Assembly (NCBI RefSeq): GCF_018325905.1
Contig: NZ_AP021901.1
Coordinates: 5,084,001 to 5,148,000, forward strand
Reading direction: 5' to 3'
Length of the DNA: 64,000 nt
DNA from: Pseudomonas sp. St316
GTDB taxonomy: Bacteria; Pseudomonadota; Gammaproteobacteria; Pseudomonadales; Pseudomonadaceae
The notes below the pieces were generated by a model that worked only from the letters and a program-made list of their open reading frames with translations, made no database searches and had not been told where the DNA came from. This document shows positions 1 through 64,000 of this stretch, piece after piece (the first letter of the stretch is position 1; each line of letters starts with the position of its first letter). A program made the translations under genes and the position numbers.

Positions 1-217
1 CTTCGCTCTTGATCGGATAGCGCTGCACCAGGTTCGCCACTTCCGATTCGCTGCTGGCGGCCGGGTCCTGGAACAGGCGCAGGCCACGGCCTTCATAGAA
101 GGCGATGCCCCAACCGTCGCGGTGCGGCCCGGTCTTGCCGCCGCGCTGCATCAGCCCGGTAAAGCTGAACACGATGTCGGTCGGCACATTGGCGCTCATG
201 CCCAATAACTCACACAT
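1..217 (-). CDS. Class II glutamine amidotransferase (YafJ-like), 5' part only
   Basis: About 72 N-terminal residues are visible; the gene runs off the left edge. The protein starts MCELLGMS, so Cys2 would become the N-terminal nucleophile after Met removal, as in Ntn-type class II amidotransferases. The downstream pattern [14 protein letters not shown] matches the glutaminase core of YafJ-like proteins. Family members release ammonia from glutamine or act as gamma-glutamyl hydrolases; the true substrate here is unknown. A weak GAG ribosome site precedes the ATG. The gene reads away from the small membrane protein 32 nt upstream, so they may be cotranscribed. Confidence 0.85.
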
Positions 218-249
218 GCTCGAACTCTCGCTTCAAGGGGCAGGCCCGG

Positions 250-747
250 CTACAGGCGCGGTTCGATACGCGAACGCTGGGGATTGCTCGGCACGGGCGG
301 GCGACCGTAACGGTCATCACCGGCCACGCCAAACGGTGGCTCGTCTTCCGGCTCATCGGCCGCGGCCGCGGCTTTTGCGGCGGCGGCCCGTTCCTTGCGA
401 GCGTTAGCGGCCCGCTCGATGGGGAAGCGGACCAGCACCAAAATGAAGTAGAGGCCGAAGGCGATCATGCCGTACATGAGCAGATCGGAAGCCGCCCGCC
501 AGACGTTGTTGCCGACTTTGAACAGCACGTCCAGGGCAACAATGGCCAGGGCCGGGGCGACCTTGTCCTTCACCGGATCAACAATGGTCGGGCAAAACAG
601 CAACACCGCCATCAGCAACCGCAGCGGTTCGCGCAACCAGCGCCACATCCAGCGGGTCATGCGCATCCACACCAGCAGGCAGCCCAGGGCGGCGAAGGCG
701 TAGAGGCCCCAGGCAATCAGATAGTCATTCTCGGTCATGGTGTCCAT
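250..747 (-). CDS. Conserved small membrane protein of unknown function
   Basis: A 165-residue protein with three hydrophobic segments (about residues 8-28, 40-56 and 88-108), followed by a charged, Ala/Glu/Pro-rich cytoplasmic-type tail. No catalytic motif is visible. Such proteins are conserved in Pseudomonas without assigned function. A second Met at residue 4 (MTENDY) is an equally plausible start. It lies just upstream of the amidotransferase on the same strand, and its promoter must lie in the roughly 130-bp gap shared with the divergent oligopeptidase B gene. Confidence 0.7.
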   Translation of the reverse strand: MDTMTENDYLIAWGLYAFAALGCLLVWMRMTRWMWRWLREPLRLLMAVLLFCPTIVDPVKDKVAPALAIVALDVLFKVGNNVWRAASDLLMYGMIAFGLYFILVLVRFPIERAANARKERAAAAKAAAAADEPEDEPPFGVAGDDRYGRPPVPSNPQRSRIEPRL

Positions 748-882
748 GGCAAGGCAGGCAAAGAGACGCTTATAGTAACGGCTTTTCGCTCGTCAGGCTG
801 CCCCGGCGTCTGGCGAATGGCCTGTGTGGTTGGTTCTGTCCAGGCCACGTGTCTTTTTTCGTTCAACGTTCGAGAGCCTTTC

Positions 883-2937
883 ATGTCCCTATCTGCCCAC
901 GTTTCCAACGCCCCGATTGCCCGCAGGGACGCCGGTGTTGACCCGTACGCCTGGTTGCAGGAACGCGACACCGACGCCGTGCTCGACTACCTCAAGGCCG
1001 AAAACAGCTACCAGCAGGCGCAACTGGCCGATCAGGCTGAACTGCGCGAAACCCTGTTCCAGGAGATCAAGGGCCGGATCCTCGAGACCGACCTGTCGCT
1101 GCCCTCGCCTTGGGGCCCGTACCTGTATTACACCCGCACCACGGCCGGTGACGAATACCCGCGCCACTACCGCTGCCCGCGCCCGGCCGACGACAGCCTG
1201 AGCGTGGATGAAAGCCGCGAACAACTGCTGCTGGACCCGAACGTGCTGGCCGGCGGCGGCTTCTTTTCCCTGGGCGCCTTCAGTATCAGCCCCGACCACC
1301 AGCGCCTGGCCTACAGCCTGGACACCACGGGCGAGGAGATCTACACCCTGTTCGTGAAGGAATTATCCAACGACAAGGTCAGCGAACTGTCCTTCGCCGA
1401 TTGCGACGGCAGCATGACTTGGGCCAACGATAGCTTGACGCTGTTTTTTGGCGAGTTGGACGATACCCATCGCCCTCACAAGCTCTGGCGCTATCGCCTG
1501 GACGGCACTGCCGCCGAGCAAGTGTTCCATGAGCCGGACGGGCGTTTCTTCCTGCATTGCTACCGTTCGAGCTCGGAAAAGCAGTTGATCCTGTCCCTGG
1601 GCAGCAAGACCACCAGTGAAGTCTGGGTGCTGGACGCCGCGCAACCGCAGCGCCCCTTTACCTGCCTGGCGCCTCGCGTGGAAAACCATGAATACGACGT
1701 CGACCACGGCCTGCTCGATAACCAATGGACCTGGTTGATCCGCAGCAACCGCGACGGGATCAACTTCGCCCTGTACCAGGCCGCCGATACGGGCGTGGCG
1801 CCGACCGAGGCTGACTGGCAGAACCTGATCCCCCACAGCGACACGGTGATGATCGACGGCCTGAGCCTGAACGCCGGGGCCATGACCTTGAGCCTGCGTG
1901 AGGGCGGCTTGCCAATCATTGAAGTGCACCCACAGGGCTTGCCGGCCTATCGGGTGCAACTGCCGGATGCGGCCTACAGCCTGCATGTGCAGAACAGCCT
2001 GGAATTCACCAGCGACCGCATTCGCCTGCGCTATGAGGCCTTGAATCGTCCGGCGCAGATCCGCCAGTTGGACCTGGCCAGCGGCGCACAGGTGGTGCTC
2101 AAGCAAACCCCGGTGCTGGGCCCGTTCGACGCCGATGCCTACGTCAGCCAGCGGCTCTGGGCGACCGCACCGGACGGCACCCAGGTGCCCATCAGCCTGG
2201 TGGTCAAGCGCGAAGCCCTCGGCCAGCCGGTACCGCTGTACCTGTACGGCTACGGGGCCTATGGCGAAAGCCTCGACCCGTGGTTTTCCCATTCGCGGCT
2301 GAGCCTGCTTGACCGCGGCGTAGCGTTTGCCATCGCCCATGTGCGGGGCGGAGGCGAGCTGGGGGAAGCCTGGTATCGCGCCGGCAAGCAGGAACACAAG
2401 CACAACACGTTCAGCGACTTCATCGCCTGCGCCGAACACTTGATCGGCAACGGTTTCACCACCGCCGAACAACTGGCAATCAGCGGCGGCAGCGCCGGTG
2501 GCCTGCTGATCGGCGCGGTGCTCAACCAACGCCCGGAGCTGTTCAAGGTTGCGATTGCGGAGGTGCCGTTCGTCGACGTACTCAACACCATGCTCGACCC
2601 GGACTTGCCGCTGACGGTCACCGAATACGACGAATGGGGTAATCCAGAGGAGCCGGACGTTTATGATCGGATCCGGGCCTACGCCCCGTACGAAAACGTC
2701 AGCGCCCAGGCCTACCCGGCGCTGCTGGTGATCGCTGGTTACAACGACAGCCGTGTGCAGTACTGGGAAGCGGCCAAGTGGGTGGCGAAATTGCGGGCCA
2801 CCAAGACCGACGACAACCCCCTGCTGCTCAAGACCGAACTGGGCGCCGGCCATGGCGGAATGAGCGGGCGCTACCAGGGATTGCGTGACGTAGCGCTCGA
2901 ATATGCATTTGTCCTGAAGGTTTTGGGGATGGCCTGA
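883..2937 (+). CDS. ptrB: Oligopeptidase B (prolyl oligopeptidase family, S9A)
   Basis: A 684-residue serine oligopeptidase that cuts short peptides after Arg or Lys. It has an N-terminal beta-propeller-like region (to about residue 420) and a C-terminal alpha/beta hydrolase domain. The triad is visible: Ser537 in ISGGSAGG, Asp622 in YNDSRV and His657 in GAGHGG, nearly the spacing of E. coli OpdB. The start was set at ATG 883 (MSLSAHVS); the open frame extends upstream to 817, but that part reads as non-coding leader. No signal peptide, so cytoplasmic. A REPIN follows its stop codon. Confidence 0.93.
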   Translation: MSLSAHVSNAPIARRDAGVDPYAWLQERDTDAVLDYLKAENSYQQAQLADQAELRETLFQEIKGRILETDLSLPSPWGPYLYYTRTTAGDEYPRHYRCPRPADDSLSVDESREQLLLDPNVLAGGGFFSLGAFSISPDHQRLAYSLDTTGEEIYTLFVKELSNDKVSELSFADCDGSMTWANDSLTLFFGELDDTHRPHKLWRYRLDGTAAEQVFHEPDGRFFLHCYRSSSEKQLILSLGSKTTSEVWVLDAAQPQRPFTCLAPRVENHEYDVDHGLLDNQWTWLIRSNRDGINFALYQAADTGVAPTEADWQNLIPHSDTVMIDGLSLNAGAMTLSLREGGLPIIEVHPQGLPAYRVQLPDAAYSLHVQNSLEFTSDRIRLRYEALNRPAQIRQLDLASGAQVVLKQTPVLGPFDADAYVSQRLWATAPDGTQVPISLVVKREALGQPVPLYLYGYGAYGESLDPWFSHSRLSLLDRGVAFAIAHVRGGGELGEAWYRAGKQEHKHNTFSDFIACAEHLIGNGFTTAEQLAISGGSAGGLLIGAVLNQRPELFKVAIAEVPFVDVLNTMLDPDLPLTVTEYDEWGNPEEPDVYDRIRAYAPYENVSAQAYPALLVIAGYNDSRVQYWEAAKWVAKLRATKTDDNPLLLKTELGAGHGGMSGRYQGLRDVALEYAFVLKVLGMA

Positions 2938-3017
2938 GGAACTCTGTGGGATGGCCGGGTCTTAGCTCCATGCGCCAGTCCATGATGCAACCACAATCCA
3001 CTGTGGGAGCGAGCCTT

Positions 3018-3106
3018 TGTGGGAGCAAGGCTTGCCCGCGATGGCATCAGCTTGATCTGATAGACAGACCGAGTCGCCTGTATCGCGGGCAAGCCTTGCT
3101 CCCACA
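3018..3106. repeat. REPIN (GTGGGAGC family), 89 bp
   Basis: Two inverted REP arms (TGTGGGAGCAAGGCTTGCC at the left, its complement ending CCCACA at the right) enclose a variable centre. A partial extra arm (TGTGGGAGCGAGCC) sits directly before it at 3002. It occupies the gap between oligopeptidase B and the cNMP-binding protein gene. Confidence 0.9.
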
Positions 3107-3183
3107 AGAACCGGTTATGGGTATCGTCTTACACCCAGGCCAGCCCAAACCTGTAACAAACACAAGAAAAAGACCGTGCCGAC

Positions 3184-3657
3184 ATGTCAGAACCGACCTT
3201 ACTGAACAAAGAAATCCGCGACTGGTTGATGGACTGCGGTCTGTTCGACCAGTTGCTGCCTGTCGACTTCGCCGCGGCGTCGGGCTATTTCAGCATCAGC
3301 GCCATCGCCGAGGGTGAAGCGATTTTCCACGAGGGAGATGCCGGCAGCTTCATGTGCATCATCCACACCGGCCAGGTGGCCGTGCAGAAAACCGGCCCCG
3401 ACGGCCAACCCGTGACCATCGCCACACTGCGAAGTGGCCGGGCATTCGGTGAAATGGCCGTGCTCGACGGAGAGCGACGCTCGGCCAGTTGCATCGCCGC
3501 CAGCGATTGCCAGTTGCTGAATCTGGGCAAGGACTCCCTGGAGAAAATGCTCAACGACGCCCCCAAGATCGCCGCCAAGATCATCCGCGCCCTCGCCGTC
3601 TCCCTGTCCAAGCGCCTGCGCATGGCCGATGGGCAGTTGTTGTCGCAGCAGGTCTGA
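3184..3657 (+). CDS. Cyclic nucleotide-binding domain protein
   Basis: A 157-residue protein made almost entirely of one cNMP-binding beta-roll (about residues 20-140). The phosphate-binding cassette is recognisable in FGEMAVLDGERRSAS, with the conserved Gly-Glu and Arg. There is no helix-turn-helix, kinase or channel segment, so it is not a Crp-type regulator; it may be a stand-alone sensor acting through a partner. It is flanked on both sides by REP repeats and appears to be a single-gene unit. Ligand (cAMP, cGMP or none) cannot be told from sequence. Confidence 0.85.
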   Translation: MSEPTLLNKEIRDWLMDCGLFDQLLPVDFAAASGYFSISAIAEGEAIFHEGDAGSFMCIIHTGQVAVQKTGPDGQPVTIATLRSGRAFGEMAVLDGERRSASCIAASDCQLLNLGKDSLEKMLNDAPKIAAKIIRALAVSLSKRLRMADGQLLSQQV

Positions 3658-3698
3658 CCCCCTCAGTCAGTTGAAACACAGAACCTGAGAGGGGTGCC

Positions 3699-3772
3699 TG
3701 TGGGAGCAAAGCTTGCTCGCGATAGCGGTGTTGCATATGCCGACGTCATCGCGAGCAAGCTTTGCTCCCACA
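3699..3772. repeat. REP doublet (GTGGGAGC family)
   Basis: Inverted arms TGTGGGAGCAAAGCTTGCTC and complement, separated by a short spacer, 74 bp in all. It lies between convergent genes (cNMP-binding protein on plus, Pro-rich secreted protein on minus). Confidence 0.9.
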
Positions 3773-3820
3773 GAGTTCACCGCAATGCTCGAACCCACCG
3801 TTTTTTACCATTCAGTTGTT

Positions 3821-4128
3821 TCACCGACTGGCTACAGGGTTACCCCCCGGCGACTTGGCCTTCGGCGCTTGCGGTTCCATACCCGGTATCGGCTGGTCCT
3901 TGGGTGGCTTGGGCATTTCGATGGGGGCAGCAGGGGCGGCCCGCCGCTTCCGGGGGCAACCTTGGGCACACCGCTGGGGGTGACCGGCGGATAGGGCATG
4001 GGGGTGGCGGTGCCAGGCGACCCGGGAATGCTCGGTGGGTTGACCGGAATCGTCGGTTGTTGAGCCTGTGCGTCACTTATAGAGAGCGCCGCCAGGGCAA
4101 TGGCCGTTAGAATGATGCACTTCATCAA
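3821..4128 (-). pseudogene. Pro-rich secreted small protein with probable frameshift
   Basis: Begins MMKCIILTAIALAALS with a clear signal peptide (cleavage after AQA, about residue 22) and then a Pro-rich stretch (VNPPSIPGSPGTATP). In the frame of the start codon the last 35 residues turn Arg/Trp-rich with rare AGG/CGA codons and stop at 3832. The -1 neighbouring frame instead reads APIEMPKPPKDQPIPGMEP, which continues the Pro-rich style, to a stop at 3821. A one-base loss in the G/C run near 3940 explains this. It could also be a sequencing error, in which case the gene is intact and about 102 residues long. Function unknown. Confidence 0.6.
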
Positions 4129-4197
4129 TGGCTCCGTGGCTATTGTCTGCTTTAAGGCTAGTCGTTACCGCGCGGTTTGCCCTCCTACGAGATTTCC

Positions 4198-4884
4198 ATG
4201 AAACGTTTCGTTCTGCTCGACACCACGCCCATCCCTGATAACGGCGGTGCCCTGTGCCTGTTCGAGTACGGCGAAGACTTCGTCATCAAGATCCAGGGCG
4301 GCGACGGCGGGCAGTTGATGAACACCCGCATGCACGGTTCCGAAGATGCCCTGGCAGAGATTCCCTGCCGCAAGGTGGCCGGTCGTCCTGGCTCGCGCGT
4401 GCTGATCGGTGGCCTCGGCATGGGCTTCACCCTCGCCTCGGCACTCAAGCACCTGGGCAAGACCGCCGAAGTGGTGGTGGCCGAGCTGGTGCCCGGTGTC
4501 GTGGAGTGGAACCGTGGCCCCCTGGGAGAAAAGGCCGGGCGGCCGCTGTCGGACCCGCGCACAGTGATCCGCATGGAGGACGTGGCCAAGGTGCTGCAAA
4601 CCGAACCCCAGGGTTTCGACGCGATCATGCTCGATGTCGACAACGGCCCCGAAGGCCTGACCCAGAAAGCCAACAGTTGGCTGTATTCGGCCGGTGGCCT
4701 GGCCGCCTGCGCCAAGGCCCTGCGGCCCAAGGGCGTGCTGGCGGTGTGGTCGGCCAGCGCCGACCGACAGTTTTCCGACAAGCTGAAGAAAGCCGGTTTC
4801 AAGGCCGAAGAAGTGCAAGTGTTCGCCCATGGCAACAAAGGCACCCGCCACACCATCTGGATTGCCGAGAAGCTCAAGGGCTGA
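4198..4884 (+). CDS. Spermidine synthase-like (SAM-fold) protein
   Basis: A 228-residue Rossmann-fold protein of the spermidine synthase/methyltransferase superfamily. The nucleotide motif is VLIGGLGMGFTLASAL with the following acidic VVVAELVPGVVEWN, and AIMLDVDNGP is the motif-IV region. It lacks the full N-terminal domain of true SpeE and is shorter, so the aminopropyl acceptor is uncertain; many such proteins are only annotated spermidine synthase by homology. The start at 4198 (MKRFVLLD) is preferred over 4177. It is followed 48 nt later by yajD. Confidence 0.75.
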   Translation: MKRFVLLDTTPIPDNGGALCLFEYGEDFVIKIQGGDGGQLMNTRMHGSEDALAEIPCRKVAGRPGSRVLIGGLGMGFTLASALKHLGKTAEVVVAELVPGVVEWNRGPLGEKAGRPLSDPRTVIRMEDVAKVLQTEPQGFDAIMLDVDNGPEGLTQKANSWLYSAGGLAACAKALRPKGVLAVWSASADRQFSDKLKKAGFKAEEVQVFAHGNKGTRHTIWIAEKLKG

Positions 4885-4932
4885 GCTAAACTCTGTCCAA
4901 CCGTCATCCGTCTTGTCTACAAAGGTGAACCC

Positions 4933-5307
4933 ATGAGTTCGTCAACACCACCGTCCAACACCGCCAAATTGGACCGCATCCTCGCCGACGCCCAGCGCGA
5001 TCGGGAGATGGGCTACCGCGACAAAGCCCTGAAAATGTACCCCCATGTCTGTGGCCGCTGCGCCCGTGAATTTTCCGGCAAGCGCCTGAGCGAACTGACC
5101 GTTCACCACCGCGACCACAACCACGACAACAACCCGCAGGACGGTTCCAACTGGGAACTGCTGTGCCTGTACTGCCACGACAACGAGCACTCGCGCTACA
5201 CCGACCAGCAATATTTCGGCGACGGCTCCCTGAGCACCCCGAAAATCGCCAAGGCGACCCACAACCCCTTCGCCGCACTGGCCGGGTTGATGAAAAAAGA
5301 CGAGTAA
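4933..5307 (+). CDS. yajD: YajD-family HNH nuclease
   Basis: A 124-residue protein with a compact HNH zinc-finger nuclease domain in its second half: CGRCAREF, then LTVHHRDHNHDNNPQ, then NWELLCLYCHDNEH. This gives the two CxxC zinc pairs and the catalytic His pair. The N-terminal 35 residues are helical and charged. YajD proteins are widespread in gamma-proteobacteria with no firmly established role. The ATG is preceded by AAAGGTGAACCC, a good ribosome site. A REP element follows. Confidence 0.85.
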   Translation: MSSSTPPSNTAKLDRILADAQRDREMGYRDKALKMYPHVCGRCAREFSGKRLSELTVHHRDHNHDNNPQDGSNWELLCLYCHDNEHSRYTDQQYFGDGSLSTPKIAKATHNPFAALAGLMKKDE

Positions 5308-5332
5308 TCCAGCGTTGTGGCGAGCCCCGTTT

Positions 5333-5419
5333 TGTGGGAGCAAGGCTTGCCCGCGATGAAGCCGATGCGGTCTTTCAGAAACCGAGGTGCCTAGTTCGCG
5401 AGCAAGCTTTGCTCCCACA
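5333..5419. repeat. REPIN (GTGGGAGC family), 87 bp
   Basis: Arms TGTGGGAGCAAGGCTTGCCC and GCGAGCAAGCTTTGCTCCCACA with a variable centre; located between yajD and the SpoU-type methyltransferase, ending about 50 bp before the latter's putative promoter. Confidence 0.9.
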
Positions 5420-5445
5420 GATTGTGTGAGCCATACATCTCGAAC

Positions 5446-5475
5446 CTGACCACCCTCCCCCATTCCCCGTATAAT
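5446..5475 (+). promoter_or_regulatory. Candidate sigma-70 promoter of the SpoU-type methyltransferase
   Basis: A perfect TATAAT lies at 5470-5475 with CTGACC 18 bp upstream (5446-5451), giving a predicted leader of roughly 20 nt before the GTG start at 5505. The -35 is only a moderate match. Confidence 0.5.
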
Positions 5476-5504
5476 CGCGCCTTTTCCCCAAAGGCACCCC
5501 GCCC

Positions 5505-5975
5505 GTGGCCAACAAACGCTATAGCTGCATCGGTCTGTTCAACCCCAAGTCACCGGAAAACGTCGGTTCGGTCATGCGTGCCGCCGGCTGCTACGGCGTG
5601 GCGTCGGTGTTCTACACCGGCAAGCGCTATGAGCGTGCCGCCGACTTCGTCACCGACACCAAGAAAGTCCACTACGACATCCCGCTGATTGGTATCGACG
5701 ACCTGAAGAAAATCCTGCCCCTGGGCTGTGTGCCCGTGGCCGTGGAACTGGTGGAAGGCGCCCGTCCGTTGCCCGAATACACCCACCCGGACCGGGCGCT
5801 GTACATCTTCGGCCCCGAAGACGGCTCGCTGGACAAGGACATCCGCGATTGGTGCGAAGACGTGGTGTACATCCCCACTACCGGCTGCATGAACCTGGCC
5901 GCCACGGTCAACGTCGTGCTGTACGACCGCATGGCCAAAGGCAACAACACCCGTTCGGGGCCACAATTCCGCTGA
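5505..5975 (+). CDS. SpoU/TrmH-family RNA 2'-O-methyltransferase
   Basis: A 156-residue protein with the three motifs of the SPOUT trefoil-knot fold: NPKSPENVGSVMRAAG near the N-terminus, ALYIFGPEDGSLD in the middle, and the SAM-binding knot TTGCMNLAATVNVVLYDRM at the end. Members 2'-O-methylate ribose in tRNA or rRNA. It is shorter than TrmH or RlmB and has no extra N-terminal RNA-binding domain, so the target is not clear. The start is GTG, giving MANKRYS. Confidence 0.85.
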   Translation: MANKRYSCIGLFNPKSPENVGSVMRAAGCYGVASVFYTGKRYERAADFVTDTKKVHYDIPLIGIDDLKKILPLGCVPVAVELVEGARPLPEYTHPDRALYIFGPEDGSLDKDIRDWCEDVVYIPTTGCMNLAATVNVVLYDRMAKGNNTRSGPQFR

Positions 5976-6052
5976 TCGGCGCAACATTCGATTGAACAAG
6001 GCAATCGCTCGGGCAGTCAGCTTTATACCAATCCCCACACCGGAGACAGATC

Positions 6053-6430
6053 ATGAGCGATAACAACCCGTTCGAGCCGATTGAGACCACCCCTTTCCAA
6101 TCCCATCCGCCACAAAACGTGCATGGCTGGGAACGCATTGGCTCACTGGCCGGCGGTGTGCTGATGATGGGCAAGGGCTTGCGCCGTGGCGGTGTGCTCG
6201 GCCTGGCTCAACTGGCGATCGGTGGCATGGCGCTGGCGCGGGGGATCACCGGGCATTGCTCGGCCAAGGCCTTGCTGGAAAAGAACCGTCAGAACTTCAA
6301 CAGCGCCCGCGCCCGCATCGAGCAGGCCGGTGAGGAGCTGGGTCGCCTGAAGGCCAATGCCGAGGCGGCAACCAGTACCGCTACGGTGACGGGGAATGAT
6401 TCGTTGGATTCGCCGAAGGCTGGGCTCTGA
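6053..6430 (+). CDS. DUF2892-like inner-membrane protein
   Basis: A 125-residue protein. After a polar N-terminus it shows a hydrophobic Gly-rich region (about residues 30-65, GVLGLAQLAIGGMALARG) that resembles the YgaP-type DUF2892 membrane segment, followed by a short helical tail with many Ala, Glu and Arg. Function unknown. The ATG has an upstream GGAGACAG ribosome site. It stands alone, with a REP cluster downstream. Confidence 0.6.
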   Translation: MSDNNPFEPIETTPFQSHPPQNVHGWERIGSLAGGVLMMGKGLRRGGVLGLAQLAIGGMALARGITGHCSAKALLEKNRQNFNSARARIEQAGEELGRLKANAEAATSTATVTGNDSLDSPKAGL

Positions 6431-6451
6431 TTTTGCAGTGCCGCTGATGGC

Positions 6452-6541
6452 CTCATCGCGAGCAAGCTCGCTCCCACAGGGGACCGCATTCCAGTGTGGA
6501 AGCGAGCTTGTGTGGGAGCGAGCTTGCTCGCGATAGCGGTG
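6452..6541. repeat. REP doublet (GTGGGAGC family), outward arrangement
   Basis: Here the order is CATCGCGAGCAAGCTCGC first and TGTGGGAGCGAGCTTGCTCG second, with a third partial arm at 6494. The right edge touches the stop codon (6542-6544) of the convergent peptidase-like gene. Confidence 0.9.
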
Positions 6542-7771
6542 TCACTGAAGTAACCGAGTATCCAGCACAGTAGAGCTCCCCTCCAGGATGCTTTCGCTGA
6601 GCTGCACAAATTCCTGGGTGTCGACCGTTTCCAAGCGCATCGCCCCCTGCAACACATCATCCAGCGAACGCTTGTTACGGGTTTTCAGGCGAATCTCGCG
6701 GTCCAGCTCCTGCAGCAGCAACACCGCCTTGGCCACTGCCGCGGGGCTGATCTGTTCGCCGCGCAAGGTGGTGACGCCCTTGCTGTCGCGGGCAAGCCGG
6801 TCATTGAGGGTCTGATAGCGCTCATCACTCACGCCACCGGCGCGGCGCAGCAATTCGATGGCGTAGTACTCGGTCAGCCCCTCGCTGATCCAGTCGCTAC
6901 GATCATGATCATTGACCCGGGCCAGCGCCTGCACCAACTCCCGCAACAACGGGCTACTACCGCGCTCGCTGACCAGCGGCGGACGGCTGTGCAGGTAGAT
7001 CGAGTCGTGGCCGGCCTGGGCCCCACGCCACAACGGATCACCGGCGCCGACAATCAGCAACTTGGCCGGATGGCGCGGCACCAGCGCTTGTACCTGCGGC
7101 CAGACGAATGTCAGCAGCGTCAGCACATCCATCCGGCGCATGCCTTGGCCTTGGGGCGAAGCCACCGTCACCTCGGTTTCGCCCAGACGGGTACGGCGGC
7201 TACCCAGTTTGCCGGCGAGCATCCAGCCCGTGGGGCGGTCGAACAGGCGCGAGGGGTTGTCGATGCGAAAGCGTTGCTTGCCGATGCGCGGCCAAGGCGT
7301 CTCGATGCTTTTCCAACCATCAGGCAATTCAACCTCAAGACGGGCCACCAGTTCGACGCCGTCCTGCTGGTCGAGCTTGGCCGACGGCACCAGCTCATCG
7401 CCCCGCAGCAATGCCCACGTCGGGGTCATGCGGGTTTCGTAGGTACCCGTCTTGCGCGCATGGCTGATGCGCACCCGGTAGCTCAGGCTGGCCTTGTCGG
7501 CTGACGGGCGCCAGACACCTCGCGCCTCTTGGCCAGGAGTGAGTTGCCATTGGCCGTCGGCCTTGAAATCGCTGTAGCGACTGCCGTCGCCGAGGTCGAA
7601 ATCCAGGCTGCGCACCGCCGAACCCCGGGCCAGCGTCAGGCGCACTTCGGCCTGATCGCTCTTGGGCAACAGGTGCACGTGATAATCCAGATCGACTTTC
7701 TGCGCCGCCCACAGCGGCCCGCACATCGCCAGCAGCCCGGCGGCCAGCATCCGTTTCAATCCTGCTGCCAT
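6542..7771 (-). CDS. M1/M61 peptidase-like exported protein with degenerate zinc motif
   Basis: A 409-residue protein with an N-terminal signal peptide (MLAAGLLAMCGPLWAAQ). The C-terminal third resembles gluzincin aminopeptidases: SDWISEGLTEYYAIELL is the region of the third zinc ligand (Glu297). The expected HEXXH is replaced by RELVQ (residues 277-281), keeping the Glu but losing both His ligands. It is therefore probably not an active zinc peptidase and may be a binding or scaffold protein. The start at 7771 was chosen because it puts the signal peptide at the N-terminus. It is 31 nt downstream of ycgN on the same strand. Confidence 0.65.
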   Translation of the reverse strand: MAAGLKRMLAAGLLAMCGPLWAAQKVDLDYHVHLLPKSDQAEVRLTLARGSAVRSLDFDLGDGSRYSDFKADGQWQLTPGQEARGVWRPSADKASLSYRVRISHARKTGTYETRMTPTWALLRGDELVPSAKLDQQDGVELVARLEVELPDGWKSIETPWPRIGKQRFRIDNPSRLFDRPTGWMLAGKLGSRRTRLGETEVTVASPQGQGMRRMDVLTLLTFVWPQVQALVPRHPAKLLIVGAGDPLWRGAQAGHDSIYLHSRPPLVSERGSSPLLRELVQALARVNDHDRSDWISEGLTEYYAIELLRRAGGVSDERYQTLNDRLARDSKGVTTLRGEQISPAAVAKAVLLLQELDREIRLKTRNKRSLDDVLQGAMRLETVDTQEFVQLSESILEGSSTVLDTRLLQ

Positions 7772-7802
7772 GGGTTCTCCCTGAAGTGCGCCGCCCGATG
7801 GC

Positions 7803-8252
7803 TCAGCCGGCACGGAAAATCAGATGATCTTCCCAATCGTCTTCCGGCACGCTGCCTTCGGCCAGCATACGCCCGGACTGGGAAATGCGTTCGTGGTGCA
7901 CGGCATCGCGATCACCGCAGACCAGGTGGTGCCACAACGGCAAGTCCTTGCCCTCGCTGACCAGCCGATAGCCACAGGTCGGCGGCAGCCACTTGAACTC
8001 ATCGGCCTTGCCCGGTGTGAGCTGGATGCAGTCGGGGACAAAGTCGCGACGGTTGGGATAGTCGGTGCACTGGCAGGTTTTCAGGTCCAGCAGTTTGCAG
8101 GCGATGCGCGTGTAGTAGACGCTGTTGTCGTCTTCGTCTTCGAGTTTTTGCAGGCAGCACAGGCCACAGCCGTCGCACAGCGATTCCCACTCCTGCAGAT
8201 CGAGCTGATCGAGGGTTTTGCGTTTCCAGAACGGTTCGACTTTGGCGGCCAT
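7803..8252 (-). CDS. ycgN: YcgN-family cysteine-cluster protein (UPF0260)
   Basis: A 149-residue protein with the conserved Cys cluster: CDGCGLCC near residue 28, then [15 protein letters not shown], and later Cys in VPDC, PTCGYR and VCGDRD. Eight or more conserved Cys suggest a zinc or iron-sulfur site. UPF0260/YcgN proteins are broadly conserved but uncharacterised. Start MAAKVEPFW at 8252. The peptidase-like gene follows closely. In many pseudomonads YcgN lies near YcgL and rnd, which are encoded 2 kb away here. Confidence 0.9.
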
Positions 8253-8412
8253 GGCTCAAGCATCAACATCAGGTGGTGAGAAGGCCGACAGTCTAGTGCC
8301 CGGACCTCGCCAGGCCAAGCATTGGCGACTGTCGGTATGCAGGGGCTTGTCAGGTCGCGTGGCGGGACGTAGGTTGCTTCATTTATCTTCCCGAACCCAG
8401 TCAGGTAAGCCC

Positions 8413-9006
8413 ATGAGCACCAACCCTCGCATCGCCGACTACGCCATTGACCCCCAGTTCATCGAACGCTGGTCGCCGCGCGCCTTTACCGGCCAGAGCA
8501 TTGCCGAAGAAACCCTGCTGGGCTTTTTCGAAGCCGCACGCTGGGCACCGTCGGCCTACAACTCCCAGCCGTGGCGTTTCCTGTATGCGCGCCGCGACAC
8601 GCCGAATTGGGAGCGTTTCCTGGGCCTGCTCAATGAATTCAACCGCGGTTGGGCCCAACACGCCTCGGCACTGGTGATCATTGTTTCGAAAACCACTTTC
8701 GCGGTGCCCGGCGCCACTGAGGAAACCCCGGCGCAGTCCCACACCTTCGATACGGGCGCGGCCTGGGGCCACCTGGCGCTGCAAGCCAGCCTCAGCGGCT
8801 GGCACACCCACGGCATGGCCGGTTTCGACCAGGAGTTGACCCGCAAGGAACTGAAGATCCCGCAAGGCTACGCCCTGCACGCCGCCGTGGCGATCGGCAA
8901 GCTGGGGGACAAATCGACGCTGGCCGAATACCTCCAGGCCCGTGAAGTCCCGAGCCCGCGTCGGCCGTTAAGCGAACTGGTGGCAGAAGGCAATTTCAGC
9001 CTCTGA
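8413..9006 (+). CDS. Nitroreductase-family protein
   Basis: A 197-residue FMN-dependent nitroreductase-fold enzyme. The N-terminal SPRAFTGQSIAEETLLGFFE and AARWAPSAYNSQPWRF are the classic FMN phosphate-binding region of the family, and GAAWGHLALQASL with TRKELKIPQGY complete the core. Such enzymes reduce nitroaromatics, quinones or flavins with NAD(P)H; the natural substrate cannot be inferred. Start ATG 8413 (MSTNPRIAD) was chosen over the open upstream extension because GTAAGCCC and the family start agree. It is divergent from ycgN and followed by a REPIN. Confidence 0.88.
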   Translation: MSTNPRIADYAIDPQFIERWSPRAFTGQSIAEETLLGFFEAARWAPSAYNSQPWRFLYARRDTPNWERFLGLLNEFNRGWAQHASALVIIVSKTTFAVPGATEETPAQSHTFDTGAAWGHLALQASLSGWHTHGMAGFDQELTRKELKIPQGYALHAAVAIGKLGDKSTLAEYLQAREVPSPRRPLSELVAEGNFSL

Positions 9007-9022
9007 TGCGACACAGGCCTTA

Positions 9023-9111
9023 TGTGGGAGCGAGCTTGCTCGCGATGGCGGCGTGTCAGTCACATTGATATCTACTGACGCACCGCTATCGCGAGCAAGC
9101 TCGCCCCCACA
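9023..9111. repeat. REPIN (GTGGGAGC family), 89 bp
   Basis: Left arm TGTGGGAGCGAGCTTGCTCG, right arm ending GCGAGCAAGCTCGCCCCCACA. An additional partial arm (CCTTGCTCGCGATGGCGGTC) follows at 9153. It separates two convergent genes. Confidence 0.9.
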
Positions 9112-9227
9112 GTGGGTCTCCAGCGCCTACAAATCCACGGTCACCCACAATTCCTTGCTCGCGATGGCGGTCTTTCAGGCACATCCATACCGGCTGGCCC
9201 GCCCCAAAAGGGGCATCGCAGCAGGTT

Positions 9228-10160
9228 TCAGTAGCCCCGGCTGAAGTCCACTTCACCGCGCAACGCTTCACCCGCCTGGTAGGCCCGCAGGTTTTCCAGG
9301 AACAACTGCACCATCATCGGTGGCGAGGTCGGTGCCGAGCTGTGGCCGGTCAGCAGCAGGCCCCAGGCGGTCCAGAAGGGGTGGCGCTGTGGCAGCGGCT
9401 CCTGGCGACAGACGTCGATCACCGCACCGGCCAAGTGCCCTTCCTTCAGGGCTTGCACCAGGTCCGCGTCCACCACCGCTACGCCACGGCCGACGTTGAT
9501 GAACAACCCCGTCGGCTTGAATTGCTTGAACAACGCCGCGTCATAGATGTCATGGGTATCCGGCGTATTGGGCAGCAGATTGATCACGTAATCCACTTCG
9601 CCGACCAGGCGTGGCAAGTCCTTCAACGCTCCGACTTCGATAAACGGTGCCAACGCCCTCGCTTCGCTGGCGATGCCATACAACTGCACGCCGAACGGCG
9701 CCAGGAACTGCGCCACGCGTTGGCCGATGTCTCCGGTCCCGACGATCAACACCTTGCGTCCGGCCAGGCCTTGTCCCTGGCGATTGTCCCACTTGCGCTC
9801 GACCTGGCTGACCAACCGTGCCAGCACCTCACGCTCATGGCCGAGCATGTAGGTCAGCACGTACTCAGCCATCACCTGGCCGAAAATGCCCACCGCACGG
9901 GTCAGGCGGTAATTGCGCGTCAAGCCTTCGGCCAGCAACGGCGTGATACCCGCCCAGGTCGATTGCAGCCAGCTGGGTCTATGGCCTTGACGCAACAGGG
10001 TCGCCAGCAGATCGGGCTGGCCGAGCCAGACCGGACAATCGGTGGCCAGTCGCGACAACTCGGCGGAGTCGCCGCTGGTCAGGACTTCAATATCGGGTGC
10101 CGCTTGACGCAAAAGCTGGGCGTACACCGGGTGGTCGTGTTCGGCAATCAGAACGCGCAT
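9228..10160 (-). CDS. D-2-hydroxyacid dehydrogenase
   Basis: A 310-residue NAD(P)-dependent enzyme of the GhrA/SerA-like family. The nucleotide motif is VLIVGTGDIGQRVAQFL; the conserved Arg lies in FINVGRGVAVVD, the Glu in CRQEPLPQRHPF and the catalytic His in LLTGHSSAPT. All three active-site residues are thus present. Members reduce glyoxylate, hydroxypyruvate or other 2-oxoacids. The His context is GHSSAP rather than the usual PHxAAP, so specificity may differ. The start at 10160 has AAAGG 9 nt upstream. Confidence 0.9.
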   Translation of the reverse strand: MRVLIAEHDHPVYAQLLRQAAPDIEVLTSGDSAELSRLATDCPVWLGQPDLLATLLRQGHRPSWLQSTWAGITPLLAEGLTRNYRLTRAVGIFGQVMAEYVLTYMLGHEREVLARLVSQVERKWDNRQGQGLAGRKVLIVGTGDIGQRVAQFLAPFGVQLYGIASEARALAPFIEVGALKDLPRLVGEVDYVINLLPNTPDTHDIYDAALFKQFKPTGLFINVGRGVAVVDADLVQALKEGHLAGAVIDVCRQEPLPQRHPFWTAWGLLLTGHSSAPTSPPMMVQLFLENLRAYQAGEALRGEVDFSRGY

Positions 10161-10286
10161 GAATCAAACCTTTCAAAAACAGTGCAGACAACCGCCGACA
10201 GAGTGTCGCTCCATCCCTGCGATCGTCGTCAATAAACCCTTCCAGTGTTTTTCCAAAGGCCCCCAGAACAGGCGCCTCAGAGACCG

Positions 10287-10580
10287 TCAGACCGGGTCGT
10301 TGCGGCGCAACAACTCTTCGGGCAAATGCTCGATGTATTCATCTTCGGCCGGCGGCATTTGCAAGTGATAGCCCTGGGTATCGAGGTTTTCCAGCACCTT
10401 GTTGATGTCCTCCCGGGACAGCGCCCGCTCGGGGCTCAGCACCAGGTCGAAGGCATGGATCGCCTTGCCAAAAGCCGCCATCAACGGCTCAGGTACACGC
10501 TCCAAGGCATCACTTTTGAGCACATACAGGTACATCTCGTTTTTCTTCGAGCTTCGGTAGATGGAGCAAATACGTTTCAA
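10287..10580 (-). CDS. ycgL: YcgL-domain protein
   Basis: A 97-residue protein matching the YcgL family ([20 protein letters not shown] at the start, then [13 protein letters not shown] and [13 protein letters not shown]). YcgL folds as a small alpha/beta domain; its role is unknown but it is nearly always next to rnd. Here its ATG overlaps the rnd stop (ATGA, 10577-10580), so the two are translationally coupled. That arrangement supports a link to RNA processing, as an inference only. Confidence 0.9.
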
Positions 10581-11710
10581 GGCTGTTCTCCGGCAGTGGC
10601 CAGGCTGTCGAGCAGCGCCTGGCCCATCAATTCGCGGCGCCAGCCACGCAGCGAATCAGGCAATTGGTAAGGGCCCTCGGGGAAGCCGCTCTTGATCAGC
10701 GCTTCGAGGGTTTTCTTGCGCAGCATCAGCTCCGGGGCAATTTCCAGGCGCTCGGCTTCTGCCTGCCCCAGCGCCCGCAGACGCTTGACCAGCGCCGAGG
10801 CCTCGATGGGCAATGGCTCGGCCACGGCCGGCGGCCATTGCTCGGGCGGCACGCTGGCGGCGCGCTGGATCAGGTCCAGCAGAAACTGGCCGTCCTGGCG
10901 CACGGTGCGCGGGTGCATGTCTTCGATTTTCGCCAACGCGCCGAGATTATCCGGCTGGGTACGGGCCAAGGGCCACAGCGAATGCTCGCGAATGATGCGA
11001 TTGCGCGGCAGGTCACGGGCCCGCGCCTCACGTTCGCGCCAGGCGCACAGTTCGCGCAGCACGGCCAATTGGGCACGGGACAGCTTCCAGGCGAGCTTGG
11101 CCTCGCGGTAGACCTCGTACGGGTCGACCTCGCGACGCAGGTTGGCCACCAGTTCGGCGCCGTCCTCCAGGACCCAGCGGTATTTTTCGTCGCAAAGCTT
11201 CGGGCGCAACAGTACGAAAACTTCTGCCAGGTGCACAGCATCCTCTGCCGCGTAGCTGATCTGCGTCTCGGACAGCGGCCGTTGCAACCAGTCGGAACGG
11301 GTCTCGCCCTTGGGCAACTCGATACCCAGCACTTCCTGTACCAGCCGCGAATAACCCATGGAGAAACCCAGGTTCAGGTAGGCGGCGGCCAATTGAGTAT
11401 CGAACAGCGGCGCAGGCAGGCTGCCGGTCAGGCGCAGCAGCACTTCAAGGTCTTCGCTGCAGGCGTGCAACACCTTGAGCACCGCCGGGTTTTCCAGCAG
11501 TGCGGCCAAGGGTTGCCAATTGTCGATGGTCAAGGGGTCGATCAGGTAGGCACGCTTGCCGTCGCCGATCTGCAATAAACCGGCAATAGGGTAAAAGGTG
11601 TCGACCCGCATGAATTCGGTGTCGAGGGCGACGAATGGCAACTGCTGCCACTCGGCGCAAAACTGACCGAGGCTATCGTTGTCGCGAATCCAGTGAATAT
11701 CGATGGCCAC
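10577..11710 (-). CDS. rnd: Ribonuclease D
   Basis: A 377-residue 3'-5' exoribonuclease for tRNA 3' maturation. The DEDDy metal residues are visible: Asp30 and Glu32 in [11 protein letters not shown], Asp87 in [10 protein letters not shown], Tyr153 and Asp157 in [10 protein letters not shown]. An HRDC domain follows at about residues 210-290 and a second helical domain to the end, matching E. coli RNase D length. The start codon is GTG, with GGGAG about 6 nt upstream. ycgL overlaps its 3' end. Confidence 0.95.
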
Positions 11711-11831
11711 ACGGCTCTCCCTTGAAGAATGGCGCGCAGTATATATCGCCGCTGGCGATTGCGAGCATCCATAGAGCAGCAGCCTAAGAGAAATCGCCTG
11801 CGAAAAAGCAAGAATAGTCCTACATCAGGAC

Positions 11832-12473
11832 TTAACCGGTCTTACGCAATACATAAACACGCGTCAGTGCGAAACCGGGCAGGAAATCCTGATGCCAGAG
11901 CACGCTAAACCCCGCCTGGCGAAACTCGGCTTCGAGACTGGCCTTGTCGGCCAGGCTCCGTTGCGGCGCCTGGCCGATCTTGAGGCGTCCTTCGATTTGC
12001 ACCGAAACGATCACCGTGTCGCGACTGACCCGATGAAATTCGCGCAACAGCGCCAGGCGATGCTCGCTGGCGCTGACGTGGCGAAACAGTTGCAGACAAC
12101 AAATACAATCGACCGCGTTGGCCGACAGCCCGATGGTGAATGCTGAACTCGGGAAGGTCTTGACCCGTTGGAGCAACGCGCCGCCATGGTGGGTGAGCGC
12201 ATGTTCGAGCATGTCCCGCGATGGGTCCGCTGCCAGGATGACCCGATTGGCGTGCTCGGCCAGCACCGGCCAGAACCGCCCCGCGCCACAGGCCACATCC
12301 AGCACCAACCCGGGCTCGCCCGCCACCTTCAAAGCGTTGCGCACCATGTGCTCGTCGCGCCAGAACGCCAGGCGCAAGCGTCGAGACGCCGGCCGACAGC
12401 AAACCTGTGCATGTTCCTGGTCATGCTGCCTGGCGAACTCAAGCTCGACGGTGGATGGGGGTAGCCCGGACAT
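11832..12473 (-). CDS. Class I SAM-dependent methyltransferase
   Basis: A 213-residue protein with SAM motif I (GLVLDVACGAGRFWPVLAEH) at about residues 62-80, acidic motif II AADPSRDML, and motif IV region VDCICCLQLFRHV. N-terminal ERxx-type sequences suggest a small-molecule or lipid substrate, not nucleic acid, but nothing defines it. It is a monocistronic gene between rnd and the phosphoethanolamine transferase gene. Confidence 0.8.
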   Translation of the reverse strand: MSGLPPSTVELEFARQHDQEHAQVCCRPASRRLRLAFWRDEHMVRNALKVAGEPGLVLDVACGAGRFWPVLAEHANRVILAADPSRDMLEHALTHHGGALLQRVKTFPSSAFTIGLSANAVDCICCLQLFRHVSASEHRLALLREFHRVSRDTVIVSVQIEGRLKIGQAPQRSLADKASLEAEFRQAGFSVLWHQDFLPGFALTRVYVLRKTG

Positions 12474-12541
12474 ACGAACGGCTCTTGGAATTGGATGGAT
12501 GACAGGTTAAACAACGCTGCGTGAAAAAAAGGTCCAGGCCA

Positions 12542-14191
12542 TCACTCCCGGGCCAGGACACCGTCAATCACCGCACCGCGGCAGCTGGCGAACAGGTCCA
12601 GGTCCCGGTTGTAGACCTGGCTGTTGACTTCCAGCAGCCCGAGCATCGAGTGAAACAGGTTGTCCTGGCTCAACGGCTTTTGCCGACTCAGTTGCAGGCA
12701 ATGGGTGTCGACCGAAAAAGACTTCTGATAGCTGTCGGAAAACCAGGCCAGCATCGCCACGTGTTTCTGTTGCTCCGGAGCGAGCATGTAGGGCGTGCCA
12801 TGGAGAAACAGGTTGTACTCGCCCAAGGACTCGCCATGGTCCGACAGGTACAGCATGGCCGTATCGACCTTGTCCTGGTTGGCCCGCAGCAGATCGATCA
12901 GGGTCGAGAGCACATGATCGGTGTACACAAGCGTGTTGTCATAGCCGTTGACGATGCTCTCGCGGCTGCAATTGTTCAGCGCGTTGCTTTCGCACACCGG
13001 GGTGAAATGCTCGTATTCCTTGGGATAGCGCTTGAAGTATTCCGGCCCGTGGCTGCCCATCTGGTGCAGCACCAGCACGGTGTCCTTATCGAGCGTGTCG
13101 ATGAAATGCTGCAGCCCCTGGAGCAGAATCTCGTCGCGGCACTCGCTGTTGGCACACAGGTTTGGATCCTTCAGATTGCTCACATCCTGCACGGTGACCC
13201 GATCACAGGTGCCCTTGCAGCCAGACTGGTTGTCCCGCCAGATCACCTCCAGCCCGGCGCGCTTGAGCACATCCAGCAAGCCCTCTTCATTCTTGGCGAT
13301 GCTGGCGTCGTAGTTCTTGCGCCCCATGTTGGAAAACATGCAGGGCACCGACACGGCGGTTTCGGTGCCGCAGGAATGCACGTCGGTGAAGGCGATCAGG
13401 CCGGCCTCTTTGTCCAGTTTTGGTGTGGTATCGCGGTTATAGCCGAGGATGCCGAAGTTCTCGGCCCGGGCACTCTCACCCACCACCAGCACGGTCAGGG
13501 ATTTGCGGCCGTGGGTTTGCCAGGCGGGATTGCGGCTCGCGTCCTCGCCCAGCGCGATGAACGGTTGCTTGGCCGACGCGACCTGCTCACGCAAGTAGCC
13601 GAGCGAAGCACCGATGTAATTGCTCGGCACGACCATCAAGCGCAACTCGTGGTGGTTGCGAAACAACGAAGACAGGCCTTGGTAGTTGGCCAGGGCGACC
13701 ACGCCGATCACCGCGGCCGAGGCCACACCGACCAGCAATTTACTTAATAACTCTTTGGGCCAGCGACGGTAGCTGATCGGGGTCTTGAACAATAACCAGC
13801 AAGGCAGCACCCCCAATAACCCGAGGTAGATAAATAACTTCAGCGACAACAGATCGCGGACTTCCGTGGCATTGGTTTCAGCAAAATTGCGCAACATGCC
13901 GGCGTCGATCAATACGCCGTATTGGGCCATGAAATAGGCGACACCGGCACTGATCAGGAACAACAGCATCAGCACGGGCTTGAGCAGCGGACGGAAGGCC
14001 ACGAGCGTCAACACCAGGTTGAACGCGCTGAAAATCATCAGGCCAAACGCCGCGCACATCAGCAGGCCACGAGCGTCAGCCGTGGTGATCGCCAGCAAGT
14101 GTTGCCAGAGAACGATATTGAAGCCCACTAACAAAAAGGCACTGGCGGCCAGTGTCACCCACTCGGGGCGCACGGCTTTAATAGTCAGCAT
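12542..14191 (-). CDS. eptA: Lipid A phosphoethanolamine transferase (EptA family)
   Basis: A 549-residue inner-membrane enzyme. Five hydrophobic helices occupy residues 1-190 and a periplasmic sulfatase-like domain the rest. Family motifs are clear: VLVVGESARAENFGILGY, the nucleophile region SCGTETAVSVPCMFS with its Thr, LHQMGSHGPEYFKRYP, and the metal-binding SDHGESLGEY. Several Cys likely form disulfides. EptA adds phosphoethanolamine from phosphatidylethanolamine to lipid A and can lower polymyxin sensitivity. No PmrAB-type system is adjacent. A long imperfect inverted repeat lies in its upstream region. Confidence 0.9.
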   Translation of the reverse strand: MLTIKAVRPEWVTLAASAFLLVGFNIVLWQHLLAITTADARGLLMCAAFGLMIFSAFNLVLTLVAFRPLLKPVLMLLFLISAGVAYFMAQYGVLIDAGMLRNFAETNATEVRDLLSLKLFIYLGLLGVLPCWLLFKTPISYRRWPKELLSKLLVGVASAAVIGVVALANYQGLSSLFRNHHELRLMVVPSNYIGASLGYLREQVASAKQPFIALGEDASRNPAWQTHGRKSLTVLVVGESARAENFGILGYNRDTTPKLDKEAGLIAFTDVHSCGTETAVSVPCMFSNMGRKNYDASIAKNEEGLLDVLKRAGLEVIWRDNQSGCKGTCDRVTVQDVSNLKDPNLCANSECRDEILLQGLQHFIDTLDKDTVLVLHQMGSHGPEYFKRYPKEYEHFTPVCESNALNNCSRESIVNGYDNTLVYTDHVLSTLIDLLRANQDKVDTAMLYLSDHGESLGEYNLFLHGTPYMLAPEQQKHVAMLAWFSDSYQKSFSVDTHCLQLSRQKPLSQDNLFHSMLGLLEVNSQVYNRDLDLFASCRGAVIDGVLARE

Positions 14192-14233
14192 GATGGTTGG
14201 CGGCTTCCTGAAAGTTGCTCTTTGAAAAAGACG

Positions 14234-14271
14234 TGCCGCAGGAAAATGTGAAAAATTCGTTTCCTACGGCA
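14234..14271. repeat. Imperfect inverted repeat upstream of eptA
   Basis: TGCCGCAGGAAA (14234-14245) and TTTCCTACGGCA (14260-14271) pair over 12 bp with one mismatch around a 14-nt loop. It lies in the AT-rich gap between the glutamine-synthetase-like gene and eptA, 43 bp upstream of the eptA start. There is no T-run, so it is not an obvious terminator; an operator or 5' leader hairpin is possible. Confidence 0.5.
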
Positions 14272-14357
14272 GCACAAACTTTAGGTAGCTCACCATCAAT
14301 TTTTCGTGAAAAAGTTGCGACTAAATAATTATTTAAGAAACCGGTCGCCAGCCGGTT

Positions 14358-15740
14358 TCACGCCTGATTCAGGTACCAGCGCCAGTCCTGCTCCCCGACT
14401 TCCCCCATGAATTGACGGTATTCGGCGCGTTTGACCGCCAGATAAACGCCAAGAAACTCATCGCCAAACGCTTCCCGCGCCCAGGCCGATGCCTCAAGGG
14501 CACGCAGGGTGGTGAGCCAGTCAGTGGGCAGCAGCTCGGTCGCCTGGGCGTAGCCGTTGCCTTCGACAGGTTTCCCCGGATCGCACTGTTCACGTAGGCC
14601 GTGATGAATGCCGGCCAATATCGCCGCCGCAGCCAGGTAAGGGTTGGCATCGGCACCGCAGATACGATGCTCGATGTGCCGCGAGAACGCCGGACCGCCC
14701 GGCACCCTCAGGCTCACGGTGCGGTTGTCCACGCCCCAGGTCGCCGCCAGCGGTGCGTAGCTGTTGCTTTGGAATCGCCGGTAGGAGTTGGCGTTCGGAC
14801 AAAACATCAACAGCGAATCGAGCAAGGTGTCGAGCATCCCACCCACCGCCTGGCGCAACAGCGGCGTGCCGTCGGCGGCTTCACTGGCAAACAAATTGTG
14901 ACCATCACGGTCCGCCAGGCTGACATGCATGTGCATGCCGGAGCCCGCCAGGTGATCGAACGGCTTGGCCATGAAACAGGCCTGCATGCCGTGCTTGTGG
15001 GCAACGCCCTTGACCAGTCGCTTGTAGCGCACCGCTTCATCCATGGCTTGCAAGGCATCGCTGCGATGTTCGAGGGTGATCTCCACTTGTCCCGGTGCGT
15101 ATTCGGAAATGGCCGTCCGGGCCGCAATGCCTTGCAGCTTGCACGCAGCGTACAGGTCAGCCAGGAACGGCTCGATCTGCTCCAGCTCGCGCAAACCGTA
15201 GACCTGGGTGGCGCGCGGTCGGCCACCGTCGGCATCCCGCGCCGGTTGTGGCCGGCCTTGGTTGTCGCGTTGCGCGTCCAGCAGATAAAACTCCAGCTCC
15301 GCCGCCATCACCGGGTAATAACCGTCGGCCTGCAAGGCCTCGATCACCCGGCTGAGCAGATAACGCGGATCGGCGATGGTCGCCGGCATTCCTTCCTGGG
15401 GATGCATGCTGACCTGCACGGCGGCCGTGGGAATCAATCGCCACGGCATGCGCTGCAAGCTGCCGCTGAGGGGATAGGCGCGGCAATCGATGTCACCGAC
15501 GTCCCACACCAGCCCGGAATTGTCCACATCATCGCCATTGACGGTCAGCCCGAGAATCGTACTGGGCAGTGGCCGGCCGCTTTCGAAAACCGCCAGCAAT
15601 TCGTCCCGATGCAACAACTTGCCCCGGGGCACGCCGTTGTTGTCGAGGATGAACAACTCGAACAGTTCGATATCAGGGTTCTGCGCAAGAAACGCCTCGG
15701 CGTGTTGCACGGGCGCGAAAGAAATTTTGGCAAGGCTCAT
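14358..15740 (-). CDS. Glutamine synthetase-like (gamma-glutamylpolyamine synthetase type)
   Basis: A 460-residue member of the GlnA superfamily. Visible active-site motifs: AAELEFYLLD (metal Glu), EYAPGQVEITLEHRSD, GSGMHMHVSLADRDG (metal His) and RRFQSNSYAPLAATWGVDNR with HIEHRICGADANPYLA. It lacks the adenylylation-loop Tyr of GlnA. This resembles PuuA/SpuI enzymes that glutamylate polyamines or other amines with ATP. No puu-type catabolic genes are adjacent, so the amine is unknown. The start is put at 15740 (MSLAKISF); an in-frame ATG at 15776 is upstream but less likely. Confidence 0.85.
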   Translation of the reverse strand: MSLAKISFAPVQHAEAFLAQNPDIELFELFILDNNGVPRGKLLHRDELLAVFESGRPLPSTILGLTVNGDDVDNSGLVWDVGDIDCRAYPLSGSLQRMPWRLIPTAAVQVSMHPQEGMPATIADPRYLLSRVIEALQADGYYPVMAAELEFYLLDAQRDNQGRPQPARDADGGRPRATQVYGLRELEQIEPFLADLYAACKLQGIAARTAISEYAPGQVEITLEHRSDALQAMDEAVRYKRLVKGVAHKHGMQACFMAKPFDHLAGSGMHMHVSLADRDGHNLFASEAADGTPLLRQAVGGMLDTLLDSLLMFCPNANSYRRFQSNSYAPLAATWGVDNRTVSLRVPGGPAFSRHIEHRICGADANPYLAAAAILAGIHHGLREQCDPGKPVEGNGYAQATELLPTDWLTTLRALEASAWAREAFGDEFLGVYLAVKRAEYRQFMGEVGEQDWRWYLNQA

Positions 15741-16261
15741 GAGAAGGCTCGTATTTCCATGTCGGACGGGCGACAAGGCACCGTCAGTCCGTGCTCGCCA
15801 TTAAGCGAGCACTGCGAATGATCAACAGGTAATGCGAGTATCTGGAGGACGGGCATGACGACAATGCCAGAGCGCCCAAAAGGCCAGCTCGGAGGGCAAC
15901 GCACAGAGGATTGGGGCCGTGGCAGGCGTGAATCGACCGACCGGATCGACCGCGGCAGATGAAGGGTATTGGAATGCCAGGGGCCAACGGTCCATGAGCG
16001 CATCACAAGAAACACATCGGGCAAGCGTCCCACAGCACCCTGGGAGGTTAAACCTGGATTTGATGGAACTAGGATCGCAGCCAACTAAACATAGGCAAAC
16101 CAAACAGTCGTTGATCGACACGTCGTGTTCGCTACATTATCTGTCCCGTTCCCGACCATGAAAGCGCCTGCCTGGCATTCTCTTGGCACGATCGTTCCGT
16201 TAGGATCGTCAGCCTGGTTTGCGCAAAATCCGCGCAAGGAGCACAGCGAGAGACAGAACGG
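15741..16261. other. 521-bp intergenic region between divergent genes
   Basis: It separates the glutamine-synthetase-like gene (minus) and a LysR regulator gene (plus). Open frames in it are short, overlapping and without ribosome sites, so I see no gene. It presumably holds divergent promoters and LysR operators. No REP copy is present. Confidence 0.5.
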
Positions 16262-17194
16262 ATGCTGAACAGTAACTCCCTCAGAAAGCTCGACATGCAA
16301 GACCTCATGGTGTTTAGCGCCGTGTACGAACAAAGCAGTGTCACCGGCGTGTCCGAGGCATTGTGCGTCAGTCAGTCAACCGTCAGTTATTGCCTCAAGA
16401 AACTGCGAACCTGCTTCGAAGACGAGCTATTCATCAACACCCGCACCGGCATGCTTCCGACCTATAAGGCCGAGGGCATGTACGACCATGTGCGTGCCAT
16501 TTTGCAAAGCATCAACCGGTGCCATGCCGGCACACCCACCTTCGATCCAACCCGGCAAGCCACTACCTTCAATATTTGCGCGCCGGAATACTTCGAACAG
16601 CTGATCCTGCCGCAACTGCTGCAAGGTTTCGATTACGCCAATCTGCCGCTGGTGGTGAACGTACACAAGCTCGAAGCCGACATTCCCGCCGAAGAGTTGC
16701 GCGACGGCAGCCTGGACCTGGTGATCTGCTTCGGCCCGAACTTGCACAGCAACCATGCCGATTTCAAATCCCGACCGTTGCTGGAGGAGGACCTGGTTTG
16801 TGTCGTGGATAAACGGGCGACGCCACTTGAGCCGCAATTGAGCCTTCAGTCTTTCGTACGGCGCCGACACGTGTTTCCGACGCCCTGGTCGTCAGCGACC
16901 AACATGGTGGACGGTTGGCTGTCGCAGCAGGCGCAACAACGCCAGATTGCCGCACGCGCCAACAGCTACAGTGCCGCACTGAAGATGATCACCGGCACCG
17001 ACTTCATCCTGACCCTGCCCCGCCGCATCCAGAAACTGCTGGCCAACGAGGCGATCTTCAATCATCACGAAGCGCCCCAAGGCCTGCCGGGGTTCACCCT
17101 GAACATGCAGTGGAGCCTGGCCGTCGATCAGGACAGTGCCAACGCCTGGCTGCGCGAACAGATCATCAAGGCCTGCGCCGCACGCGACACCTGA
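16262..17194 (+). CDS. LysR-family transcriptional regulator
   Basis: A 310-residue regulator. The winged helix-turn-helix occupies about residues 12-70 (VFSAVYEQSSVTGVSEALCV, then SQSTVSYCLKKLRT), followed by a LysR substrate-binding domain starting near residue 100. The most likely target is the divergent glutamine-synthetase-like gene across the 521-bp gap, as LysR regulators often control their divergent neighbour. The next gene downstream (isomerase) is convergent. Effector unknown. Confidence 0.88.
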   Translation: MLNSNSLRKLDMQDLMVFSAVYEQSSVTGVSEALCVSQSTVSYCLKKLRTCFEDELFINTRTGMLPTYKAEGMYDHVRAILQSINRCHAGTPTFDPTRQATTFNICAPEYFEQLILPQLLQGFDYANLPLVVNVHKLEADIPAEELRDGSLDLVICFGPNLHSNHADFKSRPLLEEDLVCVVDKRATPLEPQLSLQSFVRRRHVFPTPWSSATNMVDGWLSQQAQQRQIAARANSYSAALKMITGTDFILTLPRRIQKLLANEAIFNHHEAPQGLPGFTLNMQWSLAVDQDSANAWLREQIIKACAARDT

Positions 17195-17200
17195 TCGTCA

Positions 17201-17563
17201 TTAACCGATCAAGGCCTTGGCATACGGGACTCGATCGATGTCGAGGATTTCCACGCACAGTTGCACGCTAACGTCGGCCGGCCATGGCCCCAGCTCCTGG
17301 ATCACGGCCAGCAGGCTATCGGCCAGTTGCTTCTTGATTTCCGGCGAGCGACCGCTCAGCAAGGCCAGCTTCACGTGCACGAAACCCCGCTCGCCCAGCC
17401 CAGTCCCCACCCGGAAAGTCTCGAGCTTCACGGCCCGGCTCTTGATATCCAGCTCGGCAGCGAATTGACCGGAAGCCACTAGCGCATTGTTCAGGCGCAG
17501 CAGTGCAACATCGGCCTTCAGCTCGGGCAGGTTGGCGGTGTACTCCATGTGCAGGTGAGGCAT
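17201..17563 (-). CDS. hpaF: 5-carboxymethyl-2-hydroxymuconate delta-isomerase
   Basis: A 120-residue tautomerase-superfamily enzyme of the homoprotocatechuate pathway. The start MPHLHMEYTANL (17563) exposes the catalytic Pro2; the core SRAVKLETFRVGTGLGERGF and HVKLALLSGRSPEIKKQLAD fits HpaF. An upstream frame extension to 17809 is ignored because it overlaps the neighbouring LysR gene and would bury Pro2. No other hpa genes are nearby, so this is an isolated copy that may act on another substrate. The LysR gene upstream on the same strand ends 103 nt before. Confidence 0.85.
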   Translation of the reverse strand: MPHLHMEYTANLPELKADVALLRLNNALVASGQFAAELDIKSRAVKLETFRVGTGLGERGFVHVKLALLSGRSPEIKKQLADSLLAVIQELGPWPADVSVQLCVEILDIDRVPYAKALIG

Positions 17564-17666
17564 GCGTTCGACTCCGATTCGAAAATATGACGAGGTGGTT
17601 TCAGCCGTCACAACCTTACCTCGACTTTCTTCATTGAGGCAGGTTTTGTTTCGCCACAGGCCAGTG

Positions 17667-18590
17667 TCAAGCGTGCGTCGAGGCCCCGCGCTCGCCCATG
17701 AAGGCCTCCAACCGCGACCGCAACCAGCGCTCGGCCGGGTCACTGTCGACATGGCTAAGCCAGACCATGGACAAATCCAAGGTCGGAGTCTTGAAGGGGA
17801 AGGGTTCATTGAATAGCTGCCCCGAGGCGGCCATGGCGGCGGCGGTGTAGTCCGGCAGGCTGGCGATCAAGTCGGTGCCGGCCAGCAACGCCGGTAATGC
17901 GCTGTATTGCGGCACTGACAACACGACCTGGCGCGTGCGTCCGATCTCGGCCAGCCATTCGTCAACAAAACCGGCGACATTCGCGGTATGGGACACCAGC
18001 ACGTGAGGTCGCGCGCAATACTCGTCCAGGGTCAACGGGGTGTCCGACGCATCGGCGCGCAGCACGCGGGGCTGGATATGTCGTAACAGCTTGCGCTTGG
18101 CATTGGCCGGCAGCCCGCGAGTCTGGCTGATACCCACGGTGATGTCGCCCGATGCCAGCAAATCGGGGATGCGCCAGTAATCGACGTGCTGGACCACGAA
18201 CACGATTTGCGGCGCCTCTTGCCGCAGGCTGCTCAACAGGGGCGGCAGCAGGCCGAACTCGACGTCGTCCGACAGACCGATGCGAAACGTCATGGTGCTG
18301 CTGGTGGGGTCGAAATCGTGGGTCAGGCTCAAGGCCATCGACAGCGAATCGAGCGCGGGTGACAGATGCAGGATGATTTCCTCGGCCCTTGCCGTCGGCT
18401 CCATGCGGTGGCCGACGCGAATGAACAACGGGTCGTTGAACATCTTGCGCAAACGATTGAGTGCCGAGCTGATGGTCGGTTGGCCCAGGAACAGTTTTTC
18501 CGCCACCCGTGTCACGTTACGCTCAAGCATCAGCGTTTCGAAAACCACCATCAGGTTGATGTCGGCCTTGCGCAATTCGTTGCGGTTCAT
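17667..18590 (-). CDS. LysR-family transcriptional regulator
   Basis: A 307-residue regulator with an N-terminal helix-turn-helix (VFETLMLERNVTRVAEKLFL, then GQPTISSALNRLRK) and an effector domain. The PTISSALNRLRKMFNDPLF pattern is close to NodD/PcpR-like LysR members. The start was set at 18590 (MNRNELRKADIN), as the open frame upstream to 18683 is out of family. The isomerase gene lies downstream on the same strand, so they may be cotranscribed. Confidence 0.88.
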   Translation of the reverse strand: MNRNELRKADINLMVVFETLMLERNVTRVAEKLFLGQPTISSALNRLRKMFNDPLFIRVGHRMEPTARAEEIILHLSPALDSLSMALSLTHDFDPTSSTMTFRIGLSDDVEFGLLPPLLSSLRQEAPQIVFVVQHVDYWRIPDLLASGDITVGISQTRGLPANAKRKLLRHIQPRVLRADASDTPLTLDEYCARPHVLVSHTANVAGFVDEWLAEIGRTRQVVLSVPQYSALPALLAGTDLIASLPDYTAAAMAASGQLFNEPFPFKTPTLDLSMVWLSHVDSDPAERWLRSRLEAFMGERGASTHA

Positions 18591-18796
18591 CCACTGTCCC
18601 CGATCTCTTGATGGGATGCAGTGTAGGAACGCCAGGGGCTGCGCGTCTATGCGCAAAAAGACTGGGTGCCTGCGTAATACCATCCATTCAAAGGATTGGA
18701 AGAGGTCCCTTGTTTTGTCGCGAGGCTCTTGTGGCGCCTGGTAACAAGGGGCATGTCCAGCAGGCCCCTTTAAAAACTACTTAACCGTCAGCGATT

Positions 18797-20860
18797 TCAA
18801 CCCCAGCGCCATGACTCGCTCATCTCCCCCAACCCCAGCGTCTTGGGGCTAATGGCATCGGGTAAACGAAAATGCACGCGCAACTGCCCTTGCGCGCCAA
18901 TCGCTTCACGAATGGCCGGAGTCAACGGCCATTCAAGGGTGTTGTCCTGCAGGCGCGTGAACTGCGTCGACAGCACCTCAACCCCGTTGATCGAGACGTC
19001 CACTCGCTGGCGCGCGTGCTGGGGTTGTACGAACGCCGCCGCTTCGATCGAAATGGCGCGCGCTTCTGGCGGTATGCGCAACACAATCTCAGCCTCGGTC
19101 CCTTCCGACCAGGTGCCCCAATCCTCGACACGCCCCCAGCCGCTGGCCAACATCGGGTTGATTCGGCTGAACACCTGGCGCTCGCCGATCTTCACCTGCA
19201 GGTCCAGCGTCTCAACGGCAAACGGTGGGCATTGGGCACATGACTTCCAACCCGGCGCCAGCACCACGAGGCCATCGATACGGGTCAACAGGTCGGTCTG
19301 GCGATTGACGGTCTTCGCTGCCTGGAGCGCGGCGCCAGGGTCGAGGATGAACAGCGAATCCGCTGCATACTCGCCGCTGGCAAGCATCTGCGCGGCGCGG
19401 CGCTGGGCTTGCTCGATCTCCCGGGTGCCCATGCGCCCCAGGTACACGCCATCGGTTTTCAACCCGTGCTTCAGAGCGTATTGGCTGGTCAGCAGCCAAT
19501 TTTCCGGCTGGTTCTGCGGCAGCAGCGTCCGGACTTTCGAATAATGGCTGGCCGCACTGGACCAGAACGGATCATTCATGGACGTAGGCCAACTGGAGGC
19601 GACCGGCATCATCCGGCTCTGGCGCAGGCCGGCCCATCCGGCGCGGGTATCCAGGACTTGTACCACCAAGGCGATGGCCAGCAGACACACCGCCACCCGA
19701 GGCTTGTTGCCGCGGATCACCAGGAAAACCACGACAAACACAATGGCGTAGAACACCGGCCAGAACATCCGACCGGCCGCGCGAAACACGTTCGCCAGCA
19801 TTTCAAGACTGTTGGGCAGCCAGTAATGCACATTCAGCATGCCGATACCGAGGGTGTTGGTCAGCGAAAAAAGTGTCAGGCCAATCAACGCCCACAGTAA
19901 CAGTCGTCGGTGACGCACGGCGCTGACCACACCGGTATTGCCTTGCAGCAAGGCTACGCCAGCGCAGATCGCCAGCATCAAAACGCCCAAGCCCAGGTAA
20001 TTGAAGCCCTCGTAATCGCCCGGCCCCTGAGGCATGTCACGCAACAGGTACGACCAGCCACTGGGATTGACCAGCGACATGACGTTCAGGCGATACAACC
20101 CATAACCACCCGCTATAGTCCCGCCGCCCACGCTGAAATAACCTGCCTGCCAGCAGCAGAACGCGACGAGCAGGAACAAGCCACACAGCTCGACCAAGGC
20201 ATCGCGCCGGGATAGCCGGGCCTTGACGACCCTGCTGGCAAGATCGGCCAGCCAGATCAACGCAACCATGGCCAGCAGATACGCATGCACCAGCGCGGTG
20301 ACGGCCAACAGCCCGCCCCAGGCCAGCCGACGCTTCTCCAGGCCAGGTCGCAGTGCCAGGTACAGGGCCGCCAGGATCAGAAAGTGCCCGGACAGCGACA
20401 GGTGCCCGCCCATGCGCAGAAACATCGGCGGCGAAAACACAAACAGGGCCGCCCCCAACAACCTGATCCACACCGACGGCGTCAGCAGGCCGACGAGTTT
20501 CCAGGCGAACCAGGCTTGCAGGATGAAACAGGCCAGCAACCACAGGCCGAAATACTGGAACGTCTCGGGAAGCCAGGCGTTGAAGGGCTTGAACAGAAAT
20601 GCCAGCAGCGGATTGGAGTCGGAGAAAATGATGCCGTTGCCCAACTCCAAACCGTAGGAAGGGTTCATGCCCAATGGAAAGGTCCAGGGCGAACTGCGGA
20701 AAAACGCCCAGCCCATGTAATGGGTCGCCGCATCGCCCTCCCCCAACCAGGCGATGTTCGTCGGGTCCAGGACCCGCGGGCCGATCACCAGCAGGAATGC
20801 CAGCGCGCCCAACAGGATGGGTAACAGGCAAACCCAGTAACGCTCACCACGAACGGTCAT
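18797..20860 (-). CDS. Large polytopic membrane protein (DUF6311-like; candidate glycosyltransferase)
   Basis: A 687-residue protein with about ten hydrophobic helices over residues 1-430 and a soluble C-terminal domain of about 250 residues. The first luminal loop has LGEGDAATHYMGWAFFR, an acidic motif position typical of GT-C-type transferases that use polyprenyl-phosphate sugars. It is the last gene of the operon; its ATG overlaps the gtrA-like stop (ATGA, 20857-20860). By analogy with gtrABC clusters it could be the transferase that attaches the sugar to the periplasmic acceptor. That role is inference. Confidence 0.7.
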   Translation of the reverse strand: MTVRGERYWVCLLPILLGALAFLLVIGPRVLDPTNIAWLGEGDAATHYMGWAFFRSSPWTFPLGMNPSYGLELGNGIIFSDSNPLLAFLFKPFNAWLPETFQYFGLWLLACFILQAWFAWKLVGLLTPSVWIRLLGAALFVFSPPMFLRMGGHLSLSGHFLILAALYLALRPGLEKRRLAWGGLLAVTALVHAYLLAMVALIWLADLASRVVKARLSRRDALVELCGLFLLVAFCCWQAGYFSVGGGTIAGGYGLYRLNVMSLVNPSGWSYLLRDMPQGPGDYEGFNYLGLGVLMLAICAGVALLQGNTGVVSAVRHRRLLLWALIGLTLFSLTNTLGIGMLNVHYWLPNSLEMLANVFRAAGRMFWPVFYAIVFVVVFLVIRGNKPRVAVCLLAIALVVQVLDTRAGWAGLRQSRMMPVASSWPTSMNDPFWSSAASHYSKVRTLLPQNQPENWLLTSQYALKHGLKTDGVYLGRMGTREIEQAQRRAAQMLASGEYAADSLFILDPGAALQAAKTVNRQTDLLTRIDGLVVLAPGWKSCAQCPPFAVETLDLQVKIGERQVFSRINPMLASGWGRVEDWGTWSEGTEAEIVLRIPPEARAISIEAAAFVQPQHARQRVDVSINGVEVLSTQFTRLQDNTLEWPLTPAIREAIGAQGQLRVHFRLPDAISPKTLGLGEMSESWRWG

Positions 20861-21240
20861 CGATACGTCCAGAAATTATGCAGAATGAAGGTGAACACCG
20901 GGATGATCAGCGCCACGGCTGCGATGCCCGCCAGGTAATCCAGGCCGACACGTTGGGCTACCCAGGCAACCAGCATCGCCAGCCCGAGCCCGCCGATCGA
21001 TACCACGACGAAACGGCCGAGGGTGCGGCCATGCAAGCGGCTGGAAAAACTCCAGAGGGTGTTGATCAGGTACGACACCACGGTCGCCACGACGAAGGCG
21101 AAACCATTGGCCAGCGGAGGGTTCGCCAGGATCAGGTGCACAAAAAGCACAGCAGCCACCACATGGACTGCGGTGACGAGCAGGCCGGTCATGGCAAAGC
21201 GCAAGGCACGTCGCAGCAGCGGCGAGTGCGTCCAGGTCAC
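20857..21240 (-). CDS. GtrA-family membrane protein
   Basis: A 127-residue protein with four transmembrane helices typical of GtrA flippases (FAMTGLLVTAVHVVAAVLFV, then NPPLANGFAFVVATVVSYLI, NTLWSFSSRLHGRTLGRFVV). GtrA moves undecaprenyl-phosphate-glucose across the inner membrane. The start is a GTG at 21238-21240 that overlaps the upstream methyltransferase stop (GTGA); a longer frame to 21315 would overlap that gene and is rejected. Translational coupling on both sides marks it as part of a single operon. Confidence 0.85.
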   Translation of the reverse strand: MTWTHSPLLRRALRFAMTGLLVTAVHVVAAVLFVHLILANPPLANGFAFVVATVVSYLINTLWSFSSRLHGRTLGRFVVVSIGGLGLAMLVAWVAQRVGLDYLAGIAAVALIIPVFTFILHNFWTYR

Positions 21241-21947
21241 GGCTTCTGCGCCAAGCAGAACACCGTCAGGCCGGCCATACGATTGGCGCCCATGATCGGA
21301 CGTTCCAGGCTGCACAGTGACCTCAACACGCCATTGACCAGCGGATGATGGCGCGCAAGCTGCGACTTGACCGGGGCTCCGGACGCCTTGCGCTGCAACA
21401 GGCGCAGGCCGGCAGCAATGGGAAATACCAGGCCGAAGTAATACGCACCTTGCTGGACCCGCAAACCGGCCTGTGCCACGACGGTTTCCAACTGTCTGAG
21501 GGTGTAGCGGCGCTTGTGCTCGAGAAAATCGTCATGGCCGCTCCAGAGGAACTGGAACGCCGGCACGGTAATCAGGAAGCGGCTGCCGGACGGCACTTTG
21601 TCGACATACGACTTGAGCAGGCCCACGTCATCGTCCACGTGCTCCAGCACATCCATCAGCAGCACCAGGTCGGCGTCCAGCGAGTCCACCGCTCGACGAT
21701 AGCGCACCGGTTTCCCGGCGGTGCTGGCATCGGAGTCGGCCGGGTAACTGATGTCCACGCACCAGGCCTGGGCCGTTGCGGTATGGGTCAGCAGGTGATG
21801 GGAAAAAAACCCCGACCCGGCACCCACGTCCAGCAGCGTATTGGCCGAAGTGCCCTTGAGCATGTGCAGCATGGCCCGCGCTTTCGACCGGTAGTACCAA
21901 TGCTGCCCGATATCGGGGCCCAGGATGTCGGTTTCCTTGAGGTCCAT
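21237..21947 (-). CDS. Class I SAM-dependent methyltransferase
   Basis: A 236-residue methyltransferase. SAM motif I is TLLDVGAGSGFFSHHLL (about residue 38), motif II CVDISYPAD, and the motif IV region LVLLMDVLEHVDDDVGLL. The C-terminal part has a hydrophobic patch (YYFGLVFPIAAGLRLL) that may touch the membrane. It sits between a GT2 glycosyltransferase and GtrA, so the substrate is probably a lipid-linked or surface sugar (inference). It starts 2 nt after the glycosyltransferase stop. Confidence 0.8.
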   Translation of the reverse strand: MDLKETDILGPDIGQHWYYRSKARAMLHMLKGTSANTLLDVGAGSGFFSHHLLTHTATAQAWCVDISYPADSDASTAGKPVRYRRAVDSLDADLVLLMDVLEHVDDDVGLLKSYVDKVPSGSRFLITVPAFQFLWSGHDDFLEHKRRYTLRQLETVVAQAGLRVQQGAYYFGLVFPIAAGLRLLQRKASGAPVKSQLARHHPLVNGVLRSLCSLERPIMGANRMAGLTVFCLAQKP

Positions 21948-21949
21948 GG

Positions 21950-22918
21950 TCAGTCCTTGGCGTCATAGATGCGCCGCACCAGGAAAACCGGTCGGCGCTT
22001 GGATTCGATGTAGGTGCGGCCCAGGTACTCACCCAGCACGCCGATGCCAATCAGTTGCAACCCGCCCAGGAACGTGACCGCCACCATCAGCGAGGCATAG
22101 CCCGGCAGGTCCACCCCGGAAACCAGGGTTCGCAGTACGATGAAAATGGCGAACGCAAAGGACACCAGCGACACGCAAAGCCCCAGGTACGTCCAGATAC
22201 GCAGCGGTTCGGTGCTGAAGCTGGTGATGCCCTCAAGGGCAAAATTCCACAGGCGCCAACCATTGAACTTGCTTTCGCCGGCCGCCCGTTCAGGCCTGAC
22301 GTAGTCCACGTAGGTGGTCCGGAATCCGACCCAGGCAAACAGCCCTTTCATGAAGCGGCGCGACTCAGGCAGGGTTTGCAGGGCCTCGACCACGCAGCGA
22401 TCCATCAAGCGAAAATCGCCGACATTCTCCGGCAGCTTGTGGTCAGCGATTTTATTGTGCAGCCGGTAGAACCCGTTGGCGGAAACCTGCTTGGCCCAGG
22501 AGTCGGAGTCGCGGTTGATCCGATGGCCCAGCACCACTTCGGCACCGTTGCGCCAATGGGCGATCATTTCCAGGATCACTTCGGGAGGGTCTTGCAGATC
22601 GACATCGATCGGCACCACCGCCTGGCCACGGGCGGCTTGCAGGCCGGCACTCAACGCCGCCTCCTTGCCGAAGTTGCGGCTCAGGTCGACGACTCGGATG
22701 CGCGGATCGGTCTTCTGCCGTTCCAGCAGCAGCATCAATGTGTCGTCCACGCTGCCGTCGTTGACGAACACCAGCTCCAGGCTCACCAGCGCTTCATGGG
22801 CAAAGACCTGATCGATCCTGGCCATGAACACATCGATGGACTGGACTTCGTTGTAGACCGGAATGACAAGCGAAAGCGCTAGACGACCTTGCAGATCCGC
22901 TCCTGGATATTCAGTCAC
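21950..22918 (-). CDS. GT2 glycosyltransferase, GtrB/DPMS-like
   Basis: A 322-residue polyprenyl-phosphate sugar transferase. The GT-A domain shows SLVIPVYNEVQSIDVFM, VFVNDGSVDDTLMLLLE, the DxD region VVPIDVDLQDPPEVI and the acceptor region NGFYRLHNKIAD. Two C-terminal membrane helices (about residues 235-255 and 270-290) match GtrB. The start is a probable GTG at 22918 with GAG 8 nt upstream; the frame stays open to ATG 23020, but that N-terminal extension looks non-coding. It is the first gene of a four-gene operon. Confidence 0.85.
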   Translation of the reverse strand: MTEYPGADLQGRLALSLVIPVYNEVQSIDVFMARIDQVFAHEALVSLELVFVNDGSVDDTLMLLLERQKTDPRIRVVDLSRNFGKEAALSAGLQAARGQAVVPIDVDLQDPPEVILEMIAHWRNGAEVVLGHRINRDSDSWAKQVSANGFYRLHNKIADHKLPENVGDFRLMDRCVVEALQTLPESRRFMKGLFAWVGFRTTYVDYVRPERAAGESKFNGWRLWNFALEGITSFSTEPLRIWTYLGLCVSLVSFAFAIFIVLRTLVSGVDLPGYASLMVAVTFLGGLQLIGIGVLGEYLGRTYIESKRRPVFLVRRIYDAKD

Positions 22919-23220
22919 TTGATGGCTCTTTTTCTTATTAGTGTTTTCAGTCCCATTGGCTTGCGGCCCTAGGCGTCGAAACGTATTAAGCAGGACCTGG
23001 CAGGGCAACGCAAGGATCAAACCGGAACTTCAGCGGACTGCATGTTCGCAACATGACTTTTTTCCTACAGAAAGTCGAACACCTGATCCGGGCTCACACC
23101 CAGCAATATTTGATAACCAATGGAAACGAATTTCCCGTAGCCAAAACCACCCACTTGGCTAGGCTGGCAGCCACATGTCCAACGCATGTCATGACTGAAT
23201 GAATCGCAGGGAGCGAACCG
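22919..23220. other. 302-bp intergenic region upstream of the glycosylation operon
   Basis: It lies between the minus-strand GT2 start and the plus-strand yegP-like gene. It is AT-richer than its surroundings. I see no gene or clear repeat in it; it should hold the promoter of the GT2/methyltransferase/GtrA/DUF6311 operon and that of the yegP-like gene. Confidence 0.5.
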
Positions 23221-23412
23221 ATGTATTTTGAAATCTATCGACAGACCCGAGGTACCCCGAGCACCGGAAAAGGCCAATGGCGCTGGCGCTTGAGAGCCGG
23301 CAACCACGAAACGATCGCCAGCGGCGAATCTTATATAAACAAGAGTGACTGCCTTCACGTCATCGGGCTGATCAAGAATGTCCAGGGCGAAACGCCTGTA
23401 AAGGAGATCTGA
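23221..23412 (+). CDS. YegP-family (DUF1508) small protein
   Basis: A 63-residue protein that is one DUF1508 repeat: MYFEIYRQTRG, then GQWRWRLRAGNHETIASGES and NKSDCLHVIGLIK. YegP of E. coli carries two such repeats; Pseudomonas proteins often carry one. Function unknown. The ribosome site GGGAGC lies upstream of ATG 23221. It is monocistronic with a different class of REP repeat just downstream. Confidence 0.85.
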   Translation: MYFEIYRQTRGTPSTGKGQWRWRLRAGNHETIASGESYINKSDCLHVIGLIKNVQGETPVKEI

Positions 23413-23429
23413 CAGCGCCGCGTGGGCTC

Positions 23430-23538
23430 TGTAGGAACTGGCGAAGCCTGCGATCTTTTGATCTTTATCTTGATCTTTCGCTTGAGATTCAACTATCAGA
23501 GGAAAGATCGCAGCCTCGTTGCACTCGACAGCTCCTAC
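23430..23538. repeat. REP-like inverted repeat of a second class (TGTAGGAGCTG type)
   Basis: Left arm TGTAGGAACTGGCGAAGC with CTGCGATCTTTTGATC, right arm AAGATCGCAGCCT through CAGCTCCTACG, about 109 bp. The consensus differs from the GTGGGAGC elements, so it is a separate family. It fills most of the gap between the yegP-like and araC-type genes. Confidence 0.75.
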
Positions 23539-23667
23539 GCAGTGGCTACACAGCACCGGCGGACGCAACCATGCGAGAGCAATTTCCGGCCATAGGTTCA
23601 GCTTTTTTGCTGTAACGAAGGTTTTCAGGCAGGTAGGGTATGCGGACAAAAGCAGGAGGCCGGTGCA

Positions 23668-24474
23668 ATGACTCGATCAATCCATAACCGCGACTGGCTG
23701 GTGCGGGCGCCCGAGTCGAGGAAAATGGAGCGCATCGAGGCCTATTTCAGCGGGCATGGCTACACCACCCATCGCCATGACACCTACGCCATCGGGATCA
23801 CACTTTCCGGCGTGCAAAGCTTCAACTATCGCCACAGCAAACGCCACAGCCAGCCCGGCGGCACCATCGTCCTGCATCCGGACGAGGTGCACAATTGCGA
23901 AGCCGGGACGAGCGAGGGGGTTCGCTACGGGATGTTCTACATAGAACCGTCGGTGATCCAGCACGTGCTGGGGGGTAAGCCATTGCCCTTCATCGAAGGA
24001 GGATTGTCCAGCGACCCTCGCCTCAATATCGCGACCCGTCGACTATTGAACGGCCTGGATCATCCCCTCGATCCGCTGGAGGAAGAGGACGCCATCTACG
24101 ATGTGGCCCAGGCACTCGACATCGCGGCCGGCAACCGACGTGGGCGGCGACTGATCGACTACCCAGCGGCGGAGCGTGCCCGCCTGTTCATCCACGATGC
24201 CCTCGACCAGGTGATCACACTGGATGACCTGGTGCAGGCAAGCGGCCGGGACCGATGGAGCCTGTCCCGGGATTTCCGGGCGCTGTACGGCACCAGCCCC
24301 TATCGCTACATCACCCAGCGTCGCTTGAACGAAGCCCGGCGCCTGGTATTCCACGGCATGCCGTTGAGCGAAGTGGCCCTGGCCTGTGATTTTTTCGATC
24401 AGAGCCACATGACCCGGCTGCACACACAGGCCTTTGGTATTTCACCGGCACGCTGGCTGAAAATGCTGCGCTGA
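23668..24474 (+). CDS. AraC-family transcriptional regulator
   Basis: A 268-residue regulator. The N-terminal cupin-like sensor has HGYTTHRHDTYAIGITLSG and PGGTIVLHPDEVHNCEAG, a pattern common in AraC proteins that bind small ligands. The C-terminal double helix-turn-helix spans about residues 170-268 (TLDDLVQASGRDRWSLSRDF, and PLSEVALACDFFDQSHMTRL). The cupin gene 102 nt downstream on the same strand is the obvious candidate target or partner. Confidence 0.9.
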   Translation: MTRSIHNRDWLVRAPESRKMERIEAYFSGHGYTTHRHDTYAIGITLSGVQSFNYRHSKRHSQPGGTIVLHPDEVHNCEAGTSEGVRYGMFYIEPSVIQHVLGGKPLPFIEGGLSSDPRLNIATRRLLNGLDHPLDPLEEEDAIYDVAQALDIAAGNRRGRRLIDYPAAERARLFIHDALDQVITLDDLVQASGRDRWSLSRDFRALYGTSPYRYITQRRLNEARRLVFHGMPLSEVALACDFFDQSHMTRLHTQAFGISPARWLKMLR

Positions 24475-24576
24475 AGGCATAAGCTGCGCACGGCAAAAAG
24501 CTGCACGATCATCCAATACGCACCCAGGCTCCGACAGTAAGGTACGGCTCACCATCCACCAGAGGAGCATGCCTCG

Positions 24577-24945
24577 ATGACCCACTACGCCCCCATCAAC
24601 TTCGCTCAGAAATACGCACTGTTCCACGAACAATGGGCACCGAAAGTCGTGGCCGAAATGAATGACTACCAATTCAAGATCGTCCGGCTCGAAGGCGAAT
24701 TCATCTGGCACACCCACGCCGATACGGATGAAACCTTCATCGTGCTGGAGGGCGAGTTGCGTATCGACTTTCGCGACGGTGCGGTGACCCTAGGGCCGGG
24801 CGAAATGTACGTGGTCAAAAAAGGTGTCGAGCACAAGCCCAGCGCCGCACGCGAAGTGAAACTGCTGCTGATCGAGCCACGTGGCGTCCTCAACACCGGC
24901 GAGCAAACCAATGAGCGAACGGCGGTCAATGATGTGTGGATCTGA
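24577..24945 (+). CDS. Cupin-domain protein
   Basis: A 122-residue single-domain cupin. Motif 1 is FIWHTHADTDETFIVLEGEL and motif 2 is PGEMYVVKKGVEHKP, giving the usual two His, one Glu and one further His as metal ligands. Substrate unknown; many such proteins are small isomerases or dioxygenases, or just metal-binding. The ATG at 24577 has GAGG about 13 nt upstream. It follows the AraC gene, probably as a regulated partner. Confidence 0.85.
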   Translation: MTHYAPINFAQKYALFHEQWAPKVVAEMNDYQFKIVRLEGEFIWHTHADTDETFIVLEGELRIDFRDGAVTLGPGEMYVVKKGVEHKPSAAREVKLLLIEPRGVLNTGEQTNERTAVNDVWI

Positions 24946-24956
24946 CTGGGCCAGGC

Positions 24957-25703
24957 TCAATCGTATTCAGCTTCCTGGTGATCGCCTAACAACCGCCGCT
25001 GACGAGGTGTCGCGACAGCCAGGACCACAGGATTGAACTGCCAATTCAAATAAGGTGAAAATTTCTGCGCGACCATCCGCCGGCCATAGTGCACTTGGAG
25101 CATGTAACGCGTGCGGTCGGCGGTGCGGTTATCGCTACCGGCGTGCCATAACTCACTGCGCAGTACCAGCACATCACCCGCCCTGCACAGCACCGGCTGC
25201 GCGGGGCGCCCTTGCCACTGCGTTTCGCCCTTCACTGGCGCCCGGCCGGCTTTGTGGCTGCCCGCAATGACCTGGGTCGGGCTCAGGTCGATGTCGATGT
25301 CATCCAGGTAAAACTGCGCGGTAAAAACCTGCATCGGCAGTTCAAAGGCAGGGTCGGCCAACAGTTTTGGCGGCAACTCCATCACCAGGTAATCCAGATG
25401 CAACGGCGCCCCGGTAAAACCGGGATGGCAGCGCCAAGCCGTTTGGCCGACGACATGGCAATCATCGCCCAGGGCTGCATCGGCCAGTTCGATCACCCCG
25501 GCCATATCCAGGAGCGGCAGCCAGAACGGATCGCGATTGAACACACATTTGTAATGATCGATGACGCCGCTGTAGTCCCAATGCAGGGGCTTCAACTGGT
25601 CGATGGCATGGCGCAGGTCGGCGATCTGCCGGGCATCCAACACGCCCTGCATCAGGACGAAACCGTCCTTATGCAGGGCGTGCAGCTGCTCTTCAATCGA
25701 CAC
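24957..25703 (-). CDS. Phytanoyl-CoA dioxygenase (PhyH) family protein
   Basis: A 248-residue Fe(II)/2-oxoglutarate-dependent oxygenase. The His-x-Asp pair is in GAPLHLDYLVMELP, the distal His in SELWHAGSDNRT and the 2-oxoglutarate Arg in TADRTRYMLQVHYGRR. Such enzymes hydroxylate varied small molecules. It begins 13 nt after the stop of the chemoreceptor gene on the same strand, so both are likely on one transcript. The substrate is unknown. It converges with the cupin gene. Confidence 0.85.
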   Translation of the reverse strand: MSIEEQLHALHKDGFVLMQGVLDARQIADLRHAIDQLKPLHWDYSGVIDHYKCVFNRDPFWLPLLDMAGVIELADAALGDDCHVVGQTAWRCHPGFTGAPLHLDYLVMELPPKLLADPAFELPMQVFTAQFYLDDIDIDLSPTQVIAGSHKAGRAPVKGETQWQGRPAQPVLCRAGDVLVLRSELWHAGSDNRTADRTRYMLQVHYGRRMVAQKFSPYLNWQFNPVVLAVATPRQRRLLGDHQEAEYD

Positions 25704-25716
25704 GACACCACCTGCT

Positions 25717-27351
25717 TCAGGTGCGGAAGCGGCCGGTCAGTTCTGCCAGGTTTCTCGACAGGCTGGACAGCTGTTGGCTGGCCTGCATGCTCTGGGCAGA
25801 GTTCGCCGCCGCTTCGTTGGACAAGTCGCGGATGTCGGAGATGTTACGGGCGATCTCTTCGGTGACGCTGCTCTGCTCCTCACAGGCGTTGGCGATCTGC
25901 GCGGCCATGTCGTTGATCCGCTGGATCGAGCCACTGGTACCACTGAGCACCTGATCGACACCCGCGGCGCGCTCGACGCTGTCACGGGCCTTGCTGCTAC
26001 CGACTTGCATGGCTTGCACGGCCTTGGCGACACCGCTTTGCAGGCGCTCGATACGCACCTGAATGTCCTTGGTCGAATCCTGGGTGCGCGCCGCCAGGGC
26101 CCTGACTTCGTCGGCCACCACTGCGAAACCGCGGCCTTGCTCGCCTGCCCGAGCCGCCTCGATGGCAGCGTTCAGCGCGAGCAGGTTGGTCTGTTCGGCA
26201 ATGCCCCGGATGACCTCAAGCACGGCACCGATGCTGGAGGTTTCCTGGGCCAATGCCTCGATGGTGCCCGAAGCGCTCTCCACTTCCAAGGCCAACTGAC
26301 GGATCGATTCAATGGTGCTGTTGACCACCTCGGTGCCGTCGCGAGACTGACTGCTGGCTTGCTGGGCGGCGTCCGAAGCGTTCACGGCATTGTGCGCCAC
26401 CTCATGCACCGCAGCACTCATCTGGGTCGCGGCGGTACTGACCTGGTCGAGCGCCGCATGTTCGCTGCTGATCAGTTGATCATTGGTCGCCGCCATATTC
26501 GCCATGGCGCGCGCCGCGGCATCGACCTCCCCGGTCACCCGGCCCACTTCGGCAATCAACGGCTGCAGCTTATCGAGGAAGCGGTTGAACGCACTGCCAA
26601 GCTGGCCCAACTCATCAGCCGAACGCACCTCAAGACGGCCCTTCAGATCGCCACCGCCCTCGGCGATCTGTTCGACACGGTGCAGCAGTCGACGCATTGG
26701 ACGCAGCACGACCATCGGCAAGGCAACGATCAGCAGGATGCAACCCAACAGACCCACCAACAAAATACCGCCCTGTTGCACTCCAACCGCCTGACCATGA
26801 TCAATCGCCGCCTGCCCCTCGCGCTGCGATGCGTCGTCTTCCAGCTCACCCAACTTGTCGATGGCATCACGCATGATGTCGAACTTACTTTCGCCGTCAC
26901 CAAAACTCAGCGCACTGGCGGCCTGCGGGTTGCTCGCAGCCTGCTCGACAACCTGCCGCGAAACCTGCGACCACTGTGCAAAACGATCATTGAACTGACT
27001 GACCAGCGCCAACGCCTCGGCACTCGGTTGCATCGCGGCATACTTCTGCACACGATCATAAGCTTGCTTCAGATTGTCCCGATGACTGGCACGCAGCGCC
27101 TCGGAATGACTGCCCGCATTGCCCCCAAGCAGGCTGCGCTCGGCAACAAAGGCCTGGTAGAGATCACGATCGGCGTTGAGCAACAGGCTGATGGCCGGCA
27201 GGTAGCGCTTGGTCAGTTGCGTACTGGACTCAGTCACCTGGCCGATGCCCCGCATGCCCGACCAGCCCATCAGCACCAACAACAGTGCCAGGAATGCAAT
27301 GGGCAGGGTGATTTTCCAGCGAAAGCCCAGATCGGCGAAAAACCGCAGCAT
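25717..27351 (-). CDS. Methyl-accepting chemotaxis protein
   Basis: A 544-residue chemoreceptor. TM1 is at about residues 12-32 ([17 protein letters not shown]), then a helical periplasmic sensor to about 185, TM2 at about 190-212 ([20 protein letters not shown]) and HAMP at 213-265. The signalling hairpin tip [20 protein letters not shown] is intact, so it should couple to CheA/CheW. No CheR-tethering pentapeptide is seen at the C-terminus. The ligand domain resembles four-helix-bundle sensors. The PhyH-type gene is directly downstream. Confidence 0.93.
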
Positions 27352-27681
27352 GGGGTGACACTCCTTTCATGGGGGTTAACTTGCCTATCGGCAGCCATGC
27401 CTTGAGCTATAGACCATTAGTCCAATTGTTACAAAGCTTTGGGTGTTGGGAAGGCCGTGGTCATGCAGGTTGCGGAGGGGGTTGGGCGGGATAAAAAAGG
27501 TGGGAAAAGTCATTGCAGCGGGGAGTTTTCTGACATTTCTCGCCCACAAAATTTAGGGAATTTTCTGACTCATCATCTGATTGATGATTTTTCCAGCGAG
27601 GGCCTATAGTCCAAACGTCATTCGTAAGAGCGGCTCGGGTTTGGCGACTCGATGACAAATGGTAAGAAGGCCCTCAATTAA
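27352..27681. other. 330-bp intergenic region between divergent genes
   Basis: It lies upstream of the chemoreceptor gene (minus) and of the small plus-strand gene at 27682. The stretch 27500-27620 is AT-rich and contains a short inverted repeat (TCATCATCTGATTGATGA), a possible regulator site. I see no gene in it. Confidence 0.45.
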
Positions 27682-27960
27682 ATGGTGTTTGAAATGAATA
27701 GATATATGGCTCTTACCAGTAATGCCGACGATCAACCTCTCTTCGTCGATACCTCTGCGCCTTTGCACATCCTGCTCGACACGGCAGGCTATAGAATTCG
27801 CGCGGTCACCCAGCTTTTAGAGAACCTCGCCATGCGAGGGGATATTCCGAGTGACTCAGTGGTCCTTCAGGATTTTGCACAACTGTGCTGCATTCCGTTG
27901 AGGGATGGTTGCGATGTACTCAATGTCATAGCCCGACGGTTGGATGCAGAACCGGTCTAA
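27682..27960 (+). CDS. Small uncharacterised protein (possibly DUF3077 family)
   Basis: A 92-residue protein: FVDTSAPLHILLDTAGYRIR near residue 20, then a helical region rich in Leu and Asp. The layout resembles the short DUF3077 proteins common in Pseudomonas, but I am not certain. No signal peptide or membrane segment; likely cytoplasmic. A second in-frame ATG at 27694 is an alternative start. It marks the left border of the accessory patch and is followed by a REP of a third class. Confidence 0.6.
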   Translation: MVFEMNRYMALTSNADDQPLFVDTSAPLHILLDTAGYRIRAVTQLLENLAMRGDIPSDSVVLQDFAQLCCIPLRDGCDVLNVIARRLDAEPV

Positions 27961-28025
27961 TTCAAAGCCCTCTCACGGGGTAATGCCGATCAGCTAAGTG
28001 GATGCCTCGAGGAAACACACAAACC

Positions 28026-28101
28026 GTGGCGAGGGAGCTTGCTCCCGCTGGGTCGCGAAGCGACCCTGTTTTGGGGCTGCAGCGCAAGCTCCCTCGCCAC
28101 A
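28026..28101. repeat. REP-like inverted repeat of a third class (GTGGCGAGGGAGC type)
   Basis: Left arm GTGGCGAGGGAGCTTGCTCC, right arm ending AAGCTCCCTCGCCAC, with an internal smaller palindrome GGGTCGCGAAGCGACCC. It lies in the 306-bp gap upstream of the YafO-type toxin-antitoxin pair. Confidence 0.85.
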
Positions 28102-28266
28102 AGATAATTGCCCGTTTTTATTTCGCTTAACTGTCTGGCACTACTCTCACGGGGCCCATCTCGTCGAAACGAGCATGGTCCAATGACACCGAAACCCTCC
28201 GGTTTGCCCGGACTCGATTAATCACATAAGCTGATCAGCATGAATGCACAAACCTCGGAGGCTCCG

Positions 28267-28413
28267 ATGGCTACCACAAAAAAAGTCGAGAAAGCGCGCA
28301 GGAAAGTCACTCACGAAGAGCTGACATTTCTTGATGTTCGACAAGCTGCACGTGATGGTCAGAAAGTGTTCGATAAATTTGTAATCACTGGCAAGCTTCC
28401 TATTACCAAGTAG
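28267..28413 (+). CDS. Putative antitoxin of a YafO-type toxin (48 residues)
   Basis: A short ORF: MATTKKVEKARRKVTHEELT at the start, ending VITGKLPITK. Its stop lies 6 nt before the YafO-like toxin ATG. It has a strong ribosome site (GGAGG, 5-nt spacer). The basic first 14 residues and acidic/hydrophobic middle could form a small DNA-binding or toxin-wrapping peptide, but it has no recognisable YafN/Phd fold. An in-frame ATG at 28240 would give 57 residues. The antitoxin role is inferred only from its position. Confidence 0.6.
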   Translation: MATTKKVEKARRKVTHEELTFLDVRQAARDGQKVFDKFVITGKLPITK

Positions 28414-28419
28414 GCGTGG

Positions 28420-28836
28420 ATGCCAGCCGTTAAAATTTCCGCACTTTTTGAAGAGACACAGAACTGGAAAAATATTGCCGCACACTTTTATAACTACAAA
28501 GTGTGCGGGGAAGTCCCGGCTATCTTTGGCAGGGATGAAAAGCTCGATCTGAACGATATGTATCATATCCATCTCGCGAGCACCGCAGAAACACAAGCTC
28601 GCTGGGCCCGGATCGACCGTCAGTACTATCGCACTGCCTTAACAGAAGATCCTGATAACGATTTCTGGCTTATCTATGCCTATGATGATTTCAAAGAGGC
28701 GTACCTACTGCTGACGATCACTGGGCCAGACGCCCATAATCGAAAGGAATGGGGATCGTTTTTACGTACGATTCATAGCGATATCGTGGAACCTTGGATT
28801 GTAGGAAAAATCTCTTTCCCAGAGCTAGATGACTGA
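28420..28836 (+). CDS. YafO-family toxin (mRNA interferase)
   Basis: A 138-residue protein. It shows the YafO signature order: an N-terminal helix, FYNYKVCGEVPAIFGRDEKLD (compare GVLPDTFGRD in E. coli YafO), MYHIHLAS, and YDDFKEAYLLLTITGPDAHN (compare the LLIAIL-PEPH block). YafO is a ribosome-dependent endoribonuclease that stops translation. Size is close to E. coli YafO (132). It follows the short putative antitoxin by 6 nt. The gene is less GC-rich than the surrounding chromosome, which suggests acquisition. Confidence 0.8.
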   Translation: MPAVKISALFEETQNWKNIAAHFYNYKVCGEVPAIFGRDEKLDLNDMYHIHLASTAETQARWARIDRQYYRTALTEDPDNDFWLIYAYDDFKEAYLLLTITGPDAHNRKEWGSFLRTIHSDIVEPWIVGKISFPELDD

Positions 28837-28856
28837 CGCTATATAACCCAATCAAA

Positions 28857-28880
28857 GGAAACGGGGGACAGACCGTTTCC
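28857..28880. repeat. Small palindrome with GGGACAGACC core
   Basis: GGAAACGG and CCGTTTCC pair perfectly around GGGACAGA. The same GGGACAGACC core recurs in the longer inverted repeat at 29387-29471. It resembles the REP-type elements linked to REP-associated tyrosine transposases in other bacteria (from family knowledge). Confidence 0.6.
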
Positions 28881-28890
28881 CCCGACTGCT

Positions 28891-28959
28891 TGTCCAAGTG
28901 GACGTGGATCAGGTGTCCAAATGATCGTGGGCTGAGTGTCCAAGTGTCGTGGAGTCCGC
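28891..28959 (+). repeat. Three tandem 23-bp imperfect direct repeats
   Basis: TGTCCAAGTGGACGTGGATC begins at 28891, a second copy TGTCCAAATGATCGTGGG at 28914 and a third TGTCCAAGTGTCGTGGAG at 28937: an exact 23-bp period. They end 56 bp before the Phd-like antitoxin start. They could be operator copies or the terminal repeat array of an IS21-like element remnant. Confidence 0.65.
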
Positions 28960-29014
28960 AACACATCCTGGTATGCGACGTTTTTTATGTGCGATATTTG
29001 TTCGGAGACAAATC

Positions 29015-29305
29015 ATGGCAGCGTTGCTTGAACGAGCTGAACAGGCCGTATCGGTTACCGCAATGGTTCGCGGCTTTAGCGCGAAGCTCAAAGAAGTATC
29101 AAGTCGCGCCACTGACCGCTTGGTCATATTCAAAGACAATGAACCGGCAGCCGTCATCATAAACGTAGAAGCCTATCAAGAGATGCTTGATGAGCTGGAA
29201 GACTTGCGCATTGAGGCGATTGCACGTGACCGACTGGCTAATTTCGATCCACAAACGGCCATTTCTCACGCAGATATGCGTGCGAGGTACGCCAAGAAAG
29301 ACTAA
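29015..29305 (+). CDS. Phd/YefM-type antitoxin
   Basis: A 96-residue protein: ATDRLVIFKDNEPAAVIINV then EAYQEMLDELEDLRIEAIAR, the typical Phd/YefM DNA-binding beta-alpha core followed by a toxin-binding helix. Start at 29015 (MAALLERAEQ) is chosen over the longer frame from 28949 because GGAGAC precedes it and the family starts there. Next to it the toxin gene starts 10 nt later but is truncated, so this antitoxin is an orphan here. Confidence 0.85.
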   Translation: MAALLERAEQAVSVTAMVRGFSAKLKEVSSRATDRLVIFKDNEPAAVIINVEAYQEMLDELEDLRIEAIARDRLANFDPQTAISHADMRARYAKKD

Positions 29306-29314
29306 AGATTTTCG

Positions 29315-29386
29315 ATGGTTTGGGGAGTCACGTATCACCCGGATACCGAGGCTGACTTCGATCAGTTGGGATCCGCAGCGGCGAAC
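29315..29386 (+). pseudogene. Truncated ParE/RelE-like toxin remnant
   Basis: MVWGVTYHPDTEADFDQLGS is the characteristic N-terminus of ParE/RelE-fold toxins, but family similarity ends after about 22 residues. The frame runs on into the inverted repeat at 29387 and unrelated sequence to 29641. The element's left end coincides with the break, so insertion or a deletion at that element destroyed the toxin. Start codon and spacing after the antitoxin (10 nt) are preserved. Confidence 0.75.
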
Positions 29387-29471
29387 AGGGGAAACGAGGG
29401 ACAGACCACGATTTTGAGTTCACTTGTGACCTCTCCTCTTCATAATCGTGGTCTGTCCCCTTGTCCCCTTT
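29387..29471. repeat. Inverted repeat with GGGACAGACC arms (REP/RAYT-type)
   Basis: Arms of about 27 bp: GGGGAAACGAGGGACAGACC at the left, and its near-complement ending GGTCTGTCCCCTTGTCCCC at the right, around a 30-bp centre. It lies exactly where the toxin gene breaks off. No transposase is encoded, so it must be non-autonomous. Confidence 0.75.
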
Positions 29472-29505
29472 CGAACCGTAAGGCCTTAGGGCGTTACGGC
29501 TCGAA
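29470..29505. repeat. Imperfect hairpin downstream of the orphan secreted protein gene
   Basis: TTCGAACCGTAAGGC (29470-29484) pairs with GCGTTACGGCTCGAA (29491-29505) with two mismatches. It directly follows the GGGACAGACC element and lies just past the stop of the minus-strand gene at 29515. It has no T-run, so a terminator function is doubtful. Confidence 0.45.
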
Positions 29506-29514
29506 GCTATTGAA

Positions 29515-30111
29515 TTATCTTTCACTTACTGCTGGGGTTACGGGCAACTCATCGATTCCTTGTAGCTCAACGGCAGTAGGAGAGCCTTTGATCGGCCCTA
29601 GGACAATTTCGTCCAGCCCATTCTCACGCTTAAAACTATAGATCGTCTGTCCAACCCATTTCTCAGTTTTGGGAAGCGCTTGTCCATTCTGTTTGGCGAC
29701 CCAGCTCGATCGATACTTCCCATATAGAGACCCAGGATAATCGACCCTCAAAGCGTCATCGATCTTGGTTTTGAGCTCGTCAGGCGTGCACTCTGTCGTT
29801 GGGGTGAAAAATCCGCGGTTTTGGCAGGACATTCGAAACAACACAGGCGCGAGTTTGACGGCATCAACCGTTACTCGAATGAAATAGGCATTCGCCAGAT
29901 CAAAATGATATTCGCTTTTAGGAGTGCCAGGACTGTACAGAAGCGAGCAACAATCCTTCGCATACTTCATGGGCTCAGCTCCTTGAGCCAGAAGCTGTTT
30001 ATACGTGAAAGCTTCGGCCGTCCGAATGATGCTGGCAGGACCTTCCGCAAAGCTGGGGACGGGCGCAGCCAGTACCAAAAGCGCACCGAGAGGCGAGAAC
30101 ATGAGCCGCAT
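29515..30111 (-). CDS. Orphan secreted protein of unknown function
   Basis: A 198-residue protein with a signal peptide (MRLMFSPLGALLVLAAPVPS, cleavage near SFA/EG). The mature part has four Cys (DCCSLL, SCQNR, TECTP), which suggests disulfides in the periplasm. I recognise no family. It is less GC-rich than its neighbours, points towards the broken toxin-antitoxin locus, and lies directly downstream of tRNA-Ser on the same strand. This fits recently acquired DNA. Confidence 0.65.
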   Translation of the reverse strand: MRLMFSPLGALLVLAAPVPSFAEGPASIIRTAEAFTYKQLLAQGAEPMKYAKDCCSLLYSPGTPKSEYHFDLANAYFIRVTVDAVKLAPVLFRMSCQNRGFFTPTTECTPDELKTKIDDALRVDYPGSLYGKYRSSWVAKQNGQALPKTEKWVGQTIYSFKRENGLDEIVLGPIKGSPTAVELQGIDELPVTPAVSER

Positions 30112-30238
30112 TATCGAATCCTTGTGAACGGTTGGAGAGGCAACAAAACCAATCTACAAGATTGGCCGGCACTGCCTCCTTTGCACATGCGGGTTTCCCT
30201 TATGCCCTAAAAATGCCCTAAACGAAACGCTACAAACG

Positions 30239-30275
30239 AAAAAGCCCCTGAAATGTTCAACCATTTCAGGGGCTT
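30239..30275 (-). terminator. Rho-independent terminator after tRNA-Ser
   Basis: GCCCCTGAAATG and CATTTCAGGGGC form a perfect 12-bp stem with a 6-nt loop, followed on the minus strand by a run of five T. It ends transcription of the tRNA gene 16 bp away. Confidence 0.85.
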
Positions 30276-30290
30276 AGTCATACACAATAA

Positions 30291-30380
30291 TGGCGGAGAG
30301 ATAGGGATTTGAACCCTAGGTACTGTCGCCAGTACAACGGATTTCGAATCCGTCCCGTTCGGCCACTCCGGCATCTCTCC
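30291..30380 (-). tRNA. tRNA-Ser(CGA)
   Basis: A 90-nt class II tRNA with a complete acceptor stem (GGAGAGA/TCTCTCC), long variable arm (TGGCGACAGTACC region) and encoded CCA end. The anticodon loop TTCGAAA gives CGA, reading the UCG serine codon. Its 3' end faces the low-GC accessory patch, a common integration-site arrangement. Confidence 0.95.
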
Positions 30381-30463
30381 AGTGGCGCGCATCATACCAG
30401 CACATTCGCCGGAAGCGAACCCCCGAGCGAAATTTTTTCCGTGCTATCAGATGCTTGCGTCGA

Positions 30464-31177
30464 TTACAGCGGCACACCCAGACGCTGGGCGACTTCTTCG
30501 TAGGCTTCGATGACGTCACCGAGGCCCTGGCGGAAGCGGTCCTTGTCCATCTTCTTCTTGGTGTCCTTGTCCCAGAGGCGGCAGCCGTCCGGGCTGAATT
30601 CGTCGCCCAGGACGATGGAGCCGTCGCTGAACACACCGAATTCAAGCTTGAAGTCCACCAGCAGCAGGCCGGCGTCGTCGAACAGCTTGGTCAGCACTTC
30701 GTTGACCTTGAGGGACAGCTCCTTCATGCGGGCCAGTTGCTCGGCGGTACCCCAACCGAATGCCACGACGTGGGATTCGTTGATGAACGGGTCGCCCTTG
30801 GCGTCGTCCTTCAGGAACAGCTCGAAGGTGTAGGGGTTGAGCTTCATGCCCTCTTCCACGCCCAAGCGCTTGACCAGGCTGCCGGCGGCGTAGTTACGCA
30901 CGACGCATTCGACCGGGATCATGTCCAGCTTCTTGACCAGGCATTCGTTGTCGCCCAGCAGCTTGTCGAACTGGGTCGGCACGCCGGCGGCTTCGAGTTT
31001 CTGCATGATGAAGGCGTTGAACTTGTTGTTCACCATGCCCTTGCGGTCCAGTTGTTCGATGCGCTTGCCGTCGAACGCCGAGGTGTCGTTGCGAAACAGC
31101 AGGATCAAGCGGTCAGCGTCGTCGGTCTTGTAAACCGACTTGGCTTTGCCGCGGTAGAGTTCTTCACGTTTTTCCAT
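30464..31177 (-). CDS. purC: SAICAR synthetase
   Basis: A 237-residue purine biosynthesis enzyme that joins CAIR and aspartate using ATP. Motifs: the N-terminal [20 protein letters not shown], the substrate loop [13 protein letters not shown], and [20 protein letters not shown] with [12 protein letters not shown]. Length matches the family. A tRNA-Ser gene lies downstream on the same strand and an MBL-fold gene upstream, the conserved Pseudomonas order. Confidence 0.96.
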
Positions 31178-31204
31178 GATGGGCTCCGCTTGCTAAGTAG
31201 TGGG

Positions 31205-31963
31205 CTAGGCGATATGTCGCCAGTCGAGCCCTGAATCTTGATCGGCCAATTGCAGCCAGTCCGGGTCGCACCCAAGGGTGTCGACAAAACATTGCCGGGC
31301 CAGCTGCGGCAGGTTGTTCTTGCTGCTCAGATGGGCCAGGACCAGGTGTTGCAGGCCTTGCCAGCCCAACTCGGCCACCAGGAACGCTGCCTGGTGGTTA
31401 TTCAAATGTCCGTGCTCCCCGCCTACCCGCTGCTTGAGAAAGTACGGGTAGTAACCACGGGCCAACATGTCGCGACAGTGGTTGGACTCGATCATCAATG
31501 CATCGAGGTCCCGGTAACTGTCCATCACCCTGTCGCAATACGACCCCAGGTCGGTCAGCAGCCCAAAGCGCCGCTCGCCGTCGCTGAACACATATTGCGT
31601 CGGCTCCCGGGCATCATGCGCCACGCTGACCACGCTGATATCCAGGCAACCGATGCGCAGTTGCTCGCCACCGGCCACGAAGCCGGCTGGCTCAATGGGC
31701 TTGCGCAGGCCGTCCAGTGTCCCACGACTCAGGTACACCGGCAGATTGTAGCGCCGAGACAGCAAACCCACGCCATGCACGTGGTCGGCATGTTCGTGGG
31801 TCACGAGTATCGCGCTCAGTTGCGCCGGGTGCACACCCAGGCGCAACAGGCGCTTCTCGGTTTCCCGCAGGGAGAAACCACAATCGACCAACACATACGT
31901 GCCGGCGCTGGCTACCAGCGTGCCGTTCCCTTGGCTACCGCTGCCGAGAACGGCAAAACGCAT
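31205..31963 (-). CDS. Metallo-beta-lactamase-fold hydrolase (YycJ/WalJ-like)
   Basis: A 252-residue MBL-fold protein. Metal ligands are visible in VTHEHADHVHGVG (HxHxDH), further His in VSVAHDAREPTQ and GHLNNHQAAF, and an Asp in LLTDLGSY. It begins MRFAVLGSGSQGNG, the typical start of WalJ/YycJ-like exonuclease-related proteins. It lies between purC and bamC, probably cotranscribed (5-bp gap to bamC). Substrate (nucleic acid or other) is unknown. Confidence 0.9.
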   Translation of the reverse strand: MRFAVLGSGSQGNGTLVASAGTYVLVDCGFSLRETEKRLLRLGVHPAQLSAILVTHEHADHVHGVGLLSRRYNLPVYLSRGTLDGLRKPIEPAGFVAGGEQLRIGCLDISVVSVAHDAREPTQYVFSDGERRFGLLTDLGSYCDRVMDSYRDLDALMIESNHCRDMLARGYYPYFLKQRVGGEHGHLNNHQAAFLVAELGWQGLQHLVLAHLSSKNNLPQLARQCFVDTLGCDPDWLQLADQDSGLDWRHIA

Positions 31964-31967
31964 CGGA

Positions 31968-33083
31968 TCAGCCCAGGTTGTCCTGAATCACACCCAACAC
32001 CTTGCGGGCCACATCCGCCGGCGCCACGGTGTTGATGTTCTTCTCGACGGTGACCTGGACGTTGTCGCCGACCTTGCTCAGGCGAACCTGATAACGCTCG
32101 GCGCGAGCCTCGATTTCTTCCTTGTCCGGCTTGCTGCCGAACAGGCCACTGAAGAAGCCAGGCTTCTCGTCTTTCTTCTCGGCCTTTTCAGCGAGGTTGA
32201 TGTAGTAAAGGCCCAGGCTGCGGTTGATGTCTTCAACGCGCCACTCACCCTGCTCCAGCGCACGGCCAACGCTCGACCAGGCACGGTCCAGGTCGGAGCC
32301 GACGTTGAGCACCGGGTTGCCGCTGCCGTCTTCGCTCAGGCTGACGCGGCTCGGCGCATCGAATTCCTTGGACGCCAGCATCGAGACCGAACCGCCCTGC
32401 TCTGCGGTACGACTCATGCTGGCAAGCATGTCGTCCACCAGCGCAGCGTCGAGGCCGGTATTGACCGAACGGTTGGTGAAAGCCACGTCGGCGGTGCTGC
32501 CGGCAGGCCGCTCGGCGCTGACCACATAGACTTCACTGGTGTTGCGCTGCACGCCCGGCTCGATACGCACCCGCACGCGGGTTTCGGCGTCGGCCGCGAC
32601 ACCGGCGGCGCTCATGCGCTTGGCCATGGCGGCAGACAGTTCATCGGAGCGCTGCCAGGTGGTGGTGAATTCGCCAGTTTGTGGGCGCTGTTCGTCCAGG
32701 CGGAAACCGTTGTCCTGGAAGAACTGGATCGCCACGGGCCAGACCTCGGCCGGTGGATGCTGGCCCATGACCCAGCTGGAGTCGCCACTCTTCTGCAGGG
32801 TGTAGTCGCTGGCATCGGCCACGGCCGACAGCGGCTGTGGACGTGGGACGATGTATTCGCCCTTGACGCTATCGTCGGCTACGTTGCGCGGGATCGGCAG
32901 CAACGGATCCAGGCGCTTGGCAACGCTGACGTCTTGCGGCAGTTGCATCGGTGCAGTCTGTTGCGCCTGCAGGTAATCGCTACCACGGTCGCGGAAGTAA
33001 CCTTCCGGTCCCCAGATCCATCCGCAGCCGCTGGTGCTGGAGATAATCAAGGCAAGTGCGGAAAGTCCGGCCATTCGCTTCAT
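31968..33083 (-). CDS. bamC: Outer-membrane assembly lipoprotein BamC
   Basis: A 371-residue lipoprotein of the BAM complex, which inserts beta-barrel proteins in the outer membrane. The lipobox STSGC gives Cys20. The flexible N-terminal segment binding BamD is followed by two helix-grip domains (EVWPVAIQFFQDNGFRLDEQ, and later AWSSVGRALEQGEWRVEDIN). It lies 18 bp after dapA on the same strand, matching the conserved dapA-bamC operon. Confidence 0.93.
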   Translation of the reverse strand: MKRMAGLSALALIISSTSGCGWIWGPEGYFRDRGSDYLQAQQTAPMQLPQDVSVAKRLDPLLPIPRNVADDSVKGEYIVPRPQPLSAVADASDYTLQKSGDSSWVMGQHPPAEVWPVAIQFFQDNGFRLDEQRPQTGEFTTTWQRSDELSAAMAKRMSAAGVAADAETRVRVRIEPGVQRNTSEVYVVSAERPAGSTADVAFTNRSVNTGLDAALVDDMLASMSRTAEQGGSVSMLASKEFDAPSRVSLSEDGSGNPVLNVGSDLDRAWSSVGRALEQGEWRVEDINRSLGLYYINLAEKAEKKDEKPGFFSGLFGSKPDKEEIEARAERYQVRLSKVGDNVQVTVEKNINTVAPADVARKVLGVIQDNLG

Positions 33084-33100
33084 GCGTTGTACTTCCTCAA

Positions 33101-33979
33101 TTAAACCAGGACGCCGGACTGGCGCAGGGCCTGCCGCAGCGGTTCGTGACAGGGGGTGCTCAGCCAGGTCAGTGGCAGGCGGATGCCTTCGTGCATCAGG
33201 CCCATCTCAACCAAGGCCCACTTCACCGGAATCGGGTTGGCCTCGATGAACAGGTCCTTGTGCAACGGCATCAGTTTTTCGTTGATTGCCCGTGCAGTCT
33301 CGGCGTCGCCCTTGAGCGCGGCCTCGCACAGGTCGGCCATTTCGCGCGGGGCAACGTTGGCAGTGACGGAGATGTTGCCCTTGCCACCCATCAGGATCAG
33401 CTCGACGGCTGTCGGATCATCACCGGACATCACGATGAAGTCCTTGCTCACGCCATCGAGGATGGCCTTGGCGCGCTTCATGTCGCCGGTGGCTTCCTTG
33501 ATGCCGATGATGTTCGGCACGGTGGACAGGCGGATCACGGTCTCGGCCTGCATGTCGCAGGAGGTGCGGCCGGGAACGTTATAGAGGATCTGCGGGATGT
33601 CGACGGCTTCGGCAATGTGCTTGAAGTGCTGGTACAAGCCTTCCTGGGTCGGCTTGTTGTAGTACGGAACGACCAGCAGGCAGGCGTCGGCACCGGCTTC
33701 CTTGGCGTTGCGGGTCAGCTCGACGGCCTCGCGGGTCGAGTTGGCGCCGGTGCCGGCGATGACCGGAATGCGACCGTTGACCTGCTTGACCACGGCACGG
33801 ATGACTTCGATGTGCTCATTGACGTCGAGGGTTGCCGACTCGCCGGTGGTACCGACGGCGACAATGGCATGGGTGCCGTTCTCAAGGTGGAAGTCCACGA
33901 GTTTGCTGAGGCTGGCCCAGTCAAGATGCCCTTGTGCATCCATGGGTGTGACCAGTGCCACCATACTGCCCGCAATCAT
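33101..33979 (-). CDS. dapA: 4-hydroxy-tetrahydrodipicolinate synthase
   Basis: A 292-residue TIM-barrel aldolase of lysine and cell-wall synthesis, condensing pyruvate with aspartate semialdehyde. Visible catalytic residues: Lys161 in [10 protein letters not shown] (Schiff base), Tyr133 in ILYNVPGRT and Thr44/45 in AVGTTGES. The start at 33979 ([14 protein letters not shown]) is the family start; the frame open to 34027 is rejected. It is first in the dapA-bamC-MBL-purC run and divergent from gcvR. Confidence 0.96.
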
Positions 33980-34292
33980 GAAACCGCTCCTGCCGGAAAA
34001 AGAGAGCGGTAATGGTACTGGCGCCAAGATGCTTGTACAAGCGAACTACCATTCCCCTTGGCGATGGTTTTCGCTACCCTTCAGGCTTTGATCGGTACCG
34101 ACAAGCTCATACGCCGGTTTCCAGCCTCCGTTTTCGTCGCCGCAAGCCCCGATCCCGGGTTTGTCCTGGTGCGTTCCTGCTGTCGTGGAATGCAGCGCAA
34201 CCCCGGGCACAAGGCTTGAGCTCTTCGTTTCCGGACCTGGCGCTGTGTCGAGCGGCAAAGGTACCGACCGCTCATCGCTTTAGGAATGCTGC
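33980..34292. other. 313-bp intergenic region between dapA and gcvR
   Basis: Divergent promoters for dapA (minus) and gcvR (plus) must lie here. I see several short G/C-rich inverted stretches around 34130-34230 but no gene, repeat copy or clear operator. Confidence 0.5.
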
Positions 34293-34853
34293 ATGTCCAC
34301 CCCCACAGTCCGCGAACAATTCCTTGTTATCAGTGCCCTTGGCGCCAACCCCATGGAGCTGACTAACGTCCTGTGCCGCGCCAGCCATGAAAATCGCTGC
34401 GCCGTCGTGACCTCACGCCTGACCCGTCATGGCGAATGCAGTGCGCTCGTGCTCGAGATCTCCGGCAGCTGGGACGCCCTGGCTCGCCTGGAAGGCAGCC
34501 TGCCGGTGCTGGCCAAGAAGCATGCGTTCACCGTCAACGTGGTGCGTAGCGCCGCGTTGGAGAACCGTCCCCAGGCCCTGCCCTACGTGGCCTACGTGAG
34601 CTCGGCCTATCGTCCGGACATCATCAACGAGCTGTGCCAGTTCTTCATGGACCATCACGTCGAGCTGGAAAACCTGACCTGCGACACCTATCAGGCCCCA
34701 CAAACCGGCGGCACCATGCTCAATGCCACGTTCACCGTGACCCTGCCGGCAGGCACCCAGATCAGTTGGCTGCGCGATCAGTTCCTGGACTTCGCCGATG
34801 CGATGAACCTGGATGCCCTAATCGAACCGTGGCGCCCACAAAACCCAATGTAA
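34293..34853 (+). CDS. gcvR: Glycine cleavage system regulator GcvR
   Basis: A 186-residue protein with two ACT domains (about residues 8-85 and 92-175): EQFLVISALGANPMELTNVL and YVAYVSSAYRPDIINELCQF. GcvR senses glycine and blocks GcvA activity in enterobacteria; the Pseudomonas proteins share the fold. It has no DNA-binding domain, so it acts through a partner. bcp starts 10 nt downstream, so the two form an operon. Confidence 0.9.
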   Translation: MSTPTVREQFLVISALGANPMELTNVLCRASHENRCAVVTSRLTRHGECSALVLEISGSWDALARLEGSLPVLAKKHAFTVNVVRSAALENRPQALPYVAYVSSAYRPDIINELCQFFMDHHVELENLTCDTYQAPQTGGTMLNATFTVTLPAGTQISWLRDQFLDFADAMNLDALIEPWRPQNPM

Positions 34854-34863
34854 GGAAGCGTTC

Positions 34864-35337
34864 ATGGCCGTTGCCGTCGACCAGCCGGTTACCGATTTCC
34901 AGGCACCCGCCACCAGCGGGCAAACCGTCAGCCTCGCCGCCCTCAAGGGCAAGCAGGTGGTGATCTACTTCTACCCCAAGGACAGCACCCCCGGCTGCAC
35001 CACCGAGGGCCAGGGCTTTCGCGATCAGTACGCGCAGTTCCAGGCCGCCAACACCGAAGTGTTCGGCATCTCCCGGGACAGCCTCAAGTCCCACGAGAAC
35101 TTCAAGTGCAAACAGGAATTCCCGTTCGAGCTGATCAGTGACAAGGACGAGGCCGTCTGCCAGCTGTTCGATGTGATCAAGCTGAAAAAGCTTTATGGCA
35201 AGGAATACCTGGGCGTTGATCGCAGCACATTCCTGATCGACAAGAACGGCGTGCTGCGCCAGGAATGGCGTGGCGTGAAGGTGCCGGGGCATGTGGATGC
35301 GGTGTTGGCGGCGGCTCAGGCCCTCAACAAAGGCTGA
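34864..35337 (+). CDS. bcp: Peroxiredoxin (BCP/PrxQ type)
   Basis: A 157-residue thiol peroxidase. The peroxidatic Cys is Cys45 in DSTPGCTTEGQGFRDQY. The resolving Cys five residues later in E. coli BCP is Gly here, so this is probably a 1-Cys or atypical form, as seen in related Pseudomonas. TPGCT active-site geometry is intact. It is cotranscribed with gcvR and followed by a REP doublet. Confidence 0.93.
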   Translation: MAVAVDQPVTDFQAPATSGQTVSLAALKGKQVVIYFYPKDSTPGCTTEGQGFRDQYAQFQAANTEVFGISRDSLKSHENFKCKQEFPFELISDKDEAVCQLFDVIKLKKLYGKEYLGVDRSTFLIDKNGVLRQEWRGVKVPGHVDAVLAAAQALNKG

Positions 35338-35360
35338 AATTTTCGCTGCCTGTACTGGCG

Positions 35361-35433
35361 CTATCGCGAGCAAGCTCGCTCCCACACTGGATTTGTGGTG
35401 TTAATAAATCCAGTGTGGGAGCGAGCTTGCTCC
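35361..35433. repeat. REP doublet (GTGGGAGC family), outward arrangement
   Basis: CTATCGCGAGCAAGCTCGC first, then TGTGGGAGCGAGCTTGCTCC, separated by AT-rich sequence. It separates bcp from the convergent perM-like gene. Confidence 0.9.
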
Positions 35434-35467
35434 GGGCGGCGTTCCGACGATGAGGCCATCAATCCCG

Positions 35468-36538
35468 CTACAACAGCGGCGCCACCACCGGCTCCTTGCT
35501 CGGCCACGCATCCAGCACCGCCTTGAACAGCGTCGCCAGGGGTATCGCAAAGAACACCCCCCAGAAGCCCCACAACCCGCCAAACAGCAGCACCGCACAG
35601 ATGATCGCCACTGGATGCAGGTTCACCGCCTCGGAGAACAGCAGCGGCACCAGCACGTTGCCGTCCAGCGTCTGGATGATCCCATAGACCGCCATCAGGT
35701 AGATGAACTGGTCGCTCCAGCCCCACTGGAACAGCGCAATCAAGGCCACCGGCACGGTCACTACCACGGTGCCGACGTAAGGCACCACCACCGAAATGCC
35801 CACCAACATCGCCAGCAGAGCAGCGTAATTGAGCCCCATGCTCACGAAACCGATATAGGTCACGCCGCCGCAGATGAAAATCTCGATGACTTTGCCGCGA
35901 ATGTAGTTGGCGATCTGGCGATTCATTTCCTGGGCCACCCGAGTGATCAGCGCTCGCTCCCGAGGCAGGTAGCCCCGCACCCAGCGCCCGATCATTTCCC
36001 GGTCCTTGAGAAAGAAAAACACCAGGATCGGCACCAGCACCAGATAAATCATGATGTTGACCAGCAGCGGCAGGCTGGACAACGAAAACGTCAGCGCCCA
36101 CTGACCGAACTTGCCAATTTGCCCGCGCACCACGTCGATGGTCTGCAGAACCTGCTCATCGGACACCAGGTGCGGATAGCGCTCGGGCAGCAGCAACAGC
36201 AGCGATTGCCATTTGGCGAGCATCCCCGGCAATTCGTTGAACAGCGTCACCAACTGGTGCCAGAGCAGCGGCACGATCACGACGATGAACAGCACGAGCA
36301 AGCCCATAAACAGGGCGAACACCAACCCGACCGCCACGGCCCCCGGCAGCCGCAGGCGCTCCAACGTGGTGACCAGGCCCTGCATCAGGTACGCCAGCAC
36401 CATCCCCGCCAGCACCGGCGCCAGCATGCCGCCCAGGGTCAGCACGGCGGTAAAGGCCAGGAACAGTAGAACAGCCAGGACCACCGCCTCTTCATCGGAG
36501 AAGTAGCGCTGGATCCAGTCGCGTAACACTTTGAACAT
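35468..36538 (-). CDS. AI-2E-family (PerM-like) membrane transporter
   Basis: A 356-residue protein with eight hydrophobic segments and the family core VVPYVGTVVVTVPVALIALF and PVAIICAVLLFGGLWGFWGV in the C-terminal half. The family includes TqsA and PerM; only some export autoinducer-2, so substrate is uncertain. tusA is directly upstream on the same strand (29-bp gap), and the neighbours match the purC-dapA conserved region. Confidence 0.88.
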   Translation of the reverse strand: MFKVLRDWIQRYFSDEEAVVLAVLLFLAFTAVLTLGGMLAPVLAGMVLAYLMQGLVTTLERLRLPGAVAVGLVFALFMGLLVLFIVVIVPLLWHQLVTLFNELPGMLAKWQSLLLLLPERYPHLVSDEQVLQTIDVVRGQIGKFGQWALTFSLSSLPLLVNIMIYLVLVPILVFFFLKDREMIGRWVRGYLPRERALITRVAQEMNRQIANYIRGKVIEIFICGGVTYIGFVSMGLNYAALLAMLVGISVVVPYVGTVVVTVPVALIALFQWGWSDQFIYLMAVYGIIQTLDGNVLVPLLFSEAVNLHPVAIICAVLLFGGLWGFWGVFFAIPLATLFKAVLDAWPSKEPVVAPLL

Positions 36539-36567
36539 TAAAAATCCTTAAGAAACGCTGTCGGTTT

Positions 36568-36807
36568 TCAGGCCTTTTTCAGCCAGTAACGGTAGACGCC
36601 GTTATCGTCTTCTTCACGCAGCAGCGTATGACCGGCCAACCGGGCGAAGGTGCGGAAATCACGCTGGGAGCCCGCATCCGTGGCGATCACCTTGAGCACG
36701 CTGCCGCTGGCCAGGCGATTGAGTTCCAGCTTGGCCTTGAGCAACGGCAACGGACAGTTCAGGCCGCTGGCGTCCAGTTCGGCATCGTGGGCTACAGCAT
36801 CAGTCAT
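36568..36807 (-). CDS. tusA: TusA-family sulfur carrier protein
   Basis: A 79-residue sulfurtransferase-fold protein. The active Cys is Cys18 in LNCPLPLLKAKLELNRLASG, the CPxPL motif that carries persulfide in tRNA 2-thiouridine and molybdenum cofactor pathways. Two close Pseudomonas TusA-like types exist; this copy lies between perM and bepA, the PA1006-type position. Start ATG 36807. Confidence 0.92.
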   Translation of the reverse strand: MTDAVAHDAELDASGLNCPLPLLKAKLELNRLASGSVLKVIATDAGSQRDFRTFARLAGHTLLREEDDNGVYRYWLKKA

Positions 36808-36905
36808 GGGTTCACTCCGCGGCAGATCGTTGAGCGGCCTAGAATATCTGGTCCCGGGCCCGGTGTCCGGCTACAGTAAGGTCTTTGTCGACTAAGGCTT
36901 CGTGC

Positions 36906-38339
36906 ATGACATTTCTGCGCCCCACCCTGCTGACGCTTGCTTGCCTGCTTGCCTCACCGGGCTTCGCCGACGACCTGCCGTCACTTGGCGACGCCAGTTC
37001 TGCCATCGTCTCGCCCGAACAGGAGCACCAGCTGGGCCGCGCCTGGCTGGCCCTGCTGCGCAGCCAGGTTTCACAGCTCAACGATCCACAACTCAAGGAC
37101 TACGTCGAATCCAGCGTCTATAAGCTGGTGGAAACCAGCCAGGTCAACGACCGACGCCTGGAGTTCATCCTGATCAACAGCCCGCAGCTCAACGCCTTCG
37201 CCGCACCTGGTGGAATCGTCGGGGTCAACGGCGGCCTGTTCCTCAATGCACAGACCGAAGGCGAATACGCCTCGGTCATGGCCCACGAACTGGCGCACTT
37301 GTCACAACGCCACTTTGCCCGCGGCGTCGAAGCCCAGCAGCGCATGCAAGTGCCAATGATGGCGGCGCTCTTGACCGGCATCGTGATTGCCGCCGCCGGT
37401 GGCGGTGACGCCGGGATCGCGGCCATCGCCGGGACCCAGGCCGCCGCCATCCAGGAACAACGGCGCTTCTCACGCCAGAACGAACAGGAAGCCGACCGCA
37501 TTGGCATCCAGAACCTGGAAAAGGCCGGCTACGACCCGCGGTCCATGCCGACCATGTTCGAGCGCCTGATGCGCCAGTACCGGTTCGACGCCAGGCCCCC
37601 GGAATTCCTGCTGACTCACCCGGTAACCGAATCCCGGATCGCCGACACCCGCAACCGCGCCGAACAGGCCAAGCCGGGCGGCATCGAGGACAGTGTGCGC
37701 TATCAACTGATTCGCGCGCGGGTCCAGTTGATCTATGAAGAAACCCCGGGTCTGGGCGCCAAGCGCTTCCGGGCACTGCTGGATGAGAACCCGAAGAACG
37801 ACGTGGCGCGCTATGGCCTGGCGATCGCGCAGATCAAGGGCGGCCAGTTGAATGAAGCACGGGAGAACCTCAAGCCATTGCTGGCCAAATCGCCCAACGA
37901 GATCATCTACAACCTCGCCCAGGTGGACCTGGACATCACCAACAACAAACTGGCCGACGCTCAATCGCGCGTCGACCGGATGCTGAGTCAATACCCGGGC
38001 AACTATCCGCTCAACCAGGTACGCGTCGATCTGCTGCTCAAGCAGAACCGCCCCGCCGACGCCGAGAAGGCCCTGGAATCCTTGCTCAAGACCCGCCCGA
38101 ACGATCCGGACGTCTGGTACATGGTGGCCGAGACCCGCGGGCTGTCGGGCAATATCATCGGCCTGCATCAGGCTCGTGCCGAGTACTTCGCACTGGTAGG
38201 CGACTACCGTCAGGCCATTCAGCAGTTGGACTTCGCCAAACGGCGCGCCGGCACCAATTTCCCTCTGTCGTCACGCATCGACGCCCGGCAGCGGGAACTC
38301 ATGGAGCAGGAACGCATGGTCAAGGACATGATGGGCTGA
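36906..38339 (+). CDS. M48 metalloprotease with TPR domain (BepA-like)
   Basis: A 477-residue exported protein. Signal peptide at residues 1-21 (LLTLACLLASPGFA/DD). Zinc motif HELAH (127-131, in VMAHELAHLSQRHFARG) and third ligand Glu195 in NEQEADRIG. C-terminal half holds TPR-like helices (about 260-470). BepA acts with the BAM complex in the periplasm to remove misassembled proteins. A TTG start at 36885 is possible but ATG 36906 places the signal peptide correctly. A strong bidirectional terminator follows. Confidence 0.92.
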   Translation: MTFLRPTLLTLACLLASPGFADDLPSLGDASSAIVSPEQEHQLGRAWLALLRSQVSQLNDPQLKDYVESSVYKLVETSQVNDRRLEFILINSPQLNAFAAPGGIVGVNGGLFLNAQTEGEYASVMAHELAHLSQRHFARGVEAQQRMQVPMMAALLTGIVIAAAGGGDAGIAAIAGTQAAAIQEQRRFSRQNEQEADRIGIQNLEKAGYDPRSMPTMFERLMRQYRFDARPPEFLLTHPVTESRIADTRNRAEQAKPGGIEDSVRYQLIRARVQLIYEETPGLGAKRFRALLDENPKNDVARYGLAIAQIKGGQLNEARENLKPLLAKSPNEIIYNLAQVDLDITNNKLADAQSRVDRMLSQYPGNYPLNQVRVDLLLKQNRPADAEKALESLLKTRPNDPDVWYMVAETRGLSGNIIGLHQARAEYFALVGDYRQAIQQLDFAKRRAGTNFPLSSRIDARQRELMEQERMVKDMMG

Positions 38340-38355
38340 GCATTTGCCAGACAAT

Positions 38356-38387
38356 AAAAAACCGCCTCTATCGAGGCGGTTTTTTTT
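38356..38387. terminator. Bidirectional Rho-independent terminator
   Basis: ACCGCCTC/GAGGCGGT 8-bp GC-rich stem with a 4-nt loop, flanked by an A-run on one side and a seven-T run on the other, so it works for bepA (plus) and mucD (minus). Confidence 0.92.
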
Positions 38388-38401
38388 GAGCTGCTAACCG
38401 G

Positions 38402-39832
38402 TCATTCGGCCAGCTTGAAGGTGATGAAGCTTGCACGCCCCTGACGCAGGACCCGCATCGAGACCGAACGATTCTTCGGCAACGCCTTGGCGATGTCGGT
38501 GAACTCCTTGGCGGAACCGATGGCCTGGTTGTTCAGGTGCGTAATGATATCGCCCGGCTGAAGACCGATCAGGGCGGCAGGACCATCCTGCACCTCCTTG
38601 ATCACCACACCGCCCTGTAGCTCCAGGGTGCGCTTCTGCTCTTCGGTCAGCTCGGCCACAGCCACGCCAAGACGGTTGCTGCTGCGCTCGACGCCAGACT
38701 TGGGCAGCGAATCCAACTCCTTGCCTTCTTCAGGAATGGCGCCGACGGTCAATTCGACGTTCTTGCGCTTGCCTTCACGAATCACTTCCAGATTGGCCTT
38801 GGCACCGGCCTTGAGGGCACCCACCAAGTGCGGCAGGTCGGCGGACATGACGATCGGCTGACCGTTCATGCTCAGGATCACGTCACCCACTTGCAGGCCG
38901 CCCTTGGCAGCCGGGCCACCTTCCTGGATCTGCGCCACCAGCGCACCGGCCGGTTTTTCCAACCCGAACGACTCGGCCAGGTCCTTGTTCACTTCCTGAA
39001 TGACCACGCCCAACCAGCCGCGGCTGACCTTGCCTTCGCTTTTCAGTTGGTTGGACACGTCCATGGCAACGTCGATCGGAATCGCGAAGGACACGCCCAT
39101 GAAGCCGCCCGAACGGGTATAGATCTGGGAGTTGATGCCGACGACCTCACCCGCAAGGTTGAACAGCGGGCCACCGGAGTTACCCGGGTTGATCGGCACG
39201 TCGGTCTGGATGAACGGCACATAGTTTTCGTTCGGCAGGCTACGACCGATGGCGCTGACAATCCCCTGGGTCACGGTGTGGTCGAAGCCGAACGGCGAAC
39301 CAATGGCCACGACCCATTGGCCAGCTTTCAGGTCCTGGGATTTGCCCAGCTTGAGCACGGGCAGATCCTTGCCTTCGATTTTCAACAGCGCCACGTCGGA
39401 ACGTGGATCGGTGCCGATCAGCTTGGCCTTGAGCTCGCTGCGATCGGCCAGACGTACCAGGATTTCGTCGGCATCGGCGATCACATGGTTGTTGGTCAGG
39501 ATGTAGCCGTCAGAAGAAATGATGAAGCCCGACCCCAAGGATTGCGCTTCGCGTTGGCGACCACCGCCGGGTGAACGCGGCTGTTGCGGCATGCCGCGCT
39601 CGAAGAACTCGCGCAGCATGGGCGGCAAGCCTTCCAGGTCCGGCATCTGCTGGTCCGATACACGGCGATCCGGCAGCTTCTGGGTCGTGCTGATGTTCAC
39701 CACGGCGGGCGAAGCCTGCTCGACCAGTTGCGTGAAATCAGGCAGTTCAACCGCCATGGCAGGAACGGCCTGGCCGAGCACAAGCACGGTGGCAAAAATG
39801 GAGAGATAGGTTTTCAAGCGTGGTATCGACAT
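38402..39832 (-). CDS. mucD: Periplasmic serine protease MucD (DegP family)
   Basis: A 476-residue HtrA protease and chaperone. Signal peptide about residues 1-27; catalytic triad His116 (LTNNHVIAD), Asp146 (DPRSDVALLK) and Ser219 (NPGNSGGPLF); two PDZ domains from about 285 and 385. MucD degrades misfolded envelope proteins and restrains AlgU signalling. It is the last gene of the algU-mucA-mucB-mucD group; mucC is absent and a 233-bp gap separates it from mucB. Confidence 0.95.
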   Translation of the reverse strand: MSIPRLKTYLSIFATVLVLGQAVPAMAVELPDFTQLVEQASPAVVNISTTQKLPDRRVSDQQMPDLEGLPPMLREFFERGMPQQPRSPGGGRQREAQSLGSGFIISSDGYILTNNHVIADADEILVRLADRSELKAKLIGTDPRSDVALLKIEGKDLPVLKLGKSQDLKAGQWVVAIGSPFGFDHTVTQGIVSAIGRSLPNENYVPFIQTDVPINPGNSGGPLFNLAGEVVGINSQIYTRSGGFMGVSFAIPIDVAMDVSNQLKSEGKVSRGWLGVVIQEVNKDLAESFGLEKPAGALVAQIQEGGPAAKGGLQVGDVILSMNGQPIVMSADLPHLVGALKAGAKANLEVIREGKRKNVELTVGAIPEEGKELDSLPKSGVERSSNRLGVAVAELTEEQKRTLELQGGVVIKEVQDGPAALIGLQPGDIITHLNNQAIGSAKEFTDIAKALPKNRSVSMRVLRQGRASFITFKLAE

Positions 39833-39924
39833 ACGGCTCCCGTTACGACGAGCATGGTTAAGCGATATGGAGCAAGGAATACCAGGAAAAGATACGCCGG
39901 TATTTTTGTTCCGGGAACAGACAA

Positions 39925-39948
39925 GGCCAGGGCCGAGCGGCCCTGACC
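39925..39948. repeat. GC-rich hairpin in the mucB-mucD gap
   Basis: GGCCAGGGCCG and CGGCCCTGACC pair over 11 bp with one mismatch around an AG loop. On the coding (minus) strand a run of eight to nine T lies just upstream instead of downstream, so it is not a standard terminator. It may mark a leader or attenuator before mucD. Confidence 0.5.
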
Positions 39949-40065
39949 TATAGAAAAAAAACTGGGTTTTTGCAAATGAAAATGCTGACAGGAAGTTTCG
40001 GCATTTCGATCAAGCCCTGGCGTCATCAGCCTCTTGCGCAATCGAATCCCTCCGCAGCCAGCAGG

Positions 40066-41013
40066 CTATTGAGTCGCCGTGACGTCGGAACGCATGGAAA
40101 GCGCAATCCGTTCCGCCGTACCGATAGGAATCTCACCGACCACCGTGACCATCATCTCGCCCTGAGGCGTCGTGAGCCTACGGGAAACGGCAGCGGTCGG
40201 GCCGAGCTGAGTACGGGTATCGGTGGCGTTGGCACCGTTCAACGGCTCCAGGAACACCGAGAAACGCGCCAGGCCATCGTCGTACATCAAGCTGTTGACC
40301 TGGACCTGGGTATCCGGGTCCTTGCGCACAGCACTGCTGGACAGTTCGAAGCCAGGCGGAAGCCAGTCCGAGTGCCAGGTGGCTTTCACCGCGACGAGCT
40401 TGGCGGAATCCGGCACGACAGCCTTGCATTCGGCGCTGACTTGCAAATCACCGTCTGTCGGCGCAGCGACGTTCAAGCGGGTGAACTGGAAACGTTCGAG
40501 CAACTGGCCCTTGTCATTGAGCAACAAGGACTTGAGCGGCAGGCCGGTCTCTTTGTCCAGGTGCAGCTCGAAGCCATAGCGATGCTGATCCTTGGGCGTC
40601 AAAGATACAATGACCGCTTGGCGTCCAGCCACGCGCGACTTGCCAATGACGGCCAGGTCATACCAATTCTTGAGTTTTTGCGGATCGAGCGTACGTGAGG
40701 TGCCGTCAGGTGTATTGCCCAGCCCCGCGATCAAGGAGCCACTGACGCATTGAGTATGCCCATCAATGCGCAGGACTTCCTGTGCCGAGCCATCGAGCTG
40801 GAGTAACCGCTCGCGGACTTTGCCATCCTGGACGCGATGCCAGATGTTATGGGTAGAAAAACTACCGTTGCGCTCGTAAACGAAAGTGCCCTGGAAGCTC
40901 TGCTGTTGCTCGGCTTGACTCAGGCGGCTCAACCAATCCTGAGCCTCATCGGCATGGGCTGGAATCGCACACCAGCCACCAAGCAGAAGCGTGAATAGAG
41001 GTATGGCGCGCAA
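40066..41013 (-). CDS. mucB: Sigma-factor regulator MucB (RseB family)
   Basis: A 315-residue periplasmic protein with a signal peptide (FTLLLGGWCAIPAHA/DE). The N-terminal LolA-like domain and C-terminal MucB/RseB domain protect MucA from cleavage and may bind lipids or LPS fragments. Sequence markers: WLSRLSQAEQQQSFQGTFVY and later GARRVATPQ-type tail region FSVFLEPL. It follows mucA after 12 bp. The gap before mucD lacks mucC. Confidence 0.93.
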   Translation of the reverse strand: MRAIPLFTLLLGGWCAIPAHADEAQDWLSRLSQAEQQQSFQGTFVYERNGSFSTHNIWHRVQDGKVRERLLQLDGSAQEVLRIDGHTQCVSGSLIAGLGNTPDGTSRTLDPQKLKNWYDLAVIGKSRVAGRQAVIVSLTPKDQHRYGFELHLDKETGLPLKSLLLNDKGQLLERFQFTRLNVAAPTDGDLQVSAECKAVVPDSAKLVAVKATWHSDWLPPGFELSSSAVRKDPDTQVQVNSLMYDDGLARFSVFLEPLNGANATDTRTQLGPTAAVSRRLTTPQGEMMVTVVGEIPIGTAERIALSMRSDVTATQ

Positions 41014-41025
41014 TGGTTTTCCTTA

Positions 41026-41613
41026 TTAACGGTTTTCCAGGCTAGCTGCACGGGCGTAAGGCAGCGCGCTTTCAGTACCTTTCAGGGCAGCTTGCTGAGC
41101 ATGCTGACGCAGGTAGTTGGGCAGACGCTGATCATGCCAGCCGGGTTGGCCTTGCAGAACACCATTGACCATCGGGCCTGCGGTTTCCGAGCCTTCGCTG
41201 TAACCGGCCAGTACCGCTGGGCCTTTGACCTGTGGAGCGACCAGGCCTGGCTGGTTGGACTGCTGCGCCATCTGCACGCCGGCAATCTCATCCTGATTGT
41301 ACAGGCGCACACCGGCCAGTACGGCCACGGTGACCGAAGCGGCTACCGCCAGGCGACCCAGGCTGCGCCATGGTCCGCGAGAAGCTTTTGCCGGTACGGC
41401 TTCGTCAGCCAATGCAGCAGAAACGGCCGCAGCGATGTCCAGGCGTGGAAGCAACAAGTCCTTGTGCATCACAGCCCGGGCGATCTGGTAACGAGCCCAG
41501 GTCTCACGGGTTTCAACATCGTCGAAGGCATTCAATACCCGACGCAATTCCAGTTCGTCCGCTTCGTTATCCATCACTGCGGACAGCGATTCCTGCAGGG
41601 CTTCACGACTCAT
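41026..41613 (-). CDS. mucA: Anti-sigma factor MucA
   Basis: A 195-residue inner-membrane protein. The N-terminal part (LQESLSAVMDNEADELELRR, then TWARYQIARAVMHKDLLLP) binds AlgU; a transmembrane helix lies near residues 88-104 (LAVAASVTVAVLAGVRLY); the periplasmic tail binds MucB. Start ATG 41613 is supported by family length. The sequence looks intact, so no mucoid-type truncation is seen. Confidence 0.94.
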   Translation of the reverse strand: MSREALQESLSAVMDNEADELELRRVLNAFDDVETRETWARYQIARAVMHKDLLLPRLDIAAAVSAALADEAVPAKASRGPWRSLGRLAVAASVTVAVLAGVRLYNQDEIAGVQMAQQSNQPGLVAPQVKGPAVLAGYSEGSETAGPMVNGVLQGQPGWHDQRLPNYLRQHAQQAALKGTESALPYARAASLENR

Positions 41614-41644
41614 GGCGTTCCTCTCTTGGCTGTCGCCGCTGTCT

Positions 41645-42226
41645 CTAGTTTTCCTGCAACAAAGGTTGCAGGGCTTTATCAATGGCCTCCCGAGCGCGGA
41701 AGATCCGGGAGCGCACGGTGCCTACAGGACATTGCATGACGCTCGCAATGTCTTCGTAACTCAGACCGTCGAACTCACGTAAAGTTAAAGCCGTACGCAA
41801 ATCTTCGGGCAATTGCTGGATGGTTCGATGGACAGTGCCCTCAATCTCATCCCGCAGCAACGCGCGTTCTGGTGACTCGAGATCCTTGAGGCCATGATCG
41901 CCATCATAGAACTCGGCATCCTCAGAACTTACATCACTATCCGGCGGCCGGCGGCCGCGTGAAACCAGATAGTTTTTCGCCGTGTTAATGGCGATGCGGT
42001 AAAGCCACGTGTAAAACGCGCTGTCCCCGCGAAAATTACCAAGTGCGCGGTAGGCCTTGATGAAGGCTTCCTGAGCGACATCCTGCGCTTCATGGGTGTC
42101 GTGCACGAAACGCACGATCAACCCGAGAATTTTGTGCTGGTACTTAAGCACTAGCAGATCGAAAGCTCGCTTGTCGCCGCGTTGGACGCGCTCGACCAGC
42201 TGCTGATCCTCTTCCTGGGTTAGCAT
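41645..42226 (-). CDS. algU: Extracytoplasmic-stress sigma factor AlgU (RpoE)
   Basis: A 193-residue sigma-70-family ECF factor. Region 2 has YQHKILGLIVRFVHDTHEAQ and DVAQEAFIKAYRALGNFRGD; region 4 has LTLREFDGLSYEDIASVM and CPVGTVRSRIFRAREAIDKA. AlgU controls envelope stress and alginate genes. Start ATG 42226 has GAGGAG about 8 nt upstream. Two candidate AlgU-type promoters lie upstream. It is the first gene of the operon. Confidence 0.96.
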   Translation of the reverse strand: MLTQEEDQQLVERVQRGDKRAFDLLVLKYQHKILGLIVRFVHDTHEAQDVAQEAFIKAYRALGNFRGDSAFYTWLYRIAINTAKNYLVSRGRRPPDSDVSSEDAEFYDGDHGLKDLESPERALLRDEIEGTVHRTIQQLPEDLRTALTLREFDGLSYEDIASVMQCPVGTVRSRIFRAREAIDKALQPLLQEN

Positions 42227-42284
42227 GAACACTCCTCGATAAGCTCGAAGGAGGCTTGCATTACTAATTGACCGGGCTTGCAAA

Positions 42285-42312
42285 CATAGACTCGGGCTTT
42301 TCGCAAAAGTTC
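42285..42312 (-). promoter_or_regulatory. Candidate AlgU-dependent promoter of algU (proximal)
   Basis: On the minus strand GAACTT is followed after 16 nt by TCTATG, close to the AlgU/RpoE consensus (GAACTT, 16-17 nt, TCTGA). It would start transcripts about 55 nt before the algU ATG and fits autoregulation. Confidence 0.6.
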
Positions 42313-42479
42313 TCCCCCTTCCAAGCAAGTTTCCGGCGCGCTCTGATCTCGGCACGCACGAAAAACGCAGCAGGAGATTCCCCGGCTGCGCGAATAATCT
42401 GTCACCGGGCCTGACGGCAGAGACTCCAATCGAAATCTTGCACCAACCCGACGCTGCTCCCTTTTGCAGACAACCGTCT

Positions 42480-42507
42480 ATTGAACGTAGGCGCTTGGCA
42501 AAAGTTC
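42480..42507 (-). promoter_or_regulatory. Weaker candidate AlgU-type promoter (distal)
   Basis: The same GAACTTTTGC -35 occurs, with TCAAT 17 nt downstream, a poorer -10. It may be a second promoter as seen in P. aeruginosa, which has several for algU. Confidence 0.35.
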
Positions 42508-42784
42508 CCGCTATTTATAGCGCTGTACACTGAAGATCAGGCAACCGTGATGAGATAAACAGCGTTCTGTCCTCGAAACGGCGGCCTTATCCACTTTTTA
42601 CCAAAACCGGTGATCCGACGAAGCGTGTCGCTTTTCTGTCACGCTGGTTTCACATTGCCATGAATGCCCGGCTATTGTGCCGATCCCCCCTCTATATACT
42701 AGTGGGCTGCGTGGCTGCCTGACCCGTTGAAGCGGTGTCTTGCGCCAACCCCGACCCGGGTCGCCTTGAGCGGAAACCATTCGA

Positions 42785-44401
42785 ATGAGCCAACAGTTTC
42801 AACACGATGTTCTGGTAATCGGCAGCGGAGCCGCCGGATTGAGCCTTGCACTGACGTTGCCTGCGCATTTGCGCATTGCCGTACTGAGCAAGGGCGACCT
42901 GGCCAACGGTTCGACCTTCTGGGCCCAGGGTGGTGTCGCCGCCGTGCTGGACGATACCGACACCATTGAGTCCCATGTCGACGATACCCTCAACGCCGGC
43001 GGGGGCCTTTGCAATCCACAGGCGGTGCGTTTCACCGTGGAACACAGCAGGGAGGCCATCCAGTGGCTGATCGACCAGGGGGTGCCGTTTACCCGTGACG
43101 AACAGTCGGGCACCGAAGACGGCGGTTTCGAGTTCCACCTGACGCGCGAAGGTGGCCATAGCCATCGGCGCATTATCCACGCGGCCGACGCTACCGGTGC
43201 GGCGATCTTCAAGACCCTGCTCGCCCAGGCGCGACTGCGGCCGAACATCGAGTTGCTGGAACAGCGTGTTGCGGTCGACCTGATCACCGAAAAACGCCTG
43301 GGCCTGGACGGTGATCGCTGCCTCGGTGCCTACGTGCTCAATCGCGGCACCGGTGAAGTCGACACCTACGGCGCGCGCTTCGTCATCCTGGCATCCGGCG
43401 GCGCAGCGAAAGTCTACCTGTATACCAGCAACCCCGACGGCGCCTGCGGCGATGGCATCGCCATGGCCTGGCGTTCGGGTTGCCGGGTGGCGAACCTGGA
43501 GTTCAACCAGTTCCACCCCACCTGCCTCTATCACCCGCTGGCCAAGAGCTTTCTGATCACCGAAGCCCTGCGTGGCGAAGGTGCACACTTGAAGCTGCCC
43601 AACGGCGAACGCTTCATGCAGCGCTTCGATCCACGCGCCGAACTGGCCCCGCGTGACATCGTCGCCCGGGCCATCGACCATGAAATGAAGCGCCTGGGCA
43701 TCGATTGTGTCTACCTGGACATCAGCCACAAGCCCGAAGCGTTCATCAAGAGCCACTTCCCGACGGTGTACGAACGCTGCCTTGAGTTTTCCATCGACAT
43801 CACCAAGCAGCCGATCCCGGTGGTGCCGGCGGCGCATTACACCTGCGGTGGCGTGATGGTCGACCAACAGGGCCGTACCGATGTGCCCGGCCTGTACGCC
43901 ATCGGCGAAACCAGCTTCACCGGCCTGCACGGCGCAAACCGCATGGCCAGCAACTCGCTACTGGAATGTTTCGTCTACGCCCGCTCGGCGGCGGCAGACA
44001 TCCTGGCGCAATTGCCGCAGATTGCCGTTCCAGCCGCCCTGCCCTCGTGGGACGCCAGCCAGGTCACCGATTCGGACGAAGACGTGATCATCGCCCACAA
44101 CTGGGACGAACTGCGGCGATTCATGTGGGACTATGTGGGCATCGTGCGCACCAACAAGCGCCTGCAACGGGCACAACATCGGGTGCGTTTGCTGCTGGAT
44201 GAAATCGACGAGTTCTACAGCAACTATAAAGTCAGTCGCGACCTGATCGAGCTGCGCAACCTGGCCCAGGTGGCCGAACTGATGATTCGCTCGGCCATGG
44301 AGCGCAAGGAAAGCCGGGGGCTGCATTACACCCTCGACTACCCGAACCTGCTACCCGAAGCGCTGGACACTATCCTGGTGCCGCCCACCTACGCCGACTG
44401 A
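42785..44401 (+). CDS. nadB: L-aspartate oxidase
   Basis: A 538-residue FAD enzyme that oxidises aspartate to iminoaspartate, the first step of NAD synthesis. FAD motif [19 protein letters not shown], quinone/substrate region [20 protein letters not shown], and the flavoprotein signature [20 protein letters not shown]. The C-terminal helical domain is complete. The end overlaps the convergent ygfX end by 32 bp. Confidence 0.96.
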
Positions 44402-44822
44402 ACTTGAGCCGCACCCGCAGGCGCCGATGGACATCCGGCGCCAGCGCGTCGCGCGGCACACACAGCGAGCGGACCCGCCACTCACCCTGCACGCGAAAAC
44501 GCAGCACGATAATCATCGGCAGCGCCAGGCTATCGGGACGCAGTTGCACAGCCTGCCACCCATCGGCCCGGCTCCAGAGCTGCCAGCCAGCGGCATTACG
44601 ACGCAACCCGCAGAAAGCGCGGCGATGGGTCAGCACTACATGTCGGGGGATCACCCAGGTACCATGGGCCAGGCACAATACGATGCCAAGCGCTGCGAAC
44701 CAGGATGGGACGGACAACAGGAACAACGAACCCAGGGCGAACACCTGGGCCAGCAGATAGGCCGCCAGCAGTTGCCCGGAGGCCTGCCAGCGGCATTCGA
44801 AGCGATTACTTGGGTTGGACAC
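44370..44822 (-). CDS. YgfX-like membrane protein
   Basis: A 150-residue protein with two adjacent hydrophobic segments (about residues 15-55, [18 protein letters not shown]) and a soluble tail with [20 protein letters not shown] and [16 protein letters not shown]. The position directly downstream of sdhE (17-bp overlap) is typical of YgfX/CptA, once proposed as a toxin but still debated. It is oppositely oriented to nadB and overlaps its 3' end. Confidence 0.8.
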
Positions 44823-45060
44823 GGTCCAGAATCATCCGGACCATGCGCTGCAACTCAGGGTCTTCGGATTCGCTGCGCTCCATGAACCAGCCGAACATGT
44901 CCTGATCCTCGCATTCGAGCAGGCGGACATAGCACGCGCGGTCCACTTCATTGAGATGGGGATAAACCTCTTTGACGAATGGCACCAGCAACACGTCCAG
45001 CTCAAGCATGCCTCGGCGGCTGTGCCAGTAGAGGCGATTCAGTTCAACATCTTCGACCAT
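44806..45060 (-). CDS. sdhE: FAD assembly factor SdhE
   Basis: An 84-residue protein of the YgfY/SdhE family. The conserved RGMLELD (RGxxE motif) and [13 protein letters not shown] motifs are intact. SdhE helps covalent FAD attachment to succinate dehydrogenase. Start at 45060 ([12 protein letters not shown]); the longer frame to 45156 is rejected. It precedes ygfX with overlap and lies divergent from ygfZ. Its nearness to the related flavoprotein nadB may be meaningful but is only positional. Confidence 0.92.
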
Positions 45061-45209
45061 GGAGCGCTCCTCAAATAGAGCGCAAGTATACAGGCCCCGC
45101 CGCAGTGGAACAGACGGCTTTGGTCGGCCACCACCGATCCTTTGTGAACTACCCATTTCAAGGGCGCCCCCTTATGATGTCTACCAGACCTTTTACCCTG
45201 CGATGACCC

Positions 45210-46151
45210 ATGGCTGATTCCGCTTTTTTCTGCACCCTGTCCCACGAAGGCGTCCTCGCGGTCCGCGGCGTGGATGCGAGCAAATTCCTGCAAGGCCAAT
45301 TGACCTGCAACCTCGATTACCTGAGCGACAGCCGGGCCAGCCTCGGCGCCCGCTGCACCCAGAAAGGCCGGATGCAATCGAGCTTCCGTATCCTGCTCGA
45401 AGGCGACGGCGTGTTGATGGCCATGGCCACCGAATTGCTCGAACCGCAACTGGCCGACCTGAAAAAATATGCCGTGTTCTCCAAATCCAAGCTCACCGAC
45501 GAAAGCGCAGCCTGGGTTCGCTTCGGCCTGGAAAACGCCGACAAGGCGCTGGCCGGCCTGGGCCTCGAACTGCCGAGCGACACCGACAGCGTGGCACGAC
45601 ATGAAGCCTTGATCGCCATCCGCGTATCTCCCGGTCGCACCGAATTGTGGGCCCCCGCCGAACAGGCACAGACGCTGCGAACCCGCCTGGGCGCAGAACT
45701 GGCCGAGACGGACCTGAACCCCTGGCTGCTGGGCCAGATCCGCGCCGGAATCGGCCAGGTCATGCCGGCCACCCGCGAACTGTTCATCCCACAGATGCTC
45801 AACCTGCAAGCCGTCGGCGGCGTCAGTTTCAAGAAAGGCTGCTACACCGGCCAGGAAATCGTCGCCCGCATGCAATACCTGGGCAAGCTCAAGCGACACC
45901 TGTATCGCCTGCAACTGGACGCCAGCGAACTGCCGGAGCCCGGCACAGCGCTATTCTCCCCCACGCATGGCAGTTCCATCGGTGAAGTGGTGATTGCCGC
46001 CCGCGGCGAGGGAAACATTGAACTGCTGGCGGTATTGCAGGCCGAAGCAGCAGAAGACAACAATTTGCACCTTGGTACCTTGGAAGGCCCACGCCTTCAA
46101 TTGTTGGACCTGCCTTACGAACTGGATCGCGACCGCGAAATCCAGCGCTGA
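45210..46151 (+). CDS. ygfZ: YgfZ folate-binding iron-sulfur repair protein
   Basis: A 313-residue protein of the GcvT superfamily. The diagnostic KGCYTGQEIVARMQYLGKLK (KGCYxGQE) is present, and residues 15-60 show the tetrahydrofolate-binding fold. YgfZ supports iron-sulfur enzymes such as MiaB under stress. It is divergent from sdhE, and this neighbourhood recurs in gamma-proteobacteria. Start ATG 45210. Confidence 0.92.
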   Translation: MADSAFFCTLSHEGVLAVRGVDASKFLQGQLTCNLDYLSDSRASLGARCTQKGRMQSSFRILLEGDGVLMAMATELLEPQLADLKKYAVFSKSKLTDESAAWVRFGLENADKALAGLGLELPSDTDSVARHEALIAIRVSPGRTELWAPAEQAQTLRTRLGAELAETDLNPWLLGQIRAGIGQVMPATRELFIPQMLNLQAVGGVSFKKGCYTGQEIVARMQYLGKLKRHLYRLQLDASELPEPGTALFSPTHGSSIGEVVIAARGEGNIELLAVLQAEAAEDNNLHLGTLEGPRLQLLDLPYELDRDREIQR

Positions 46152-46186
46152 TCGCAGCATTTGCCGCAATACCCTAGAGAACCGAA

Positions 46187-47008
46187 ATGAGCGATTTGGC
46201 GGATAAGGTCCAACGGGATTTGGTGCAGGCCATTGATAACGATGACTTGGTTCTGCCGACATTACCGGAAGTGGCTCTGCAGATTCGCCGGGCCGCCGAA
46301 GACCCGGAAATCAGCGTCAGCAACCTGAGCAAAGTGATCGGCCGCGACACGGCCCTTTCGGCACGCCTGATAAAAGTGGTCAACAGCCCGCTGTTGCGCG
46401 CCGCCCAGGAAGTCACTGACCTGCACACGGCCATTACTCGGCTGGGCGTCAACTACAGCAGCAACCTGGCCATCGGCCTGGTCATGGAGCAGATTTTCCA
46501 TGCCCGCTCCGAGGTGGTGGAACTGAAGATGCGCGAAGTCTGGCGCAAGAGCCTGGAGATCGCCGGCGTCAGCTATGCGCTGTGTCGCGGTTACACCCAA
46601 CTCAAGCCCGATCAGGCCGCGCTGGGTGGGCTGGTGCACCAGATCGGCGTGCTGCCGATCCTGACGTATGCGCAAGACAACAATGAATTGCTGTCGGACC
46701 CGGTCAGCCTCAACCATGTCATCGAAACGATTCACCCGGTGCTGGGGGATAAACTACTCAGCGTCTGGGAGTTTCCGGAGCGGTTGGTGAAGCTGCCGGG
46801 GCTGTATCTGGATTTCACCCGCGATTCCAAGCAAATCGATTATGTCGACTTGGTGCAGGTTGCGGCGCTGTATTGCTACAAGGACTCCGACCATCCCCTG
46901 AGCCAGGTCGATCTGTTCTCGGTCCCGGCTTTCAGGAAGCTGGGCATCGACCTGGACAACAAGGCCCGCTGCGCGGATATCGAGGAAGCGCGGTCGATGT
47001 TTTACTGA
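46187..47008 (+). CDS. HDOD-domain protein
   Basis: A 273-residue single-domain HDOD protein (a catalytically inactive HD-like fold): LPTLPEVALQIRRAAEDPEI, GRDTALSARLIKVVNSPLLR and LGGLVHQIGVLPILTYAQ. HDOD proteins act in chemotaxis, twitching or c-di-GMP signalling; no partner domain is fused. It starts 35 nt after ygfZ and may be cotranscribed. A REP-like repeat follows. Confidence 0.9.
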   Translation: MSDLADKVQRDLVQAIDNDDLVLPTLPEVALQIRRAAEDPEISVSNLSKVIGRDTALSARLIKVVNSPLLRAAQEVTDLHTAITRLGVNYSSNLAIGLVMEQIFHARSEVVELKMREVWRKSLEIAGVSYALCRGYTQLKPDQAALGGLVHQIGVLPILTYAQDNNELLSDPVSLNHVIETIHPVLGDKLLSVWEFPERLVKLPGLYLDFTRDSKQIDYVDLVQVAALYCYKDSDHPLSQVDLFSVPAFRKLGIDLDNKARCADIEEARSMFY

Positions 47009-47039
47009 ACAAGCCCATCGACTGGAATCTGCTGCCTAT

Positions 47040-47165
47040 TGTGGCGAAGGGATTTATCCCCGCTGGGTTGCGAAGCAGCCCCCAGAATTTATCTGTCACC
47101 GCAGCGTGCCAGCCGAGCTGTAGGGGCCGCGTCGCGACCCAACGGGGATAAATCCCCTCGCCACA
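47040..47165. repeat. REP-like inverted repeat of a fourth class (TGTGGCGAAGGGATTTATCC type)
   Basis: Left arm TGTGGCGAAGGGATTTATCC, right arm GGGGATAAATCCCCTCGCCACA, 126 bp, with internal GTTGCGAAGCAGCC and GTCGCGACCC sub-arms. It shares the outer GTGGCGA with the 28.0 kb element but has a different core. Confidence 0.85.
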
Positions 47166-47183
47166 ACGGTGCCCACACAAGAC

Positions 47184-48575
47184 TCAATCTGTGCCGGGTA
47201 CAAAACTCACCCGCACCTTCAACCCACGCTCCTGCCCGTCGTGCAAGGTGATCTGCGCCAGGTGAGCGCGACAGATTTCGCCAACGATCGCCAACCCAAG
47301 ACCCGAGCCTGCCACTTGCTGATTGCGTCGATAGAAGCGTTCGAACACCCGATCACGCTCGTGCAGGGGGATGCCTGGCCCGTCGTCTTCCACTTCCAGC
47401 ACCGCCGGCGCGGTGACCCGCAGGATCACGTTGCCGCCGGATGGCGTATGCGCCAGGGCGTTGTCCACCAGGTTGCTCAACAACTCGTTCAACAAGGTCG
47501 GCTCGCCCCGCAGCCATACCGGCTCGTCGGCTTCCAGGGCCAGCGCCACCCCTCGGGCATGGGCCAGCGGGGCCATGGCCATGCCCAACTCACGGGCCAA
47601 CTGGCTGAGATCAAGCAGTTGCGCGCCGCCCTCGGCAATGGCCCGGGCACCGTTTTCCACACGCGCCAAGGACAGCAATTGGTTAGCCAGGTGGGTTAGC
47701 CGGTCAGTGCCCTGGGCCGCACTTTCCAGGGTTTCACGCCAGGTCGCCGGTTCACTGGCACGCAAGCCCAGCTCAAGACGCGCCTTGAGCGCGGCCAAAG
47801 GTGTGCGCAGCTCATGGGCGGCATCGGCGATGAACTGCGCCTGACGCTCGAATTGCCCACGCAGACGCTCGGTGAAATGGTTGAGGGCCCGCACCAGCGG
47901 CCATAATTCGTGCTGCACTTCCACCAGCGGCAACGGCCGCAGATCGTCCGACTGGCGCTCCTCCACCGCCGTGCGCAAACGCTCCAGCGGGCGCAGCGCC
48001 GCGCTGACTGCAAACCACACCAACAGCAGCGCGCCCACGGCCAGCATGCCCAGGCGCAACAGCGTGTCGGCCATCAGGCCACGGGCCATGCTGACCCGCG
48101 CTTCTTCGGTCTCCGCCACGCGTATTTCCGCCATGCCGTTCATGTTCGGCTCACTTACGGGCTTGAGCAGGCTGACCACCCGCACGCTCTGCCCGTGATA
48201 CTGAGCGTTATAGAAGCGCGCCAGGGCCGGATAATCGTCCGTGCGGGGCGTCCCGGGCGGCGGGCCGGGGAGATTTTCGTAGCCGGAAATCAACTTCTTG
48301 TCGATGTCATTGACCTGGTAATAGATGCGTCCGGCGCTGTCGTAGGCGAATGTATCCAGGGCCACGTAGGGCACATCCGCGCTGAGGCTGCCATCACGCT
48401 GCGACAGGCCCGCGGCGATGGTCCGGGCCGAGGCCAGCAAGGTCCGATCGTAGGCGGTGTCGGCAGCCTCGCGACCGTTCCAGTAGGCGCTCAAACCGCT
48501 GGCAAGCATCAACACCACCAGCAGCAGTGCGAGGTTGCGAAGCAGCCGCCAGCGCAGGCTGTCGGGCTTATGCAT
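47184..48575 (-). CDS. tctE: Sensor histidine kinase TctE
   Basis: A 463-residue kinase. TM1 about residues 11-31 and TM2 about 172-192 bracket a periplasmic sensor of about 140 residues. HisKA His254 is in AAHELRTPLAALKA; the ATPase domain has LLNELLSNLVDNALAH and DDGPGIP, and GSGLGLAIV. With TctD it is likely to control the tctCBA transport genes nearby in response to tricarboxylates. Its ATG overlaps the tctD 3' end by 8 nt. Confidence 0.93.
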   Translation of the reverse strand: MHKPDSLRWRLLRNLALLLVVLMLASGLSAYWNGREAADTAYDRTLLASARTIAAGLSQRDGSLSADVPYVALDTFAYDSAGRIYYQVNDIDKKLISGYENLPGPPPGTPRTDDYPALARFYNAQYHGQSVRVVSLLKPVSEPNMNGMAEIRVAETEEARVSMARGLMADTLLRLGMLAVGALLLVWFAVSAALRPLERLRTAVEERQSDDLRPLPLVEVQHELWPLVRALNHFTERLRGQFERQAQFIADAAHELRTPLAALKARLELGLRASEPATWRETLESAAQGTDRLTHLANQLLSLARVENGARAIAEGGAQLLDLSQLARELGMAMAPLAHARGVALALEADEPVWLRGEPTLLNELLSNLVDNALAHTPSGGNVILRVTAPAVLEVEDDGPGIPLHERDRVFERFYRRNQQVAGSGLGLAIVGEICRAHLAQITLHDGQERGLKVRVSFVPGTD

Positions 48576-49239
48576 TGCGATTTTCCAGCAGGTAGCCCAG
48601 GCCGCGGAACGTCACGATCGCCACCGCATGACCATCGAGTTTCTTGCGCAAGCGATGGACGTAGATTTCGATGGCGTCTGGGCTGGCCTCTTCGTCCAGG
48701 CCGAACACTTGGGCCGCCAGTTGCTCCTTGCTCATCACCCGCCCCGGCCGGGCAATCAACGCCTCCAGCACGGCTTGCTCGCGGGATGTCAGGGTCAGCA
48801 GTTCGTCATCGAGGGTAAAGCGGCGGGTGTCCAGGTCATAGACTAGCCCGCCACAACGCTGCTGGCGTTCGCCGCCCAGCACGCTGCGACGCAGCAAGGC
48901 CTTGACCCGAGCCTCCAGCTCAGTGAGCTCGAATGGCTTGGCCAGGTAATCGTCGGCCCCCAGGTTGAGGCCATGGACACGGTCCTTGACGTCGCTGCGG
49001 GCGGTCAACATCAGCACCGGCAACGTCTTGCCACGGGCCCGCAGACGCGCCAGCACCTCGAACCCGTCCATGCGCGGCAGCCCGACATCGAGCACCGCCA
49101 CGGCGTATTCCTCGCTGCTCAAGGCCAGGTCGGCCGCAACGCCATCGTGCAGCACGTCCACAGTCAAACCGGTGCTCTTGAGCGCCTGGGCAACGCTTTC
49201 GGCGAGCTGCAGATGGTCTTCGACGAGCAGAACACGCAT
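48568..49239 (-). CDS. tctD: Response regulator TctD
   Basis: A 223-residue OmpR/PhoB-type regulator. Receiver: Asp51 in AVAVLDVGLPRMDGF, Asp7/Asp8-type acidic VEDH start, Lys in YLAKPFELTELEAR. Winged helix at about residues 125-220 (FTLDDELLTLTSREQAVLEA, then IEIYVHRLRKKLDG). It is divergent from tctCBA across a 500-bp region containing a small ORF. Confidence 0.94.
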   Translation of the reverse strand: MRVLLVEDHLQLAESVAQALKSTGLTVDVLHDGVAADLALSSEEYAVAVLDVGLPRMDGFEVLARLRARGKTLPVLMLTARSDVKDRVHGLNLGADDYLAKPFELTELEARVKALLRRSVLGGERQQRCGGLVYDLDTRRFTLDDELLTLTSREQAVLEALIARPGRVMSKEQLAAQVFGLDEEASPDAIEIYVHRLRKKLDGHAVAIVTFRGLGYLLENRNA

Positions 49240-49476
49240 GGGTTATTCCTCGATTCAGGGATGGCCGGCGCCATTCTTTGGCGCGGAGTTTACAGCCGCA
49301 TCCGCCACTGTGAAGCCAAAAAACACGCTGAAAGCTTTTGAAAGGTTAGCGAAAGGTTGGGCGATTAGAGTCCGTTCACGGTTAGTTTCGACTACCCGCT
49401 GCGACGCCCTATCGCAAACGAAAAACGCCCCGAAGCGTTTTCGCCCCATAAGAACAATAAAAGCGGAGTATTGACC
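49240..49476. other. Divergent promoter region upstream of tctD and the tctCBA operon
   Basis: It holds a short hairpin (AAACGCCCCGAAGCGTTTT, 49423-49441), which could be a regulatory element or weak terminator. No gene is evident other than the downstream small ORF. TctD-binding sites should lie here. Confidence 0.4.
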
Positions 49477-49659
49477 ATGCAGTCCATGCAGCTCCAGGCC
49501 TCAGTGCCCACTCGCCCTTCTCGCTTCAACCAGGCCATCGCGGCCGTACAGATCAATGACATTGCCCAGGCCGACAATCGCGCCTTGACGTCATGCTGCG
49601 CCACGGATTTCGGCACGCCCGTCATCACAAGGCCAGGGATCATGGACCGCGATCGCTAA
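49477..49659 (+). CDS. Small ORF upstream of tctC
   Basis: A 60-residue ORF (MQSMQLQASVPTRPSRFNQA...). Its ATG has GGAG at a 10-nt spacing, and the frame stays open in a GC-rich region. No family is recognised; it is helical without signal peptide. It could be a real leader peptide or a chance ORF. Confidence 0.35.
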   Translation: MQSMQLQASVPTRPSRFNQAIAAVQINDIAQADNRALTSCCATDFGTPVITRPGIMDRDR

Positions 49660-49741
49660 TGGACCTTTTGCCGCCTTACCTCAAGGGCCGGCAAAACCCG
49701 ATTCTGCACCCCACACAACAACAACTCCTGTGGAGACGATA

Positions 49742-50734
49742 ATGAACCTATCACTGCGTAAAGTAGCCCTGGCCGCCGGATGCCTGATGTTCGCCGGGCA
49801 GTTGCTCGCCGCTGACCCATCCAAAGAGCCCAAGCGCCCCGAGTGCATCGCGCCGGCCGCCCCTGGTGGCGGTTTCGACTTGACCTGCAAACTGGCGCAA
49901 AGCGCGCTGGTCAATGAAAAACTGCTGACCAAACCCATGCGCGTCACCTACATGCCCGGCGGTGTCGGTGCGGTGGCCTACAACGCGGTGGTTGCACAGC
50001 GTCCGGCCGATGCCGGCACACTGGTAGCCTGGTCCAGCGGTTCGTTGTTGAACCTGGCCCAAGGCAAGTTCGGCCGTTTCGATGAAAACGCCGTGCGCTG
50101 GCTGGCCGCCGTTGGCACCAGCTATGGCGCCATCGCGGTGAAGAGCGACTCGCCGTACAAGAATCTCGACGACCTGGTACAGGCCCTGAAGAAAGACCCA
50201 GGCTCCGTAGTCATCGGTTCCGGTGGCACCGTGGGCAGCCAGGACTGGATGCAAACCGCGTTGATCGCCAAGGCTGCCGGTATCGATCCGCGCAAACTGC
50301 GCTACGTGGCCCTTGAAGGCGGTGGTGAAATCGCCACTGCCCTGCTCGGTGGTCATATCCAAGTGGGCAGTACCGACATCTCCGACTCCATGCCGCACAT
50401 CCAAAGTGGTGACATGCGTCTGTTGGCAGTGTTCTCCGATAAACGCCTGGACGAGCCGGAAATGAAGGACATTCCAACGGCCCGTGAACAAGGCTACGAC
50501 ATCCTCTGGCCGGTGGTCCGTGGCTTCTACCTCGGGCCAAAGGTCAGCGACGAAGACTACGCCTGGTGGAAAGACGCTTTCGACAAACTGCTGGCTTCCG
50601 AAGAATTCGCCAAGCTGCGTGACCAGCGCGAACTGTTCCCGTTTGCCATGACCGGCCCGGAACTGGATGCCTATGTGAAGAAACAAGTGGCTGATTACAA
50701 GGTGCTGGCCAAAGAGTTCGGCCTGATCCAGTAA
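49742..50734 (+). CDS. tctC: Tripartite tricarboxylate transporter substrate-binding protein TctC
   Basis: A 330-residue periplasmic binding protein (Bug family). Signal peptide to about residue 24 (LAAGCLMFAGQLLA/AD); the ligand pocket region is PECIAPAAPGGGFDLTCKLA and GVGAVAYNAVVAQRPADAGT. It delivers tricarboxylates to TctAB. Start ATG 49742 replaces an upstream Met (METI). It precedes tctB by 56 nt in an operon. Confidence 0.94.
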   Translation: MNLSLRKVALAAGCLMFAGQLLAADPSKEPKRPECIAPAAPGGGFDLTCKLAQSALVNEKLLTKPMRVTYMPGGVGAVAYNAVVAQRPADAGTLVAWSSGSLLNLAQGKFGRFDENAVRWLAAVGTSYGAIAVKSDSPYKNLDDLVQALKKDPGSVVIGSGGTVGSQDWMQTALIAKAAGIDPRKLRYVALEGGGEIATALLGGHIQVGSTDISDSMPHIQSGDMRLLAVFSDKRLDEPEMKDIPTAREQGYDILWPVVRGFYLGPKVSDEDYAWWKDAFDKLLASEEFAKLRDQRELFPFAMTGPELDAYVKKQVADYKVLAKEFGLIQ

Positions 50735-50789
50735 CCGTCTCTGTTCTCGCAGCGGCGCTGGCACTGCCGGCGCCGCCCAGGAGTTAGTC

Positions 50790-51251
50790 ATGCTCACCCT
50801 CCAACGTATTTTTGCCGCAGTGCTGCTACTGGCCTGTATCGGCCTGGCGCTCATGGCTTGGCCCTATCAAGCCGCCTTTTCCTACGAACCGGTCGGCCCC
50901 CGCGCCTTTCCCTTGCTGATGCTCGGGCTGATGGGGCTGGCGCTGCTGTACATGCTGTTTCGGCCTACACCCATCGTGCACAGCGAAGAGGACCCGCAAC
51001 TGGACCGTGAGACCCTGCAGAAAATCGGCATTTGCGTGGTGCTGCTGCTGGTCTTCGCCGGGACCTTCGAGCCCCTGGGCTTCATCGTCGCCAGCATCCT
51101 GATCGGGGTGCCGATGGCACGCCTGTATGGCGGTCGCTGGGTGCCGAGCGCGGTGATCATCAGCCTGATGGCCATCGGTCTTTACCTGTTGTTCGACAAG
51201 CTGATGGACGTGCCGCTGCCCCTGGGCCTGCTCGACGTCCTGGAGAATTGA
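50790..51251 (+). CDS. tctB: Tripartite tricarboxylate transporter small membrane subunit TctB
   Basis: A 153-residue protein with four transmembrane helices (ILQRIFAAVLLLACIGLALM region, then FPLLMLGLMGLALLYMLF, IGICVVLLLVFAGTFEPLGF and AVIISLMAIGLYLLFDKLM). Its stop is 1 nt before the tctA ATG region, so the genes are coupled. TctB is the small membrane partner of TctA. Confidence 0.9.
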   Translation: MLTLQRIFAAVLLLACIGLALMAWPYQAAFSYEPVGPRAFPLLMLGLMGLALLYMLFRPTPIVHSEEDPQLDRETLQKIGICVVLLLVFAGTFEPLGFIVASILIGVPMARLYGGRWVPSAVIISLMAIGLYLLFDKLMDVPLPLGLLDVLEN

Positions 51252-51252
51252 T

Positions 51253-52767
51253 ATGGATACCCTGAATTATCTCGGCCAGGGTTTTGGCGTTGCACTGACC
51301 CCCTACAACCTCGTCACGGCCCTGACCGGCACCTTGATCGGCACCGTGGTCGGCCTGCTGCCGGGCCTGGGGCCGATCAACGGCGTGGCCCTGCTGATCC
51401 CGATTGCCTTCGCACTGGGGCTGCCGCCGGAGTCGGCGCTGATCCTGCTGGCGGCGGTGTACCTGGGTTGCGAGTACGGCGGACGCATCAGCTCGATCCT
51501 GCTCAACATCCCCGGTGAAGCCTCCACCGTGATGACCACCCTCGACGGCTACCCGATGGCCCGCCAAGGCCTGGCCGGGGTGGCATTGTCGCTGTCGGCG
51601 TGGAGTTCGTTCATCGGCGCATTCATCGCTACCTGCGGCATGGTGTTGTTCGCACCGCTGCTGGCCAAATGGGCGATTGCCTTCGGGCCGGCGGAGTATT
51701 TCGTCCTGATGGTATTCGCCATTGTCTGCCTCGGTGGCATGGCCGGCGACCGACCGCTCAAGACGTTCCTCGCGGCGCTGATCGGCCTGTTCCTGTCCTG
51801 TGTCGGGATCGATGCCAACAGCGGCGTCTACCGCTTCACCGGTGACAACATTCACCTGACCGACGGTATCCAGTTCGTCGTGCTGGTGCTGGGCCTGTTC
51901 TCTATCAGCGAAATCCTGTTGCTGCTGGAAAAAACCCATCGTGGCCAGGAGGCAGTGAAAGCCACCGGGCGGATGATGTTCAACTTCAAGGAAGCAGCGT
52001 CGGTCTTTACGGTGAACCTGCGTTGCGGCGTACTCGGTTTCATCATGGGCGTGTTGCCGGGCGCCGGTGCGACCCTGGCCAGTGCCGTGGCCTACATGAC
52101 CGAGAAACGCATTGCCGGCGCGGGCGGCACCTTCGGCCAGGGTGACAAGCGCGGCCTTGCCGCCCCGGAAACGGCCATTGGCGGCGCAGCCTGCGGTGCG
52201 TTGGTGCCGATGCTGACCCTCGGCGTTCCCGGCTCGGGCACCACCGCAGTGATGATCGGCGCGCTGTCGCTGTACAACATCACCCCCGGTCCCCTGCTGT
52301 TCCAGCAACAGCCGGACATCGTCTGGGGCCTGATCGCGTCGTTGTTCGTCGCCAACGTCATGCTGGTGATCCTCAACATCCCGATGATCCGTATCTTCAC
52401 CCGCATCCTGGCGGTGCCGAATTGGGCGTTGGTGCCGGTCATCGCGATCATCACCGGGATCGGTGTCTATGCGGTACATGCCACCACGTTCGACCTGTTC
52501 CTGATGATCGGTATCGGCATCTTCGGTTACATCCTGCGCAAGTTGGATTTCCCGCTGTCGCCGGTGCTGCTGGGCTTCATCCTCGGTGGCCTGATGGAGC
52601 AGAACCTGCGGCGGGCGCTGTCGATTTCCAACGGTGCGCTGGAGATCCTCTGGTCGAGCCCGATCACCTTCGGCTGCTGGGTGCTGACGGCGATCATGCT
52701 GTTCATGCCATTGCTGCGGATCTGGCGTCGTCGCGCCGCACAACGTCGCGCCCTGGCCAATGTCTGA
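51253..52767 (+). CDS. tctA: Tripartite tricarboxylate transporter large membrane subunit TctA
   Basis: A 504-residue membrane protein with about ten to twelve helices. Family motif GLLPGLGPINGVALLIPIAF and the second half repeat GVLPGAGATLASAVAYMTEK are conserved duplicates of the TctA fold. Sodium-driven tricarboxylate import is the known role. It starts 2 nt after tctB and overlaps the AbrB-type gene by 8 nt. Confidence 0.95.
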   Translation: MDTLNYLGQGFGVALTPYNLVTALTGTLIGTVVGLLPGLGPINGVALLIPIAFALGLPPESALILLAAVYLGCEYGGRISSILLNIPGEASTVMTTLDGYPMARQGLAGVALSLSAWSSFIGAFIATCGMVLFAPLLAKWAIAFGPAEYFVLMVFAIVCLGGMAGDRPLKTFLAALIGLFLSCVGIDANSGVYRFTGDNIHLTDGIQFVVLVLGLFSISEILLLLEKTHRGQEAVKATGRMMFNFKEAASVFTVNLRCGVLGFIMGVLPGAGATLASAVAYMTEKRIAGAGGTFGQGDKRGLAAPETAIGGAACGALVPMLTLGVPGSGTTAVMIGALSLYNITPGPLLFQQQPDIVWGLIASLFVANVMLVILNIPMIRIFTRILAVPNWALVPVIAIITGIGVYAVHATTFDLFLMIGIGIFGYILRKLDFPLSPVLLGFILGGLMEQNLRRALSISNGALEILWSSPITFGCWVLTAIMLFMPLLRIWRRRAAQRRALANV

Positions 52768-53800
52768 AACAACCTTCAGACAATGGTGGGGAACACCGCT
52801 GGTCGGCCTGGCCGGCGGTTACCTGGCCAGCCTTATCGGCTGGCCTTTGCCCTGGATGGTCGGCTCGTTGTTGGCGATCATCCTGGTGCGCTGCCTGACG
52901 CCGTGGCAGTTGATGGAAATCCCCGGCGGCCGTAAATGCGGCCAATGGGTGGTGGGCATCGGCATCGGCCTGCACTTCACCCCCGTGGTGATGGAGCAGG
53001 TATTGAGCCACTTCGGCCTGATCTTCTTCGGCGCGCTGATCACCAGCGTGTCCAGCGTGGTGAGTGTCTGGCTGATGCGTCGCACCGGCGAGGACCGCGC
53101 CACCGCGTTTTTTTCGAGCATGCCGGGCGGTTCCGGCGAAATGGTCAACCTCGGCGCCCGCAACGGCGCGGACCTCAGTCGTGTTGCTGCGGGCCAGAGC
53201 CTGCGGGTGCTGGTGGTGGTGCTGTGCGTGCCGGCGGCGTTCAAGTACCTGTTGGGCGAAGGCGCCCCGGTGCAACACGCCACCACGGTGGACTGGCTTT
53301 GGCTGGCGATCCTGTTCCCGGCGGGCGCCCTGCTCGCCTGGGTCTGGGAGCGCTTGCGCCAACCCAATCCCTGGTTGTTCGGGCCATTGCTGGTCAGTGC
53401 GGCGGTGAGCGTCGGTTGGGACCTGCACATCGGCCTGCCCAATGGCGCCAGCCAGGTCGGCCAATGGTTGATCGGCAGCGGATTGGGTTGTCATTTCAAC
53501 CGGCAGTTCTTTCGTCGGGCACCATCGTTCATGGGCCGCACGTTGGTGGGCACGGTGTTGACGATGCTGATCGCCACGCTCGCGGCCCTGGGCCTGAGCA
53601 GCCTGACTCATCTGGATTTGCGTTCGCTGACATTGGGCATGATGCCCGGTGGCATCGCCGAGATGAGCCTGACGGCGCAAACGCTGCAACTGTCGGTGCC
53701 GCTGGTGACGGCGTTGCAGGTGATGCGCTTACTGTTCGTGCTGTTTCTGGCGGAGCCGCTGTTCAGGTATTGGACGCGCAGGCCGGGTTCGGACATATAG
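52760..53800 (+). CDS. AbrB-family membrane protein
   Basis: A 346-residue protein with two similar halves of about five membrane helices each: GWPLPWMVGSLLAIILVRC with a ESSMPGGSGEMVNLGARNG-type segment (SMPGGSGEMVNLG), and GMMPGGIAEMSLTAQTLQLS in the second half. The repeated PGG..EM loops are typical of AbrB/DUF proteins linked to tricarboxylate or sulfonate genes. The 8-nt overlap with tctA suggests it is part of the same transport unit. Function unclear. Confidence 0.85.
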   Translation: MSETTFRQWWGTPLVGLAGGYLASLIGWPLPWMVGSLLAIILVRCLTPWQLMEIPGGRKCGQWVVGIGIGLHFTPVVMEQVLSHFGLIFFGALITSVSSVVSVWLMRRTGEDRATAFFSSMPGGSGEMVNLGARNGADLSRVAAGQSLRVLVVVLCVPAAFKYLLGEGAPVQHATTVDWLWLAILFPAGALLAWVWERLRQPNPWLFGPLLVSAAVSVGWDLHIGLPNGASQVGQWLIGSGLGCHFNRQFFRRAPSFMGRTLVGTVLTMLIATLAALGLSSLTHLDLRSLTLGMMPGGIAEMSLTAQTLQLSVPLVTALQVMRLLFVLFLAEPLFRYWTRRPGSDI

Positions 53801-53813
53801 ACCCAGTTGCCTT

Positions 53814-53890
53814 CATCGCGAGCAAGCTCGCTCCCACATGGGATCTGTGATGCACCATAGAACCCTGTGGGAGCGAGCTTGCTCGCGATG
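53814..53890. repeat. REP doublet (GTGGGAGC family), outward arrangement
   Basis: CATCGCGAGCAAGCTCGC then TGTGGGAGCGAGCTTGCTCG, between the AbrB-type gene and the convergent ung. Confidence 0.9.
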
Positions 53891-53910
53891 GGGCCTGCAT
53901 TGCCAACCGC

Positions 53911-54603
53911 TTAAACCGGCGGCAACCGCCAATCAATGGGCGCCTCGCCATGTTGCTCAAGGAATTTGTTAGTCCGACTGAAATGCCCGCACCCCAGAAA
54001 ACCCCGATAAGCCGACAACGGCGACGGGTGGACCGAGGTCAGCACCAGGTGTTTGGTGGCGTCGATCAGCTTCTGCTTGCTCTGGGCATGAGCGCCCCAT
54101 AGCAGAAAGACCAGGTTCTGCTGGTGCTCGCTGACCACTTCGATGACCCGGTCGGTGAAGTGCTGCCAGCCCTTGCCTGCATGGGCGTTGGCGTTGGCAC
54201 GCTCCACGGTCATGGTAGTGTTGAGCAGCAACACGCCCTGGTCGGCCCAGCTTTGCAGGTAACCGTGATTCGGGATGTCGATGTTCAAATCGCGCTTCAG
54301 TTCCTTGTAGATGTTCACCAACGACGGTGGCGCCGGCACGCCCGGTTGCACCGAGAAACACAAGCCATGGGCCTGGCCCGGGCCGTGGTACGGGTCCTGG
54401 CCGAGAATCACCACCTTGACCTTGTCCAGCGGCGTGGAGTTGAGGGCATTGAAAATCAGCGGTGCCGGTGGATAAATCTCCTTGCCGGCGGCGTATTCCC
54501 GACGCAGGAATTCGCGCAACTCTGCCATGTAGGGCTGGTCGAACTCGGCACGCAGTGCCTGCTTCCAGCTCGGTTCGAGTTTGATACGGTCGTCAGCAGT
54601 CAT
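53911..54603 (-). CDS. ung: Uracil-DNA glycosylase
   Basis: A 230-residue base-excision repair enzyme. Catalytic Asp70 is in [15 protein letters not shown] and His192 in [13 protein letters not shown]; the uracil pocket Asn is in [17 protein letters not shown]. Start ATG 54603 (MTADDRIKL) is chosen over 54660. No neighbours suggest a special role. Confidence 0.96.
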
Positions 54604-54734
54604 GGTTGCATCCGGTAAAAACAATGGGCGCACCCTAGGAAAGCCTACATGGCTTGTCAATTGATCTGACGCAGAACCGGCACTTTCCTACGCAGCAGTC
54701 ATACTGATCATTCAAATTTCTGATCGAGGTCCCG

Positions 54735-55847
54735 ATGAATCTGCACTTCGAAGAACTCACCGGCATCGACGGTGCCCGTATCGGCATCGCCACCCTGGAC
54801 GCCGAAAAATCCCTGAACGCCCTGTCCCTGCCGATGATCAACGCCTTGCGTGAGCGTCTCGATGCCTGGGCCCGGGAGCCGCAGGTCGTTTGTGTGTTAT
54901 TGCGCGGCAATGGTCCCAAGGCATTTTGCGCCGGCGGTGAAGTGCGCAGCCTGGTGGAGGCCTGCCGCGCCCATCCCGGTGAAGTGCCGCCGCTGGCTGC
55001 GCAATTCTTCGCGGCGGAATACCGCTTGGACTTCAACCTGCACACCTACCCAAAACCCCTGCTGTGCTGGGGCCACGGCTATGTATTGGGCGGCGGCATG
55101 GGGCTGTTGCAAGGCGCCAGTACCCGCATTGTTACACCGAGCAGTCGCCTGGCAATGCCGGAGATCAGCATCGGCCTGTACCCGGATGTCGGCGCCAGTT
55201 GGTTCCTGTCGCGCCTGCCCGGCAAGCTCGGGCTGTTTCTCGGCCTGACCGGCGCCCACATGAATGCTCGGGATGCCATTGACCTGGGCCTGGCCGACCG
55301 TTTTTTGCTGGATGAACAACAGGACGACCTGATCGAAGGCCTGCTGCAACTCAACTGGCAGGAACAGACCGAGATGCAACTCAACAGCCTGCTCAAGGCC
55401 CTGCAACAGGAAGCTGTCGGCCAAATGCCCGAAGCCCAATGGCTGCCACGTCGGCAGAAAATCGATGAATGGCTTGATGTCAGCGATGTGCGCTGTGCCT
55501 GGAAAGCCCTCAGCCTGCTGGTGGACCACTCGGACCCACTGATCGCCCGCGCCGCCAAGACCATGACCGAAGGCTCGCCCTTGACCGCTTATCTGGTCTG
55601 GGAACAGATCGCCCGTGCCCGGCATTTGTCATTGGCTGGCGTGTTCAGGATGGAATACACCTTGAGCCTCAACTGCTGCCGCCATCCGGAATTCAGCGAA
55701 GGCGTGCGCGCGCGGCTGATCGACAAGGACCACAAGCCCCGTTGGCACTGGCCGGACATCAACCATGTGCCCGAAGCGGCGGTCGAGGCGCACTTTCACA
55801 AAGTGTGGGAGGGGCGGCATCCGTTGGCGGATTTGTCGAATGAGTAA
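54735..55847 (+). CDS. Enoyl-CoA hydratase/isomerase fold (3-hydroxyisobutyryl-CoA hydrolase type)
   Basis: A 370-residue crotonase-fold protein. Oxyanion loops: AFCAGGEVRSLVEACR and HGYVLGGGMGLLQGAST; catalytic region PEISIGLYPDVGASWFLSRL with Glu and Asp positions of HIBCH. Length exceeds ordinary enoyl-CoA hydratases and fits the HIBCH group, which hydrolyses 3-hydroxyisobutyryl-CoA in valine breakdown. It is isolated from valine genes. REPIN downstream. Confidence 0.9.
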   Translation: MNLHFEELTGIDGARIGIATLDAEKSLNALSLPMINALRERLDAWAREPQVVCVLLRGNGPKAFCAGGEVRSLVEACRAHPGEVPPLAAQFFAAEYRLDFNLHTYPKPLLCWGHGYVLGGGMGLLQGASTRIVTPSSRLAMPEISIGLYPDVGASWFLSRLPGKLGLFLGLTGAHMNARDAIDLGLADRFLLDEQQDDLIEGLLQLNWQEQTEMQLNSLLKALQQEAVGQMPEAQWLPRRQKIDEWLDVSDVRCAWKALSLLVDHSDPLIARAAKTMTEGSPLTAYLVWEQIARARHLSLAGVFRMEYTLSLNCCRHPEFSEGVRARLIDKDHKPRWHWPDINHVPEAAVEAHFHKVWEGRHPLADLSNE

Positions 55848-55882
55848 AGAACCTGGGTGAGCCCCTGTGGGAGCGACGCCCG

Positions 55883-55969
55883 GTGGGAGCAAAGCTTGCT
55901 CGCGATAGCGGTATACCCGTCACCACGAGGCAGACTGATCCGTCATCGCAAGCAAGCTTTGCTCCCACA
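55883..55969. repeat. REPIN (GTGGGAGC family), 87 bp
   Basis: GGTGGGAGCAAAGCTTGCTC arm and CGCAAGCAAGCTTTGCTCCCACA-type arm. A partial copy (TGTGGGAGCGA) precedes it at 55866. Confidence 0.9.
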
Positions 55970-55998
55970 AGTGTTATCCCGTCGGGTTTATTGCAGGC

Positions 55999-56033
55999 AC
56001 AAAAAAAGCGGCGCTCAATGCGCCGCTTCTTGT
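55999..56033 (-). terminator. Rho-independent terminator of the Tyr-rich lipoprotein gene
   Basis: AAGCGGCGC and GCGCCGCTT form a 9-bp stem with a short loop (TCAAT); on the minus strand it is followed by a run of seven T. Confidence 0.85.
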
Positions 56034-56043
56034 TGCCCAAAGA

Positions 56044-56433
56044 TCAGCGGTGGCTGCCCCGTCCATCGTGATCGCCGCGTCCCCGATGATCACGTCCGCC
56101 TCGACCGCCTCGGTCGTCATTCCAACCGCCCCGGTTATGGCCGTCCCAGCCACCCCGATTCGGATAAGACCGGTACGCCGCTCGCGGTGGCGAGTAGTAG
56201 CGTGGGCCTTGTTGGTAGTAACGCGGTGCCGAGTAATAGCGCGGCGCCGGTTGGTAATACCGCGGTGCGTAATAGCCACGCGGAGCCGAATAATAACTCC
56301 CGCCACCGTAATAGACCGGCGCCGGTGAGGTGTAGACCTCGGAACGGTAGTAGCTCGAGTCTCCGTCGTAATAAGGCACGCATGCCGAAAGAGTCAAACC
56401 GAGAAACGCAATGAGCAGCAGTCGTCGATACAT
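56044..56433 (-). CDS. Tyr/Arg/Gly-rich lipoprotein
   Basis: A 129-residue protein with lipobox LSAC (Cys18) after MYRRLLLIAFLGLTL. Mature sequence has about 22 Tyr in repeats such as APRYYQPAPRYYSAPRYYQQ and ends in a Gly/Arg/Asp/His-rich low-complexity tail. The composition suggests a surface or outer-membrane matrix-type protein, but I recognise no family with certainty. A terminator lies just behind its stop, so it is monocistronic. Confidence 0.75.
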   Translation of the reverse strand: MYRRLLLIAFLGLTLSACVPYYDGDSSYYRSEVYTSPAPVYYGGGSYYSAPRGYYAPRYYQPAPRYYSAPRYYQQGPRYYSPPRAAYRSYPNRGGWDGHNRGGWNDDRGGRGGRDHRGRGDHDGRGSHR

Positions 56434-56742
56434 GGCGGCCTCCTGGACCGCGAATGGGCCACATCAGCGACGCTGATGGGCGGCAGCCAACTTTGTGTGA
56501 CTGACGCATATTCAGACAGCAAATTCGGAATCTGGTGCGATGCGGCAACAACTAGAAACATGTCGCTCGTCGCCCTCTTCCAGTGCGCGACGGCACCACA
56601 AACAAGCACAAATGCGCCTTCAGTCATCCCTTACCAACACCTGCCCTCTCTGGCCCGGGCCTTTGCCCGAATTGGCACGGCTCTCGCTTTAACAAATTCC
56701 GTGCAGGAGTCATCACAGGTTCGCGGCACCACAATTTGCAAT
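56434..56742. other. 309-bp intergenic region upstream of the guanidine riboswitch
   Basis: It spans the gap between the lipoprotein gene and the riboswitch; the guanidine operon promoter should lie near 56690-56730. I see no gene or repeat in it. Confidence 0.45.
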
Positions 56743-56842
56743 GGCTGACTAGGGTTCCGGCTCGCTTCTGGCGAGTGGCTGGTCCGAGAGTTGGCGACCT
56801 CCAGTTGAGGTTACACGGCGGGACAAAAGCCCGGGAGACAAG
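56743..56842 (+). promoter_or_regulatory. Guanidine-I (ykkC/yxkD) riboswitch
   Basis: The conserved ykkC core blocks appear in order: CTAGGGTTCCG (56749), CTGGTCCGAGAG (56779), and ACACGGCGGGACAAAAGCCC with GGGAGA (56813 onward). The P1/P2 hairpins around GGCTCGCTTCTGGCGAGTGG are present. The element binds guanidinium and turns on downstream genes. It ends 58 nt before the ATG of the substrate-binding protein. Confidence 0.92.
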
Positions 56843-56899
56843 CCACCGTTCGCGGTGCCGCGTTGCTCCTGTCCGCCCTTGATCAACTGGAGAACCACC

Positions 56900-57967
56900 A
56901 TGCTCAAGCTTCGTCTGTCCGCCCTGCTGCTTGCCGCCCTCTCGGCCCTCGCGAGCTTCTCATCCGCCGCCGCCCAAAAAGACCACTTCAGCGTCTGCTG
57001 GACCATTTACGCCGGTTGGATGCCCTGGGAGTATGCCGGTAGCCAAGGCATCATCGATAAATGGGCGAAAAAATACGGCATCCAGATCGATGTCGTGCAG
57101 CTCAACGATTACGTCGAATCCATCAACCAGTACACCGCCGGTCAGTTCGACGGCTGCACCATGACCAACATGGACGCCCTGACCATTCCCGCCGCCGGCG
57201 GCGTGGACAGCACCGCGCTGATCGTCAGTGATTTCTCCAACGGCAACGACGGCATCGTCCTCAAGGGCGAGGGCAAGAAAGTCGCCGACCTCAAGGGCAT
57301 GGACGTCAATCTGGTGGAACTGTCGGTGTCCCATTACCTGCTGGCCCGCGCCCTGGATTCGGTGGGTCTCGCCGAGAAAGACTTGAAAGTCGTCAACACC
57401 TCCGACGCTGATATCTCTGCCGCCTTCAACACCGACCAGGTCAAGGCCGTCACCACCTGGAACCCGATGCTCTCGGACATCAAGGCCCAGCCCGGCGTGA
57501 GCGAAGTGTTCAACTCCAGCCAGGTTCCCGGCGAAATCATGGACATGATGGTGGTCAACACCCAGACCCTGCAGGACAACCCGGCCCTGGGCAAAGCGTT
57601 GACCGGTGCCTGGTTTGAAGTGGTGGCCCTGATGAACGCGAAAAACGCCGCGAGCAAGACCGCGCTGGAACACATGGCCAAGGCCTCGGGCACCGACCTG
57701 GCCGGTTTCCAGGCACAACTGGACACCACCAAGCTGTTCGCCACGCCCAAGGAAGCCCTGAGTTTCGCCACCAGCGAACAACTGCCCGCCACCATGGGCA
57801 AGGTGGCCGCGTTCTCGTTCCAGCACGGCTTGTTGGGTGAAGGTGCCAAGAGCACCGACGCGGTCGGCATGACGTTCGCCAATGGCGTGACCCGCGGCGA
57901 CAAGGCCAACCTCAAGCTGCGCTTTGACCCGACCTACGTACAGCTGGCCGCCGACGCCAAGCTGTAA
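56900..57967 (+). CDS. ABC transporter substrate-binding protein (guanidine/urea carboxylase-linked)
   Basis: A 355-residue periplasmic binding protein with signal peptide (LLAALSALASFSSAAA/QK). It is in the NMT1/SsuA-like family: FSVCWTIYAGWMPWEYAGSQ and YTAGQFDGCTMTNMDALT are diagnostic of the urea-carboxylase-linked group. Directly controlled by the upstream riboswitch, so it likely imports guanidine or a guanidine-related compound. Start ATG 56900 has GGAG 8 nt upstream. Confidence 0.9.
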   Translation: MLKLRLSALLLAALSALASFSSAAAQKDHFSVCWTIYAGWMPWEYAGSQGIIDKWAKKYGIQIDVVQLNDYVESINQYTAGQFDGCTMTNMDALTIPAAGGVDSTALIVSDFSNGNDGIVLKGEGKKVADLKGMDVNLVELSVSHYLLARALDSVGLAEKDLKVVNTSDADISAAFNTDQVKAVTTWNPMLSDIKAQPGVSEVFNSSQVPGEIMDMMVVNTQTLQDNPALGKALTGAWFEVVALMNAKNAASKTALEHMAKASGTDLAGFQAQLDTTKLFATPKEALSFATSEQLPATMGKVAAFSFQHGLLGEGAKSTDAVGMTFANGVTRGDKANLKLRFDPTYVQLAADAKL

Positions 57968-57982
57968 ACCGGAGGACCTGGC

Positions 57983-58798
57983 ATGCGCCTGATCAACCGC
58001 TACCCGGATCGTCCCAGCCGCTTGTTGCTGGTGATCCTGCCCTTCGCGCTGGTGTTGTTCGCCTACTTCATGGGCTCGGCCGAACGGTTGACGGACAACC
58101 CCAACGACAAGCTCCTGCCCAGTGCCGTGCAAATGGCCGATGCGGTCAAACGCCTGGCCTTCAGCGCCGATGCCCGCAGCGGCGAATACCTGCTCTGGCA
58201 AGACACCGCGTCGAGCCTGCGGCGGTTGGCCATCGGCCTGGGCATCAGCGCCCTGGCCGGGCTGTGCCTGGGCATCGCCGCCGGCACGTTGCCGCTGTTT
58301 GGCGCGCCGTTATCGCCGCTGCTCACGGTGGTGTCGATGGTGCCGCCGCTGGCGATCCTGCCGATCCTGTTCATCGTCTTCGGCCTGGGCGAACTGTCGA
58401 AAGTGATGCTGATCGTGATCGGCATCACACCGTGCCTGGCTCGCGACCTGGAGCAGCGCGCCCGGGAAATTCCGCCCGAGCTGCTGATCAAGGCCCAGAC
58501 CCTCGGTGCGTCGACCTGGACCCTGATGCTGCGGGTGGTGCTGCCGCAACTGCTGCCGCGCCTGTTGATTTCCCTGCGCCTGATGCTGGGGTCGGCCTGG
58601 CTGTTTCTGATCGCCGCCGAAGCCATCGCCTCCACCGATGGGCTGGGCTATCGGATTTTCCTGGTGCGTCGTTACCTGGCGATGGACGTGATCCTGCCTT
58701 ACGTGGTGTGGATCACCCTGCTCGCCTGGCTGATGGACTGGGGCCTCAAGCAGCTGACCCGGCAAGCGTTCCCCTGGTACGAGGGGGCGAAGGCATGA
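57983..58798 (+). CDS. ABC transporter permease
   Basis: A 271-residue BPD-type permease with six hydrophobic segments and the EAA loop QTLGASTWTLMLRVVLPQLL. Partner of the binding protein and ATPase. Its TGA overlaps the ATPase ATG (ATGA, 58795-58798). Under the riboswitch it belongs to the guanidine uptake system. Confidence 0.92.
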   Translation: MRLINRYPDRPSRLLLVILPFALVLFAYFMGSAERLTDNPNDKLLPSAVQMADAVKRLAFSADARSGEYLLWQDTASSLRRLAIGLGISALAGLCLGIAAGTLPLFGAPLSPLLTVVSMVPPLAILPILFIVFGLGELSKVMLIVIGITPCLARDLEQRAREIPPELLIKAQTLGASTWTLMLRVVLPQLLPRLLISLRLMLGSAWLFLIAAEAIASTDGLGYRIFLVRRYLAMDVILPYVVWITLLAWLMDWGLKQLTRQAFPWYEGAKA

Positions 58799-59583
58799 GT
58801 TTCATTACGGTGAACAATGTCTGGCAACAGTATGCCGATCAGGTGGTACTGGAGCGTTTGAACCTGAGGGTCGCCGAGGGTGAGTTCTGCACCCTGGTGG
58901 GCGCCTCGGGTTGCGGCAAGTCGACCTTCCTGCGGTTGCTGCTGGGCCAGGAGCGTGCCAGTCGCGGACAGATTCTCCTGGACGGCGAACCCTTGGCCGG
59001 CGAGCCGGATGCCAGCCGGGGCGTGGTGTTCCAGCGTTATTCGGTGTTCCCGCACCTGAGCGTGCTGGACAACGTGGCCCTGGGCCTGGAACTGCCGCGC
59101 TCGCCGCTGCTGGGCCGACTGTTTGGCAGCGCCAAGCGCCAGGCCCGCGAAGAAGCCGCGCAACTGCTGGACAAGGTCGGCCTGGGCCACGCGCTGGATA
59201 AATACCCGGCGCAACTGTCCGGGGGCATGCAACAGCGGCTGGCGATCGCCCAGGCACTGATCATGAAGCCGCGTGTCCTGCTGCTGGACGAGCCCTTCGG
59301 TGCCCTCGACCCGGGCATTCGCAAAGACATGCACGCCCTGTTGCTGGAGCTGTGGCGCGAAACCCGGCTGACGGTGTTCATGGTCACCCATGACCTGTCC
59401 GAAGGTTTCAGCCTCGGCACGCGCCTGCTGGTGTTCGACAAGGTCCGCGTCGATCCCCACGCCCCCGGCGCCTATGGCGCACGCATTACCTACGACATTC
59501 CATTGAACAGCGACCGCCGCACCGCCCGTGCCGCCGTCGACGCCCTGCCCGCCGAACTGGCCGGCACGTTGCGTATCGCTTGA
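58795..59583 (+). CDS. ABC transporter ATP-binding protein
   Basis: A 262-residue ATPase. Walker A GASGCGKST (36-44), signature LSGGMQQR (141-148), Walker B VLLLDEPFGALD (161-172), and the switch His in VFMVTHDLSEGF. It overlaps the permease gene by 4 nt. Its frame is open far upstream inside the permease gene, but the ATG at 58795 is the family start. Confidence 0.93.
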   Translation: MSFITVNNVWQQYADQVVLERLNLRVAEGEFCTLVGASGCGKSTFLRLLLGQERASRGQILLDGEPLAGEPDASRGVVFQRYSVFPHLSVLDNVALGLELPRSPLLGRLFGSAKRQAREEAAQLLDKVGLGHALDKYPAQLSGGMQQRLAIAQALIMKPRVLLLDEPFGALDPGIRKDMHALLLELWRETRLTVFMVTHDLSEGFSLGTRLLVFDKVRVDPHAPGAYGARITYDIPLNSDRRTARAAVDALPAELAGTLRIA

Positions 59584-59596
59584 AAGGAGTTTTTCC

Positions 59597-60322
59597 ATGA
59601 CCGACTCGACCCCATTGTTTGCACCTTTCGCCGAAGAACTGCTGCCCGGCGGCGGCCACCGTTCCTTCGTGCTCAAGCGCGGCCAACTGCTGCGCCTGAC
59701 CGACCTGCGCGGCGGGGCAAACGTCAGCTTGACGCTGCTCAATGCCAACGAAAAAACCGAACGCCTGAACCTGCCCGACAGCCTCAAATGCCAACACACC
59801 GCCAAGCTCACCGCAGGCCATTGCCTCTACTCCGACATGGGCCGGGTGCTGGCGGCCATCACCGCCGATACCTGCGGCTGGAGCGACAGCCTAGGCGGTG
59901 TGCTCTGCGCTGAGGAAGTCGCTGAAAAGTACGGTCAGGGCCGCTATCAGGAACTGCGCAACGGGTTCTTTCGCAACGGTACCGACAACCTGCTGGTGGA
60001 GCTGGGCAAATGGGGGCTGGGCCTGTCCGACCTGCTGATGACCCTCAACCTGTTCAGCCGGGTCGATGTCGATGAGCGCGGAGGCTTTCACTTCGTTGAA
60101 GGCAACTCCCAGGCCGGCGACTACATCGAGCTGTACGCACCGATGGACACCCTGGTGGTGCTGACCGCGCTGCAACACCCGATGGACCCGAACCCGCACT
60201 ACGCCCCGCAACCGCTCAAGCTCAGTTGGATGAACGCCGACGCCAGCGTCGCCGAGCACTGCCGCCATTCGCGCCCGGAAAACCAGCGCGGCTTCATCAA
60301 CACCGACCGCCTGTTCGCCTGA
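59597..60322 (+). CDS. Carboxyguanidine deiminase subunit (urea carboxylase-associated protein 1, DUF1989)
   Basis: A 241-residue DUF1989 protein. The metal-binding [20 protein letters not shown] (DTCG) motif and the second region [20 protein letters not shown] mark the UAAP1 type. In characterised operons UAAP1 and UAAP2 form the deiminase that processes carboxyguanidine to allophanate. Good ribosome site AAAGGAG with 7-nt spacing. Assignment to guanidine rather than urea use relies on the riboswitch. Confidence 0.88.
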
Positions 60323-60333
60323 GGATCGCTGCC

Positions 60334-60975
60334 ATGTCACTCGCCATCGCCACCGCACACAAGCAACCCGATACTGCCGTCTACCGCGCCACGATTCCCG
60401 CCGGAGAACCCTGGCTGGTGGAGGTCAAGGCCGGCCAGACCCTGCGCATCCTCGACCTGGAAGGCAACCAGGCGGTCGATACGCTGTTCTACAGCCTGGC
60501 CAATCCCAAGGAACGCTACGACGTGCAGCGCACCCTGCGCCGGCAGAACAGCGTTTACCTGAGCACCGGCAGCGTGCTGTATTCCAACCTCGGCCACCCG
60601 ATGCTGACCATTGTCGAAGACACTTGCGGGCGCCACGACACCCTCGGCGGCGCCTGCGCCCAGGAAAGCAACACCGTGCGCTATGCCCTGGAAAAACGCT
60701 ACATGCACAGCTGTCGCGACAACTACCTGCGGGCCTGCGCCCACGACGGTCGGCTGGGCAAGGGCGACCTTGGGCCGAACATCAACTTCTTCATGAACGT
60801 GCCGGTCACCGCCGATGGCGGCCTGACCTTCGAAGACGGGATCTCGGCACCCGGGAAATACGTCGACCTGCGGGCCGAGATGGACGTGATCGTGTTGATC
60901 TCCAACTGCCCGCAACTGAACAACCCATGCAACGCCTACAACCCCACGCCAGCGGAGCTCTTGATATGGAACTGA
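60334..60975 (+). CDS. Carboxyguanidine deiminase subunit (urea carboxylase-associated protein 2, DUF1989)
   Basis: A 213-residue DUF1989 protein paralogous to its neighbour. The [18 protein letters not shown] metal motif and a Cys-rich region ([20 protein letters not shown]) are present; C-terminus [20 protein letters not shown] fits UAAP2. It starts 12 nt after UAAP1. A REPIN fills the gap to the carboxylase gene. Confidence 0.88.
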
Positions 60976-61072
60976 AACTCACCCGCCTGCGCCGCTGGCT
61001 GTTCGCGTTGTGCCAGAGCCGGTCGGGGCAGTGCATCAAATAGCCACCGATTTCATGAACACCCTCAACCCT

Positions 61073-61161
61073 TGTGGGAGCGAGCTTGCTCGCGATAGCG
61101 GTCTGTCAGTTACATCGCGGCTGGATGTACCGCCGCTATCGCGAGCAAGCTCGCTCCCACA
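61073..61161. repeat. REPIN (GTGGGAGC family), 89 bp, upstream of the carboxylase
   Basis: Arms TGTGGGAGCGAGCTTGCTCG and its complement. In reverse orientation it matches the intragenic copy at 63570-63658 with about five differences. It lies in the 299-bp gap between UAAP2 and the carboxylase. Confidence 0.92.
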
Positions 61162-61274
61162 GGGGGAGTCGGGTCTTTGGTTTCGCTCACGGGGACGACC
61201 CCGTTGGCCATCGAAAACTGCGGGACGGCCCGCATCCCAGTTCAGGCAGCACGCATGCCTGAGGGGGTTATGCC

Positions 61275-64000
61275 ATGTTCGAAAAAATCCTGATCGCCAA
61301 CCGTGGCGCCATCGCCTGCCGCATCCTGCGGACCTTGCGTGAACTGAAGGTCGAAGGTGTGGCGGTGTATGCCCAGGCCGACGCCGCCAGCTTGCATATT
61401 CTCCAGGCCGATGAAGCCCACTGCCTGGGCGAAGGCGCAGCGGCCGGTACTTACCTGGCGGTGGACAAGCTTTTGGCGATTGCCAAAAGCAGTGGCGCGA
61501 CCGCGATCCATCCCGGCTACGGTTTTCTCTCGGAAAACGCCGCCTTCGCCGAAGCCTGCGAAGCGGCAAATATCGCTTTCATCGGCCCGACGCCCGAGCA
61601 ACTGCGAGTGTTCGGCCTCAAGCACACCGCCCGCGACCTGGCGCGCCGGCAGGGTGTGCCACTGCTCGAAGGTACCGAACTGCTCGACAGCCTCGACGCC
61701 GCGCTATTGGCCGGCACACAGCTCGGCTATCCGGTGATGCTCAAAAGTACCGCGGGCGGTGGTGGTATCGGCATGCGAGTGTGTCGCAGCGCCGCCGACC
61801 TGAGCGAATCCTTCGAAGCCGTCAAGCGCCTGGGCCAGAACAACTTCAGCGACGCCGGGGTGTTCATCGAAAAGTACATCGAACGCGCGCGGCATCTGGA
61901 AGTGCAGGTATTCGGCGATGGCCTGGGCCAGGTGATCGCCCTGGGCGTGCGCGACTGCTCGGTGCAACGGCGCAACCAGAAAGTCCTCGAGGAGACCCCG
62001 GCGCCGAACCTGCCCGTGGGTATGGCCGACGAACTCTGCGCAGCGGCGATCCAACTGGCCCAGGCCGTGAACTACCGCAGCGCCGGCACCGTGGAGTTCG
62101 TGTTCGACAGCGACGCAGGGCTCTTCTATTTCCTGGAAGTGAACACCCGCCTGCAAGTGGAGCACGGCGTCACCGAGCAGGTGTGGGGCGTAGACCTGGT
62201 GCGCTGGATGGTGCAACTGGCAGCCGGTGATTTGCCGCCACTGAGCGAGCTGAGCCAAGGTTTGAAAGCCGAGGGGCATGCGATCCAGGCGCGCTTGTAT
62301 GCCGAGGATCCAGGTCGGGATTTCCAGCCAAGCCCGGGGCTTTTGACCGCCGTGAAATTTCCCCCAGCCGACGGCAAGGCATTGCGCATCGACACCTGGG
62401 TCGAGGCCGGTTGTCAGATCCCGCCCTACTTCGATCCGATGATCGCCAAGGTCATTGGCTGGGCGCCAACCCGCGAGCAGGCGCGCCTGGGCTTGCATCA
62501 AGCGCTGGATGAAAGCCTGCTGTACGGCGTCGAGACCAACCGCCAATACCTGCAACAGATTCTCCTCGACACACCGTTTTCCAGCGGCCGGCCCTGGACC
62601 CGCTGCCTGGAAGCGTTGGTCTATCGCGCCAACACCGTTGAAGTGCTCAGCCCCGGTACCCAGACCAGCGTCCAGGACTATCCCGGCCGCCTCGGCTATT
62701 GGGCGGTGGGTGTGCCGCCGTCTGGGCCGATGGACAGTCGCTCGCTGCGCCTGGGCAATCGCCTGCTCGGCAACGAAGAAGGTGCAGCGGCGTTGGAAAT
62801 CACCATGAACGGGCCGCTGCTGCGTTTCAACTGCGCTGCCCGGGTGGCAGTGACCGGTGCGGTGATTGCCCTCACGCTCGACGGCGAAGCGGTGCCGATG
62901 AACACCCCATTGTCAATTGTTGCCGGCGCCACCCTCGCGATCGGCCACATCTCTGGCGCAGGGGCGCGCAGCTACCTGTGCTTGCAGGGCGGCGTGCAAG
63001 TGCCGGATTACCTGGGCAGTAAAAGCACCTTCACCCTCGGCCAGTTCGGCGGCCATGGCGGACGGGCGTTGTGTACCGGCGACGTGTTGCACCTGGCGCC
63101 GCTGGATGAGCACACGACGCTGCCGCCAACGAGCGCGCCGGACCTGGAACTGCCAAGCGTGCGGCAGATCCGCGTGATCTACGGTCCCCACGGCGCACCC
63201 GAATATTTCACCGAGCGCTACATCCAGACGTTCTTCGACACGGCCTGGGAAGTGCACTTCAACTCCAGCCGCACCGGTGTCCGCCTGATCGGGCCGAAAC
63301 CCGAATGGGTGCGTGCCGACGGCGGCGAGGCCGGGCTGCACCCTTCCAACATCCACGACAATCCCTATGCCATCGGTGCCGTGGACTTTACCGGCGACAT
63401 GCCCGTCATCCTCGGCCCCGACGGCCCGAGCCTGGGCGGCTTCGTCTGCCCGGTGACGGTGATCGAAGCGGACCTGTGGCAGTTGGGGCAACTCAAGGCG
63501 GGGGACAAGGTGCGGTTCGTGCCGGTGGACCTGACGACCGCCCGCTCGCTGGCCCTGCAATGGCCCCCCTGTGGGAGCGAGCTTGCTCGCGATAGCGGCG
63601 GCACATCCAACCTTGATGAAACTGACAGACCGCTATCGCGAGCAAGCTCGCTCCCACAGGGGATTGCGTCGCCTGTGGTGTTGGATATCGGCCAGGACGA
63701 TACCCGCCTGGTCGCTCGCCTGGCAGGCGACACCCACCTGCTGCTGGAAATCGGTGCCCCCGAACTGGACCTGGTGCTGCGCTTTCGCGCCCATGCCTTG
63801 ATGCAGGCGTTGGAACACAAACACCTGCCCGGCGTGATCGACCTGACGCCGGGCATTCGCTCGCTGCAAGTGCACTACCAACCCGAGCAAATGCCCCTGG
63901 CCGATCTGCTGGCGCTCATCGTCGGTGAATGGGACGCGGTGTGCGCCGCGCAGGACCTGCAAGTGCCGTCGCGCATCGTCCACCTGCCACTGTCCTGGGA
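61275..64000 (+). CDS. Urea/guanidine carboxylase, 5' part, with an in-frame REPIN
   Basis: About 908 residues are visible before the right edge (family length is about 1200). Biotin carboxylase domain: residues 1 to about 450 (start MFEKILIANRGAIACRILR; ATP loop MLKSTAGGGGIGM; FLEVNTRLQVEHGVTEQVWG). Carboxyltransferase AHS2/KipA-like domain from about 455 (LSPGTQTSVQDYPGRLGYWA), then AHS1/KipI-like from about 800 (VVLDIGQDDTRLVARLAG). The biotin carrier part is off the edge. Residues about 766-795 are encoded by a REPIN between the two halves. The riboswitch and DUF1989 genes suggest guanidine as substrate. No stop codon is seen to the edge. Confidence 0.9.
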   Translation, partial: MFEKILIANRGAIACRILRTLRELKVEGVAVYAQADAASLHILQADEAHCLGEGAAAGTYLAVDKLLAIAKSSGATAIHPGYGFLSENAAFAEACEAANIAFIGPTPEQLRVFGLKHTARDLARRQGVPLLEGTELLDSLDAALLAGTQLGYPVMLKSTAGGGGIGMRVCRSAADLSESFEAVKRLGQNNFSDAGVFIEKYIERARHLEVQVFGDGLGQVIALGVRDCSVQRRNQKVLEETPAPNLPVGMADELCAAAIQLAQAVNYRSAGTVEFVFDSDAGLFYFLEVNTRLQVEHGVTEQVWGVDLVRWMVQLAAGDLPPLSELSQGLKAEGHAIQARLYAEDPGRDFQPSPGLLTAVKFPPADGKALRIDTWVEAGCQIPPYFDPMIAKVIGWAPTREQARLGLHQALDESLLYGVETNRQYLQQILLDTPFSSGRPWTRCLEALVYRANTVEVLSPGTQTSVQDYPGRLGYWAVGVPPSGPMDSRSLRLGNRLLGNEEGAAALEITMNGPLLRFNCAARVAVTGAVIALTLDGEAVPMNTPLSIVAGATLAIGHISGAGARSYLCLQGGVQVPDYLGSKSTFTLGQFGGHGGRALCTGDVLHLAPLDEHTTLPPTSAPDLELPSVRQIRVIYGPHGAPEYFTERYIQTFFDTAWEVHFNSSRTGVRLIGPKPEWVRADGGEAGLHPSNIHDNPYAIGAVDFTGDMPVILGPDGPSLGGFVCPVTVIEADLWQLGQLKAGDKVRFVPVDLTTARSLALQWPPCGSELARDSGGTSNLDETDRPLSRASSLPQGIASPVVLDIGQDDTRLVARLAGDTHLLLEIGAPELDLVLRFRAHALMQALEHKHLPGVIDLTPGIRSLQVHYQPEQMPLADLLALIVGEWDAVCAAQDLQVPSRIVHLPLSW
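63570..63658. repeat. REPIN inside the carboxylase coding sequence, 89 bp
   Basis: Complete element with TGTGGGAGCGAGCTTGCTCG and complementary right arm ending CTCGCTCCCACA. It is read in frame (starting at codon 766) as CGSELARDSG...PLSRASSLPQ without a stop. It falls between the AHS2-like and AHS1-like domains, where an inserted loop is likely tolerated. Confidence 0.95.

What the first reader, a model, noticed from the sequence alone, without database searches (positions are those of the whole stretch)
63570..63658. A whole REPIN translated in frame inside a carboxylase
An 89-bp REPIN, normally intergenic, sits in the middle of the urea/guanidine carboxylase gene and keeps the frame open. 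It adds about 30 residues (CGSELARDSG start, SRASSLPQ end) between the KipA-like and KipI-like carboxyltransferase parts. Domain motifs resume straight after it. This shows that a REPIN can be domesticated as a protein linker, or that the enzyme tolerates it there. The 89-nt length is not a multiple of three, so flanking bases must have changed too, or the target gap was not simple.
Basis: partly seen in the sequence, partly recalled or inferred. Interest (0 to 1): 0.85.

Follow-up and report, generated by a model that had tools for sequence, protein, structure and literature searches.

The report
Mobile DNA hairpin inside enzyme linker
A small mobile DNA hairpin that normally lies between genes is translated inside a Pseudomonas urea-degrading enzyme, at a flexible joint where related bacteria carry many different, flipped or repeated versions of such hairpins while nearly always keeping the protein readable.

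Summary
A REPIN (perfect 33-nt arms, 63566-63662; core 87 nt = 29 codons) lies in frame in an intact 1213-aa urea carboxylase gene, between its two carboxyltransferase halves. The site is not unique to this strain: REP-type motifs of several unrelated families are in that linker in 85 of 109 Pseudomonas orthologues, hardly ever elsewhere in the gene, and 108 of 109 linkers keep the frame. Elements occur flipped: the window's element read backwards gives exactly the 29 residues of two relatives. Arms change together across species and often match the host genome's commonest REP type. In 120 P. syringae-group proteins the linker runs from 135 to 508 residues, mostly on a 36-residue ladder of REPIN units, around a remainder of 1161 residues in 117. 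The linker is predicted disordered.

Best reading: a very tolerant linker accepts in-frame REP insertions, which then evolve in place by template switching (arm correction, loop inversion), replacement, and unit gain or loss, filtered mainly by frame. Intragenic REPs and template switching are in print; my searches listed no report of this recurrent site, its flips or its ladder. Whether the segment has a function is unknown.

The parts
61275..64000 (+). Urea carboxylase gene (1213 codons; runs on to 64913 plus stop, outside the window)
   Evidence: open frame; TIGR02712 1907.9 bits
61275..62612 (+). Biotin carboxylase part (residues 1-446)
   Evidence: Pfam PF00289, PF02786, PF02785
62706..63524 (+). 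CT_A_B, the KipA-like carboxyltransferase half (residues 478-750)
   Evidence: PF02626
63555..63689 (+). Hypervariable linker between the anchors used here (residues 761-805)
63566..63662 (.). REPIN including the CCCC...GGGG ends; perfect 33-nt arms around a 31-nt loop
   Evidence: fold
63571..63657 (.). REPIN core of 87 nt, GTGGGAGC...GCTCCCAC; with the base on either side it codes residues 766-795 (CGSELARDSGGTSNLDETDRPLSRASSLPQ)
63599..63629 (.). Loop, in the orientation opposite to close relatives
63717..64000 (+). Start of CT_C_D, the KipI-like half (residues 815-1034, continues outside)
   Evidence: PF02682
61074..61160 (.). REPIN just upstream of the gene; best match (94%, inverted) of the in-gene element in the whole genome

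Best explanation
The stretch between the CT_A_B and CT_C_D halves of urea carboxylase is a permissive spacer. REP/REPIN elements, non-autonomous mobile palindromes, have landed there repeatedly in Pseudomonas. The common reading (TGT GGG AGC ... CTC CCA CAG) is usually free of stops and reads the same arm peptide in either orientation, so an element whose total linker change is a multiple of three survives. Once inside, the element goes on changing as DNA: template switching between its near-perfect arms keeps the arms alike and flips the loop, tandem units are gained and lost, and elements are replaced or partly deleted. Selection on the enzyme sees mainly the frame. SHOWN: in-frame element, recurrence, several REP families at one place, frame filter, flipped loops, covarying arms, unit ladder. 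INFERRED: that template switching (rather than a recombinase, RAYT, or replacement by another copy) made the flips; that the effect on the enzyme is nearly neutral.
For: REP motifs in 85 of 109 linkers (17.4 kb) against 6 hits in 381 kb of the rest of the same genes; 108 of 109 linkers 0 mod 3 and stop-free (2e-50 if loci were independent). On the gene tree the linker type needs at least 54 changes over 16 types, 20 over coarse families; sisters L099/L121 and L119/L129 hold unrelated families. Arms of 50 elements match 92% against 81% (maximum 84%) when right arms are dealt among species; 22 perfect pairs against 3 (maximum 9). Flips: the window element reversed equals P0012 and P0039 at 29 of 29 residues, unreversed at best 19 of 29; 77-nt elements up to 97% identical inverted against 28% direct. 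A 15-mer of the 77-nt loop occurs once each in 7 of 40 genomes; 6 of the 7 hits are at this linker, 3 in each orientation, so there the loop is local. P. syringae-group ladder: 120 proteins, remainder 1161 aa in 117, linkers 135-508 aa, 77 of 120 on one 36-aa ladder; of the 12 listed pairs identical over 1140 compared residues, 10 differ by multiples of 36 residues. In-gene array steps 108, 72, 99, 111 and 192 nt, all multiples of three. Model residues 312-336 of the linker have pLDDT <50; solved relatives 5dud and 3mml have separate chains of about 300 and 200 residues.
Against: 24 of 109 linkers show no REP motif, 11 of them one clade, so nothing requires it. The motif list was completed after seeing linkers; the list-free palindrome test passes 72 of 109. 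Arm type agrees with the host genome's commonest type in 15 of 20 genomes (permutation p 5e-5, ancestry not corrected) but in 21 of 36 with looser assignment, and the ancestry-corrected pairs, though never contrary when scored on the commonest type, are too few for significance; pure template switching would not predict this match, so replacement by genomic copies may contribute. Yet the nearest other full-length copy of two tested elements is only 89% and 82% identical (40 candidates scored per genome), against recent replacement there. pN and pS in the element were compared without undoing the flip. Two of the 12 syringae-group pairs differ by 30 and 6 residues, not whole units. The structure model is of a relative (L141) and moderate (mean pLDDT 72), with other low stretches too. 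Some mRNA or protein role for the hairpin cannot be excluded.
Confidence: 0.74

Rival explanations
1. Turnover by mobile copies: each change of type is a new RAYT-driven insertion or a gene-conversion replacement from the genome's own REPIN pool, with no flipping in place.
For: Linker arm type equals the genome's commonest type in 15 of 20 genomes, and on at least one exact arm in 7 of 7 of the window's close group (L032-L038); unrelated families in sister species; the genome has three Y1_Tnp genes, one (L223) flanked on both sides by the same REPs; the window element has CCCC/GGGG ends, which many of its genomic matches cover (query 26-28 onward), and its best match is the REPIN just upstream.
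Against: The 77-nt loop 15-mer has no second copy in any of 40 genomes, and the whole element no other full-length match above 82% in seven genomes, yet it occurs in both orientations with P and W arms (G too in L145, not among the 40) and nearly the same flanks.
Confidence: 0.4
2. The hairpin is kept for a role in the mRNA: a very stable stem at the border of two domains slows ribosomes and helps the first half fold, or protects the message.
For: Fold -77.7 kcal/mol; arms stay paired across species; place exactly between two domains.
Against: 24 of 109 orthologues lack a REP motif; 25 of 25 parsed orthologues from records naming other organisms than Pseudomonas or Stutzerimonas showed none; arm pairing is also what template switching gives.
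Confidence: 0.1
3. The peptide itself is domesticated: the CGSELARD...SRASSLPQ segment has a selected function in the enzyme.
For: Present in many species; frame strictly kept.
Against: pN about equal to pS in the element; flips change its middle wholesale; length 17-315 residues, up to 508; one group reads the REP in another frame (VWEPGLLAM, L074/L081).
Confidence: 0.06
4. Assembly error or pseudogene.
For: One orthologue (L085) is frameshifted in the linker; short-read assemblies can mis-size tandem units.
Against: The window's genome is one contig of 6.78 Mb; the in-frame pattern recurs over 109 genomes; dN/dS 0.06-0.09; the ladder also appears on chromosome-sized contigs, e.g. P0122, P0128, P0156.
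Confidence: 0.02

Closest known systems
Intragenic REPs catalogued by PMC3733652 (2013; abstract start in listings, section 15 in full, other passages)
   Same: GTAG/GTGG-type REPs inside ORFs of known proteins, singly or as dimers coding 20-30 residues; the authors mention flexible linkers or loops as tolerant places, and note recB of two Xanthomonas species hit at about the same site.
   Different: Main text has no hit for urea, amidolyase or carboxylase; its supplement could not be read and may list this gene. No genus-wide recurrence, flips or unit ladder in what I read.
Rickettsia palindromic elements (RPE)
   Same: Short palindromes inserted in frame in genes for likely functional proteins (as described in PMC3733652).
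   Different: CGTC-type repeats in many genes in that account; here one site in one gene with GTAG/GTGG-type REPs.
REPINs with RAYT transposases (PMC3116915, PMC8049555; passages)
   Same: Inverted REP pairs, hundreds of copies, a RAYT gene flanked by the same REPs.
   Different: Described as extragenic; in SBW25 the three commonest 16-mers occur 1,067 times and only 14 overlap genes.
Template switching with arm homogenization and spacer inversion in yeast genes (PMC8604942; abstract and passages)
   Same: Same signature inside coding DNA: arms made alike, spacer flipped, reversible.
   Different: Reported spacer inversions changed 2-5 bp and up to two residues; here about 30 nt and 10-14 residues of a mobile element in bacteria.
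Coding palindromes in Nematomorpha mitochondrial genes (PMC6649704; abstract start in listing only)
   Same: Long perfect inverted repeats inside protein-coding genes.
   Different: Mitochondrial, not tied to a dispersed bacterial repeat family; not read further.
Intragenic invertons of bacteria (recalled; inverton papers appear in the listing, none opened)
   Same: Inverted repeats flank a coding stretch found in both orientations.
   Different: No within-population flip shown here and no dedicated recombinase found or sought.

Membership tests
REPIN | two REPs in inverted orientation forming a hairpin | tested here: met
REPIN | many dispersed copies in the genome | tested here: met
   217 blastn matches; 1103 exact arm 18-mers
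REPIN | RAYT gene flanked by the same REPs | tested here: met
   Y1_Tnp locus L223 with inverted REP pairs on both sides
REPIN | extragenic position | tested here: not met
   this copy is inside a gene. Of the 29 closest other copies (L002-L030) none lies across a convincing gene by an open-frame test and by eye. Position fails, the element itself fits.
Urea carboxylase (TIGR02712) | equivalog score and full domain order BC, CT_A_B, CT_C_D, biotin carrier | tested here: met
Urea carboxylase (TIGR02712) | acts on urea rather than guanidine | not testable with these tools
   neighbouring UAAP1/UAAP2 genes are linked with guanidine use by recall only
Template-switch spacer inversion | arms homogenized | tested here: met
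Template-switch spacer inversion | spacer inverted between relatives with arms and flanks kept | tested here: met
   L053/L063 at DNA level; the window element against P0012/P0039 at peptide level
Template-switch spacer inversion | made by polymerase switching, not a recombinase | not testable with these tools
   needs strains and exonuclease or recombinase mutants
Intragenic inverton | both orientations within one population | not testable with these tools
   no reads available
Rickettsia palindromic element | in-frame palindrome in a functional gene | tested here: met
   function of the gene inferred from dN/dS
Rickettsia palindromic element | sequence kinship with RPEs | not tested
   repeat class differs by the literature

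The most novel reading that the evidence does not exclude
The urea carboxylase linker is an in-frame contingency site built from selfish DNA: reversible loop flips and whole-unit gain or loss, at rates far above point mutation, retune the coupling of the two carboxyltransferase halves, or the pace of their translation at a strong mRNA hairpin, and this variation is itself useful to the cell.
Probability: 0.12. Interest if true: 0.9.

Novelty: new variant of a known kind. Interest (0 to 1): 0.72.

Why it matters
REP elements are among the commonest repeats of bacterial genomes, but how they change in place is hard to see, because intergenic copies drift without a frame or anchor. Here one orthologous, frame-filtered site in about a hundred species records insertion, flipping, arm correction, deletion and unit gain, so the process can be timed and tested. 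It also shows a conserved metabolic enzyme accepting a joint of anything from 17 to about 500 residues, the long ones mostly palindrome-coded, and it warns annotators that CGSELARD...SRASSLPQ-type residues in Pseudomonas proteins are mobile DNA, not domains.

Tried and rejected
Strain-specific insertion: rejected, the site is occupied in 85 of 109 orthologues. A frame puzzle from '89 nt': rejected. REPIN in another real gene of this genome: L008 had a 681-codon open frame across its REPIN, and L014, L020 and L029 shorter ones, but the translations look like antisense or non-gene reading (judged by eye, the family search failed). L002-L030 are the closest copies, not a random sample. Recent replacement by a near-identical genomic copy: not found for two elements. 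L142, L146 and L206 looked as if they had further inserts in the biotin carboxylase part; the main match simply begins later than the reported one. Simple empty site with target duplication: none usable; several 'none' linkers of the fluorescens group (L102, L110, L115, L127, L130) look like in-frame deletion remnants, L127 and L130 keeping both GATCAA/TTGATC ends. Not run: structure of a tandem-array linker; genome counts of the GTGGCGAGGG type; a stronger test of type match with ancestry.
Full report
Observation. The window (positions 5084001-5148000 of a one-contig 6.78-Mb genome) holds at 63566-63662 a perfect 33-nt inverted repeat around a 31-nt loop. The stretch has 217 blastn matches in the genome, many places counted on both strands, and its arm 18-mer occurs 1103 times exactly. 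The genome has three Y1_Tnp transposase genes, one of which (L223) is flanked on both sides by inverted pairs of the same REPs. So this is a REPIN of the genome's dominant type. It lies inside an open frame of 1213 codons from 61275 that scores 1908 bits as urea carboxylase, between CT_A_B (residues 478-750) and CT_C_D (815-1034). An allophanate hydrolase frame follows directly and UAAP1/UAAP2 precede.

Frame. Of 29 measured REPIN cores of this genome (the in-gene one counted) 14 are 87 nt, 14 are 1 mod 3 and one is 2 mod 3; the phase used by the gene is stop-free in 23 of 29. Because both ends read TGT GGG..., an element of suitable length gives CGSELARD...SRASSLPQ in either orientation. No flanking change need be invoked for the stated 89 nt. 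None of the 29 closest other copies (L002-L030) lies across a convincing gene, by a test for open frames of 50 codons on either side and by eye, and of the six REP pairs of the window only this one has an open frame longer than 170 codons across it, so intragenic position looks rare in this genome.

Recurrence. From 199 genus genomes searched I took one urea carboxylase locus from each of 109; 13 rows of 53-54% identity were left out. Between fixed anchors the linkers run from 48 to 942 nt. A REP-type motif (several families, up to 4 mismatches; 3 for one family) is in 85 of 109 linkers (17.4 kb), against 6 hits in 381 kb of the rest of the same genes; 108 of 109 linkers are multiples of three without stops, the exception being L085. 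The motif list was completed after seeing linkers, so an independent test matters: best inverted repeat against 30 shuffles of each linker was passed by 72 of 109. Families include GTGGGAGC types, GTGGCGAGGG, GTAGCCCGGATG and CCCTCTCCC...GGGAGAGGG. The GTAGCCCGGATG repeat has 51-124 exact copies in the five genomes that carry it here, and 0-232 in the 23 others searched; the CCCTCTCCC type is less convincing as a dispersed repeat of its hosts (22, 6, 1 and 0 exact copies of its marker in its four carriers, up to 47 in others). In 25 of 25 parsed loci whose records name organisms other than Pseudomonas or Stutzerimonas no REP motif was found.

History. On a tree of 109 genes plus three outgroups, built without the linker, 16 linker types need at least 54 changes, coarse families 20, REP against none 9. 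Sister species can hold unrelated families (L099 GTAGCCCGGATG, L121 GTGGGAGGGG; L119 GTAGCCCGGATG, L129 CCCTCTCCC). Several empty-looking linkers of the fluorescens group look like in-frame deletion remnants.

Arms. In 50 elements with two readable arms the arms match at 92% of positions, against 81% (maximum 84%) when right arms are dealt among species; 22 are perfect against 3 (maximum 9). In 20 genomes where both arms are exact members of one of four types, the type equals the genome's commonest in 15; permutation p 5e-5 (counts, test). This is not corrected for ancestry; with looser typing the match is 21 of 36. In independent pairs scored on the commonest type, whenever the genome type differed it went the same way, but there are too few pairs for significance; scored by share, the W type also gave contrary pairs. 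In the window's close group all 7 of 7 agree on at least one exact arm (L032-L038).

Flips. Elements of the 77- and 89-nt classes occur in both loop orientations; the tree needs at least 3 switches in 13 loci and 5 in 14. L053 and L063 have nearly the same flanks and arms, with loops 93% identical when one is reversed and 38% directly. A 15-mer of the 77-nt loop occurs in 7 of 40 genomes, once each; six hits lie at this linker, three forward and three inverted, and one (G062) elsewhere; the reversed control pattern hit in 2 of 40. The full 77-nt element of L035 has no other full-length match above 82% in seven genomes apart from its orthologue in L038 (97%). So for this element the flip most simply happened in place. 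The window's own element reversed codes CGSELARDSGLSVSSRLDVPPLSRASSLP, identical at 29 of 29 residues to P0012 (P. beijingensis) and P0039 (Pseudomonas sp. Tri1); unreversed the best agreement among the proteins is 19 of 29. That comparison is at protein level only.

Arrays. L086 has eight units at 108-nt steps; L158 has 72-nt steps; L083 72, 72 and 99; L152 111; L082 108 and 192: all multiples of three, whereas an array elsewhere in the window's genome has steps of about 135-139 nt (positions 16879-18107; another species, context not examined, so only a hint). Among the best 120 proteins similar to L086 (chosen by similarity to a long array; 8000 scored), the part outside the linker is 1161 residues in 117, linkers run from 135 to 508 residues, 77 of 120 share one 36-residue ladder, and of the 12 listed pairs identical over 1140 compared residues 10 differ by multiples of 36 (e.g. 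P0201/P0224, 207 against 135; P0172/P0212, 279 against 207) and two by 30 and 6. Some are on chromosome-sized contigs (P0122, P0128, P0156), so collapsed assembly is not the whole story.

Why there. AlphaFold2 on a 95%-identical relative (L141, residues 457-1086, mean pLDDT 72) gives model residues 312-336 of the REPIN-coded stretch below 50, between the last long helix of one half and the first strand of the other; other loops are also low. The model matches K. lactis urea carboxylase (3va7, 5i8i); it also matches separate chains of about 300 and about 200 residues of E. coli YbgJK (5dud) and Msmeg0435-0436 (3mml), which I take to be the two halves (aligned ranges were not shown), while TTHA0988 (3ore, about 490 residues) has one chain. 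So the joint seems to lie where some other bacteria simply have two proteins. Selection fits: dN/dS 0.056-0.094 in the flanking parts against six close relatives (11 of 12 comparisons computed), pN 0.30-0.34 and pS 0.24-0.35 within the element in the four of equal length, compared without undoing the flip.

Mechanism. PMC8604942 (abstract and passages) describes this pair of outcomes, arm homogenization and spacer inversion, from polymerase template switching between inverted repeats in yeast genes, with inversions of 2-5 bp. The same process on a REPIN inside a permissive linker explains paired arms and flips. It does not by itself explain the match with the genome's dominant type or the change of family, so insertion or replacement by mobile copies is also needed. 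I rate the combination most likely.

Literature. Intragenic REPs are known (PMC3733652: section 15 in full, and passages), including the idea that linkers tolerate them; its supplement could not be read and may list this gene. The searches listed no paper whose title or abstract start reports REPs in urea carboxylase or REPIN loop flips in genes; most subscription papers are not in the library. REPIN background is from passages of PMC3116915, PMC8049555 and PMC3390384.

Noticed in passing
window 61074-61160: A second REPIN of the same type sits directly upstream of the urea carboxylase gene and is the closest copy (94%, inverted) to the in-gene one in the whole genome; the genomes of L033, L034, L036 and L037 also have a REPIN match just upstream of this gene (places).
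   Followed up: partly
L085 (G176:C1:1473072-1476697): The one orthologue of 109 whose linker breaks the frame (length 2 mod 3, stop); two separate open frames of 818 and 471 codons. Pseudogene, split enzyme or sequencing error not decided.
   Followed up: no
L074, L081, L085, L162, L185: The GTGGGAGC REP is read in a different frame (VWEPGLLAMQATRS and the like), so more than one reading frame of a REP has been accepted at this linker.
   Followed up: partly
L040, L041, L047: Extra bases around GGTGCGACGATTCGAC sit inside one arm of the in-gene REPIN, in frame, in the left arm (L040) or the right arm (L041, L047).
   Followed up: no
window 59528-60975: UAAP1 and UAAP2 genes with ABC transporter parts upstream; by recall such operons often serve guanidine rather than urea.
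   Followed up: no
rows at 53-54% identity (e.g. G028:C3, G003:C1, G012:C1): Several Pseudomonas genomes carry another, distant urea-carboxylase-like gene whose linkers were not examined.
   Followed up: no
window 6456-6533, 9024-9110, 35364-35436, 53816-53888: Four further REP pairs in the window, one facing inward like the in-gene element (9024-9110) and three facing outward; no open frame longer than 132 codons crosses any of them.
   Followed up: no
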